DNA from: Desulfobacterales bacterium
GTDB taxonomy: Bacteria > Desulfobacterota > DSM-4660 > Desulfatiglandales > Desulfatiglandaceae
DNA: 40,902 bases
Assembly (NCBI GenBank): GCA_027027005.1
Contig: JALVMN010000120.1
Coordinates: 1-40,902, forward strand
Direction of reading: 5' to 3'
The notes below the pieces were generated by a model, which saw nothing but the letters and a program-made list of their open reading frames with translations, was not told where the DNA came from and did no database searches. This document shows positions 1 to 40,902 of this stretch, piece after piece (position 1 is the stretch's first letter; each line of letters starts with the position of its first letter). Made by a program: the position numbers and the translations under genes.

Positions 1-284
1 CCCAGGATGGAGCCCTTTCTCCTTGCACATGTCTGTGATATTGGGGGGCGGGCCGACTCTCTTTGAAAGGTGGACGGGAGTGGCACTAGGGCTGATCACT
101 TGTTGACTTATGGTCGTATTGCAGGGTAGTTAATTGGAAGGGTTGTAGAGGAGCTCCTGGAGAGGCTATTTGCATTGAACACAGAGAGGCGGCGGGCCGA
201 TCAGGAGGGCGGATTTGATCCCTGTTTCAACAATTCTTATTTATTGGCGGCCCAAAAGGCAACATCACTTACAGAGGACAAAGA
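1..284. other. Left-edge non-coding region, nothing assignable
   Basis: No convincing gene is visible here. A minus-strand frame is open from about position 135 to the left edge but has no start with a ribosome binding site. On the plus strand TTGACT at 103-108 is followed 18 nt later by TAGTTA (127-132), a weak sigma-70-like pair that could serve the gene starting at 285. The usable ribosome binding site for that gene is AGAGGA at 273-278, six bases before its ATG. Confidence 0.4.
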
Positions 285-1079
285 ATGGGGGAGGCGATGG
301 TGGATGCACAAGGGCTTAGGGAGTTGGTAAGAGAATTTGTGAGGTCTTATGCTGATCAACCCGGGACAACCGATTGGTGGAGGGATCCCCTGCTGGTCAC
401 AGCACGGATTGACCAGAGATTTGACGCCCTCCCCCGGATTGCATGGGATGAGCACCTAAGGCCCACCGAACTTCTTCCTTCGGCCAAGACCCTGATCGTG
501 TTTTTTGTGCCCTTCAAGAAATCACTTCTGGATGAAAATACTCCAGGCCCTTTTCCGTGCCGAAACTGGGGCCTTGCATACGAGGCCACCAACAAGCTCA
601 TAGGACTGGTGTGTCAGAGGATCAAGGATGTGCTGGCAGTGCAGGGATTCATGTCTGCACTCATGCCTGCCACCCACAACTTTGATGAGAAAAAACTCAT
701 GGCCAGGTGGTCCCACAAACACCTGGCCCATATAAGCGGCTTGGGCCGCATCGGAATAAACACTCAGCTCATCACTCCCGTGGGCTGCGCAGGGAGGTTG
801 GGAAGCCTTGTTACCGAGGCAGACCTTGGTAATTCCCCTCTAGTAGTGGATGGTGAACTCTGCCTCCATAAGCAGGGAAAAGAATGCCTTGAGTGCCTCG
901 GCCGATGCCCGGTGGAGGCCTTGAAAGTGCAAGGTATAGAGCGTCAAAAATGCTGGGCCCGCCTGAAGTTCAATATCCAAAAAACAGAGGAGCTTTCCGG
1001 CCTTGACCGCAATACCCATGTGTGCGGCAAATGCGTGGTTGGCCTGCCCTGCTCTTACTTTGAGGGGCAGGAAAACTAA
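285..1079 (+). CDS. Epoxyqueuosine reductase-like 4Fe-4S protein (short QueG-like)
   Basis: A 264-residue iron-sulfur protein of the QueG-like superfamily. The stretch HISGLGRIGINTQLITP (about 149-165) resembles the QueG core. It is followed by a ferredoxin-like cluster: C193, C201, C204 and C208-Pro (CLECLGRCP). A second, less regular Cys set is C223, C247, C250 and C256 (HVCGKCVVGLPC). True QueG proteins are about 350 residues and reduce epoxyqueuosine in tRNA using cobalamin. This protein is shorter and its second cluster does not follow CxxCxxC, so it more likely belongs to the uncharacterised short QueG-like proteins common in anaerobes. The start at 285 has AGAGGA six bases upstream; a second ATG at 297 has a poorer spacing. 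Its stop overlaps the stop of the convergent fusion gene by 4 nt. The substrate is unknown. Confidence 0.75.
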   Translation: MGEAMVDAQGLRELVREFVRSYADQPGTTDWWRDPLLVTARIDQRFDALPRIAWDEHLRPTELLPSAKTLIVFFVPFKKSLLDENTPGPFPCRNWGLAYEATNKLIGLVCQRIKDVLAVQGFMSALMPATHNFDEKKLMARWSHKHLAHISGLGRIGINTQLITPVGCAGRLGSLVTEADLGNSPLVVDGELCLHKQGKECLECLGRCPVEALKVQGIERQKCWARLKFNIQKTEELSGLDRNTHVCGKCVVGLPCSYFEGQEN

Positions 1080-4000
1080 CCCTTTCCAAGCATCGGAAAA
1101 GGGCTTTCCAAGGGTTTTGCCCCTTGAGAAGGGTAAAGGGGACATGCCCGCTTGATGCATTTCTTGTTGAGCAAGTACTGATTGCAAACCAGGGCCTCAT
1201 CAGCCTTCAGCGTTAACGGCAACAGTCCCTCAGACATCCTGGCTGCTTGTCTCAGAGAGAGGTATGATTCCCTCAAACAGCACCTGGCTGCCTTGAGCCG
1301 GGAGATCTCTTTCAAGATCTCTCCCACCACGCCCATCACCTGCTTACGAGGCCTGGGAGTCAAGGGACTGGCCCCAAGTATGATGGAAAAGGCGATCCCC
1401 ACACCTATTGCCGCACCACAGCTACCCATGAACCCACAGGCCCCACCCGGGATCTCGCTTCCCCTCTTGATACCGGTCTCAACAGCATCCTTGGGCAACT
1501 TCCCCCCAAGGTTTCTATAAGTGGAAAGAATGATCCCTGGCACCATGCCATGGTGTTCAGGGCCATGCAATACTGACACATACTGGGAGCGAATGTTCTT
1601 GAGCAGGGCCAACATGTCTGTTTCAGTGGTAGTGGTGCATATCTCCATTATCTTGGCCAGGGGATCCTTCATGTGGCATGCGTCACAAACGAAATGGCCT
1701 TTCATGCACACAGCATCGGCCATGGCCTTTGAGCCACAGATGGAACACGACTTCATCTCTGAAGAAGTAAAGTATTTTAGTGGCTCTCCGCATATCAAAC
1801 AACCAACCGCATGGGTTTCTTGGCAACCTAAGTCTATATTGGACAAGGCAAGGCCTTCAGGAGGGCCACAGCACGAACACCTGTTGGCCATCTCCACATT
1901 TGTTACCATAGCGGTCTCTTTGTCTATGACCAGCACCCCACTTTCTGCCATCTCTTTTGTGGATGCATCACCAAAGGCCACCTCCACCACCTCCCCCCGT
2001 CTCAAGATCTCGGAGCCGTCCAAGACCAACGCCTGGAATGGACCTGAATATAAAAGCCTTTGTTCTTCCCGGTGGCCAGATGCATGGTCCGGCTTTCTGG
2101 CCAAAAAGGTCAAGGAGTGGAATCCATGCCCTTGCACTTCCCTGTATGGAAATCGCCCAAGGATCTTTGCCCCCATAAAGCCAATTTCACCCAAAAGGGC
2201 AAGAAGGTACTTTTCCACCAGTGCTCCGCCGATGCACTCTCCAATGAGCTGATGATCAGCCCTAATGGAGGCAGGGGGTTCATCTTCTGTAACCACATCC
2301 GATATCACCAGGCGCCCCCCGGGCTTGAGCACCCTGAATATCTCTGAAAACACCCGCCTCTTGTTCTTGCTGAGATTTATGACACAGTTGGACATGACAA
2401 GGTCCACAGCATTGTCGCCTAGGGGAATCTCTTCAAGGTAGCCTTTCAGAAAAAATACATTCCCGTATCCCAATTCCTTGGCCACCTTGCGAGCCGCGCC
2501 GCCCGCAATATCCAGCATCTCCTGGGTCATATCAAGTCCCAGCACAAGGCCCTTTGGTCCCACCATTCGGGAGGCCATAAAACACTCCACCCCGCTTCCT
2601 GAGCCAAGGTCAAGGACTGTTTCGCCCTCTGAGATCCCGGCATCTTGAGCAGGACTACCGCACCCGTACATCCTCAACCTTGCCTCTTCTGGAATAAACT
2701 CAGCCCCTGCACCCAGTTGGACAGGGTTTGCAATCCTGGTGTCTGCCTCCAAGGCCCTACGAGAGTAAAACTCCCTAACCAGGCCCCTGCTATCTCCCTG
2801 GCCCACAGAGAGGAGGCAGTTGCAGTGAGTGAAATTAATTTCTTCACCAGAGGAGCACTCAGTGCTTACATCACCCATCCTCAAAACAAGGCCAGGATGC
2901 TCTGGAACCGGGAGCCCCCTTATTTCTCTCTGGATCAAAAATTCAACCATGGCCTTGTAGACAGGGGTATACGGATCCTGGCCCAATTTCAGCTCAATAT
3001 CTTTACCCGGCACTATCTCAAGGCAATGGTCAATATCTCCCCCGCCGATGATAAATCTCCAGGGGTCATGTCTCATGTGTGGGGACTCCATGAGGCTCAT
3101 GCCACGTATCGCTTCAAAAAGGGCACTCTCCCTCCAAACCCGCTCAAGCCCCTGACCCAGATGGCCACCAATACACTCAGGTCTTTCAACCATTGCAGGG
3201 GTGGGATATATTGCCCCGTCAGGACCAACGGCCAAGGACTCCCAGCACGCATTTCCAAGGTCATACCTGGTCCCTGGAGGAGAAAATACCTGGGAGGCCA
3301 TTGCATCCAAATTATCTATGGAAATCCCTGATTCCTGAGCCACCTCAAATGCAGCTACGAGAGCAGAGATAAGAGCATCTGTCTCTGGCACATCCAGGTT
3401 CTCACCGAGACCCCGTTTGAAGTGCCACTGAAGGTGGAGGTTATGTATCCCAATATTTCTCAAAATAGTTATGAGTTCACTTATGCAAGGAGTGTTTATC
3501 TCGTTTACACTCATGGCAACGCTGCACGATATACCCCTCTCCAGGAGCTCCTCTATTGTCTTCAGGGTCTTTATGTATGTTCCCTTTCCCCTTATCTTGT
3601 CATGAGACTCCTCGGGTCCATCCACGCTCACTTGCAAGTGAACCCTTTCGAGATCCAGCCTGGAAATGCGTGAAAGGTCTTGTGCCTTCAGGAGCCCATT
3701 GGTCAGGACCACGAGCTTTACATCGCTCCAGCCCAAAACAGCCTTCATCAAGCCTACAAAGTCGGGATACACAAATGGTTCCCCCCCCGTGAAACATATC
3801 AGCCCACAGCCTAGATCATAGGCCTGGGACGCTGCTTGAAGGATGGTATCTCTTTCAAGAAATCTTGTGCCGGTGAGGTGTTCCCCGAACATGCAATGGG
3901 TACATCGAAGGTTGCATTTGTCAGTGAGGTGAAACCATATCTCTTGAAGGCGCCCCAGCGGCCTGGTGCTTCGCCCTTCATACGGCCTGTAAGGGGAGAA

Positions 4001-4243
4001 CGTAATGGAGCTCACAAACGTGCTTGCCTCCAAAGACGAAGTAAGGATGTCCTTTGCAGTTAACTTGTTCAAGGAAATGGCCAGATCATCGAGCGAGAGT
4101 TTTCCATTGCAGAGATCGAGTATCTCACTGGCAGAAGGACTGGGAACAAACCAAAAAGGGACCTCTGGAATTATGTAGATGGGGAGCTTTTGCCCTTGAA
4201 CACTAACATACCCCCCTTTTGTTGCACTAAGCTCTTTTTTCAT
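1076..4243 (-). CDS. PqqD-like / radical SAM / ArsM-like methyltransferase / DUF5714-like fusion
   Basis: A 1,055-residue multidomain enzyme. Residues 1-85 look PqqD-like. Residues 100-330 are radical SAM, with cluster motif CNLRCTHC (C110, C114, C117) and FTGGEP at 151-156. Residues 330-480 are Cys-containing and only loosely SPASM-like: C333 is present but the expected Pro-Cys after GPDGAIYP is replaced by Thr. Residues 485-718 are a class I methyltransferase with VLDLGSGSG (543-551) and LGLDMT. It resembles arsenite methyltransferase ArsM, keeping YGCGSP (C528), SNCVINL (C620) and GECIGGAL (C670), the positions of the three arsenite-binding cysteines. Residues 785-1040 are Cys-rich (CSCCGP, CLICGE, CSICGS, CDAC), then HGPEHHGMVPGI and GGACGFMGSCGAAIGVGIAF, which I recognise as DUF5714-like. 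The start has GAGGTGG six or seven bases upstream. Divergent from the dehydratase gene. The reaction is not established: candidates are a metalloid or thiol methyltransferase, or cofactor/peptide modification. Confidence 0.8.
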   Translation of the reverse strand: MKKELSATKGGYVSVQGQKLPIYIIPEVPFWFVPSPSASEILDLCNGKLSLDDLAISLNKLTAKDILTSSLEASTFVSSITFSPYRPYEGRSTRPLGRLQEIWFHLTDKCNLRCTHCMFGEHLTGTRFLERDTILQAASQAYDLGCGLICFTGGEPFVYPDFVGLMKAVLGWSDVKLVVLTNGLLKAQDLSRISRLDLERVHLQVSVDGPEESHDKIRGKGTYIKTLKTIEELLERGISCSVAMSVNEINTPCISELITILRNIGIHNLHLQWHFKRGLGENLDVPETDALISALVAAFEVAQESGISIDNLDAMASQVFSPPGTRYDLGNACWESLAVGPDGAIYPTPAMVERPECIGGHLGQGLERVWRESALFEAIRGMSLMESPHMRHDPWRFIIGGGDIDHCLEIVPGKDIELKLGQDPYTPVYKAMVEFLIQREIRGLPVPEHPGLVLRMGDVSTECSSGEEINFTHCNCLLSVGQGDSRGLVREFYSRRALEADTRIANPVQLGAGAEFIPEEARLRMYGCGSPAQDAGISEGETVLDLGSGSGVECFMASRMVGPKGLVLGLDMTQEMLDIAGGAARKVAKELGYGNVFFLKGYLEEIPLGDNAVDLVMSNCVINLSKNKRRVFSEIFRVLKPGGRLVISDVVTEDEPPASIRADHQLIGECIGGALVEKYLLALLGEIGFMGAKILGRFPYREVQGHGFHSLTFLARKPDHASGHREEQRLLYSGPFQALVLDGSEILRRGEVVEVAFGDASTKEMAESGVLVIDKETAMVTNVEMANRCSCCGPPEGLALSNIDLGCQETHAVGCLICGEPLKYFTSSEMKSCSICGSKAMADAVCMKGHFVCDACHMKDPLAKIMEICTTTTETDMLALLKNIRSQYVSVLHGPEHHGMVPGIILSTYRNLGGKLPKDAVETGIKRGSEIPGGACGFMGSCGAAIGVGIAFSIILGASPLTPRPRKQVMGVVGEILKEISRLKAARCCLRESYLSLRQAARMSEGLLPLTLKADEALVCNQYLLNKKCIKRACPLYPSQGAKPLESPFPMLGKG
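1080..1126 (+). terminator. Tandem hairpins just after the QueG-like stop codon
   Basis: Directly after TAA comes CCCTTTCC-aagcatc-GGAAAAGGG (1080-1103), an 8-bp stem with one bulged A. Then CAAGGG-ttttgc-CCCTTG (1109-1126) forms a perfect 6-bp stem. There is no long T-tract, so intrinsic termination is uncertain. The sequence also encodes the last residues of the opposite gene. It may act as a terminator for the plus-strand gene or as a transcriptional roadblock between two convergent genes. Confidence 0.35.
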
Positions 4244-4254
4244 AATTCCACCTC

Positions 4255-4380
4255 AAAAAAAAGAAACGCCAGGGCATTTCGCCCCAGGCCCATCTATTTT
4301 AATCAATCCAACCCTTAAACTCTACCAACAAAACCCCATGGGCACAACTGTGGGACGCTCGGTCCCAAGTCGGTGTTGGG
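4255..4380 (-). promoter_or_regulatory. Structured leader of the radical SAM fusion gene
   Basis: Read on the minus strand, this leader first offers CCCAA-7 nt-TTGGG (4379-4363). It then offers TGGGAC-cgagc-GTCCCA (4366-4350). The two stems share bases 4363-4366 and so cannot both form. Further down, GGGC-gaaat-GCCC (4284-4272), with flanking CC/GG pairs, is followed after six bases by eight Ts (4262-4255) immediately before the GAGGTGG ribosome binding site. The layout resembles an attenuator, but the last stem is weak, no anti-terminator pairing is demonstrated, and no clear promoter was found upstream on this strand. Confidence 0.3.
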
Positions 4381-4415
4381 CCTCTCTTAATGTAGAGCAA
4401 TATCTCCCTTTGTCA

Positions 4416-4444
4416 TTGACTTGCCTGGCTGAATTCCTTAGAGT
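4416..4444 (+). promoter_or_regulatory. Sigma-70-like promoter for the dehydratase gene
   Basis: TTGACT (4416-4421) is separated by 17 bp from TAGAGT (4439-4444): 5/6 and 4/6 matches to the consensus boxes at ideal spacing. Transcription would start near 4451, giving a leader of about 60 nt ahead of the ATG at 4511. Confidence 0.45.
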
Positions 4445-4510
4445 CCTAGCGTATTGCAATCATAAGTTTTCTCAATTCAACCCAATTAGTATAAATGAGG
4501 AGAGGGAAAA

Positions 4511-5929
4511 ATGATTATCTCGAGAAATGACTACATTGAAAGGCTTTCGGGATACAGGCGCGAAATCTATGTAAAGGGCGAAAAAATTGAAAATTTCGTA
4601 GAGCACCCCAATATCCGCCCTGCCATAAATGCCATTGCCTTTACCTATGACCTTGCTGCCCAAAAGGAGGAGTATTCTCCCTTTTCTGAACTTGTCCATC
4701 AAAAGGTGAACCGCCTCAACTATGTAAATAGAACCCCTGAAGACCTGATTGCAAGGCTGGACTACCAGCGGGAATTGAGCATGAGGACAGGGACCTGCCA
4801 CTATAGATGCCCAGGGGCTGACGCCATATGCTCCCTTTATCCCACCACAAAGGCATTGGACCAGAGGCTCGACACTGACTATCACCAAAAATTCCTGGCA
4901 TTTCTAAAGGAAATCCAGTCTAAGGACTATGCGTGCACAGGCGCACTCACCGACACCAAGGGCGACAGATCCAAGAGGCCGAAAGAGGCAAGGGACATGT
5001 ATGTCCATGTGGTGGAAAAAAGTGATGCGGGCATCGTGGTAAGTGGTGCCAAGATCCACCAAAGCGGGGCATTTGCCGCTGATGTCAATTTTGTGCTCCC
5101 CACCCAAACTTTCAAGCAGGGTGAAGAAGAGTTTGCCATCGCCTTTGCAGTGACACCAGAGGATGAGGGGGTCAAATTCATCCTGCAGAGCACCGGCTAT
5201 CAGGCAAAATTCCGGGAAGGGGGGAGCTTTGAGCCTGGAAACTTCAAATATGGAGACAGGCTCACCTGCACCGTTATATTTGACAATGTCTTCATACCCT
5301 GGGACAGGGTCTTTGTCTTTGAAGACCTGGAGGCAAACAGGCATCTTCTCACCGGCTTTGCCGTCTCGCACCGCTGTGCAGGGGCTGCCTGCAAGGCGGG
5401 CTTCATGGATTCCATGATAGGTGCAGCAAGCCTGATGCTAAAGGCCAATGGCCTTGAAAAGGTGGCGGCCTTGAAACAAAAGATAGGCGAGATGGTGGGG
5501 ATAAGTGAAGCGGCTTACGGAATTGCAATCGGAGCTGCCACCAAGGGATATGAGGACTGGGGGGTGTATCAGCCCAACACATTGATCGCCAATGCCGGAA
5601 AGGTGATCGGCGTGGACGGGCTGAACAAGGTCATAATGAATCTTGCTGAAATTGCAGGGGGCATCCCTGTTACAGCGCCCTCAGAGTTTGACCTCAAAAA
5701 TCCTGAGATAGGCGCATTGGTAGAAAAATACTTGAGCGCCAACCCGGAGTTCACAACAGAGGAGCGGCTCAAGATCATAAAGTTCATAGAGTTCTGGGTT
5801 ACCAGTTCCCACCTGTTGGGCGGGATCCATGGAGGGGGCTCACCTGCTGCCTCCATCATATTCTTGCAGATCCTGGCTGATATCAAGTCCAAGGAAGAGG
5901 CCGTCAAGGAGGCCCTGGGCCTGAAATAG
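4511..5929 (+). CDS. 4-hydroxybutyryl-CoA dehydratase family protein (AbfD-like)
   Basis: A 472-residue member of the 4-hydroxyphenylacetate 3-hydroxylase / 4-hydroxybutyryl-CoA dehydratase family (the clostridial enzyme is about 490 residues). The clostridial enzyme holds FAD and a [4Fe-4S] cluster through Cys99, Cys103, His292 and Cys299. Equivalent residues are visible here as C96 and C100 (TCHYRC) and H287 and C294 (SHRCAGAACK), with identical spacing of 4 and 7. The family Lys after the last Cys is K295. A complete ligand set argues for a dehydratase/vinylacetyl-CoA isomerase-type enzyme rather than a flavin hydroxylase. Such enzymes are oxygen-sensitive, which fits an anaerobe. GAGGAGAGG lies just upstream of the ATG. 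No other gene of a 4-hydroxybutyrate pathway is in the window, so the true substrate (another hydroxyacyl- or enoyl-CoA is possible) is open. Confidence 0.85.
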   Translation: MIISRNDYIERLSGYRREIYVKGEKIENFVEHPNIRPAINAIAFTYDLAAQKEEYSPFSELVHQKVNRLNYVNRTPEDLIARLDYQRELSMRTGTCHYRCPGADAICSLYPTTKALDQRLDTDYHQKFLAFLKEIQSKDYACTGALTDTKGDRSKRPKEARDMYVHVVEKSDAGIVVSGAKIHQSGAFAADVNFVLPTQTFKQGEEEFAIAFAVTPEDEGVKFILQSTGYQAKFREGGSFEPGNFKYGDRLTCTVIFDNVFIPWDRVFVFEDLEANRHLLTGFAVSHRCAGAACKAGFMDSMIGAASLMLKANGLEKVAALKQKIGEMVGISEAAYGIAIGAATKGYEDWGVYQPNTLIANAGKVIGVDGLNKVIMNLAEIAGGIPVTAPSEFDLKNPEIGALVEKYLSANPEFTTEERLKIIKFIEFWVTSSHLLGGIHGGGSPAASIIFLQILADIKSKEEAVKEALGLK

Positions 5930-5943
5930 CACAGTAACAGGTC

Positions 5944-6429
5944 TCAGGAAAGAAACTCCTTCAGAGGATGCCTTGGCGAGTAGGTGCTGTTGGCCAGGAC
6001 CAGTTGGCGGCCCGTGCGCTCCGGGATGTCAATCACTATTGGGCCAAGGAGGTTGGCCGTCATCTCCTCCACCTCGCCCGGGGGGATGGTGACCAGCACA
6101 AATACGGCGTTTTTGCCATCCCGGATCCCTTCCAGGATCTCTTCGAATGATCTGCCAAGGCCCTTTAGGTAGTCAGGGTCAATGAGAAAAGGGCTTGTCA
6201 TCACAAAGGCAAGTGCCGGATCATCCAGGGATTGAAGCCAGCAAAAAGGGGAATTGGGCTTGTGCTCCAGTATGGTGAAACGCCTTTGGTTTGGAAATCC
6301 CAAGATACCTTCAGGAAACCGGATTATTCTCTTCTCTTTCACCTCAATGGTCCCGAACCTGGTGGTTTCAATTGACACCAGCCCGTGGTTTTCCTGATTG
6401 GATTTAATCCGTTCCGCCGGATCTACCAT
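5944..6429 (-). CDS. fliW: Flagellar assembly factor FliW
   Basis: A 161-residue FliW, the protein that binds CsrA and relieves its block on flagellin translation until flagellin captures FliW. Recognisable stretches are ETTRFGTIEV, FPEGILGFPNQRRF and LDDPALAFVMTSPFLIDPDY. I place the start at 6429 because GGGAAAGAGGA lies just upstream, after the csrA stop; the track start at 6456 would overlap csrA and has no such site. It is the last gene of the late flagellar unit and converges on the dehydratase gene 14 bp away. Confidence 0.93.
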   Translation of the reverse strand: MVDPAERIKSNQENHGLVSIETTRFGTIEVKEKRIIRFPEGILGFPNQRRFTILEHKPNSPFCWLQSLDDPALAFVMTSPFLIDPDYLKGLGRSFEEILEGIRDGKNAVFVLVTIPPGEVEEMTANLLGPIVIDIPERTGRQLVLANSTYSPRHPLKEFLS

Positions 6430-6445
6430 GGGTCCTCTTTCCCTC

Positions 6446-6649
6446 CTAAGCGTCAAGGTCCTTGGGGCTTTGGGATGCCTTGATGTTTTCTGCCACGATC
6501 ATCTCGTATATCTCTGTGCGGTGAACCGAGGTCTCCTTTGGGGCATCAATACCCAGTCTCACCTGGTTTCCCCGTATCTCCAAGACAGTGACCCTGATAT
6601 TGCTCCCAATGGTGATGCTCTCTTCCACCTTCCTGGTAAGTACCAACAT
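6446..6649 (-). CDS. csrA: Carbon storage regulator CsrA
   Basis: A 67-residue CsrA, a dimeric RNA-binding translational regulator that recognises GGA motifs and, in bacteria with FliW, represses flagellin translation. It begins with the canonical MLVLTRK, followed by [16 protein letters not shown] and [10 protein letters not shown] (the conserved RNA-binding Arg is present). The start at 6649 follows GGAGGG; the six extra residues in the track ORF cover that ribosome binding site. It sits directly before fliW, the usual partnership, at the end of the flgN-flgK-flgL unit. Confidence 0.96.
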
Positions 6650-6749
6650 AGGCTCCCTCCATGGCACCTGTTTTCACAAAAACCTCTCTTCTCTTCACCC
6701 TAACTGATTTGATTTGTCACGGGGTCATAGTTCATACAGAGGAGGCTTA

Positions 6750-7676
6750 TCATAGAAAGTCCACAAGGCTCATGCGCATCACCCTGGCAGAGGAGGCCAG
6801 GGCGGCCTGATACGCGGTCTCCACGGCCTTGAGCTCCATTATGGCCTCTGCAATGTCTGCATCCTCCAGGGTGGAGCGTCGCTCCACATAGGCAAGCTCC
6901 AACTCCTTCAGGACGCTCTCCTTTGTCTCCAGCCTTATCATTTTGGTCCCGGTATCAGAGATGATGTCTCCCACGCGATCCATCACATAGTCCAGTCTCC
7001 CGATGGCCTCTCTTATCCCGTCAACATCATTGCTCTCAAGGGACCTTTTGAGGTCCAAGAGCACCTTGAAGACATTGGAGTTACCAACCGTTGGGTCTGA
7101 CCAGTCAAAGTTATCGTCCCCCATCACCTCTTCACCGTCACGGCCCACCTCCACATCCACCCCGGCCCCTATGCGAATGCTAAAGGCGTTGGAGTTTCCG
7201 TTATAAGTGACCTGGGTGGGGTTTTCCTCGTCGTCAAAGGAAAAGGGTGCGCTGCTGGTCTTGGTCCCCGAAAATATGTATCTTCCCCCCACCTCGGTGT
7301 TTGCAAGCCCGAGGATCTGGCGCATGTAGCCGTCCACAACCTGGGCTGCATTCGCCCTCTCGGACTGACCCTTGGTGTCATTGGCCATCTCCACGCTGAG
7401 CGCCTTGGCGGCGCTTAGGAGGTCGTATATCTGGGTGAGGGCGGATTCTGCAGCCATGAGCCATGACTTGCCCATGGTTATGTTTCTCTTCAGTTGATTC
7501 ACTCCTGAAAGAGAGGCCTTGATATTCATTACACTGACCAAGGCCACTGGATCGTCGGAAAGATTATTGATCCTTTTACCGGTGCTCACCACATTATTGG
7601 CCTTCACCAGGTTCTCTGTAACCCGGGCGAGATTCACCTTTATGTTTTCATACATGGTCTTGTTGGCCACGCGCAT
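6750..7676 (-). CDS. flgL: Flagellar hook-filament junction protein FlgL
   Basis: A 308-residue FlgL, the distal of the two adapter proteins between hook and filament. It has flagellin-like termini: an N-terminal coiled coil with VSTGKRINNLSDDP (about 31-44) and a C-terminal helix with DIAEAIMELKAVETAYQAAL. The middle contains the family segment GGRYIFSGTKT. The ATG follows the flgK stop by 13 bp. About 100 nt separate its stop from csrA, the largest gap in this unit; I see no strong separate promoter there. Confidence 0.96.
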   Translation of the reverse strand: MRVANKTMYENIKVNLARVTENLVKANNVVSTGKRINNLSDDPVALVSVMNIKASLSGVNQLKRNITMGKSWLMAAESALTQIYDLLSAAKALSVEMANDTKGQSERANAAQVVDGYMRQILGLANTEVGGRYIFSGTKTSSAPFSFDDEENPTQVTYNGNSNAFSIRIGAGVDVEVGRDGEEVMGDDNFDWSDPTVGNSNVFKVLLDLKRSLESNDVDGIREAIGRLDYVMDRVGDIISDTGTKMIRLETKESVLKELELAYVERRSTLEDADIAEAIMELKAVETAYQAALASSARVMRMSLVDFL

Positions 7677-7689
7677 TGTGCTCTACCCC

Positions 7690-9471
7690 CTACTTCACAT
7701 CCAGTAGTGTCTGGAACATCTCGTCTGCAGTGGCGATCAACTTGGCAGCCGCTGCATAGGCGTGCTGGAACTTTATGAGGTCGGCCATCTCTTCGTCAAT
7801 GGAGACAGCCGAGATGTTATCCCTGGTCTCCCTGAGCTGATTGGTGATGATCTCAGTATATTCCCTGGAGCGGGTCACACTTTGGCTGAACACCCCTATG
7901 CTGCCGATAAAGGATGCCAGATGGCCGCCAATGGTGTCCGTGGCCGTCTCTGTCACGGGGTTGTCTAGGCCCCGCTCATAATAATAGCGATGGCTGGTTA
8001 CATTCTGGGACTCAAGTCCTGAAACGGCCAAGGAGTTTGAATTGTCACCCTCTGCAAATTCCCCTGTGTCGCCGTCCACCCGGGCCGCTGCCACATAATC
8101 CTTGTTGGTGATGAGGGTGGAGTTGAGAGTTATGAATCTTGCGTAATCCTGCTCCACAGGGCTTGAACCCTCAAAAAAGGTGTTGATGCCAAGGCCTGCC
8201 AAAACACCGCTTGTATCCTCTGAAAAGGCAAAGGTATGGCCTGCGCCCCCCTGGATGCTGAGCCTTCCGTCAGCCGTTATGCTTGCAGTGATATTGCCCC
8301 CCGCCAAGCCGTTTATTGCATCCCTTATGTCTTCCAGGGTGGTTGAAGCAGGGTCAACGCTGATCTGCAGAGAGCCGCCGGGGCCTCCCAGGTCCACCAC
8401 ATCACCGTTGGCATCATATACCCAGAATCGAAAGGAGCCTGTCTGTATCCTGTCGGCAAAATCCAGCCCCGAACTATCGAGGGAGGCCGAGGGATCTGTG
8501 ACCGCGTAGCTCCCAGTAAGCTCAGAGAACCCCACCAAGCCCACTCCCTGGCTGTATATGCGATTTACCTCCCATATGATGGTCTTGGCCAGCTCGTTTA
8601 GGTCTGATTCGTATTTGGGGATTATGGCATCGCGCATGTCCAGCCAGCCCCCCATCTTGCCCCCTGTTATGGTATCAGTGATATCTGTCCTGGCCCCTCC
8701 TGATGTCTCCCACCGGATCCGGCCGTCATCATAGGAAAGCTCATAGCTATCGGCCTTGCTCACCAGGATGTAACCCCTGCCGGTTGTGACGGTGAGATTA
8801 CCGTCATCGTTTTCATAGTATCTTATATCCATAAGCTCTGAGAGTTCGGTGACCAGTCGATTGCGCTGATCCAGCAGGTCATTGGGGCTTCCATGAACCC
8901 TTTCGGCCACAATCTGCCGATTTAACTGGGCGATCTGGGCCACAAGCTCGTTTACCTTCTCCACCCCTGCCTCGAGGGAGAGATTGAGCTCTGTGGTCAA
9001 CCTGCCAAGGTCTGCATGGACCCCATTAAAGGCCTCGCACAGCAGGACCGCCCGCTCGCACACCACGGTCCTTTCTGAGGATCCGGTGGGGTTGTTTGAA
9101 AGGTCATGCCAAGCGTTCCAGAAATCGGCCAGCAATGTTCCAAGACTCCTCTCAGAGCTCTCACTGAATACACCCTCCAAGACCCCCATATAGACCTCTT
9201 TTTCCTGAAGCGAGTTGAGGGCGGTCTTTCTCTGCTGGAGCCTGGTCTCCACAAAGGGGTCAACATTCCTGATTATCTCCTGGACCTCCACGCCTCTTCC
9301 CAGCAGGAACCCTGCATATGGGGCAGGGGCCCTGGTCTGGAGGTTTGCCGTCTGCCTGGAATACCCGGGCGTGTTCACATTGGCTATGTTCTGGCCCACT
9401 ATATCCATGGCAAGCTGCTGGGAGAGCAGCGCATCTTTTGCAATGTTCAATAACAGCCCTATTCCGCTCAT
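7690..9471 (-). CDS. flgK: Flagellar hook-associated protein 1 FlgK
   Basis: A 593-residue FlgK, the junction protein placed directly on the hook. The N-terminus carries the rod/hook-family motif GQNIANVNTPGYSRQ, and the C-terminus ends in a helical stretch (EEMADLIKFQHAYAAAAKLI) typical of axial proteins. Length is within the family range, with a Ser/Gly/Asp-rich variable centre. It lies 2 bp after flgN, which encodes its export chaperone, so translation is probably coupled. Confidence 0.97.
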   Translation of the reverse strand: MSGIGLLLNIAKDALLSQQLAMDIVGQNIANVNTPGYSRQTANLQTRAPAPYAGFLLGRGVEVQEIIRNVDPFVETRLQQRKTALNSLQEKEVYMGVLEGVFSESSERSLGTLLADFWNAWHDLSNNPTGSSERTVVCERAVLLCEAFNGVHADLGRLTTELNLSLEAGVEKVNELVAQIAQLNRQIVAERVHGSPNDLLDQRNRLVTELSELMDIRYYENDDGNLTVTTGRGYILVSKADSYELSYDDGRIRWETSGGARTDITDTITGGKMGGWLDMRDAIIPKYESDLNELAKTIIWEVNRIYSQGVGLVGFSELTGSYAVTDPSASLDSSGLDFADRIQTGSFRFWVYDANGDVVDLGGPGGSLQISVDPASTTLEDIRDAINGLAGGNITASITADGRLSIQGGAGHTFAFSEDTSGVLAGLGINTFFEGSSPVEQDYARFITLNSTLITNKDYVAAARVDGDTGEFAEGDNSNSLAVSGLESQNVTSHRYYYERGLDNPVTETATDTIGGHLASFIGSIGVFSQSVTRSREYTEIITNQLRETRDNISAVSIDEEMADLIKFQHAYAAAAKLIATADEMFQTLLDVK

Positions 9472-9473
9472 AA

Positions 9474-9887
9474 CTACACCTGTGCCCTGTAAATTAAGGG
9501 AGGCTTCTCTGGACTGCCTGCTGTCTTTCCGTATAGGCCCGGCTCAGCTCCACTTCCGGCGATCACCCCGATCAGGCCCTCAATGAAATCCAGCATCTCG
9601 CATACAAACTGCCTGTTCTCCTGGGCCCTGAGCCTGATCTCCAGCTTGAGGGAATCTATCTTACTCTTCATCTCTCGAGCTTCCCTTGCCTTCCCTTTTT
9701 CAACATCTTCCTTTTGAAGCTTGGATAATTGTCTTATCAGTTCCTCCTTTCTCTCTGACACCCTTCTTAGGCCCTTGAGGTCAGAGCTGATCAGGAAGCC
9801 CTTTTCCTCTTCCAGGGCATCGCAAAGCCCTTGGAGGAGTTCCACTTGTCTTGCCAAAACGCTCTTTTCACTTGGCGAGCTCAACAT
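9474..9887 (-). CDS. flgN: Flagellar export chaperone FlgN
   Basis: A 137-residue, almost wholly helical protein of the FlgN family, the cytoplasmic chaperone for FlgK and FlgL. There is a heptad-like Leu/Glu/Lys pattern and the stretch SERKEELIRQLSKLQ. The start is ATG at 9887, preceded by GAGGAGAGGG; the track start at 9899 is a TTG lying in that ribosome binding site. It heads the flgN-flgK-flgL-csrA-fliW unit behind a sigma-28-like promoter. In many bacteria flgM lies just upstream; here only about 77 nt separate flgN from flgJ, so flgM is not at this place. Confidence 0.85.
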   Translation of the reverse strand: MLSSPSEKSVLARQVELLQGLCDALEEEKGFLISSDLKGLRRVSERKEELIRQLSKLQKEDVEKGKAREAREMKSKIDSLKLEIRLRAQENRQFVCEMLDFIEGLIGVIAGSGAEPGLYGKTAGSPEKPPLIYRAQV

Positions 9888-9905
9888 CCCTCTCCTCAAA
9901 TCCTT

Positions 9906-9933
9906 TAATCGACAATCCTTGAACGAAACTGAA
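9906..9933 (-). promoter_or_regulatory. Sigma-28 (FliA)-like promoter for flgN-flgK-flgL-csrA-fliW
   Basis: On the minus strand TTCAGTTT-12 nt-GTCGATTA matches the enterobacterial FliA consensus TAAAGTTT-N11-GCCGATAA at 6/8 plus 6/8 positions, with spacing one longer than usual. It lies in the short gap between flgJ and flgN, immediately ahead of genes that are late-class in other bacteria, and fliA itself is in this cluster. Confidence 0.5.
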
Positions 9934-9964
9934 ACGGGCTATTTTGTGGCCTCACCCCCGTCTA

Positions 9965-10339
9965 CTATTTCAGCCTGATTTTATCCCGTAGTTTCAATCT
10001 GTTATCCGGTTTTACCTGCTCCTTGCCCTCACTAGGGGCGGAGTCGGGCCGAGCCCTTTTGAGCTGATGGTACAACATCCTGGACAGGCTGTTTGGTCCC
10101 ATGCCGGCCATTTGCTTTGAGAGTTCCAAGTCAAACAAGGATTCATAGATTTCTTCTCCCTGCCCCCCATGAAACAGGTCACACTTGTCAATGGTCCGCC
10201 TCATGGATTTGAGCAACTGATACGTGAAGATGGCTTCAAAATCCCTGCAAGCCTTTCGGAGTTTTCGGTCCCGGGAGTCCCTTTGGGGGCCGTGGACCCC
10301 ATTTTGGTTTGAAAATTTGTCCGCTATTCCCTTGACCAT
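9965..10339 (-). CDS. flgJ: Rod-binding protein, FlgJ N-terminal domain type
   Basis: A 124-residue protein equivalent to the N-terminal rod-capping half of FlgJ: ACRDFEAIFTYQLLKSMRRT (about 30-49) and GGQGEEIYESLFDLELSKQMA are typical. The C-terminal muramidase domain of enterobacterial FlgJ is absent, as in many deltaproteobacteria, so peptidoglycan opening must come from another enzyme. The tail is short and basic. GGGGAGAAGG precedes the ATG, and the gene follows flgI by 11 bp as the last gene of the flgF-flgJ unit. Confidence 0.92.
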   Translation of the reverse strand: MVKGIADKFSNQNGVHGPQRDSRDRKLRKACRDFEAIFTYQLLKSMRRTIDKCDLFHGGQGEEIYESLFDLELSKQMAGMGPNSLSRMLYHQLKRARPDSAPSEGKEQVKPDNRLKLRDKIRLK

Positions 10340-10350
10340 CCTTCTCCCCT

Positions 10351-11460
10351 TTAGATTATCTCCAGCTCGGCCTGAAGGGCGCCCGCAGCCTTTATGGCCT
10401 GGAAAACAGAAATCAGGTCCCTGGGGCTCACCCCGATGGCGTTCAAGGCCCTCACCAGTTCTCCCAGGCTTGTCCCCTCAGGCATGAGGATTAATTTCTT
10501 GCCTTCTTCTGTCACGGTCACCTTTGATTCGGGTGTTACCACGGTCTGTCCCTCGGAAAAGGGCAGGGGCTGGCTCACCTTCTTGGTCTCCTTTATCTGC
10601 ACACTGAGGTTTCCGTGGGCAATGGCCACGGAGGATATCCTCACATCCTTTCCCATGACCACGGTGCCTGTCTTTTCGTCCAGGATGATCTTGGCCTTTG
10701 TATCAGTGGATACCTGGAGTTGTTCTACTTTGGCCACGAGAGCCACCAGGTTGCCATGATACGATTGGGGCACCTTTACCTTTACGGTGCCTGCATCAGC
10801 CGCAAAGGCCACCGGCTCATCAAGGGCCTCGTTTATGCTCCTTGATACCCTGAGGGCAGTGGTAAAATCGGGCTCCTGCAAAGATATGACCAGTTGATCC
10901 ATGCGGTTGAAATCAAACGGGATCTCACGTTCTATGGTGGCGCCGTTCGGGATGCGTGCCACCGTGGGGTGGTTCTTTTGGACGCCCCCGCCCGCCTCTC
11001 CTCCTGCTGCAAACCCGCCCACGATCAACGGCCCCTGGGCCAGGGCATAGATCTTGTTATCGGCTCCCCTCAAGGGTGTGAGGAGGAGCGTGCCTCCCAG
11101 GAGGCTTTTTGCATCACCCACTGAAGAGACCATCACGTCCAGCTTGCTCCCCACCCTGGCAAAGGGAGGGAGGTCGGCAGTAACCATGACGGCTGCCACA
11201 TTACTGACCTTGACCTCATCTGGGAGCACATGGATTCCCAGCCTTTCCATCATGTTTGCCAGGGATTGGACCGTGAACTTGGTCCCTGCACCATCCCCGG
11301 TGCCGTTCAGTCCCACCACCAGTCCATAGCCCACCAGTTGGTTGCTCCTCACTCCACGAAACGAGGCTATGTCCTTTATCCTTGCCCCGTGAGCACCGGA
11401 TATGGACAAAAAGCAGAACAAGATAGTGCCCAAGATGAGTCGCGTTATTAATCTGCTCAC
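10351..11460 (-). CDS. flgI: Flagellar P-ring protein FlgI
   Basis: A FlgI of about 369 residues that builds the periplasmic P ring around the rod. A signal peptide (hydrophobic LILGTILFCFLSISGAHG, then ARIKDIA) leads into the family segments ASFRGVRSNQLVGYGLVVGL and GTGDGAGTKFTVQSLANMM. Start choice: AGGAGGGG (11475-11468) lies inside the track ORF and points to GTG at 11460 (7 nt away) or 11463. An ATG at 11478 overlapping the flgH stop (TGATG) and the ATG at 11490 have no ribosome binding site. It follows flgH without a gap. Confidence 0.96.
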   Translation of the reverse strand: MSRLITRLILGTILFCFLSISGAHGARIKDIASFRGVRSNQLVGYGLVVGLNGTGDGAGTKFTVQSLANMMERLGIHVLPDEVKVSNVAAVMVTADLPPFARVGSKLDVMVSSVGDAKSLLGGTLLLTPLRGADNKIYALAQGPLIVGGFAAGGEAGGGVQKNHPTVARIPNGATIEREIPFDFNRMDQLVISLQEPDFTTALRVSRSINEALDEPVAFAADAGTVKVKVPQSYHGNLVALVAKVEQLQVSTDTKAKIILDEKTGTVVMGKDVRISSVAIAHGNLSVQIKETKKVSQPLPFSEGQTVVTPESKVTVTEEGKKLILMPEGTSLGELVRALNAIGVSPRDLISVFQAIKAAGALQAELEII

Positions 11461-11477
11461 CACTTTTCCCCTCCTCA

Positions 11478-12203
11478 TCAGAAAGGCCATACAAAATCTA
11501 TGAGCCTTGCCAGCCAGCCCGGTCTTTGCTTGTCGCTCACCGCACCGCGGCCCGTGTATTCTATCTTTGCATTGGCGATATAGCTGGAAAGTATGGTGTT
11601 GTCGGGAGAGATGTCCACCGGCCGAATGATGCCTGAAAGTATTATGTACTGGGTCTCGTTGTTGACCCTTATCTCCCGGCTTCCACGGATCACAAGATTG
11701 CCGTTGGGCAACACCTCGGTGACAACCGCGGTAATGGATGCGGTCATGCTCTCGTCGCGGCTGGTGGAACCACTTCCGTCAAATTTATTGCTGATGGAGC
11801 CCTTGAACATGGTTGCATTGTTAAAGGCCCTTGGAAGGTTTCCCCACTCCCTGAACTTGGTTTCGTATCCAAGGAGGTTGTCTATCCCAGCCTCTATGGA
11901 AGAGGTCCTCTCTGTCTTGGTGTCAGCCTTCTTGGTGGCCTTGGAGGTCTCAACGATATTTATGGTCACGAGGTCCCCCACCTTAAAGGCCCTTAGGTCC
12001 TGGAAAAAGCCTCCGTAGGCCCGCTCCTTGAAAAGCCCGGCCTCAAGCCCTGTGAGGGTAGGCTTTGGTAAAGCCTTTTCACTTTTGTCTAGCATCTTGG
12101 TGGGAGCGGTCTTTACTACCTCCTTGCGCGAGGCACCACAAGCCGAAAAAAACCCCAGGATCAAGATCAACATTGTTAAATGAAAAACTTTTTTCTTGGA
12201 CAT
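11478..12203 (-). CDS. flgH: Flagellar L-ring lipoprotein FlgH
   Basis: A 241-residue FlgH, the outer-membrane L-ring subunit. The N-terminus is a lipoprotein signal (MSKKKVFHLTMLILILGFFSAC) whose lipobox Cys is residue 22. Family stretches include FKVGDLVTINIVETSKATKKA and NGNLVIRGSREIRVNNETQ (followed by the conserved ILSGIIRPVDI). GGAGGA lies about 8 nt before the ATG. It sits between flgA and flgI, the usual order, and shows that the host has an outer membrane. Confidence 0.97.
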   Translation of the reverse strand: MSKKKVFHLTMLILILGFFSACGASRKEVVKTAPTKMLDKSEKALPKPTLTGLEAGLFKERAYGGFFQDLRAFKVGDLVTINIVETSKATKKADTKTERTSSIEAGIDNLLGYETKFREWGNLPRAFNNATMFKGSISNKFDGSGSTSRDESMTASITAVVTEVLPNGNLVIRGSREIRVNNETQYIILSGIIRPVDISPDNTILSSYIANAKIEYTGRGAVSDKQRPGWLARLIDFVWPF

Positions 12204-12239
12204 ATCACCATTCCTCCAAGGAAACCCGCCGGTTTCACC

Positions 12240-13211
12240 TCAAAAACTCACCGCCACCCTGCCCTTTCCCGCTACAGTGGCAAATAGCTGCTTTCCGCTC
12301 GTAATGTTTACGACCCTGACTTGCTCGCCCAGGGCCCCGTCCTCCAGGACCTTGCCCAGGGTGGTCACCTTTATGGCCCGATTTTCAGCCGTTATCAGCA
12401 CGCGCTCTCCTTTCCTGACCAGCGGGGGGGATTTCACCATGGCCTTGGTTATGACCTGTCCTCTTCTTATGGGGCGGGTGAGCATCATCCCCAGAATCGC
12501 CTCACTCCCAACCGGTATTTCTTGTGCTGGATAATGGGTCATCTCAGTGGATTCCACCAGGTCAGCCTCTGAAAGAATATGGCCTTTGGGGAGATTCCTG
12601 GATGCCTTTACCACCCTTTGAAGCACCTTTATCCTTCCCGAGAGCGGCACCTTTTTGATGGCCCTGCCATCCACCTTGAAGGTAATCACCAATGAGACAA
12701 GGCCTGACCATTGAGACCTGCCCCTTTTCTTCACAGACCAGGTGAGTTTTCCCTCTGGCAGATGGACCAGCTTTGGAGTGGAAACCTCCTCTATGGTCAT
12801 TTCATTGAGCATCCAGGGGCTGTGTGCCCTGACATAATCGATAAAGATTCTCTTGAGCCTCGGGCGGGACATTATCCTGGCACTTCTTGTGAGGGCCATG
12901 GTCTCGGGTATCCGCACCTTTATGCGGGCCTCGGCAGGGAGGGCTGCTTGGAGCTTGTTGATGAGATAGCTGTGGGTAAGGGTGCGGGTCTCGCCTGGTG
13001 AGGGAGAGGCGCACACCTTCACCTGCCCGATGGTGCCAACCATTGGATGGTCCTGGGGATAAAAGCTTGCAATGTCCTTGAGATAAGTGTGGGTGCCGGA
13101 AACTTTGGCCCTATCTTTTATCACTATCTCAAGCTCATGGGCAGCAGCACCTCCTGCCCACAGGATCGCCACGGCTAGGATTAAGCAAATTCTTGCTCCC
13201 AAACGCACCAT
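12240..13211 (-). CDS. flgA: P-ring assembly chaperone FlgA
   Basis: A 323-residue periplasmic FlgA, needed for FlgI polymerisation. A signal peptide (ICLILAVAILWAGGAAAHE) is followed by a divergent N-terminal region, then the SAF-type C-terminal half with RNLPKGHILSEADLV, IRRGQVITKAMVKSPPLVRKG and VRVVNITSGKQLFATV. It is longer than enterobacterial FlgA (about 220 residues), as in many delta- and epsilonproteobacteria. It starts just downstream of the flgG stop and precedes flgH. Confidence 0.93.
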   Translation of the reverse strand: MVRLGARICLILAVAILWAGGAAAHELEIVIKDRAKVSGTHTYLKDIASFYPQDHPMVGTIGQVKVCASPSPGETRTLTHSYLINKLQAALPAEARIKVRIPETMALTRSARIMSRPRLKRIFIDYVRAHSPWMLNEMTIEEVSTPKLVHLPEGKLTWSVKKRGRSQWSGLVSLVITFKVDGRAIKKVPLSGRIKVLQRVVKASRNLPKGHILSEADLVESTEMTHYPAQEIPVGSEAILGMMLTRPIRRGQVITKAMVKSPPLVRKGERVLITAENRAIKVTTLGKVLEDGALGEQVRVVNITSGKQLFATVAGKGRVAVSF

Positions 13212-13214
13212 GTC

Positions 13215-13997
13215 CTATCTCCTGATATTGTTGGCTATTTGGAGCATTTCGTCTGCCGCCTTGATAGCCTTTGAATTGACCTCGTATGCCCTCTGGCCCG
13301 TTATCATGTTTACCATCTCCTGGACCACATCCACATTGGACATCTCCAGATACCCCTGGGCAATGGTCCCCATGCCGTCCACGCCGGGGTTGCCCTCCAC
13401 CGGGTCACCTGAGGCTGCAGTGGGGACGAAACGATTTCCCCCAATGCTCAGGAGTCCGGAAGGATTGGGAAAGCTGTAGAGGGTGATCTGTGCACTTGCC
13501 AGCTCGGTGCCATCAGGGCCCATACACACCATCCGTCCGCCTGAGTCCACGGTAAAGGTGACTGTATCAGAAGGGATGGAAAACTCCGGCTGGAGCCTGT
13601 CACCGTTGGAAGTGCAGATAAATCCCTCGCTGTCTATCTTGAAGGCGCCTGAGCGGATATAGACCTCTTCACCGTTGCTGATGATCTTGAAAAAGCCCTT
13701 ACCTTCAATGGCAAAGTCCAGCTCGTTCTTGGTCTCCACATAGTCGCCCTGGGAAAAGATTTTTTGTACCGCCACCGGCCTGGTCCCCATGCCCACCTGG
13801 ATCCCGGTGGGCACCTGGCCTCCTGCTGAGGTGGAGGCCCCTGGGGCGCGCATGTTCTGGTAGAGCAGGTCTTCGAAATCAGCCCTGCTTTTCTTGAAAC
13901 CACTGGTGTTGACGTTTGCCAAGTTGTTGGCTATCACATCGATGTTTAGCTTTTGGGCGGCCATGCCTGATGCCGCTGTCCACAGACTCCTTATCAT
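13215..13997 (-). CDS. flgG: Flagellar distal rod protein FlgG
   Basis: A 260-residue FlgG, the distal rod subunit. It starts with MIRSLWTAASGMAAQ and carries DVIANNLANVNTSGFKKSR, ending with the family C-terminus (NVDVVQEMVNMITGQRAYEV). I use ATG 13997 because GAGGAGGT lies just upstream; the 16 extra residues in the track ORF cover the leader. It follows flgF by 25 bp. Confidence 0.97.
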   Translation of the reverse strand: MIRSLWTAASGMAAQKLNIDVIANNLANVNTSGFKKSRADFEDLLYQNMRAPGASTSAGGQVPTGIQVGMGTRPVAVQKIFSQGDYVETKNELDFAIEGKGFFKIISNGEEVYIRSGAFKIDSEGFICTSNGDRLQPEFSIPSDTVTFTVDSGGRMVCMGPDGTELASAQITLYSFPNPSGLLSIGGNRFVPTAASGDPVEGNPGVDGMGTIAQGYLEMSNVDVVQEMVNMITGQRAYEVNSKAIKAADEMLQIANNIRR

Positions 13998-14022
13998 TCC
14001 TAAGACCTCCTCTTTGGGTTTT

Positions 14023-14724
14023 TTATCGTAGCCTTGCCACGTCATTGGTGGCCTTGTCGTCCAGGTGATCCAAGACCTTTACGGCGCGCTGATAACTTTC
14101 AAAGGCCCTGAGGGAATGGACCATCCTCACCATTTCTTCTGCCACGTTCACATTGCTCTCTTCCAGATACCCCTGCTTGACTACTGTCTCGGCTCCCACG
14201 GGCCCTTCGTTTACGCCATCCGGTTTCTTGAACATGGTCCCCCCCACCTTGACGAGCCTCTTGGGATCTTCGAATGTCACCACATCCAACTGATCCACCC
14301 CTGTCTCACCCACCACCACTCGCCCTGTCTGGTCAATGGTGACAGGGCCAGCCGGGATGCTTATGGGGCCCCCCTTTCCGAGGACTTGGTATCCCTCGGT
14401 GGTTATGAGTGTCCCAGTGGCATCCAGGGTGAAGTTCCCCTTCCTGGTGTACCGGACCCCTTCAGGGGTATTTACCTTGAAAAATCCCGGGCCGTTTATG
14501 GCAAGGTCAAGCTGGTTTCCAGTAAACCTCAACTCGCCTTGGCCCAGGTCGGTTTCCACATGGACCAGTGCCTTCTCGGTGCCTGCCAGGATCTCTTGAA
14601 ACGAGACCCGGTCCCGCTTGAAACCCACAACAGCAGTGTTTGCCAGATTGTTGGCTATCACATCCATATTTACCTCTTCCTTGAGGCATCCCCTTACCGC
14701 TTCCAGCATCCCTATGATGGCCAA
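14023..14724 (-). CDS. flgF: Flagellar rod protein FlgF, TTG start
   Basis: A 233-residue rod protein of the FlgF/FlgG family. It has MDVIANNLANTAVVGFKRD near the N-terminus and SNVNVAEEMVRMVHSLRAFE at the C-terminus. Position next to flgG and the divergent N-terminal segment support FlgF (proximal rod). Start choice: AAAGGAGGT (14742-14734) lies 9 nt before a TTG at 14724, and starting there aligns the N-terminus with FlgG to within one residue. The track start at 14826 lies upstream of a sigma-54 promoter (14770-14785) and would translate through it. An ATG at 14709 is the other candidate. Confidence 0.9.
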   Translation of the reverse strand: MAIIGMLEAVRGCLKEEVNMDVIANNLANTAVVGFKRDRVSFQEILAGTEKALVHVETDLGQGELRFTGNQLDLAINGPGFFKVNTPEGVRYTRKGNFTLDATGTLITTEGYQVLGKGGPISIPAGPVTIDQTGRVVVGETGVDQLDVVTFEDPKRLVKVGGTMFKKPDGVNEGPVGAETVVKQGYLEESNVNVAEEMVRMVHSLRAFESYQRAVKVLDHLDDKATNDVARLR

Positions 14725-14769
14725 GACCTTAAAACCTCCTTTTGGGCTGAATTTCATGGCCAAAAGGTG

Positions 14770-14785
14770 TGCAATTCCCATACCA
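14770..14785 (-). promoter_or_regulatory. Sigma-54 promoter for flgF-flgG-flgA-flgH-flgI-flgJ
   Basis: The minus strand reads TGGTATGGGAATTGCA: the GG and GC doublets are exactly 10 bp apart and only two positions differ from TGGCAC-N5-TTGCA. Transcription would start near 14758, giving about a 34-nt leader to the TTG of flgF. The motif lies inside the over-long track ORF, not inside the real gene. Confidence 0.7.
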
Positions 14786-14945
14786 TCCCATTGCCATCCG
14801 GTACCATTTTTTGTGCGTATAACCATTTGAAGTTACATCGGTTTTCTTTGAAGCCCGATTCGGTTTGAACACATCCCGTCAAAAATTGGACCAGCGTCGA
14901 AGTTCTTGCCTATATCAGAAGGAAATTATTGCCGGATGATTTGGG

Positions 14946-15002
14946 GGATTGGTTGAATGGTTGATTGGTTGAGTTGTCAAGTGGTTGCGGTGGATTGGTT
15001 GA
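14946..15002 (+). repeat. Degenerate TTGGTTGA short repeats
   Basis: GGATTGGTTGA occurs at 14946-14956 and again at 14992-15002. Between them, near-tandem 8-mers ATGGTTGA (14957-14964) and TTGGTTGA (14965-14972) continue the pattern, followed by GTGGTTGCGGT. It lies in the roughly 300-bp spacer between fhlB and flgF. The rest of that spacer (14786-15027) holds no gene. The end of fhlB can pair as GCGGAAGCCCC with GGGGTTTCTGC (15003-15041, with G-U pairs only in the plus-strand RNA), and GTCAAAAATTGGAC lies at 14878-14891. Confidence 0.5.
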
Positions 15003-15027
15003 GCGGAAGCCCCAAAGGGTATCTTTT

Positions 15028-15306
15028 TTATGGGGTTTCTGCTTCTTTGTTGAGGTCGTAGGCAAAGGCCAGGATCTCTGCCACCACCCTGTAAAGCTCG
15101 GGAGGAATCTCCTGATACCAGTCCAGAGCCACAAGGCTCTCCACCAGGTCTGGGTCTTCAGTGATGGGGATTCCGTGGCTTTTGGCCATCTCTATTATCT
15201 TTTGTGCCGCCTTCCTCCTCCCCTTGGCGATCACCTTGGGGGCATTGTCTTCGCCCGGCAGGTATCTCAAGGCCACGGCCTTTTTATGGGTCTTTTGCTT
15301 GTCCAT
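15028..15306 (-). CDS. fhlB: FhlB, FlhB C-terminal-like export switch protein
   Basis: A 92-residue soluble protein homologous to the cytoplasmic C-terminal domain of FlhB (EscU/YscU family): KKAVALRYLPGEDNAPKVIAKG and the C-terminal IPPELYRVVAEILAFAYDL match the end of the FlhB in this window (IPSQFYHAVAEILAYVYSL). The autocleavage NPTH loop precedes this region and is absent, as in FhlB/YlqH proteins, which can substitute for the cleaved FlhB C-terminus. It is the last gene of the long motA unit and lies 3 bp after the FliK-like gene, the same pairing as ylqG-ylqH in Bacillus. Confidence 0.88.
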   Translation of the reverse strand: MDKQKTHKKAVALRYLPGEDNAPKVIAKGRRKAAQKIIEMAKSHGIPITEDPDLVESLVALDWYQEIPPELYRVVAEILAFAYDLNKEAETP

Positions 15307-15309
15307 GCT

Positions 15310-16401
15310 TCAAACCGTCAAATCCACTATGGATGCAGGCCGCTCCCTACCCAACCCAGGGGGGAGCATAGCTGCAAACTCCGCCTGGTCACAAGAAAAG
15401 CTCCTTAAGGATATCCCCGCCTCCCTCAAGGCCTCATCCAGTTGGCCTATGTTTGCCTCCACCATTCTCTTTGAAGCCTCACTTTCCACTCCCACCATCA
15501 GGTCCAAGAATTTCTCTCCCTCCCCTTCCATGTAAGCCACAACCTCCATCCTGCCCAATCGCGTCAAATTAAGGTGTATTACCAGTCTCAGTCCCCCCTG
15601 CTTTTCACGTTTTACAAATACCCGTGCAAGTTCCAGGTCATGATCCTGGAAAACAGGGATAAAGAAAAGCCACCACTGGATGGCTCCATCCATTTTGAGG
15701 CTCATGACCTGGTGTTGTTGGATTGCCTTTAGCAGTTCTGCCGCCCCTTCTTTGTGCGCTTCTTCCAACCGAGACGCCAGGTCTTGGAGGGCTCCTTTGA
15801 GGTCACTCTGCACCTCTGGCAATTTATCCATGTTGAGGCCTTCAGATACCTTTGCCTCCCAAAACAGCCCTGATCCAAGGATAGTCTCCCTGAGCTGCAC
15901 CGCTCGGGCCTTTGAACTAGGGTCAAAGAGCAGGGTGGAAAGGAGTTTTTCCACTCCCTTGGTGTTACCCATGAATTGAGGCGTTCTTCTCTTGTCACTG
16001 GGCAATGCCTTTATAACACTAATCAGTTCCTTCAAAAGCGATGCAATTCTGGCCTGAGACTCTGTTAAGCTGTTCCAGATATTCATCACCTCCAATGAAT
16101 CGGCCCGACCCACCTGGACCAATTTCAAGACCAGGCCTTGGTCAACACCCTTTACAAGAAAGGAATAGTCATTCCCTGGCACAAGGGTCGGCCGTAGCGT
16201 GCCGCGAAGATCAATGCGGGCGTTAAACTTGTGGCCCCTAAATTGTATCAGCACCCTACCAGGGTCCAACTGCCTCAAGACCCTTGCCTGAATAAGCTTA
16301 CCTCGGGGGATGCTGAGCCCCCCACTTTTCTTGCTGGACGGCAATCCGGGCCGTGAAAAGGCTGGTGGGGATTTACCCACTGTGGGTGGTCTTTTCAGCA
16401 T
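15310..16401 (-). CDS. FliK C-terminal-like / YlqG-like protein
   Basis: A 363-residue protein without signal peptide or membrane segment. The N-terminal 40 residues are basic and Pro-rich. Residues 40-110 (ARVLRQLDPGRVLIQF, FNARIDL) look like a small beta domain. The C-terminal third carries HLNLTRLGRMEVVAYMEG, then VEANIGQLDEALREAGISL. This lines up with the FliK C-terminal pattern in this window's own fliK (HPPELGRLEIRVEV, EGNINQLRQQLSDLGL). Gene order with fhlB mirrors Bacillus ylqG-ylqH. A role in export switching or an accessory hook-length function is an inference; the true hook-length gene is fliK at 31805. Confidence 0.6.
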   Translation of the reverse strand: MLKRPPTVGKSPPAFSRPGLPSSKKSGGLSIPRGKLIQARVLRQLDPGRVLIQFRGHKFNARIDLRGTLRPTLVPGNDYSFLVKGVDQGLVLKLVQVGRADSLEVMNIWNSLTESQARIASLLKELISVIKALPSDKRRTPQFMGNTKGVEKLLSTLLFDPSSKARAVQLRETILGSGLFWEAKVSEGLNMDKLPEVQSDLKGALQDLASRLEEAHKEGAAELLKAIQQHQVMSLKMDGAIQWWLFFIPVFQDHDLELARVFVKREKQGGLRLVIHLNLTRLGRMEVVAYMEGEGEKFLDLMVGVESEASKRMVEANIGQLDEALREAGISLRSFSCDQAEFAAMLPPGLGRERPASIVDLTV

Positions 16402-16402
16402 G

Positions 16403-16927
16403 TCAGCTCAGATTTGGATTGTCCTGACCCAAGGCCCCCTGCCCATCTGCAGGCCAAGCCGAAGAAGTGCTGGGGGAAGGCTGGAGTTTCAGGATCAGGT
16501 CCAGCTCGCCTACAGGGAGAGAGAGACGCTTTGAGATCTGCTCTTTGCTCAGGCCCTCTGCCAGAAGTGTTTCTATGGTCTTTCGAGTCTCCATCATGGC
16601 CCTTTGTCTGGCCTGATTCTGCTGGTGCTGAGTCTTGTATGCCTCAAGCAGTGTGCCCAGCCTCTCTGCAATCTCTTCTGCCTGTTCCAGGCGTTTATCC
16701 AATTCGCCCACAATGGTGTCGGTGAGTCTTTTCTTTTCCTCCAGATTTCTTTCCAGGACTCCCCCGAGGTTGTTGAGTTCCTGGATGAGGGAACTCACCT
16801 CTTCCTGGACCTCCCCTCTCTCAGTGGGGTTGTTTTTTGCGAACCTGGCCCTCAAAAGCATCACTATGACTCCCAGCAGGGCCACATCAATGGCCAATTG
16901 ACTTATTACCCAGAATTTAACTTCCAT
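16403..16927 (-). CDS. DUF2802/SwrB-like single-pass coiled-coil protein
   Basis: A 174-residue protein with an N-terminal membrane helix (VISQLAIDVALLGVIVMLL, about residues 5-25). A long Glu/Leu-rich coiled coil follows (about 45-110). Near the end is a helix-turn-helix-like segment: TIETLLAEGLSKEQISKRL, then SLPVGELDLILKL. This architecture matches DUF2802 proteins in flagellar loci and Bacillus SwrB, which sits after sigD and promotes export apparatus activation. The ATG at 16927 (third residue of the track ORF) is preferred over GTG 16933. It is closely packed between the small charged protein and the FliK-like gene. Function here is inferred from context only. Confidence 0.65.
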   Translation of the reverse strand: MEVKFWVISQLAIDVALLGVIVMLLRARFAKNNPTERGEVQEEVSSLIQELNNLGGVLERNLEEKKRLTDTIVGELDKRLEQAEEIAERLGTLLEAYKTQHQQNQARQRAMMETRKTIETLLAEGLSKEQISKRLSLPVGELDLILKLQPSPSTSSAWPADGQGALGQDNPNLS

Positions 16928-16935
16928 GATCACAC

Positions 16936-17223
16936 TCAGATGAAGATGTCTATCTTCTTGGTGCCATCTTCCTCGTCTGATTCTCGGATCTCCAGGTTAT
17001 CCATTCCCTTCTTGATCCTGTAGATAACCAATTCACCCCCTTGTTTCGGACTCTGAGGTTCTGCTTTCGACCTTAGCTCCTCGTCTTCTTCTCTACCCTT
17101 CTTCCCTCGCCGCTCCTGCTTCTGCTTCCTCTCTTCGGCTTTCCTCTTTGAGGGGGGTTTCCATACCCTTTCGGTGGAAATGTTTTCCACCATCGCAGGG
17201 ATGATTCTAGAGAGATCATCCAT
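16936..17223 (-). CDS. Small highly charged protein of unknown function
   Basis: A 95-residue protein I do not recognise. The centre (about 22-58) is a low-complexity Lys/Arg/Glu run, probably disordered. The C-terminus (ELVIYRIKKGMDNLEIRE, ending KKIDIFI) alternates hydrophobic and charged residues like beta strands. The start is well supported by GGGGAGGG upstream. It lies between the FliL-like gene and the SwrB-like gene, at a place where FlgM would be convenient, but no FlgM-like helices are visible. Real-gene status rests on the ribosome binding site, tight packing and the lack of another ORF. Confidence 0.65.
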   Translation of the reverse strand: MDDLSRIIPAMVENISTERVWKPPSKRKAEERKQKQERRGKKGREEDEELRSKAEPQSPKQGGELVIYRIKKGMDNLEIRESDEEDGTKKIDIFI

Positions 17224-17261
17224 GGCCTATCCCTCCCCTCTTCAGGCTATTTAAGCCCCTC

Positions 17262-18086
17262 TCAGATCACCTTTACATTTCCCACCGTTATTATCAAATC
17301 CTCCACACCCAACGCCCTCTTGGCAGCCTCTGTCAGTGCCTCCCCCATGGTCCTTTTCATCTCCCTTGGGTTTTTACCTTGTTCCAGGAGCCTTACAAGC
17401 ACCCAGTAAAGATCAGCCCTAACCTTGGTCATGTTCTCTTTGAAAAGGACCGAGATCACCTTCTCCCACCTGGCAGTGACCTCCACATAAGCCATCACCT
17501 TCACCCTTTTGGGCTTGGGTTTCCCCTCCCTTTGGGGTAGGGGTACAAAAAAGGGAGCCAGTTTTTCTTCCACCACCCTTCTTTCAATTGGCTTGAGTAT
17601 GACCTTTCGTTCCTTGCGAGGCCCAGGCTCCTCCTGAAAAAAGGTGATGAATCCTACCACGCTCCCCACTACCATCACCACAAGCCCCAATGCATACAGC
17701 AGCCGTCTCTTGGCCTTACCTTTTTTCGGCTTTACTTCTCCGGATGCATGGTCTTCTGATTCCCCTTTGTCCTCGGGCGTAGCCTCAGGCGGCACCTCCT
17801 GCTCCCTTGGCTCCTCCTGGGCCTCGGGAGCCTCCTGGGGTTTTTTCTCTTGCTTTGGTTCTTCCTCTGCCTCCTTTTTTACCTCGTCTAGTGCATCGTC
17901 GATTTCTGAAATGGCCTCATTCTCGGCATCTTCTTTGGGAGGGGTATCAGAAGAATCATCTTCGTGGTCGTCAAGCTCCACCAACTCTTCATTAAGAAAA
18001 TCCGGGGCAGCGGATTCCTCCTCGCCTTGGGCCTCATCTTTTTCGGGCTCTTCTTCAACCACATTTTCGGGGGGATGTTCATTCAC
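17262..18086 (-). CDS. Acidic-tailed, FliL-like single-pass membrane protein
   Basis: A 274-residue protein. Residues 1-115 are extremely Glu/Asp/Pro-rich and likely disordered in the cytoplasm. A basic patch (KPKKGKAKRR) is followed by one membrane helix (LLYALGLVVMVVGSVVGFITFF, about 129-150). The last 120 residues would be periplasmic. They contain FFVPLPQ, then VKVMAYVEVTARWEKVISVL and a helix-strand end (ALGVEDLIITVGNVKVI), laid out like FliL (PMNVFIVNL, LKVKVELEL, final VVQ strand). I therefore suspect a divergent FliL relative that could act at the stator or basal body. Its GTG start overlaps the fliA stop by 4 nt (GTGA) and follows AGGGGG, indicating coupled translation. Function is not established. 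Confidence 0.6.
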   Translation of the reverse strand: MNEHPPENVVEEEPEKDEAQGEEESAAPDFLNEELVELDDHEDDSSDTPPKEDAENEAISEIDDALDEVKKEAEEEPKQEKKPQEAPEAQEEPREQEVPPEATPEDKGESEDHASGEVKPKKGKAKRRLLYALGLVVMVVGSVVGFITFFQEEPGPRKERKVILKPIERRVVEEKLAPFFVPLPQREGKPKPKRVKVMAYVEVTARWEKVISVLFKENMTKVRADLYWVLVRLLEQGKNPREMKRTMGEALTEAAKRALGVEDLIITVGNVKVI

Positions 18087-18880
18087 GGCCTTATCCCCCT
18101 GGTCTCAAAATAACTCTTCATCCTGTTTCGCAGGCGGATTACCGCCTTGGTATGGAGCTGGGATATCCTGGACTCGGTATATCCCATGACCATTCCTATC
18201 TCTTTCATGGTGAGTTCATCATAGTAGTACATGCTCATGACGAGCTTTTCGTTCTGGGGCAGATTCTCAATGGCCTCTGCCAGCACTTGACTCAGCTCCC
18301 TGAAATCGAGATAGGCTGCTGGATCAAACTCCCTGGTGTCTTGGTAGGCCTCCCACAGTCCATTTACCTGTTTGTGAGAGATCAGTTCCCCCAATTCCTC
18401 CTCGTTCAGGATGGCCACACCTCTGGTCTCCTCCAGCATCTGGTGAAATGAGTCCAGGTCCATGTTGAGTTCTTCAGCCACTTCCTTGTCCGTGGCAGGG
18501 GCCATCTTGCGGCTTTCCACCCGTTCGTAGGCCTGCTCCAAGATCTTTGCGTTTTTCCTCACCGAGCGGGGCACCCAGTCCATGGCCCTTAACTCATCCA
18601 GCATGGCCCCGCGAATCCTGAACTCAGCATAGGACTTGAAAGCAACCCCTTTGTCTGGATCAAATTTTTCTATGGCATCCAGCAAGCCCATGATGCCGGC
18701 ACTTACCAGATCGTCCTGATCCACATTAGGAGGGAGCTTCATGGCCAGCCTTCCGGCTATGGTCCTTATGAGCGGAGCATATTTCTCTATGTATTCCTCC
18801 CTCTCGGATGGATCTATTCGCCTTTTTCTTTTTTGCTTTGCCTCATAACCCTTCAGTTTCTTGGTAGCCGTAACAGCCAT
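18083..18880 (-). CDS. fliA: Flagellar sigma factor FliA (sigma-28)
   Basis: A 265-residue sigma-28. Region 2 is clear: IRTIAGRLAMKLPPNVDQDD, then SAGIMGLLDAIEKFDP and FRIRGAMLDELRAMDWVPRS. Region 4 holds the helix-turn-helix LTMKEIGMVMGYTESRISQL. It directs RNA polymerase to late flagellar promoters, and one FliA-like promoter is visible before flgN. It lies 28 bp downstream of flhG in the large motA unit, so it should be made under sigma-54 control. No flgM is seen in the window. Confidence 0.97.
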   Translation of the reverse strand: MAVTATKKLKGYEAKQKRKRRIDPSEREEYIEKYAPLIRTIAGRLAMKLPPNVDQDDLVSAGIMGLLDAIEKFDPDKGVAFKSYAEFRIRGAMLDELRAMDWVPRSVRKNAKILEQAYERVESRKMAPATDKEVAEELNMDLDSFHQMLEETRGVAILNEEELGELISHKQVNGLWEAYQDTREFDPAAYLDFRELSQVLAEAIENLPQNEKLVMSMYYYDELTMKEIGMVMGYTESRISQLHTKAVIRLRNRMKSYFETRGIRP

Positions 18881-18908
18881 CCTCTTCTCTCTTTCCTTGC
18901 TCTACGCT

Positions 18909-19895
18909 TTAATGACTCAAAAGCCTTTGCCAGAAAAATTTGATATCTCCTTCAAAATCCAGGTTCTCCTGTCTCGCCATCAATCTCTCGGCCACTTCCA
19001 TGAACCCCTTGCTGGCCTTGGACAAGGGGTAGAGATCAACCACCGGCTGCTGTTGTCTCACTGCCTTTGGCACATGCTCGTCATATGGGATCCAGCCGAG
19101 GTAGTCCAAGGAAAGGGAGCCCAGGAATCTATCAACCACCAGGCAAAGGTGCTTGTAAATGCCGTTTGCCTCACTCTTGGTCTTGGCTGCATTTACCAGG
19201 ACCATAAACTTCTTTTGTTTGTACTTTTTTGAGAGGATCTTTATGACTGCATATGCATCTGTAAGAGATGCAGGTTCATTGGTAATGACAACTACCTTTT
19301 CCATGGCCGCAAAATTGAAATACATCACGTTTGAAGATATACCTGCCCCTGTATCTATCAGGAGGATGTCAAAGAACTTTTGGAGGGCATCAAATTCGTC
19401 CAGCAAGAACATCCTCTGGGACTGGCTCAAGTCGGTTAACTCCTGTATGCCGGATGCTGCCGGCAGGAGATGAAACCCTGCAGGCACATTTATTATGATC
19501 TCCTGGAGCTTCTTCTCTCCTGAAAAAACATGCTGGATGGTATAACGAGGATTGAGGCCCAGGAGCACATCCACATTGCCAAGGCCCAGGTCTGCGTCCA
19601 GGATCAAGACCCTGTTTCCCATCCTGGTCAGAGCAAGAGCGAGGTTTGCCACCACAGAGGTCTTGCCCACTCCTCCCTTTCCACTGGTAACAGAGATCAC
19701 CCTCAAGCCTGCCTGTCCGTCGCCTACACGCACGGCAGCCTCCGGACCTCCAGAGAGGCTTGAGCCTTTTCCGTTTCCGGCAGGCTCCCTGGGGGCTTCA
19801 GGCCATGGAGTGGTGTTGTTGCCTTGCCCATGGGTCGAATGCAGGGAGGCCTTTTGTCCTTCAACTATATGTCTGAGCCGACTGGCTTGATCCAT
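18909..19895 (-). CDS. flhG: FlhG (FleN/YlxH), MinD-like ATPase
   Basis: A 328-residue MinD/ParA-type ATPase that limits flagellar number and acts with FlhF on placement. Starting at ATG 19895, the N-terminus is MDQASRLR, which fits the DQAxxLR motif that stimulates the FlhF GTPase. A roughly 55-residue Gly/Pro-rich linker follows, then the deviant Walker A SGKGGVGKTS (about 71-80), LDADLGLGNVDVLLGL and LLIDTGAGIS. The C-terminus has FMEVAERLMA. The start within the last 35 nt of flhF implies translational coupling; the track start (19919) would add eight residues before the DQA motif. Confidence 0.95.
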   Translation of the reverse strand: MDQASRLRHIVEGQKASLHSTHGQGNNTTPWPEAPREPAGNGKGSSLSGGPEAAVRVGDGQAGLRVISVTSGKGGVGKTSVVANLALALTRMGNRVLILDADLGLGNVDVLLGLNPRYTIQHVFSGEKKLQEIIINVPAGFHLLPAASGIQELTDLSQSQRMFLLDEFDALQKFFDILLIDTGAGISSNVMYFNFAAMEKVVVITNEPASLTDAYAVIKILSKKYKQKKFMVLVNAAKTKSEANGIYKHLCLVVDRFLGSLSLDYLGWIPYDEHVPKAVRQQQPVVDLYPLSKASKGFMEVAERLMARQENLDFEGDIKFFWQRLLSH

Positions 19896-20994
19896 GTTCA
19901 CTCGCTCCGCTGGAAACACGAAATTCTGTGCGCCTCTTTCGTCTAAGCATCCATTGGGCCACTCGACGCCTGGTGGCCCGCTCTATATCCTCTGGCACCC
20001 TTTGGCCCGTGGTGAAATAGGAAATGGGCCGCCTCCTGGAGAGCAGAAAATTCAGCATATCCGAAACATCAGTGGTCTCATCCAACTTTGTAAAAATATA
20101 GCTTCCCAGAGGAAGGGCGGAAAACCTTCGCTCTGCCATGTAAAGGTCCTGGAGCCTGGTGGTGGCACTGAGCACCAGGTAGTGATGGATGGGATCTCCT
20201 GTATCCAGTGTGGTGAGGAGTTGGTCCAAGTCGTTCTTGTTTCCAGGGCTCCTCCCAGCCGTGTCTATGAAGATGAAGTCGAAATCATCATAGTTCCTTA
20301 TGGCCCTGTGAAGTTCCACCGAATTGGAGGCAACCGAAAGGGGCAGTCCCATTATCCTGGCATATGTCTTGAGTTGGTCCACTGCCCCAATCCTGAAGGT
20401 ATCAACCGTGATGAGGGCAGTCTTTCTGCCGTGAGTCACCGCGCTGAGTGCCGCCAGCTTGGCCATGGTGGTGGTCTTGCCCACACCCGTAGGGCCCACA
20501 AAGGAGAATATCCTCCCATTACCCGCAGAGGTGTGAATCTGTTTGAGCACTGTAATGAGGCAGTCCTTCACCACCTTGGTCTCGGCCCCAGGGGCAGGTT
20601 CTTCATCAGGGACAGGCACAAGCCCCTTTATCACGCTGGGACTGAGGCCAAAGTAATTATGGTAAACCAACTCCTGGCTCGTGCCCGAGGTGCCCATGAT
20701 TCGTGACTGAAGCATTACGAGCGAGTCCCAGATCTCCCTGAGCTTCACCTCCACCTCTTCCAACTTGACCTGGTCCTCTAGGTTGGACTGCCTCGCCTCC
20801 GGACCACCCTTGCCTTGGGCCATCTCGTAGTCAATGGCCGCTGTCACCTCTATCTTGCTTCTCCCTTTTCCGGAATGGCCACCAGAGGGAGTGATGGTCC
20901 GGGTCTCCAAGATCACTGCATCAGGCCCCATCTCCTTCTTCACCATCATCAGTGCCTGTTGCGGGTTATCTGCTATGAACTTCTTGATATTCAT
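19861..20994 (-). CDS. flhF: FlhF, SRP-type GTPase
   Basis: A 377-residue FlhF that sets flagellar position, typically at a pole. An N-terminal basic region (MNIKKFIADNPQQALMMVKK) precedes the NG domain. G1 is VGPTGVGKTTTMAKL (about 166-180). VDTFRIGAVDQLKTYA, IDTAGRSPGNK and TKLDETTDVSDML are the other GTPase motifs. The preferred ATG at 20994 overlaps the flhA stop (TGATG); the track start one codon earlier is a TTG. flhG follows with overlap, the standard partnership. Confidence 0.96.
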   Translation of the reverse strand: MNIKKFIADNPQQALMMVKKEMGPDAVILETRTITPSGGHSGKGRSKIEVTAAIDYEMAQGKGGPEARQSNLEDQVKLEEVEVKLREIWDSLVMLQSRIMGTSGTSQELVYHNYFGLSPSVIKGLVPVPDEEPAPGAETKVVKDCLITVLKQIHTSAGNGRIFSFVGPTGVGKTTTMAKLAALSAVTHGRKTALITVDTFRIGAVDQLKTYARIMGLPLSVASNSVELHRAIRNYDDFDFIFIDTAGRSPGNKNDLDQLLTTLDTGDPIHHYLVLSATTRLQDLYMAERRFSALPLGSYIFTKLDETTDVSDMLNFLLSRRRPISYFTTGQRVPEDIERATRRRVAQWMLRRKRRTEFRVSSGASEHGSSQSAQTYS

Positions 20995-23078
20995 CAAACA
21001 GCCCCTATCTCAGCAATGGCCTCCACCTTTATGCCGGGCGGGATTTCGTTGTGGGACAAAACCGCCACCTGGAGATCAAATCTCTCACAAAGCTTTTTGA
21101 GGTGGCGTCTCACTGTGGACGAGCACATCACCACGGCCTGCTCTATCTGGGCCGCTGCATTGTCCACGACCTTTTTGATCGAATCTATAATCCTTTGGGC
21201 CTCACCGGGCTCAAGGGCCAGATAGGCCCCATATTCGGTCTGATTAATGCCCTTTGCCAATATCTCCTCCACCGCCGGGGATACTGAGAAGACCTTCAGT
21301 GTGTTGTTCTTGTCCAGGTAAGGCTTTACTATGGTCCTTGCCAGCTTTTGGCGCACATACTCGGTCAGCAAATCCGTATCCTTGGTGAGGGGGGCATAGT
21401 CTGCCAGGGTCTCCACAATGGTCAACAGGTCCCTAATGGAGACCTGCTCCCTTATTAGGTTCTGCAATATCTTCTGGACCGCGCCAAGGCTGAGTTGAGC
21501 TGGGGTCAATTCCTCCACCGCCTTGGGATGAGTCTCTGATAGATTGTCCAATAGCCTTTGGACCTCTTGGCGGCCCAAGAACTCGTATCCATGGACACGG
21601 ACAACCTCTGAGAGATGTGTGGTCACAATACTTGCCAGGTCCACCACTGTGTAGCCTGCAAGTTGGGCATCCCCTTTCTTGTCCGGCGTGATCCACAACG
21701 CAGGAAGTCCGAACGCTGGCTCCCGGGTCCTGATTCCCTCCACCTTGAATTTGGTGTCTCCCGGGTCTATTGCCAGGTAATGGTCCATCATGAGTTCGCC
21801 TGTTGCCACCCTGTTCCCTTTGATGCAGATGGCATACTCGTTTGGCTTCAACTCCAGATTATCCCTGATATGAAGAGGTGGTATGATGAGTCCCATCTCG
21901 AGTGCATACTGTTTCCTCAAGGCCCTGATCCTGTCCAGCAGGCCCCCCTGTCTCTGGTCATCCACCAGGGGAATCAGGCTATAGCCGATTTCCAGCTCCA
22001 GCATGTCCAGGGGAAGGAGGGACTCCACCTGCTCAGGGGTGGCCGCATCTCCCATGTCTTGCTCTTCCTTTTGCACCTCCAAGGCCCTGGCCTGATCAGC
22101 CGCAGCCACCATGCGGGAGACAAAAAACAGGGTGCCCGACAAGAGCAAGAAGGGCAGGGCCGGCATGCCAGGGGCCAAGCCAAAAAGAAATACCACGCAG
22201 GACGCAATGGTGAGCGCCCTTGGCTGCAGCCTGAACTGATTTGCAAGATCTTGGCCCATGTTCCCTTCAGAGGCAGCCCTGCTCACCAGGATGCCTGCTG
22301 CGGTGGAGATGATGAGGGCAGGGATCTGGGAGACCAGCCCGTCGCCTATGGTAAGGAGGGTGTAGTTCTGGACCGCGGTTGAAAAATCCAGGTTCATCTG
22401 GACCACCCCGATTATCAAGCCTCCCACTATGTTTATGAGGGTGATCACGATACCTGCTATGGCATCTCCGCGCACAAACTTGCTCGCCCCGTCCATGGCA
22501 CCGTAGAACTCTGCCTCTTTTGCAATCTCAGCCCTCCTGGCTCGTGCCTCTGCCTCGTCTATGAGTCCGGCATTGAGGTCTGCATCGATACTCATCTGCT
22601 TGCCTGGCATGGCGTCCAAGGTAAAGCGGGCCGCCACTTCGGCAATTCTTCCGGCACCCTTGGTTATGACCACAAAGTTAATCACCACCAAGATCATGAA
22701 GACCACAAGCCCCACCGTGGTGTTGCCCCCCACCACAAAGGAGCCGAAGCTCTTGATGATGTGACCGGCAGCCAAGGAGCCACTGTGGCCGTTTAGGAGA
22801 ATCAGTCTCGTGGATGCAATGTTCAGTGAGAGTCTGAAAAGGGTGGCGATCAGGAGAAGGGAAGGAAAAACCGAAAAATCAAGGGGCCGCACTATGTAAA
22901 AGGTCAGCAACAATACCATGATGCTGAGGGTAATGTTGAATGCCAGCAGCATGTCCAGCATGCCAGTGGGCAGCGGTATGATCATTACCATGAGGATTCC
23001 CACCACCCCCAGGGCAACTGCCACATCCACATTTGCCCCGAAAGAAAATCTGCCCAAAGCCACTCTCAGCGATTCCAA
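20994..23078 (-). CDS. flhA: Flagellar export gate protein FlhA
   Basis: A 694-residue FlhA, the nonameric inner-membrane export gate. About eight membrane helices occupy the first 320 residues, including VVGILMVMIIPLPTGMLD and the FHIPEP-type region FRLSLNIASTRLIL. The cytoplasmic domain follows (LEIGYSLIPLVD, then GIRTREPAFGLPALWI and AVVMCSSTVRRHLKKL). The start appears to be TTG at 23078, preceded by AGGGAG with about 6 nt spacing; the residues after it fit the family N-terminus. It follows flhB by 11 bp and overlaps flhF by one base. Confidence 0.97.
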   Translation of the reverse strand: MESLRVALGRFSFGANVDVAVALGVVGILMVMIIPLPTGMLDMLLAFNITLSIMVLLLTFYIVRPLDFSVFPSLLLIATLFRLSLNIASTRLILLNGHSGSLAAGHIIKSFGSFVVGGNTTVGLVVFMILVVINFVVITKGAGRIAEVAARFTLDAMPGKQMSIDADLNAGLIDEAEARARRAEIAKEAEFYGAMDGASKFVRGDAIAGIVITLINIVGGLIIGVVQMNLDFSTAVQNYTLLTIGDGLVSQIPALIISTAAGILVSRAASEGNMGQDLANQFRLQPRALTIASCVVFLFGLAPGMPALPFLLLSGTLFFVSRMVAAADQARALEVQKEEQDMGDAATPEQVESLLPLDMLELEIGYSLIPLVDDQRQGGLLDRIRALRKQYALEMGLIIPPLHIRDNLELKPNEYAICIKGNRVATGELMMDHYLAIDPGDTKFKVEGIRTREPAFGLPALWITPDKKGDAQLAGYTVVDLASIVTTHLSEVVRVHGYEFLGRQEVQRLLDNLSETHPKAVEELTPAQLSLGAVQKILQNLIREQVSIRDLLTIVETLADYAPLTKDTDLLTEYVRQKLARTIVKPYLDKNNTLKVFSVSPAVEEILAKGINQTEYGAYLALEPGEAQRIIDSIKKVVDNAAAQIEQAVVMCSSTVRRHLKKLCERFDLQVAVLSHNEIPPGIKVEAIAEIGAV

Positions 23079-23089
23079 TACCTACTCCC

Positions 23090-24154
23090 TCAGCTATTGT
23101 TTTTCAGGCTATAGACATAGGCCAGGATCTCGGCCACTGCATGGTAAAACTGCGATGGTATTTCTTCGCCTATGTCCACAGATTTATACAAATTTTGTGC
23201 CAGGGTCTTGTCTTCCACCACAGGGACTCCGTGTGCCTTTGCAACCTCTTTGATCTTGCGGGCCACCTTTTCCGCCCCTTTTGCCACCACCTTGGGAGCA
23301 CTCATCGCGTGGGCCTCATAGTGCAGTGCCACGGCCAGGTGCAGCGGGTTCGTGATAACCACATCCGCCTTTTTCACCTCCTCCATCATTCGCCGCCTGG
23401 CCATTTCCCTTTGCAGGGCCTTTATCCTGCTCTTGATCAAGGGATCACCCTCAGTCTGCTTGAGCTCTTCCTTGACCTCCTGCTTGGTCATCTTAAGACT
23501 CTGCTCGTGCTCCCATTTCTGGTAAATGAAATCTAGGAGGGCCAACAGGGCGATCACGTAGCAACTCCTGGCAGCCACCCTCATGGAGGTGTCCCCGAGA
23601 TAGGCCATGATCTGCCACTTATCGTTATATACCAAGTGAATCAGGTGAGTTAGCTCCCCCTTTAGAACAGAAAAAGCGGCCCAACCCACGATGATTATCT
23701 TTGCAATGGACTTGGCCAGCTCCACCAGCGAGCGCTTGGAGATTATCCTCTTGGCACCCTCTATCGGGTTGATTTTTGACGCCTTGGGTGCCAAGGGTTC
23801 GACACTCCAGATGAGACCTGTCTGAACTAGGTTGGACAGAATGGCCACGGTGGCCAATACCATCATGAATGGAAAGGCCACGCCCATAAAAAATTCTGCC
23901 GATTCCTTTAGGCGAACAACGATATTCGTATCTTCCAGGGGTGCGAAGGAAAGGCTGGAGAGGTTGCCTGACATGAAGCTCCCCAATTCTTTCAAGAACC
24001 ACTCCCCGCCGAAAAATAGGAACAAGATGCCAGAGACAAGTATTGCCAGGGATGATACCTCCCTGCTCTTTCCCACCTGGCCCTTGCGTCTGGCCTCTTG
24101 CCGCCTTCGCGGGGTTGCCGGCTCAGTCCTCTCTTGATATTGCTCCTCTGGCAT
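23090..24154 (-). CDS. flhB: Flagellar export switch protein FlhB, NPLH variant
   Basis: A 354-residue FlhB. The N-terminus ERTEPATPRRRQEARRKGQV is canonical, followed by four membrane helices and a cytoplasmic domain that switches export from hook to filament substrates after self-cleavage. The cleavage loop reads TNPLHLAVAL: N269-P270-L271-H272, with Leu where the usual motif NPTH has Thr. Codons AAC CCG CTG CAC confirm it. Asn, Pro and His are kept, so cleavage may still occur. The C-terminal AEILAYVYSL closely resembles the separate fhlB product. Confidence 0.96.
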   Translation of the reverse strand: MPEEQYQERTEPATPRRRQEARRKGQVGKSREVSSLAILVSGILFLFFGGEWFLKELGSFMSGNLSSLSFAPLEDTNIVVRLKESAEFFMGVAFPFMMVLATVAILSNLVQTGLIWSVEPLAPKASKINPIEGAKRIISKRSLVELAKSIAKIIIVGWAAFSVLKGELTHLIHLVYNDKWQIMAYLGDTSMRVAARSCYVIALLALLDFIYQKWEHEQSLKMTKQEVKEELKQTEGDPLIKSRIKALQREMARRRMMEEVKKADVVITNPLHLAVALHYEAHAMSAPKVVAKGAEKVARKIKEVAKAHGVPVVEDKTLAQNLYKSVDIGEEIPSQFYHAVAEILAYVYSLKNNS

Positions 24155-24191
24155 CTACCTGCTCCCAGCGGCTCAAAGGTTCTCTCTGGGC

Positions 24192-24989
24192 TCATACCCC
24201 TACCAAGACCATCATCAGCACCTCTCCCATCTTCTTGACTATACTTACGAGAAATGGGGCGAGCCCGGTGAAGGTGAGCCCCAGCAAGATCATCCCCAGA
24301 CCTATGTTTACAGGAAATCCCACCATGAGGATGTTCACCTGGGGCACTGTGCGGGCCACTATTCCAAGGCAGAGGTTTGACAGAAACAGGGCTACCATTA
24401 TGGGTGCTGCAAGCTTGAGGGCCAATACAAACATCTGATTGCTTGCCTTGATAAGCCCGGTCACCACACTGCCTTGAAGGCCGAATCCTCCTGGGGGTAC
24501 GGCTTCAAAGGAGTATGCTAGGGCGCGAATAAAGAGATGGTGGCCGTTTACTGCAAAAAACACCAAGACCATGAACAAATACATGAACTGCGACATTACC
24601 GAACTCTGCCCCCCGGTCTGGGGATCAAGGACACTTGCCATGTTAAAGCCCATCTGAAAGCCCAGAAACTGGCCTGCCAACTGGACCGATGCAAAGAGGA
24701 ACTTGACCCCGAGGGCCATCACCACCCCAAGCAATACCTCGGAGCACACGGCCAAACCGAATTGCGTCAGGCTTTGGGGGCTGGGGATCTGGGGAGGGAT
24801 TGCGTGGAACAGGGCTGCAGCCATGATCATGGAAAACCCTGCCTTCCACATGGCAGGCAGCCCCCTTGCCCCAAACAAGGGCAAGAGGAAAAGCACCACC
24901 GCCACCCTCAGAAGGATCCAGAAAAAGACTTGGAACTGCTCTATTGTTGACACTGGAAAGTCCAACACCTCAGCCTCCAGCGGCCGCAC
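24192..24989 (-). CDS. fliR: Flagellar export core protein FliR
   Basis: A FliR of up to 265 residues, part of the FliPQR export core. It is strongly hydrophobic with about six membrane helices; family stretches include FGARGLPAMWKAGFSMIMA, LLGVVMALGVKFLFASVQLA and ANGHHLFIRAL-type VNGHHLFIRALAYSF. The track start is a GTG overlapping the fliQ stop by one base. An internal GTG eight codons on, 5 nt after GGAGG, is an equally good or better start and would give 258 residues. Confidence 0.95.
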   Translation of the reverse strand: MRPLEAEVLDFPVSTIEQFQVFFWILLRVAVVLFLLPLFGARGLPAMWKAGFSMIMAAALFHAIPPQIPSPQSLTQFGLAVCSEVLLGVVMALGVKFLFASVQLAGQFLGFQMGFNMASVLDPQTGGQSSVMSQFMYLFMVLVFFAVNGHHLFIRALAYSFEAVPPGGFGLQGSVVTGLIKASNQMFVLALKLAAPIMVALFLSNLCLGIVARTVPQVNILMVGFPVNIGLGMILLGLTFTGLAPFLVSIVKKMGEVLMMVLVGV

Positions 24990-25258
24990 TACCTTATGAA
25001 CTCAGGTATGCTGTTGATCAAGCGGGTGGTGAATATGGTCAGTTTTGAGAGCATCCACGGGGCCACGGCAATCAGGGTGAGCAACACAGCCACTATCTTG
25101 GGCACAAAGGTGAGGGTCATCTCCTGGACCTGGGTGGTTGCCTGAAGGATTGCGATGACCAGGCCCACCATCAGCCCTATTCCCAGAAGAGGCGCTGCGA
25201 GAAGGAGACTCAGTTTCACCGCCTCGTTTGCCAGGGTAACCACTGATTCCGGGCTCAT
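24989..25258 (-). CDS. fliQ: Flagellar export core protein FliQ
   Basis: An 89-residue, two-helix FliQ of normal length, starting MSPESVVTLANEAVKLSLLL. The core QATTQVQEMTLTFVPKI is the conserved loop between the helices. The ATG at 25258 follows GGGAGACAGGT; the track start six codons earlier lies over this site and would overlap fliP. It is packed between fliP and fliR. Confidence 0.97.
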   Translation of the reverse strand: MSPESVVTLANEAVKLSLLLAAPLLGIGLMVGLVIAILQATTQVQEMTLTFVPKIVAVLLTLIAVAPWMLSKLTIFTTRLINSIPEFIR

Positions 25259-25268
25259 ACCTGTCTCC

Positions 25269-26072
25269 CTATGCAAAGCTCTTGATCATTGAGCCCACCA
25301 ATAGATACCAGCCGTCCACCAACACAAACAGCATCAGCTTGAAGGGCAGGGATACCATAAATGGTGGCAGCATCATCATGCCCATGGAAAGCAGCACGCT
25401 TGCCACCACCATGTCTATCACCAAAAACGGGATATAAATGAGAAAACCTATTTGAAACGCCGTCTTCAGCTCACTTATGACAAAAGAGGGGATGAGTGCC
25501 ACCGTGGGGACCTCATCCAGGCTTTTGGGTTTTTCCTCTTTGGCAATGCTCAAGAATAGGGCCAGGTCCTTTTTCCTGGTCTGCTTGAACATGAATTCTC
25601 TGACAGGCTTCAGTGCCTTTTCAATGGCCTCTTTCTGAGATATCTCCTCGGCCATGAAGGGCTGAATGGCCTCCTGGTGCACCCTGGTATAGACGGGGGA
25701 CATGAGGAAAAAGGTCAAAAGCAGTGCCAGCCCTATCAAGACCTGATTCGGAGGCATCTGCTGTGTCCCCAGGGCATGGCGGATCAGGGAGAATACCACC
25801 ACCAGCCTGGTAAAGGAGGTCATCATCACCACGATGGCAGGGGCCAGGGTGAGCACTGTCATTAGAAACAGGATCTGTAAGACCACTGATACCTGCTGAG
25901 GCCTCTGGGCCTCCTTCATTCCTATGGTAATGGAAGGAACCATTGGGAGGTCCTGTGCAAGGGAAAGGGAATGAATGCCAAGAGCCAGGACCAGGGCGGC
26001 CAATATCGCCAAGGCCGACCATCTCGTCCTTGCACTTGGCCTTTGGCAACTAATCACCCTGCTCACCCCCAT
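25269..26072 (-). CDS. fliP: Flagellar export core protein FliP
   Basis: A FliP of about 267 residues, the pentameric base of the export channel. From ATG 26072 it has a signal-peptide-like helix ([21 protein letters not shown]) and the family segments [40 protein letters not shown] and [19 protein letters not shown]. The 32 extra N-terminal residues in the track lie within fliO and lack family resemblance, so the later start is preferred; it still overlaps fliO by 23 nt. Confidence 0.94.
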
Positions 26073-26553
26073 CCATTTGAGCCCTCTTGCCCCGCAATAT
26101 GCCCAGAAATCCAGCACCACCACCTCTTTCCTCTTGCTCGTGTGAGAGGAGGTCTTCTGGCTTTTCAAGCTTGGAAAGCAGCCTTACATTGTCTGTGCCT
26201 ATTCCCAGCAGGAGCAGCTCACCGCAGACCTCCACCAGGGCTATGGATCTCTTGGGAGCCAATGCCAGCGTCCCTATCACCCTCATCCTGGCCGGTCCCT
26301 GAATGCCTGCCGTGAGCTTGAGCCGTCTTATGCCATAAAATATGACCAGGATGATGCCTATTACTAGAATAAGTGAGCCGAACATCTTGAATGAGGCCGA
26401 GGCCATATCATCCAGAGAAGGAGCCACAGCCTCTTGGGCAGCCCAGACCCGGCAACTGATCAGAAGCATTGCCAGGGCCACTATCAGAGGGCCTATCCTG
26501 GATTTTGAGAGTTTCTTTTTCAAATCCATCTTCCCTTTCATAGGCCTGGCCAT
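26050..26553 (-). CDS. fliO: Flagellar export accessory protein FliO
   Basis: A FliO of up to 167 residues, which aids FliP assembly. A first hydrophobic stretch ([18 protein letters not shown]) resembles a signal sequence. A membrane helix ([18 protein letters not shown], about 61-78) is followed by a short cytoplasmic beta domain ([20 protein letters not shown], then [15 protein letters not shown]) typical of the family. A Gly-rich tail is unremarkable. The start is uncertain: ATG 26553 lacks a clear ribosome binding site and ATG 26529 has AAAGGGA nearby. It lies between fliN and fliP. Confidence 0.85.
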
Positions 26554-26556
26554 TGC

Positions 26557-26934
26557 TCAGGCCAGGTTCTTCACCCTTTCACCAGGGCTCACGATGGTGG
26601 TGAGTCTCACTCCAAACTTTTCATTGACCACCACCACCTCTCCATGGCCCATGAGTTTATGGTTAACGTAGATATCCACCGGCTCAGAGGTGAGCTTTTC
26701 CAGCTCCACCACCGAGCCCTGGCCCAGCTTCAACAGATCGCCTATCTGCATCTTTGTGCGCCCAAGCTCCACGCTAATCTCAAGGGGCACGTCCAGGAGG
26801 AAATCGAGCCCTTGTGTTCCTTCAGGATCGCCAGAGTCCTCTTCCATCTCCTTTAGAGCCATCTCCTCTGCCTCGGCCTCTTCAGGTGCGGCCTCCTGCC
26901 CTTTCTCTTCCACCTTTTCCTTGTCATCAGCCAT
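26557..26934 (-). CDS. fliN: Flagellar motor switch protein FliN
   Basis: A 125-residue C-ring protein. The first 40 residues are Glu-rich and probably disordered. The SpoA domain follows: DVPLEISVELGRTKMQIGDL, LKLGQGSVVELEKLTSEPVD, VNHKLMGHGEVVVVNEKFGV and the closing RLTTIVSP. Length is typical for short FliN. GAGGTG precedes the ATG. The gene comes straight after fliM, its C-ring partner. Confidence 0.96.
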   Translation of the reverse strand: MADDKEKVEEKGQEAAPEEAEAEEMALKEMEEDSGDPEGTQGLDFLLDVPLEISVELGRTKMQIGDLLKLGQGSVVELEKLTSEPVDIYVNHKLMGHGEVVVVNEKFGVRLTTIVSPGERVKNLA

Positions 26935-26952
26935 GAATACACCTCACGGGTT

Positions 26953-27939
26953 TCAGGAAAGATTTTCCTCTGTGATCAGTTGGTCCACCTTGACTACTGC
27001 CTTGTTGCCGTGCTTTCCAGGAGTGCACAAGAACTTGGGGATCCCTTCCACCATGGCAACAAGTTTGCTGTTTATGCCGTTCTTGAGGACCAGGATATCT
27101 CCCTCCTTCATGTTCAAGAAGTCCCTGACGGCCAACTCTGCCTGGCCAAGCTCAATACTCATCTCCACCTCCGCCTCCTCAACCCTCTCCTTCAGCCTGC
27201 TGATCCACTCCTGATCCACCTCTTCCTCCTCTTCTCTGTAATGACCAGAAAGTCTTTCCCTTATGGGCTGAAGGGATGAATATGGGATACACATCGTTAT
27301 GTAGCCGGCAGGCTTTTTGAGTTCTATTTCAGCCTTTACGGTGAGGAGGTAATCATTGGGCGGGGCGATGTTCAGACCCAATGGATTGGTCTCTGAACGC
27401 ACAAAACTCAATCTGAGGGGATAGATCTCAGACCAGGCATGCTTGAGATCATCCAATGCCATATCCACCACCCTCTTAATGATCCTCTTTTCAATGGGAG
27501 TAAATTCCCTGCCTTCCACCTTTGCCGAGCCCGTGCCCGTGCCACCGAGATAAGCCTCCAGCAGGGAAAAGACCAACCTGGTCTCCAATACCAGCATTCC
27601 CATCCCCTTGAGGGGGTCCAGTTTAAAAAGATGAAGGCTCGTGGGGATGGGCAATGCCCTTTGAAATTCCTCCATTTTGATGAGTTCCAGCCCCCCCATG
27701 TCTATGTCCAGCATGCGCCTCAGCGAGTTTGACAGACTGTGGCGGAATCGGTCCCCAAAGCGCTCATGGATCAGGTTCAGGAGGGGCATACTGGCCTTGA
27801 GATTCTTTCCCTGGGAGGTCCAGTCATATTTAGGGAGATCTGTTTCCTCCTTGCTGGCCTCCTGCTCTGTATCGATCTCTCCCTTGTCCAGGCCCTTTAG
27901 GAGGGCATCAACCTCGTCCTGGGATAGAATCTGGTTCAC
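26953..27939 (-). CDS. fliM: Flagellar motor switch protein FliM
   Basis: A 328-residue FliM. The N-terminal ILSQDEVDALLKGL is the CheY-P binding segment, so switching by a chemotaxis system elsewhere in the genome is expected. The CheC-like middle carries HERFGDRFRHSLSNSLRRML and a GGTGTG loop near 130-136, followed by TPIEKRIIKRVVDMALDDL. The C-terminal SpoA domain (SIELGQAELAVRDFLNMKEG) joins FliN. The start is GTG preceded by GGGAGGGGAA. It lies 11 bp after fliL. Confidence 0.97.
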   Translation of the reverse strand: MNQILSQDEVDALLKGLDKGEIDTEQEASKEETDLPKYDWTSQGKNLKASMPLLNLIHERFGDRFRHSLSNSLRRMLDIDMGGLELIKMEEFQRALPIPTSLHLFKLDPLKGMGMLVLETRLVFSLLEAYLGGTGTGSAKVEGREFTPIEKRIIKRVVDMALDDLKHAWSEIYPLRLSFVRSETNPLGLNIAPPNDYLLTVKAEIELKKPAGYITMCIPYSSLQPIRERLSGHYREEEEEVDQEWISRLKERVEEAEVEMSIELGQAELAVRDFLNMKEGDILVLKNGINSKLVAMVEGIPKFLCTPGKHGNKAVVKVDQLITEENLS

Positions 27940-27950
27940 TTCCCCTCCCT

Positions 27951-28469
27951 CTATTGCACTACAAATTCAGTGAAGTAGACATTGTTTATCTTCCCTGTCT
28001 TCAGAAACCGGTTGAGCATGGCGATTATCTCGGCCCTCAACTGGTATTTCCCTGACAGATCACTGATGTCTTCGTAACTCTTGCTGCTGAGCATGGTGAG
28101 AATGGCATCCCTTAGTTGTGGAAGCCTCTTTTCCACCTCGGGCAACAGCTTTTCAGAGTCAAGCTCCAGTTCCACCTTGACCTTCAGATACCTCTTCCCC
28201 ATGGGCTCCATGAGGTTCACTATGAACACGTTCATGGGGTATATGGGCCCGATGTCCGGTTTTTCCTCCTTTTTGGGCTTTGCTGCCAGGGCCTCTTTGT
28301 CCTCTTTACCCAGCCACTTGTCCAGCATTCCCATCTTCCAGGCAGCAGCCCCTCCTCCCCCCAGGAGCACCACCACCAAGACAATGATGATCAATTTCAT
28401 GGGGAAGCCTTTTTTGGGCTTTTCTTCTTCCTCCTGGCCTTCTGCCTCTTTTTTTTCTTCCTCAGCCAT
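27951..28469 (-). CDS. fliL: Flagellar basal body-associated protein FliL
   Basis: A 172-residue FliL that surrounds and supports the stator. The first 22 residues are Glu/Lys-rich and cytoplasmic, then one membrane helix (KLIIIVLVVVLLGGGGAAAW). The periplasmic domain has YPMNVFIVNL, RYLKVKVELELD, LRDAILTMLSSKSYEDI and the closing NNVYFTEFVVQ. It follows motA by 56 bp, where motB would normally lie. Confidence 0.96.
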   Translation of the reverse strand: MAEEEKKEAEGQEEEEKPKKGFPMKLIIIVLVVVLLGGGGAAAWKMGMLDKWLGKEDKEALAAKPKKEEKPDIGPIYPMNVFIVNLMEPMGKRYLKVKVELELDSEKLLPEVEKRLPQLRDAILTMLSSKSYEDISDLSGKYQLRAEIIAMLNRFLKTGKINNVYFTEFVVQ

Positions 28470-28525
28470 GGCTCACTCCCATATTTCTCGATTTTCCAAT
28501 TAAAGCTTTGACAAGTTTCTTCACA

Positions 28526-29293
28526 TTACTGGTTGAATGAACTCTGCCTCAACTGCGGTGGTAAGTAGGCGTTGAGTTTCTGCTCTATGACCCTGGGATT
28601 TTCTCCCTTGGCAATGGAGATTATCCCTTCCATCATCAACTCCTTCATCATGACCTCTTCCTTGCTCCTGTTCTTCAGCTTTCCGGCGATGGGCAGAAAA
28701 ACGATGTTTGCCATAACAGCACCATAGAAGGTGGTAAGAAGGGCCACGGCCATTGCAGGACCAATGGTGCTGGGATCACTCATGGTCTGAAGCATCTGCA
28801 CAAGACCGATTAGTGTCCCGATCATGCCCAAAGCCGGGGCAAATGTGCCGAACGTGGTAAAGATCTCGGCCCCCAGTTTGTGCCTCTCCTGTATGGCATC
28901 TATTTCGGTCTCAAGGATTTCCTTGATGGCCCCAGGTTCCAGCCCGTCCACCGAAAGCTGCATCCCCTTTTTCATGAACTCATCGTCCATCTCCCCTATC
29001 TTGGCCTCTAGCGCCAGTATGCCTTCCCGGCGTGCAATGCCTGCTAGGTTTACGAAATTGGCGATCAACTCTGTGGGTGTGAGCTTTTTCATGAAAAAGG
29101 CATTCTTCACCACATTGACCACCTTCAACATGTCTGGAAGAGGATAGTTGATCATGGTAGCCCCTATGGTTCCCCCCACCACAATCATCACCGAAGGGAT
29201 GTTTATGAAGATGCTCAGACTACCACCCATGAGGATGGCCGACAGCACCAGGGCAAATGCCAGAACTATGCCGATCAAGGTGGCAATATCCAT
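28526..29293 (-). CDS. motA: Flagellar motor stator protein MotA (PomA-like)
   Basis: A 255-residue stator subunit with four membrane helices. The start MDIATLIGIVLAFALVLSAI and the helix-3 segment FAPALGMIGTLIGLVQMLQT are characteristic. The charged cytoplasmic loop includes IARREGILALEAKI, the region that interacts with FliG. The N-terminus is closer to PomA/short MotA than to enterobacterial MotA, but I cannot assign proton or sodium use. It is the first gene after a consensus sigma-54 promoter and is not followed by motB. Confidence 0.95.
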   Translation of the reverse strand: MDIATLIGIVLAFALVLSAILMGGSLSIFINIPSVMIVVGGTIGATMINYPLPDMLKVVNVVKNAFFMKKLTPTELIANFVNLAGIARREGILALEAKIGEMDDEFMKKGMQLSVDGLEPGAIKEILETEIDAIQERHKLGAEIFTTFGTFAPALGMIGTLIGLVQMLQTMSDPSTIGPAMAVALLTTFYGAVMANIVFLPIAGKLKNRSKEEVMMKELMMEGIISIAKGENPRVIEQKLNAYLPPQLRQSSFNQ

Positions 29294-29341
29294 GAAACAC
29301 TTCTCCCTAAATCGTGTTTGAGGTATTCAAGAGGGGTATTA

Positions 29342-29357
29342 AGCAACCATTGTGCCA
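29342..29357 (-). promoter_or_regulatory. Consensus sigma-54 promoter for the motA-fhlB unit
   Basis: The minus strand reads TGGCACAATGGTTGCT, a perfect match to TGGCAC-N5-TTGCW. Transcription should begin near 29331, giving a leader of about 38 nt to the motA ATG. It would drive stator, switch, export gate and fliA, so that sigma-28 is made under sigma-54 control. Confidence 0.85.
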
Positions 29358-29485
29358 GTTTTGGCAGGAGGGATAAAAAGGGGGCAACTTAGACGAAAGT
29401 GAATGTTATATCAATAGGTTATACACGCTCCCCAACATTGAAGCTCATGAGAGGATATATCGCTCGTAAACAAATCGGTCCTGTT

Positions 29486-29499
29486 GTCAATTTATTGAC
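29486..29499. promoter_or_regulatory. Palindrome upstream of the motA promoter, candidate activator site
   Basis: GTCAAT-tt-ATTGAC is a perfect 6+6 inverted repeat about 155-170 bp upstream of the predicted motA transcription start, the distance typical for enhancer sites of NtrC-family activators. A looser relative, GTCAAAAATTGGAC, lies at 14878-14891, about 120-133 bp upstream of the flgF promoter start. No activator gene is in the window, so the assignment is speculative. Confidence 0.3.
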
Positions 29500-29543
29500 T
29501 GAGGCGGCAATCCTTCAAACACCCTAATATTTGTGATTGTTGA

Positions 29544-29580
29544 TGGCCCGGGGGCACCAAGTCTTTCAGCCCCCGGGCCA
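29544..29580 (-). terminator. Strong hairpin after flgE
   Basis: TGGCCCGGGGGC-13 nt-GCCCCCGGGCCA is a perfect 12-bp GC-rich stem starting 13 bp after the flgE stop codon. There is no clear T-run behind it on the minus strand, so it may terminate only partly, stabilise the mRNA 3' end, or need Rho. It separates the fliK-flgD-flgE unit from the motA promoter. Apart from this, the palindrome and the promoter, the 299-bp spacer 29294-29592 holds nothing I can identify. Confidence 0.65.
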
Positions 29581-29592
29581 GGGCCCTGATGT

Positions 29593-31008
29593 TTATCGCT
29601 TGAGATTTATGAGCTCTGCCAACATCTGGTCTGTGACCGTGATTATCTTTGAGTTGGCCTGAAATCCCCGCTGGGTGGTGATCATCCTCACAAATTCGTT
29701 GGCAATGTCCACATTTGATTGCTCAAGTGAGTTGGGGGCGATACTGCCCAGGCCGTTTGTGCCGGGGCGGTTCGTGATGGCATCGCCACTTTCCCTGGTC
29801 TGCCTGTAAAGATTGCCTCCCTCTTTCCTGAGCCCCTGGACATTTTGAAACTTTGCAAGGGCCACCCTGAAAAGGGGTATAAGCTGGCCGTTTGAATAGA
29901 CACCCGTTATCACGCCATCCACATCCACATCCACGCCCTGGAGGTCACCGGCTCCATAGCCGTTTGCAGACTGAAAGGTGGTGGTGGAGGCAGTGGCATA
30001 CTGGGTGGTGGTAAGGGAGTCGTTGGCCCAGGCAGGTGATCCGACTCCGGCGTTTGCATCCCTTGTGCCGATGTTGAATTCCACATTCATGGGAGTCCCT
30101 GAAATGAAGGTGGGCGTAAAGTAGAAATAACCGTTGGAACTGATGGAAGCCGCACTCCAGTTTCCTTGCCCGTCATTGAGCTCCATATCCATGTCTTCAA
30201 TGGTTCCTGAGCTGGAATTAAAGGTGATGGTGCCCCTGGCAAGAAGGCCGAGATCCGCCCCTGTGGCACCAGACCTATTGTCTTCAGATGGATTGCAGAC
30301 AATGATGTATTCCCACTGGTTCGGGGTGGTGTGATCTGGGTCATAATATACGGTGATATCATGGGTGGAACCCAAAGAGTCATATACCTTCACCGTGCTC
30401 TGGTACTCGTATGCATCATCTGAGATGAAGGCCCCATCGCCATCCGAGTCTGCTCCATCCCAAGCACCTGAAAGCGAATTGGTATTGCTTGTGGCCCTGG
30501 ATGAGAGATTCGTGATCACAGTAATCTGGCTACTTGCCTGGGGAGGGCTCGTAAAGGAGTCGAGCACTATGTCGGTAACCGAGCCCACATCCTGGCCGTT
30601 CTCGTCCAGTCGCCAGCCCTGCACCACATAACCTTCAGGGTTGGTGAGGTAGCCGTCCTTGTCAAAGCGGAAATTCCCTGCCCTGGAATAAAATAGGTTC
30701 TGGGTGCCGGCCTCCCGCAACACGAAAAACCCGTCTCCACCAATGGCAAGATCAGTGGTATTGCCTGTGGACTCAAAGGACCCTTGCTCAAAGGTGGCAT
30801 AGATGTCGCCAAGGGCCACACCCCTTCCCACCTGGGCCGTGCCCGAGCGGGTGGATACCGACTGGCTCAACAGGTCCTGGAATGTAAAGGAGCTCGCCTT
30901 AAAACCAATGGTATTCACATTGGCGATGTTGTCACCAATCACCTGCATGGCATTGCCCAGGGTGCTGAGTCCGCTTATGGCTGAAAACAATGCGCTGGAT
31001 AGTGCCAT
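29593..31008 (-). CDS. flgE: Flagellar hook protein FlgE
   Basis: A 471-residue hook protein. The N-terminus ALSSALFSAISGLSTLGNAM followed by GDNIANVNTIGFKASS, then QVGRGVALGDIYATFEQGSF, is diagnostic. The centre is Ser/Thr/Gly-rich as in hook D1/D2 domains, and the C-terminus has SNVDIANEFVRMITTQRGFQ. GGGAGG precedes the ATG. It is the last gene of the fliK-flgD-flgE unit, so hook subunit, hook cap and hook-length ruler are made together. Confidence 0.97.
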   Translation of the reverse strand: MALSSALFSAISGLSTLGNAMQVIGDNIANVNTIGFKASSFTFQDLLSQSVSTRSGTAQVGRGVALGDIYATFEQGSFESTGNTTDLAIGGDGFFVLREAGTQNLFYSRAGNFRFDKDGYLTNPEGYVVQGWRLDENGQDVGSVTDIVLDSFTSPPQASSQITVITNLSSRATSNTNSLSGAWDGADSDGDGAFISDDAYEYQSTVKVYDSLGSTHDITVYYDPDHTTPNQWEYIIVCNPSEDNRSGATGADLGLLARGTITFNSSSGTIEDMDMELNDGQGNWSAASISSNGYFYFTPTFISGTPMNVEFNIGTRDANAGVGSPAWANDSLTTTQYATASTTTFQSANGYGAGDLQGVDVDVDGVITGVYSNGQLIPLFRVALAKFQNVQGLRKEGGNLYRQTRESGDAITNRPGTNGLGSIAPNSLEQSNVDIANEFVRMITTQRGFQANSKIITVTDQMLAELINLKR

Positions 31009-31059
31009 CTCTCAATACCTCCCTCTTTTTTTATTTCCCTTTCCAAAACCAAATTGCCT

Positions 31060-31776
31060 CTAAAGCTCACTTCCCTGATCCTCGCCCTCATTTTCACCTG
31101 TGGCCTCAGAGGCGGGCATCCTTATGTCAATGACCTGATCCAGTCCCACGGCCACCTGGCCCAGGTAGAGGACTGGACTGGTTCCTTCCAGACTCACCTT
31201 GTCCACCATCCCGGAGATCATGGTATCAGCATTCACTAGATTGCCCATGGTGTCAGTGGCAAGGATTCTAAATTCATAAGCACCTGAAGGCAGCCGATTG
31301 CCCGATTGGTCCAGTCCATCCCACTGGAAGTGGTGCTCTCCCGGTTGCAAGATGCCGAGCTCGATTCGCCTCACCTCCATACCGTCTTGATTCAATACCT
31401 GAACTGTACAACTGGCCTCTTCTGAAATCCTGAACCCTCCCCTGGCCTCACCTGCTTCCCCAAGGGATAGCCGGGCGCCTTGGGCCAGGATCTCCTTTCC
31501 AATGAGTGATAGGACCTGATATTTTTGGGATTCGTCCTGGGCAGTGGTAAGGCTTTCTAGGTATTCGTTAACGTTGAATAACTGCTCCAGGCTGCTGAAC
31601 TGGGCAAGCTGGGCTGTAAATTCTGTCCCCTCCAAAGGATTAAGCGGATCCTGGTACTTGAGTTGGGCCAGGAATATCTTGAGAAAGTCATCCCGCCCTA
31701 GGGTCTCGCGATTCCCTTGACTACTAAATTGCTGACCATAATATGTTGTCCCCAATGTATTTATCGCGTTAAGCAT
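31060..31776 (-). CDS. flgD: Flagellar hook cap protein FlgD
   Basis: A 238-residue hook-capping scaffold. The N-terminal GRDDFLKIFLAQLKYQDPLN and FTAQLAQFSSLEQLFNVN are diagnostic. The C-terminal part has the FlgD Ig-like/tudor-type sequence GEHHFQWDGLDQSGNRLPSG. GGAGGATGATCC precedes the ATG. It lies 28 bp after fliK and 51 bp before flgE. Confidence 0.96.
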   Translation of the reverse strand: MLNAINTLGTTYYGQQFSSQGNRETLGRDDFLKIFLAQLKYQDPLNPLEGTEFTAQLAQFSSLEQLFNVNEYLESLTTAQDESQKYQVLSLIGKEILAQGARLSLGEAGEARGGFRISEEASCTVQVLNQDGMEVRRIELGILQPGEHHFQWDGLDQSGNRLPSGAYEFRILATDTMGNLVNADTMISGMVDKVSLEGTSPVLYLGQVAVGLDQVIDIRMPASEATGENEGEDQGSEL

Positions 31777-31804
31777 GGATCATCCTCCAACTCTTTCTGA
31801 TACT

Positions 31805-33475
31805 TCATGCCACCACATGGACCAGGGACTCTCCCCCAGACAAATCCTCAGCCCTTTGGACCTCCAATGATGCTTGGTTTTTGCCCTTCCCAGAGGCCCG
31901 CTTTGCCCTGGCCCAGAGATGTCCTTCCCCGTCTTTTACACCTTTGTCACCCAAGCCAACCCTCACCTGAAAGTTCTCCACCACTAATCCCAGATCTGAA
32001 AGTTGCTGCCTCAGTTGATTGATGTTCCCCTCTATGAGCTCCTTGACCCAGGCATGCTCTGCACCAAGCCTGGCATGAAGGACACCGTCTTTGACCTCCA
32101 CCCTTATCTCCAATCTCCCAAGCTCTGGGGGATGGAGGTTTATGGTGGCCTTTTGCTCTCCCCCCCTTACCATGAGCCTTAACCGCTCCATTATCTTGGT
32201 GATGGTCTCATGGTGTGTGATGGGCCCCAGATAAGCAGACTGAGTTGCAGGCGCTTCAATCCTGCTGTCAAGGGAGGACAACAAGACGCCACCGGGGTGG
32301 CAATCTCTGCTGGCTTCAATAAGTGCGCCAATTTTCTTCAAAATTATCCTAGCCCCGTTGTTCCCCTCCGCTGGCTTACCCATATCAGCTTCTTTTGAGG
32401 TGCCGAGGTTCTTCGATAAGAGCTCAGCCACGCTATTGCCCTTTAATACTTGTTCTCCGCTTGAATCCTTGACTCGTAAGTCACCTGGATTGAACTTTGA
32501 TACTACTCCATCCTTCTCAACCAAGCTGTTTCTTCCGAATGCCTTTGGAGGATGCCTTACTCCCTTCATCTTCTTTTCTGCAATGCCCTCGAGCTCTTTC
32601 AAGAGGGCTTCCAGTATCCTTTCACCCTCGGGGCTGGGGCTCACGGTTTTTGCGTTTTTCAGTTCCGCAATGGATAGCTTCTCCAGGATGGCCTTGACCT
32701 CTTCGGGCCTAAATCCCTGCTCCCTTAAGGCAGTGGCAAGCCTTAATTTGACCGCTTCGGGTGCCTGACCCCCCTTTAATGCTTGGGCCATGAGATCTCC
32801 TACGCCTTGATCCCTCAAAACGGTTTCAAGGCCCCGCTGCCTTGTATCCACCCCAAGGCGGCCAATCCACTCGGTAAATCCTTCCTTGCCAAGACCTGAC
32901 AGAAATGATTGGAGCCTTTCTTGCAGCTTATCCACACTGATACCCTCTGGGCTTTTTGTCCCCTGGAGGATCTTGTCCACATCTTCGGCCTTGAGACCCA
33001 GGCGAAACAGCAATTTTCCCATCTCAGGGATTTCATGAAAGGGAATGCTCTTTTTGTCCTCTTGGGAACCCGTATCCCACAGCCCGGCCTCCCTTGCCAG
33101 CCTCAGCAGTTTATCAAGCCTTACCAGACCGTTTCTGTCGGATGCCCTGGCTATCAGGTCCTTTGCAGTGTCTGAAGAAGCCCTGAAGCCAGAAAGGGCA
33201 AGGATAAAGCGAAGCGCGAATCCCTCACCCACCTCCAAAGGACCCAGCAATCTGGAGGCCTCTTCCATTATCTTTTCAAGGCTCTCTCCTTCGATCTTAT
33301 TTTCCCTCAATCCCGCTCCAGGTCGTGTCCCGGCCTTGATAGCACCTTGCGCTCGAACCCTTTTTAGCAGCTTTCCAAAAATTCCTTTCCCCACATTGAG
33401 ATTTCCCCTTTTAGTAGGGACAATCCCTGGTCCATCTAGGTCTTTGAAGAGATTCAACAATGGTAGCTGTTTCAT
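31805..33475 (-). CDS. fliK: Flagellar hook-length control protein FliK
   Basis: A 556-residue FliK, the secreted ruler that triggers the FlhB switch when the hook is complete. The long N-terminal and middle region (1-430) is low in recognisable motifs. It contains weak helical repeats of the type FLSGLGKEGFTEWIGRLG. The C-terminal domain (about 440-520) is clear: HPPELGRLEIRVEVKDGVLH, then EGNINQLRQQLSDLGLVVE. A Gly/Lys/Ser-rich tail ends the protein. AGAGG precedes the ATG. It is first behind its own sigma-54 promoter, upstream of flgD and flgE. Confidence 0.93.
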   Translation of the reverse strand: MKQLPLLNLFKDLDGPGIVPTKRGNLNVGKGIFGKLLKRVRAQGAIKAGTRPGAGLRENKIEGESLEKIMEEASRLLGPLEVGEGFALRFILALSGFRASSDTAKDLIARASDRNGLVRLDKLLRLAREAGLWDTGSQEDKKSIPFHEIPEMGKLLFRLGLKAEDVDKILQGTKSPEGISVDKLQERLQSFLSGLGKEGFTEWIGRLGVDTRQRGLETVLRDQGVGDLMAQALKGGQAPEAVKLRLATALREQGFRPEEVKAILEKLSIAELKNAKTVSPSPEGERILEALLKELEGIAEKKMKGVRHPPKAFGRNSLVEKDGVVSKFNPGDLRVKDSSGEQVLKGNSVAELLSKNLGTSKEADMGKPAEGNNGARIILKKIGALIEASRDCHPGGVLLSSLDSRIEAPATQSAYLGPITHHETITKIMERLRLMVRGGEQKATINLHPPELGRLEIRVEVKDGVLHARLGAEHAWVKELIEGNINQLRQQLSDLGLVVENFQVRVGLGDKGVKDGEGHLWARAKRASGKGKNQASLEVQRAEDLSGGESLVHVVA

Positions 33476-33520
33476 ACCGAGCCTCTGTTTGGGTTTTATC
33501 TGTTTGACTTAGCCTTTCAG

Positions 33521-33536
33521 CAAGGGGTGTGCCATA
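33521..33536 (-). promoter_or_regulatory. Consensus sigma-54 promoter for fliK-flgD-flgE
   Basis: The minus strand reads TGGCACACCCCTTGCT, a perfect match to TGGCAC-N5-TTGCW. The predicted start near 33510 leaves about 35 nt to the fliK ATG. An A/T-rich stretch (33544-33590) lies directly upstream, as is common where a bending protein helps sigma-54 activation. Confidence 0.85.
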
Positions 33537-33612
33537 GGAGGAAGCAATTATTTTGTTAATTATTTCAATCAAATATAAAAACCTTCAGGGATTTTGGGCC
33601 TGGCAGAAAAGG

Positions 33613-33643
33613 AAAAAAAGGCCGCCACAATAGTCTCTGGCAG
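33613..33643 (-). terminator. Intrinsic terminator of the flgB-motE unit
   Basis: In minus-strand RNA CUGCCA-10 nt-UGGCGG forms six pairs (one U-G) and is followed by CC and seven Us. It lies about 350 nt after the motE stop and about 75 bp upstream of the fliK promoter, so it would insulate the two units. Confidence 0.5.
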
Positions 33644-33987
33644 GAAAAACTTTCCCACGCTGCGCTTTTTTTGAAGCTTTGAATTGAGGGGATATGGGGA
33701 GTCATGCCTGTCCGCAATCGGTTTTTGGACAGTAGGCAGGGGAACGGGATGTTCCAGGAGCGGCGTGTTTTGGACCTGTAGCCAGGAAGGTGAAGGGGCC
33801 AAAACCCGCAGTGAGCGGAGCCACGGAGGGCGAAGCGAGCGTAGCGAGGGGAATGTGCCGTTTCCCTGCCAGGGAAGTCTCAAATTGAAAACATGATTTT
33901 CCGAATTATCATGCTAAGCCGGGAATCTATTAGGCCAACTTGTTAGGTTCAATTCTATTTTGGAGCGCAGCGAGGGGAGTAAGGGGG
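33644..33987. repeat. Long gene-free spacer with GAGCGnAGCGAGGGG copies and hairpins
   Basis: No gene is visible. GAGCGTAGCGAGGGGAATG (from about 33838) and GAGCGCAGCGAGGGGAGTA (from about 33963) are near-identical 19-mers. The first is embedded in a run of AGCG(A/G)AG-type words (33813-33850), and the second ends just before the motE stop. Hairpins: CTGTCC-13 nt-GGACAG (33708-33732), GGAAC-gggat-GTTCC (33741-33755) and TTCCCT-gcc-AGGGAA (33862-33876). The region could be a processed 3' UTR, a dispersed repeat or a small RNA locus. Confidence 0.4.
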
Positions 33988-34539
33988 TTAACGTGTGCGG
34001 CTGAGGGCCTCGCTGATCTTTGCCCCCTTTACAGGGTCCATCATGGCCAAAATCTTGCCGGCAGACTTGCCCTTCATGTTCCTCATAATCTTTACCACGG
34101 TCTCAAGCCTGAGCTTGTCCATTATGGCGGCTGCCTTGGCAGGATCCATCGCGCTGTAAAGAGACACCAGGTGGGCCATTTTTGCGTCCTTGAGCGCCCT
34201 TTCCCTTTCGGCCAATTTCTTGGCATATGCAGCAAGCTTTGTTTGGAGTTCGGTGAGCTCTGCCATTCTAGCCTCCACCTCTTCCTGCAGGGGTTTGAGC
34301 CGTGCTTCCATCTTGGCAAGCTCCTCTTCCTTCTTCCGTAACGCCTCCTCGCGCTCTTTCAGCTTTTTCATCAAATCGGCGGGGGCCTTCCCCTCTATAG
34401 AGGCCTTTTTTTTCTCCTCTGCAAGGGCCTCCATACCAAAGTACGAACCCCTCAGATACAGGATTCCCATTCCTATCTTTATCAACGCAAGGATAAAGAA
34501 GAGGGCCAAGAAGATATGGGCAACTGCCTTTCTCCTCAC
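33988..34539 (-). CDS. motE: MotE-like flagellar protein (MgtE-N-like C-terminus)
   Basis: A 183-residue protein with an N-terminal membrane helix (AHIFLALFFILALIKIGMGI). A long Lys/Glu coiled coil follows (about 40-120). The C-terminal MgtE-N-like helical domain has LVSLYSAMDPAKAAAIMDKL and MKGKSAGKILAMMDPVKGA. Such proteins are annotated as MotE in proteobacteria (a chaperone of a periplasmic motility protein) and as YlxF in Firmicutes; the exact role here is unknown. The start is GTG overlapping the fliJ stop (GTGA), 5-6 nt after AGGGAG. Last gene of the flgB unit. Confidence 0.85.
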   Translation of the reverse strand: MRRKAVAHIFLALFFILALIKIGMGILYLRGSYFGMEALAEEKKKASIEGKAPADLMKKLKEREEALRKKEEELAKMEARLKPLQEEVEARMAELTELQTKLAAYAKKLAERERALKDAKMAHLVSLYSAMDPAKAAAIMDKLRLETVVKIMRNMKGKSAGKILAMMDPVKGAKISEALSRTR

Positions 34540-34979
34540 AGAAACTCCCTCCCATATCTCATGATGCTGAGTTCACTGAGCTCCTTTTGCTCCTGGCGCG
34601 CTTGGTCCATGAGCCACTTGACTTTTTCCCTTTCCTTGAGGGATTCAAGGACCTTTAGTTCCTTGTGCCTCTCCAAGAGAAGGGCCCTTTTTTCCTCTGC
34701 CTCGGCCTCGTATCCAGCCTTTTTTTGGATCTGTTCTGCCACCTCTTGGTCAAGTGCCACCAGAAATTCTCCATAGTTTTGTATCTGCCTGCCATCCACA
34801 CCCCTTTTCATCAACTCACCTAGGGTCCTGGCGGTGTGGTGATAGAGTTGGTTGAGCTCTTTTATGGTTGCCTCCACCTCATTTATCCTCTTTAGGCATT
34901 GGGAAAGCTCTAGCTCCGCCATCTCCTTTCTGTGGCGCCTGTAGGATAATAATGCCTCGTATCTGAACCTGAAGGCCAT
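34536..34979 (-). CDS. fliJ: Flagellar export chaperone/stalk protein FliJ
   Basis: A 147-residue, wholly helical coiled-coil protein that fits into the FliI hexamer and links it to FlhA. The family start FRFRYEALLSYRRHRKEMAE sets the ATG at 34979; the 11 extra residues in the track ORF precede it and lie next to the fliI stop. Length is typical. It overlaps motE by 4 nt and follows fliI. Confidence 0.9.
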   Translation of the reverse strand: MAFRFRYEALLSYRRHRKEMAELELSQCLKRINEVEATIKELNQLYHHTARTLGELMKRGVDGRQIQNYGEFLVALDQEVAEQIQKKAGYEAEAEEKRALLLERHKELKVLESLKEREKVKWLMDQARQEQKELSELSIMRYGREFL

Positions 34980-35002
34980 CAGATCGCCCCGTCTCAGGCC
35001 AC

Positions 35003-36325
35003 CTAGCTGCATCTTGACAGCAGGGTGGCCAACCTACTGAAACCTTCCTCAAGGCCTGCTCGCGTGTTCATGTCTTGCTTCAAAAATTGGTTTAGATCTT
35101 CTATCATCTCCACGGCCAGATCTGCCTTTTTGTTGTTTCCCCGCTGGTATGCCCCCAGGTTCACCAGGTCCTCAATCTTGGCATAGTCCGACAACATCTC
35201 CCTGAACTTGTGGGAGAGGCGCAGGGATTCCTTGTCAAGCACCTCCACCATCAGCCTGCTCACGCTGGAGAGCACATCGATTGCAGGGTAATGCCCTCTC
35301 GAGGCCAAGTTCCTGTCAAGCACAATGTGCCCGTCCACTATGGAACGAACCGCATCTGCCACAGGCTCGTTCATGTCATCCCCTTCCACCAGCACGGTGT
35401 AAAGACCAGTAATGGACCCACTGGTCCCATTGGTTCCTGCCCGCTCCAGCAATCTGGGAAGGTGGGCAAAGGTGCTGGGTGGATAGGCCTTGGTGCTCGG
35501 TGGCTCCCCTGAGGCTAGGCCCACCTCACGGGCTGCCATGGCAAACCTGGTTATGGAATCCATCATCAACAGGACATCTTTCCCCTGATCCCTGAAAAAC
35601 TCTGCCACTGCCGTGGCAAGGTAGGCACCCCGCATCCTGATGAGAGGTGAGGTGTCCGATGTGGCAGCGATCACCACAGATCTTCTGAGTCCTTCTTGGC
35701 CCAGATCTCGCTCTATGAACTCCTTTACCTCCCTTCCCCTCTCCCCGATCAGGGCGATAACATTTACATCTGCCTTGGTGAACCTTGCCATCATGCCGAG
35801 CAGGACACTTTTCCCCACCCCTGAGCCTGCCATTATGGCGGCCCTCTGCCCCTTGCCCAGGGTGATGAGGCTATTGATGGCGCGGATCCCCACATCCAAC
35901 GGCTCGGTAATGCGGGCCCTCTCCAGTGGGTTAAGGGGCGCTGCGTAGAGGGGCATCATCGTAGAAGGGTCGATGCTAGGACCCCCGTCAATGGGCTCTC
36001 CCAGCCCGTCAAGGATTCTACCCAGCATACGAGGGCTTGCCGGCACCATGGCATGATAACGCCTTGCAACGATCCTGCTTCCTGGCTCAATGCCATTACA
36101 ATTGCAAAGGGGCATTAGCAAAAGGCTCTTGGCCCTGAACCCCACCACCTCTGCCAAAATGGGCTCCCTTCCCCTGGGCGGATAGATCTCGCATGTGCCC
36201 CCTACCGGCATGGAAGGGCCGTTGCTCTCTATCACGGTACCTACAACCTTGGTCACATGGCCTTCCTGGACGATGGGCTCAATCTCCCTTAGTTCCCTGA
36301 AGTATTTTTCAAGACTGAGCTGCAT
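35003..36325 (-). CDS. fliI: Flagellar export ATPase FliI
   Basis: A 440-residue ATPase related to F1-beta. The Walker A AGSGVGKS lies near 166-173. Further motifs are VNVIALIGERGREVKEFIER, the Walker B LLMMDSITRFAMAAREV and GEPPSTKAYPPSTFAHLPRL. The start is ATG 36325 or 36328, just after TGGAGG and within the last bases of fliH; the track start (36352) adds nine residues with no family match. Confidence 0.97.
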   Translation of the reverse strand: MQLSLEKYFRELREIEPIVQEGHVTKVVGTVIESNGPSMPVGGTCEIYPPRGREPILAEVVGFRAKSLLLMPLCNCNGIEPGSRIVARRYHAMVPASPRMLGRILDGLGEPIDGGPSIDPSTMMPLYAAPLNPLERARITEPLDVGIRAINSLITLGKGQRAAIMAGSGVGKSVLLGMMARFTKADVNVIALIGERGREVKEFIERDLGQEGLRRSVVIAATSDTSPLIRMRGAYLATAVAEFFRDQGKDVLLMMDSITRFAMAAREVGLASGEPPSTKAYPPSTFAHLPRLLERAGTNGTSGSITGLYTVLVEGDDMNEPVADAVRSIVDGHIVLDRNLASRGHYPAIDVLSSVSRLMVEVLDKESLRLSHKFREMLSDYAKIEDLVNLGAYQRGNNKKADLAVEMIEDLNQFLKQDMNTRAGLEEGFSRLATLLSRCS

Positions 36326-37022
36326 CATCCTCCATCCCCAAGAATTTGTCATCCAGGAGTCGGCTCAACTCTTTAAGCTGCTCTTCTATACCTGCGTTTA
36401 TCCGCCCAAAGCCTGTCTCAAGGAGGCATCCTCCTCGCTCCACGGTCTCATCCTCCACCAGCTCTATACCCTCCACCTTGTGCTCTGTGGCAACCTGGGC
36501 CACCCTCTCGGACATGAACTCCATGTCTTGAGGGTTTATCAGGATCCTCACCCTGGATTTTTCTGTGAGAAATTCAAGAGCAGCCCTCACGCTGTTTACC
36601 ACCACCTCCGGATTCAACATGAGTTCCTGGCGGACTATTTTTTTGGCAATCTCCATGCTCAGTTTTACGATCTCTGACTCGGCCTCCTTGTAAATTTGCG
36701 CCTTCAGTCCGCCGATTTCGCGCCCCAGTTTTTGAACCTCCAGGATGGCTTCCTGGAGCTTTTTTTCCCCAAGGGCCATTCCATCCCTCTGCCCCTGCTC
36801 GAATCCCTTTTGATAGGCCTCCCGCTCGAGTCTTGCCATCCTCTCCTTTGGGGTTTCCTTCTTATGCCCATCAGGTCCGTTCGGATTGGCACCGCCCTTC
36901 TCGCGTGCTTTTTTCCTCAAGGGAGATACAGGCCCCGCCTTTATCTCCTGGGCCTTGAAGTCTTCCACTTTGACCTTTGTTGCTGCCGGTGACTTTATGA
37001 TATTAGACAACCAGGTCGTCAC
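36309..37022 (-). CDS. fliH: Flagellar export regulator FliH
   Basis: A 237-residue FliH, which binds FliI and the C ring. A basic, flexible N-terminal third leads to the helical motif AYQKGFEQGQRDGMALGEKK with GxxxG-like spacing. The C-terminal V/A-ATPase-stalk-like domain holds ILINPQDMEFM and RGGCLLETGFGRINAGIEEQ. The start is GTG at 37022, 20 nt inside fliG and behind GGGAGG. It overlaps fliI. Confidence 0.95.
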   Translation of the reverse strand: MTTWLSNIIKSPAATKVKVEDFKAQEIKAGPVSPLRKKAREKGGANPNGPDGHKKETPKERMARLEREAYQKGFEQGQRDGMALGEKKLQEAILEVQKLGREIGGLKAQIYKEAESEIVKLSMEIAKKIVRQELMLNPEVVVNSVRAALEFLTEKSRVRILINPQDMEFMSERVAQVATEHKVEGIELVEDETVERGGCLLETGFGRINAGIEEQLKELSRLLDDKFLGMEDDAAQS

Positions 37023-38013
37023 CTCCTTTTCCTCCCAGGACTATCTTTCCTTCCTCTTCGAGCCGCCTGGCAGTCTTGATGATACTCCTCTGGGCCTGCT
37101 CCACTTCCTTGACCTTAACGGGCCCCATCACCTCCATATCCTCCTTGAGCATCTCTGCAGCCCTCTTGCTGAGATTTCCGAATATCTTTTCCTTCAAGTC
37201 TTCTGATGCGGTCTTGAGGGCAAGGAGCAACTCGTCATTGCTGATTTCCTTGAGAAGCGCCCTTATGGAGCGATCGTCCAGATGGACGAGGTCTTCGAAT
37301 ATGAACATGGACTGGCGGATCTCGTCGGCCAACTCTTCATGGTCTTCTTCAATCTTTTCCAGGATCACTTTTTCCACCGTCCTGTCCACCTGATTGAGGA
37401 TCTCGGCAGCCACTTCCACCCCACCCATCTTGTGGGGACCGCCACCGCCTACATCTTCCACCTGGCTTTCCAGAACCGACTGAATCTCATCAATTATCTC
37501 ATCAGGCACCCTGTCGAGCTTGGCGATCCTCACCACCACCTCGCTCTGGATGTCTTCTGGGAGGAGCTTAATCACCTCTGCTGCCACTTGAAAGTTGAGG
37601 TTGGAAAGTATCAAGGCTATGGTCTGGGGATGCTCGTCAGCGATCAGATTTATGATCACATCGGGGCTCAGGGTCTTGAGTTTTTCAAAATAGCCACCTT
37701 CCCTTTCCCCCTTGATATCGCCCAGCAGCACGTTTGCCTTTTTTGAATTAAATGCCTTGGCTACTGTCTTTTTGAAAAAGGACTGACCGCTTCCCCCGAC
37801 AATAACACTACCCTTCAAAGTTCCCACGAATTCGTCTATGACCTTGGAAACCGTTACCGGGTCAACATTCCTCACATTGGCCATTTGCTCGCCGATCACC
37901 TTTATTTCTTCTTCGTCCAGGTGCTTGAACACATCGGCCGTAAATTCCTCACCCATCACCATCAAGAAGATGGCTGCCTTGAGCGCGCCGTTTATCCTTA
38001 CCTCGTTTTCCAA
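37003..38013 (-). CDS. fliG: Flagellar motor switch protein FliG, TTG start
   Basis: A 336-residue FliG, which links the MS ring to the C ring and receives torque from the stator. Family segments are ALKAAIFLMVMGEEFTADVF, the middle-domain EHPQTIALILSNLNFQVAAE and the C-terminal LVHLDDRSIRALLKEISNDE with charged torque residues, then ISKRAAEMLKED-type LSKRAAEMLKEDMEVMGPV. The start is TTG at 38013, with GAGGG 9 nt upstream inside the fliF end. The N-terminus then has the expected short lead before the conserved KAA. Confidence 0.97.
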   Translation of the reverse strand: MENEVRINGALKAAIFLMVMGEEFTADVFKHLDEEEIKVIGEQMANVRNVDPVTVSKVIDEFVGTLKGSVIVGGSGQSFFKKTVAKAFNSKKANVLLGDIKGEREGGYFEKLKTLSPDVIINLIADEHPQTIALILSNLNFQVAAEVIKLLPEDIQSEVVVRIAKLDRVPDEIIDEIQSVLESQVEDVGGGGPHKMGGVEVAAEILNQVDRTVEKVILEKIEEDHEELADEIRQSMFIFEDLVHLDDRSIRALLKEISNDELLLALKTASEDLKEKIFGNLSKRAAEMLKEDMEVMGPVKVKEVEQAQRSIIKTARRLEEEGKIVLGGKGGDDLVV

Positions 38014-38014
38014 A

Positions 38015-39604
38015 TCAGCTACCCTCTCTCACCCACGCCCTGATCACTTCAGCTATCTTTTCCGGGTCGCTTTTGGTGATGTCCAGGATCTCTTCTTTAC
38101 TCAGTTGTCCGGAGCCCCCTCCGGGTGAGCCGGCGGCCAGTTGCGGCACTGCTTCACCTTGGGGCAGGGCGGCAGGTCCGGCAAATTCCCTGGCCTCGTT
38201 AAGCCATTTTTTGAACGGTTTGATTACAAACAAAAAGAGGAGGGCAATGAGTATTAGATTAAAGAGGGGTTTTGCAGCCTTTTTCAAATAGTTCATCCAC
38301 ACAGGCTCTTCTTCAGCCATTGGCTCAGACTTCTGAATGGCGAACGGGATATTTGAGATGGTGAGCTGGTCCCCCCTGTTTTCATCGAAGCCCATGGCCT
38401 TTTTTACTATGTCCTCAAAGGTCTTCATCTCCCGCCTACTTCTAGGCACAAATGTCTTCACCTCATTGCCTGCCTCATCCTTTTCCACTTTGTAGGGACC
38501 ATCTATCACCACCGCCACCGATAGCCTCTTGATTTCTCCAGCCCCACTTATGACCTGCTTGTTTACACGACTGATCTCATAGTTGATCACCGCATCTTCT
38601 TTTTCAAAATTCTGGGAGGCCCCTCCACCTCCCCCACCCGTCTGATAGACCTCGAACTTCAGATCAGGGGATCCGCTCGGGATGGCCTTGGCGCCTGTGG
38701 CCTTCTCCTTGCTGCGCTGCTCACTCCTTACAACCGCACTGTCCGGATCAAAGCTCTCTTCTGTGACCGTCACCTCCTTGAAGTCCACATCTGCAGAGAC
38801 CTTGGCAACCACCATGTTTCTGCCGACCACCGGCTCCAGCATGGAGCGGATCCTGTGTTCCAGGGTTTGCTCCAGCTTTCGTTTGTACTCAAACTGGCTC
38901 TGGGTCATGGAGCCTAGCTCGTCTTCCTGCTCACCTCCGGCAAGAAGCCCTCCTTCCATGTCAACCACTGTAATGTTTTCAGGCTTGAGGCCCTTTACGG
39001 CGCAGGCCACCAGGTTGACGATCCCCTGAAGCTGCCTTCGATCCAGTTTTCTGCCGGGGTGGAGCTTCAACACCACAGATGCGCTGGCCTCCTGGGAGGG
39101 CTCCACGAACAAGCTTTCCTCTGCGGTTACGATATGCACCCTGGCCTGGGCCACTGCATCAAAGCCCATTATGGTCCTTGCCAACTCTCCCTGAAGGGCC
39201 TGCTGGTACTTTAGTTTTTGGACGAATTCAGTGGTTCCAAAGGGCATGTTGTCAAACACCTCAAAGCCCACGTTGCGGCCCTGGGGAAGCCCCAGACTTG
39301 CAAGCTCCAGCCTGAGTTCATATACATTTTCACTTGGCACCAGGATGGCACTGCCCCCATCTTTCAGCACAAAGGGAACCTTCTTTTCCCTTAGTTTTTC
39401 CATGATCCTGCCGGCATCAGAACTATCTAGATTGGCAAAGAGAACCTGATAGTCAGGACGGTTGGTCCACAGGAAAAGGGCTGTGAAACCTGCAATTATC
39501 ATGAGCAGAATTACGGCAAGGGATATCTTTTTGCCCAGGGGTATTGCCTGGAAAGCCCTCAGAAACGGGCTGGTATTGGTGGTCCTGGTTTCATCTTCGG
39601 CCAT
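38015..39604 (-). CDS. fliF: Flagellar MS-ring protein FliF
   Basis: A 529-residue MS-ring protein with membrane helices near the start (ISLAVILLMIIAGFTALFLW) and near residue 440 (LFNLILIALLFLFVIKPFKK). Periplasmic ring-building motifs include YQVLFANLDSSDAGRIMEKL and YQQALQGELARTIMGFDAV. A Gly-run loop (GGGGGG) precedes EKEDAVINYEISRVNKQV. The C-terminal tail ends with SDPEKIAEVIRAWVRE, the FliG-binding segment. The start is 39604, after AGAGGA. Confidence 0.96.
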   Translation of the reverse strand: MAEDETRTTNTSPFLRAFQAIPLGKKISLAVILLMIIAGFTALFLWTNRPDYQVLFANLDSSDAGRIMEKLREKKVPFVLKDGGSAILVPSENVYELRLELASLGLPQGRNVGFEVFDNMPFGTTEFVQKLKYQQALQGELARTIMGFDAVAQARVHIVTAEESLFVEPSQEASASVVLKLHPGRKLDRRQLQGIVNLVACAVKGLKPENITVVDMEGGLLAGGEQEDELGSMTQSQFEYKRKLEQTLEHRIRSMLEPVVGRNMVVAKVSADVDFKEVTVTEESFDPDSAVVRSEQRSKEKATGAKAIPSGSPDLKFEVYQTGGGGGGASQNFEKEDAVINYEISRVNKQVISGAGEIKRLSVAVVIDGPYKVEKDEAGNEVKTFVPRSRREMKTFEDIVKKAMGFDENRGDQLTISNIPFAIQKSEPMAEEEPVWMNYLKKAAKPLFNLILIALLFLFVIKPFKKWLNEAREFAGPAALPQGEAVPQLAAGSPGGGSGQLSKEEILDITKSDPEKIAEVIRAWVREGS

Positions 39605-39691
39605 GTGCTTTCCTCTCATCTACAATATTTGAGGCTGTGGCTTATCCGCACCCTCTGTCCTGAACTGTCGAGCCATTTTCACGGCATGAGA

Positions 39692-39988
39692 TCAGATCTG
39701 CATCCTCATGATCTCTTGGTAGGCCTCCACCAACTTGTTGCGGATTTTGAGCAAAAGCCTCAAAGAGATGTCCGCCTTTGCCGCCTCCACCATCACCTCG
39801 TGGAGGTCTCCTTTCCTCTCAACTGCAAAGGCCACCGCCTTTTGGTCGGCCTCTTTAAGCTGCCCGTCCACCTTGGCCACAAAATCCTGGAGCAGCTTGC
39901 CGAATCCTTCCTGGGGCTGCCTTTTTTCCACCCCTGAGCGAGGCACCCGCCGGGCCAAGGCGGCAGGGATGTTCGATATCTTATTCAT
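39692..39988 (-). CDS. fliE: MS ring-rod adapter FliE
   Basis: A 98-residue FliE, the first export substrate, which joins the rod to the MS ring. It has FGKLLQDFVAKVDGQLKEAD and the conserved C-terminal VEAAKADISLRLLLKIRNKL, ending YQEIMRMQI. ATG 39988 follows GGGAGGAG with 9 nt spacing; the track start one codon earlier is GTG. It lies between flgC and fliF in the usual order. Confidence 0.95.
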   Translation of the reverse strand: MNKISNIPAALARRVPRSGVEKRQPQEGFGKLLQDFVAKVDGQLKEADQKAVAFAVERKGDLHEVMVEAAKADISLRLLLKIRNKLVEAYQEIMRMQI

Positions 39989-40014
39989 CACTCACCACTC
40001 CTCCCAGTCTGGAT

Positions 40015-40455
40015 CTAGCGGCCCAATTCCAAGGCCTTCAGCGCCATTTCTTTGGCAGTCTTTATGGCAGCGGCGTTTGCCTCATATCCCCGGTTAGCAT
40101 TTAGCATCTGAACCATCTCCTGGACCAGATTCACATTGGGAAGTGATACATAGCCGTCCTTGTCGGCATCAGGGTGAGAAGGGTCGAATATCTTTTTAAA
40201 AGGCCCTTTTACAGGCATAACCCCTATTACCCTTACTCCATATACCTGCCGGCCCTTGAGAGAGGCCTTTAGCTCTTCTTGGAAAGAGGCCGATACAGGG
40301 GCTGATTGAAAAATCACGGTCTTGCGCCGGTAAGGCCCGCCTTGGGCAGTTCTCGTGGTATTGGCATTTGCAAGGTTCATGGATATGACATTCAGCCTTG
40401 CCCTCTGGGCCGTCATGCCTGTGGAGGCAATGTCAATGGCACTCAAAATATCCAT
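40015..40455 (-). CDS. flgC: Flagellar proximal rod protein FlgC
   Basis: A 146-residue FlgC. The N-terminus SAIDIASTGMTAQRARLNVI followed by SMNLANANTTRTAQGGPYRR and the C-terminus VSLPNVNLVQEMVQMLNANR are diagnostic. It follows flgB by 4 bp. Confidence 0.97.
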   Translation of the reverse strand: MDILSAIDIASTGMTAQRARLNVISMNLANANTTRTAQGGPYRRKTVIFQSAPVSASFQEELKASLKGRQVYGVRVIGVMPVKGPFKKIFDPSHPDADKDGYVSLPNVNLVQEMVQMLNANRGYEANAAAIKTAKEMALKALELGR

Positions 40456-40459
40456 ATCC

Positions 40460-40864
40460 CTATCTCCTTCCTTCCTCTATAACTAGCCTTAATTTTTCAA
40501 ACTTTTTCGAGAGCATCTGCACGGTGGCCTCATAGAGGAGGTTGTTCTTGGCCATCTTTGCCATCTCTATGTCAAGATCCACCCCCTTGTCCCCCATAAA
40601 GCCCCTGCTTTGCTCCACCAATGGAAAACCTCTCCCGCTCCGGGCGCCGGAAGTTGGCAAATGGGCCGGATGGGTTCTCTTAAGGGCGATCGGCTCCTTC
40701 CTGGCCGCTTCTTTGAGGACCTGGTCAAACTTGAGTTCCTTTGGCCTGTAGCCGGGTGTGTCCATGTTGGCCAAGTTGGCAGCTATCACCGAGTGGCGTT
40801 TGGCCCTGAAATCCAGGGCATGGCTCAACAATTCAATGCTCTTCCCCATCCATCCCATTTCCAT
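40460..40864 (-). CDS. flgB: Flagellar proximal rod protein FlgB
   Basis: A 134-residue FlgB, with LSHALDFRAKRHSVIAANLA and the DTPGYRPKELKF signature, ending in KNNLLYEATVQMLSKKFEKL. AGGAG lies just upstream of two possible ATGs (40864 and 40858); spacing favours the second. It is the first gene of the unit in the window, and its promoter is largely beyond the right edge. Confidence 0.96.
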   Translation of the reverse strand: MEMGWMGKSIELLSHALDFRAKRHSVIAANLANMDTPGYRPKELKFDQVLKEAARKEPIALKRTHPAHLPTSGARSGRGFPLVEQSRGFMGDKGVDLDIEMAKMAKNNLLYEATVQMLSKKFEKLRLVIEEGRR

Positions 40865-40884
40865 AATCTCCTGTGCTCAAGATC

Positions 40885-40901
40885 CCTGGTCCTCAACCAG
40901 G
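40885..40901. other. Small inverted repeat upstream of flgB
   Basis: CCTGGT-cctca-ACCAGG lies about 20-40 bp upstream of flgB at the very edge. It may be part of an upstream terminator or operator; the flanking sequence needed to judge it is cut off. Confidence 0.25.
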
Positions 40902-40902
40902 A

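Follow-up and report, generated by a model that had tools for sequence, protein, structure and literature searches.

A diverged FliL paralogue and a small protein with a FliK-type tail, encoded behind fliA: candidate stator and export-switch components in Desulfobacterota

FliL is known to have the stomatin fold (PMC6426602), and according to published deletion analysis the cytoplasmic end of FliL affects motor output (PMC10127578). More than one FliL per genome has been described in R. (Cereibacter) sphaeroides and among the Bdellovibrio paralogues (PMC10746153, PMC11323537, PMC10954123). For another flagellar protein, FliK of Salmonella, the five C-terminal residues matter when export switches, and A405V, which changes the last residue to valine, is a suppressor (PMC10965912). 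In a 2026 paper, FlhB-CCD is what this pentapeptide is proposed to engage (PMC13344023). There is still debate over how the tail brings about the switch in export.

SwrB is a membrane-anchored export activator of B. subtilis. FipA, a membrane protein that binds FlhF, is encoded right behind the flhA-flhF-flhG-fliA operon in Vibrio, and is marked by the spaced residues G110, E126, and L129 (PMC11620751). FipA, defined by DUF2802, was described from gammaproteobacteria; a FipA-like protein is encoded behind fliA in many Desulfobacterota.

The window (the whole 40,902-nucleotide stretch of DNA analysed, from a Desulfobacterales bacterium) carries a block of flagellar genes on the minus strand, as judged by open reading frames and domain annotation. 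The first part of the block reads fliK, flgD, flgE, motA, fliL, fliM, fliN, fliO, fliP/Q/R (labelled by position), flhB, flhA, flhF, fleN, and fliA. Behind fliA come a 274-residue gene, a 95-residue gene, a FipA-like gene, a second fliK, flhX, flgF, flgG, flgA, flgH, flgI, and onwards. The features discussed here are:

17262..18086, minus strand: FliL paralogue of 274 aa, called FliL2; a disordered, acidic tail in the cytoplasm (residues 1-128), membrane helix (about 129-150), periplasmic SPFH/FliL domain (about 170-274)
16936..17223, minus strand: disordered charged protein, 95 aa, C-terminus KKIDIFI; FliK-type C-terminal pentapeptide
16403..16933, minus strand: FipA-like protein (176 aa) with an N-terminal membrane helix, a coiled coil and, from residue 127, the motif G-x15-E-x2-L in its C-terminal part
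15310..16401, minus strand: second FliK-like protein, 363 aa, C-terminus IVDLTV; PF02120, 47 bits
15028..15306, minus strand: FlhX (92 aa), a free-standing C-terminal domain of FlhB; matches PF01312 at 77 bits over profile positions 262-334 of 335
18083..18880, minus strand: fliA (sigma-28); Pfam sigma-70 regions 2 and 4 above cut-off
27951..28469, minus strand: canonical fliL; PF03748, 93 bits
23090..24154, minus strand: canonical flhB, proposed target of FliK-type tails; PF01312, 431 bits
31805..33475, minus strand: canonical fliK, 556 aa, C-terminus LVHVVA; PF02120, 79 bits

The original prediction, made from the letters of the window, described an acidic FliL-like protein and a charged partner, and both reading frames were found at the coordinates and on the strand that it gave. 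The 274-residue frame begins with GTG at 18086, shares the four bases GTGA with the end of fliA, at its stop, and is preceded by AGGGGG; the 95-residue frame begins with ATG at 17223, 38 bases past the preceding stop, behind a strong ribosome binding site, GAGGGGAGGG. The good ribosome binding sites and the coupled or tight spacing noted earlier are thus borne out, as is the ordinary fliL within the same unit. Both genes are also kept in place beside fliA in other genomes, which shows that they are not chance reading frames and is the basis for regarding them, as had been proposed, as probably functional motor or regulatory parts. The source metagenome-assembled genome comprises 403 contigs with an estimated contamination of 8.9%, and because the genes are conserved in many other genomes an assembly artefact is very unlikely.

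The acidic stretch of the 274-residue protein, first put at about 115 residues, extends over residues 1 to about 128. Residues 1-131 hold 35 Glu and 13 Asp against 13 Lys and 3 Arg, for a net tail charge of -32. The single membrane helix, also as predicted, starts near residue 129; the basic segment KPKKGKAKRR just before it fits an N-inside topology, so that the protein has the single N-terminal span of a FliL. Pfam and NCBIfam searches gave neither a FliL match nor any other curated family match for this protein, whereas the proteins in the same slot of three genomes of the order score above the PF03748 cut-off (G055, 38.3 bits; G047, 30.8; G026, 30.6), each in addition to a normal fliL.

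The periplasmic domain had been called FliL-like by its pattern, and structure and profile comparison confirm that judgement. An AlphaFold2 model of residues 120-274, computed from an alignment of 15 same-slot proteins, has pLDDT 86 and pTM 0.63. Without exception, the best 19 Foldseek matches to the PDB are SPFH domains of stomatin or periplasmic domains of FliL. The FliL targets (6ahq, 7sgn, and 9hmf) give TM-scores to target of 0.60-0.74, as expected of an SPFH-type periplasmic fold; 7sgn, from H. pylori, reaches 0.74, and 9hmf, from C. jejuni, 0.72. E-values are modest (1e-3 to 5e-2), and the top match is the mouse stomatin SPFH domain, slightly ahead of FliL by E-value. In hhalign, with the alignment trimmed to the 105-residue domain and the FliL profile widened, the domain family matches FliL at 97.3% (E 2.7e-11), and eight unrelated flagellar profiles reach at most 0.6%; a run with longer alignments that included the membrane flanks gave just 10-16%. 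A PDB sequence search with the FliL-like profile returned no credible match. Among the slot proteins, F179 is invariant and R223 nearly so. Together, sequence and model argue strongly for a diverged FliL paralogue rather than a standard family member; the name reflects a protein that lacks a PF03748 match of its own but is joined to FliL at 97% by profile comparison.

This slot is old in the group. Of 85 genomes in the order, 16 are positive with the domain profile, and in every one the gene lies immediately downstream of fliA. The 16 are precisely the genomes whose fliA is of the close type (E about 1e-88 or better). Among them, G072 and G076, which were outside the search alignment, score 110 and 92 bits. 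A wider sample of 80 further loci, taken via fliA and read gene by gene, has acidic-tailed one-span proteins in the slot, sometimes after a cheY-like gene, in several Desulfobacterota groups; PF03748 matches at E 0.1 or better in 25 of 48 such slot proteins. By sequence, diverged forms of FliL2 occur across Desulfobacterota. Since these forms and all 16 close-fliA-type members of the order hold the slot, it is read as the long-established, constant position of a second FliL. The pair had been described as inserted after fliA, but is instead part of a conserved block. The literature covered consists of open-licence papers, so an earlier account of the slot may exist.

The tails differ between families. 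Net charge runs from -23 to -45 in the family of the window, and from -1 to -14 in a sister family (f2); canonical FliL tails, of 4-36 residues, are near neutral. A motif of the type F..(G)xELDE lies at residues 30-45 of the 274-residue protein and in the tails encoded at five other loci (L055, L057, L058, L059, and L062). Its F..ELDE form is present in 13 of 48 acidic tails (1.6 expected from shuffles), which by sequence makes it a real feature of part of the FliL2 family, not a general one.

No motB lies between motA and fliL (28469-28526 in the window); the motB pair of this genome is on another contig (G000:C271). Two adjacent motB genes are found in relatives (L204 in G048, L085 in G047) and in the genome itself (L199). 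In G048 and G047 the partner on the motA side lacks the plug-helix Asp (VMTVSLFLILLTFF vs VTFSDLVMLLLTFF), which suggests an asymmetric stator there; both copies in the present genome keep the Asp. A link between tandem motB pairs and the second FliL was tested and dropped, as genomes that lack FliL2 can have such pairs too.

The 95-residue protein is of a different kind. Its AlphaFold2 model (pLDDT 59) has no secondary structure, and it is predicted to be disordered. No Pfam or NCBIfam family was found for it, and a search of viral contigs gave no match to it. The same-genus orthologue is 49% identical and ends in the identical KKIDIFI; beyond close relatives the middle of the protein cannot be aligned. 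When 14 divergent homologues are aligned, D92 is the sole invariant column; it lies in the one constant feature of the family, the C-terminal pentapeptide [IV]D[ILV]x[IVA]. A small reading frame with this kind of tail (searched as a terminal [IVLM]D[IVLM]x[IVLMA], with no residue after it) precedes 28 of 33 FipA-like genes, against 0 of 755 larger control reading frames and 0 of 1375 small frames on the opposite strand; as the homologues share ancestry, these counts measure conservation and not independent events. Members of the family are encoded even at loci that lack the FliL paralogue, and the gene found most consistently beside them is the FipA-like one.

That tail resembles the end of FliK. 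E. coli FliK ends in GVDIFA, and the likeness between IDIFI and VDIFA is one of sequence only; the T3S4 core domain (PF02120) gives no match in the 95-residue protein or in 13 homologues. A looser alternating-hydrophobic tail is present in 23 of 24 FliK-like proteins of these loci and 25 of 30 canonical FliKs of the phylum, with the Asp as well in 9 of 24 and 9 of 30, respectively; other reading frames have none (0 of 38). This FliK-like tail, along with a nearby second FliK and a free FlhB C-terminal domain, is why the protein is proposed to act on the export switch, a testable reading. Five residues can converge, however, or could bind a partner other than FlhB. Nor does the second FliK or FlhX seem to be required as a neighbour, since neither was detected in the fetched loci of several relatives that hold the small gene beside the FipA-like gene (L067-L076).

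A comparable arrangement lies elsewhere. A third FliL-domain protein (PF03748, 31 bits; L081:6317-6802 and L082:6787-7275) is encoded opposite a 75-residue protein (L081:5919-6146 and L082:7372-7599) whose C-terminus, RIIDFYV, or QLIDIYV in G019, again is FliK-like. These genes adjoin what looks like a PilZ-type protein.

The main rival concerns the FipA-like neighbour. The 176-residue protein has weak matches to DUF6115 and DUF2802, below both Pfam cut-offs (11.2 bits for DUF2802, PF10975, against a cut-off of 33.5). It does have the FipA arrangement of G, E (+16), and L (+19), with G at residue 127, behind an N-terminal transmembrane segment and a coiled coil judged from sequence; the G-x15-E-x2-L motif recurs in 30 of 33 homologues. 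The 95-residue protein might then serve as a cofactor for this protein and for the placement of flagella by FlhF. Its C-terminal strand would bind the FipA-like protein or FlhF, and its likeness to FliK would be either coincidental or owed to a shared docking partner. The FipA-like gene is indeed the most constant neighbour, including at loci where FliL2, the second FliK, and FlhX were not detected, and FipA acts with FlhF and has its gene directly after the flhA-flhF-flhG-fliA operon in Vibrio (PMC11620751). What is conserved in the small protein, however, is the tail, of a class shown by FliKs and by essentially no other protein of these loci, and this role is judged unlikely, though a serious contender.

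The remaining rivals fare worse. The acidic tail of FliL2 was originally suggested to bind the charged protein as an acidic-basic pair, and the adjacent, closely spaced genes and the strongly acidic tail would suit such a partnership. Yet the small protein is near neutral (net charge +1 here; mean +2, sd 6, range -10 to +19 at 42 loci), its gene is present where FliL2 is missing altogether, and f2 members with short, weakly charged tails still carry it. With the FipA-like gene as its steadiest neighbour and a FliK-type tail as its conserved part, the pairing is improbable. It is very doubtful that the FliL-like protein serves another membrane process, as a general stomatin-like scaffold merely co-transcribed with fliA: the leading mouse stomatin match favours this, but the gene is always in the flagellar unit behind fliA and same-slot relatives score as FliL. 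A FlgM-like anti-sigma factor would likewise be a disordered protein of about 95 residues near fliA, and no FlgM (PF04316) was found in this genome, possibly through incompleteness, as a genome of the same genus (G001) has one. The 95-residue protein has no FlgM match in Pfam or NCBIfam, and relatives with the small gene also have a normal FlgM (for example G001, G019, G042, G045, and G049); replacement of FlgM was rejected on this coexistence, and a FlgM-like role is scarcely credible.

The preferred reading, in which a second FliL serves the stator and a protein with a FliK-type tail works on the export switch, is given about even weight. The two genes would encode separate flagellar parts made from one co-translated block, not a bound pair. 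Like FliL, FliL2 would use its periplasmic SPFH domain to join or cap the stator at MotB, either by itself or together with the normal copy. Its long, disordered acidic tail would extend on the cytoplasmic side, close to the stator and C-ring. FliL2 might assemble into a separate ring, share one with FliL, or act at only some of the stators. The 95-residue protein would be a disordered carrier of the FliK-type switch pentapeptide, and the FipA-like membrane protein may keep it at the basal body. Its C-terminus may dock on the FlhB C-terminal domain or on FlhX, encoded three genes downstream, and thereby tune or compete with the early-to-late export switch of FliK, in whichever direction.

More tentatively, and with somewhat less than even weight, Desulfobacterota may use the FliK switch pentapeptide on a separate, small, unfolded protein without a ruler, so that switching is set by competition or cooperation among several tail-bearing proteins (two FliKs and the 95- and 75-residue proteins) for the FlhB C-terminal domain and FlhX. 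If so, a natural tail-only protein near a free FlhB C-terminal domain isolates the switch step in a form that can be tested with peptides. The long acidic tail of FliL2 likewise offers a natural variant for asking what the cytoplasmic end of FliL does.

Compared with known systems, FliL2 shares with FliL (V. alginolyticus 6ahp/6ahq, H. pylori 7sgn, and C. jejuni 9hmf) one membrane span, an SPFH-type periplasmic domain, a flagellar operon, a conserved F near the domain start, and an R before the central helix. It differs in its cytoplasmic tail (49-232 residues, mostly acidic, against 4-36 in sampled canonical FliLs), in its low identity to the known structures (about 10-14% in structural alignments), and in being an additional copy behind fliA. 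The FliL2 of C. sphaeroides belongs to a separate flagellar system (Fla2), whereas here the extra copy has a constant position in the main flagellar cluster, the one that contains the canonical fliL as well. With the FliK tail, the 95-residue protein shares an alternating hydrophobic C-terminal pentapeptide, often with D at -4; unlike FliK, it has neither the T3S4 core domain nor ruler length. The 176-residue neighbour shares with FipA (DUF2802) and SwrB an N-terminal membrane helix and a coiled coil, and with FipA the G...E..L spacing and a place downstream of flhA-flhF-fleN-fliA; unlike the genes of FipA and SwrB, its gene is preceded by one for a tail protein, not by chemotaxis genes.
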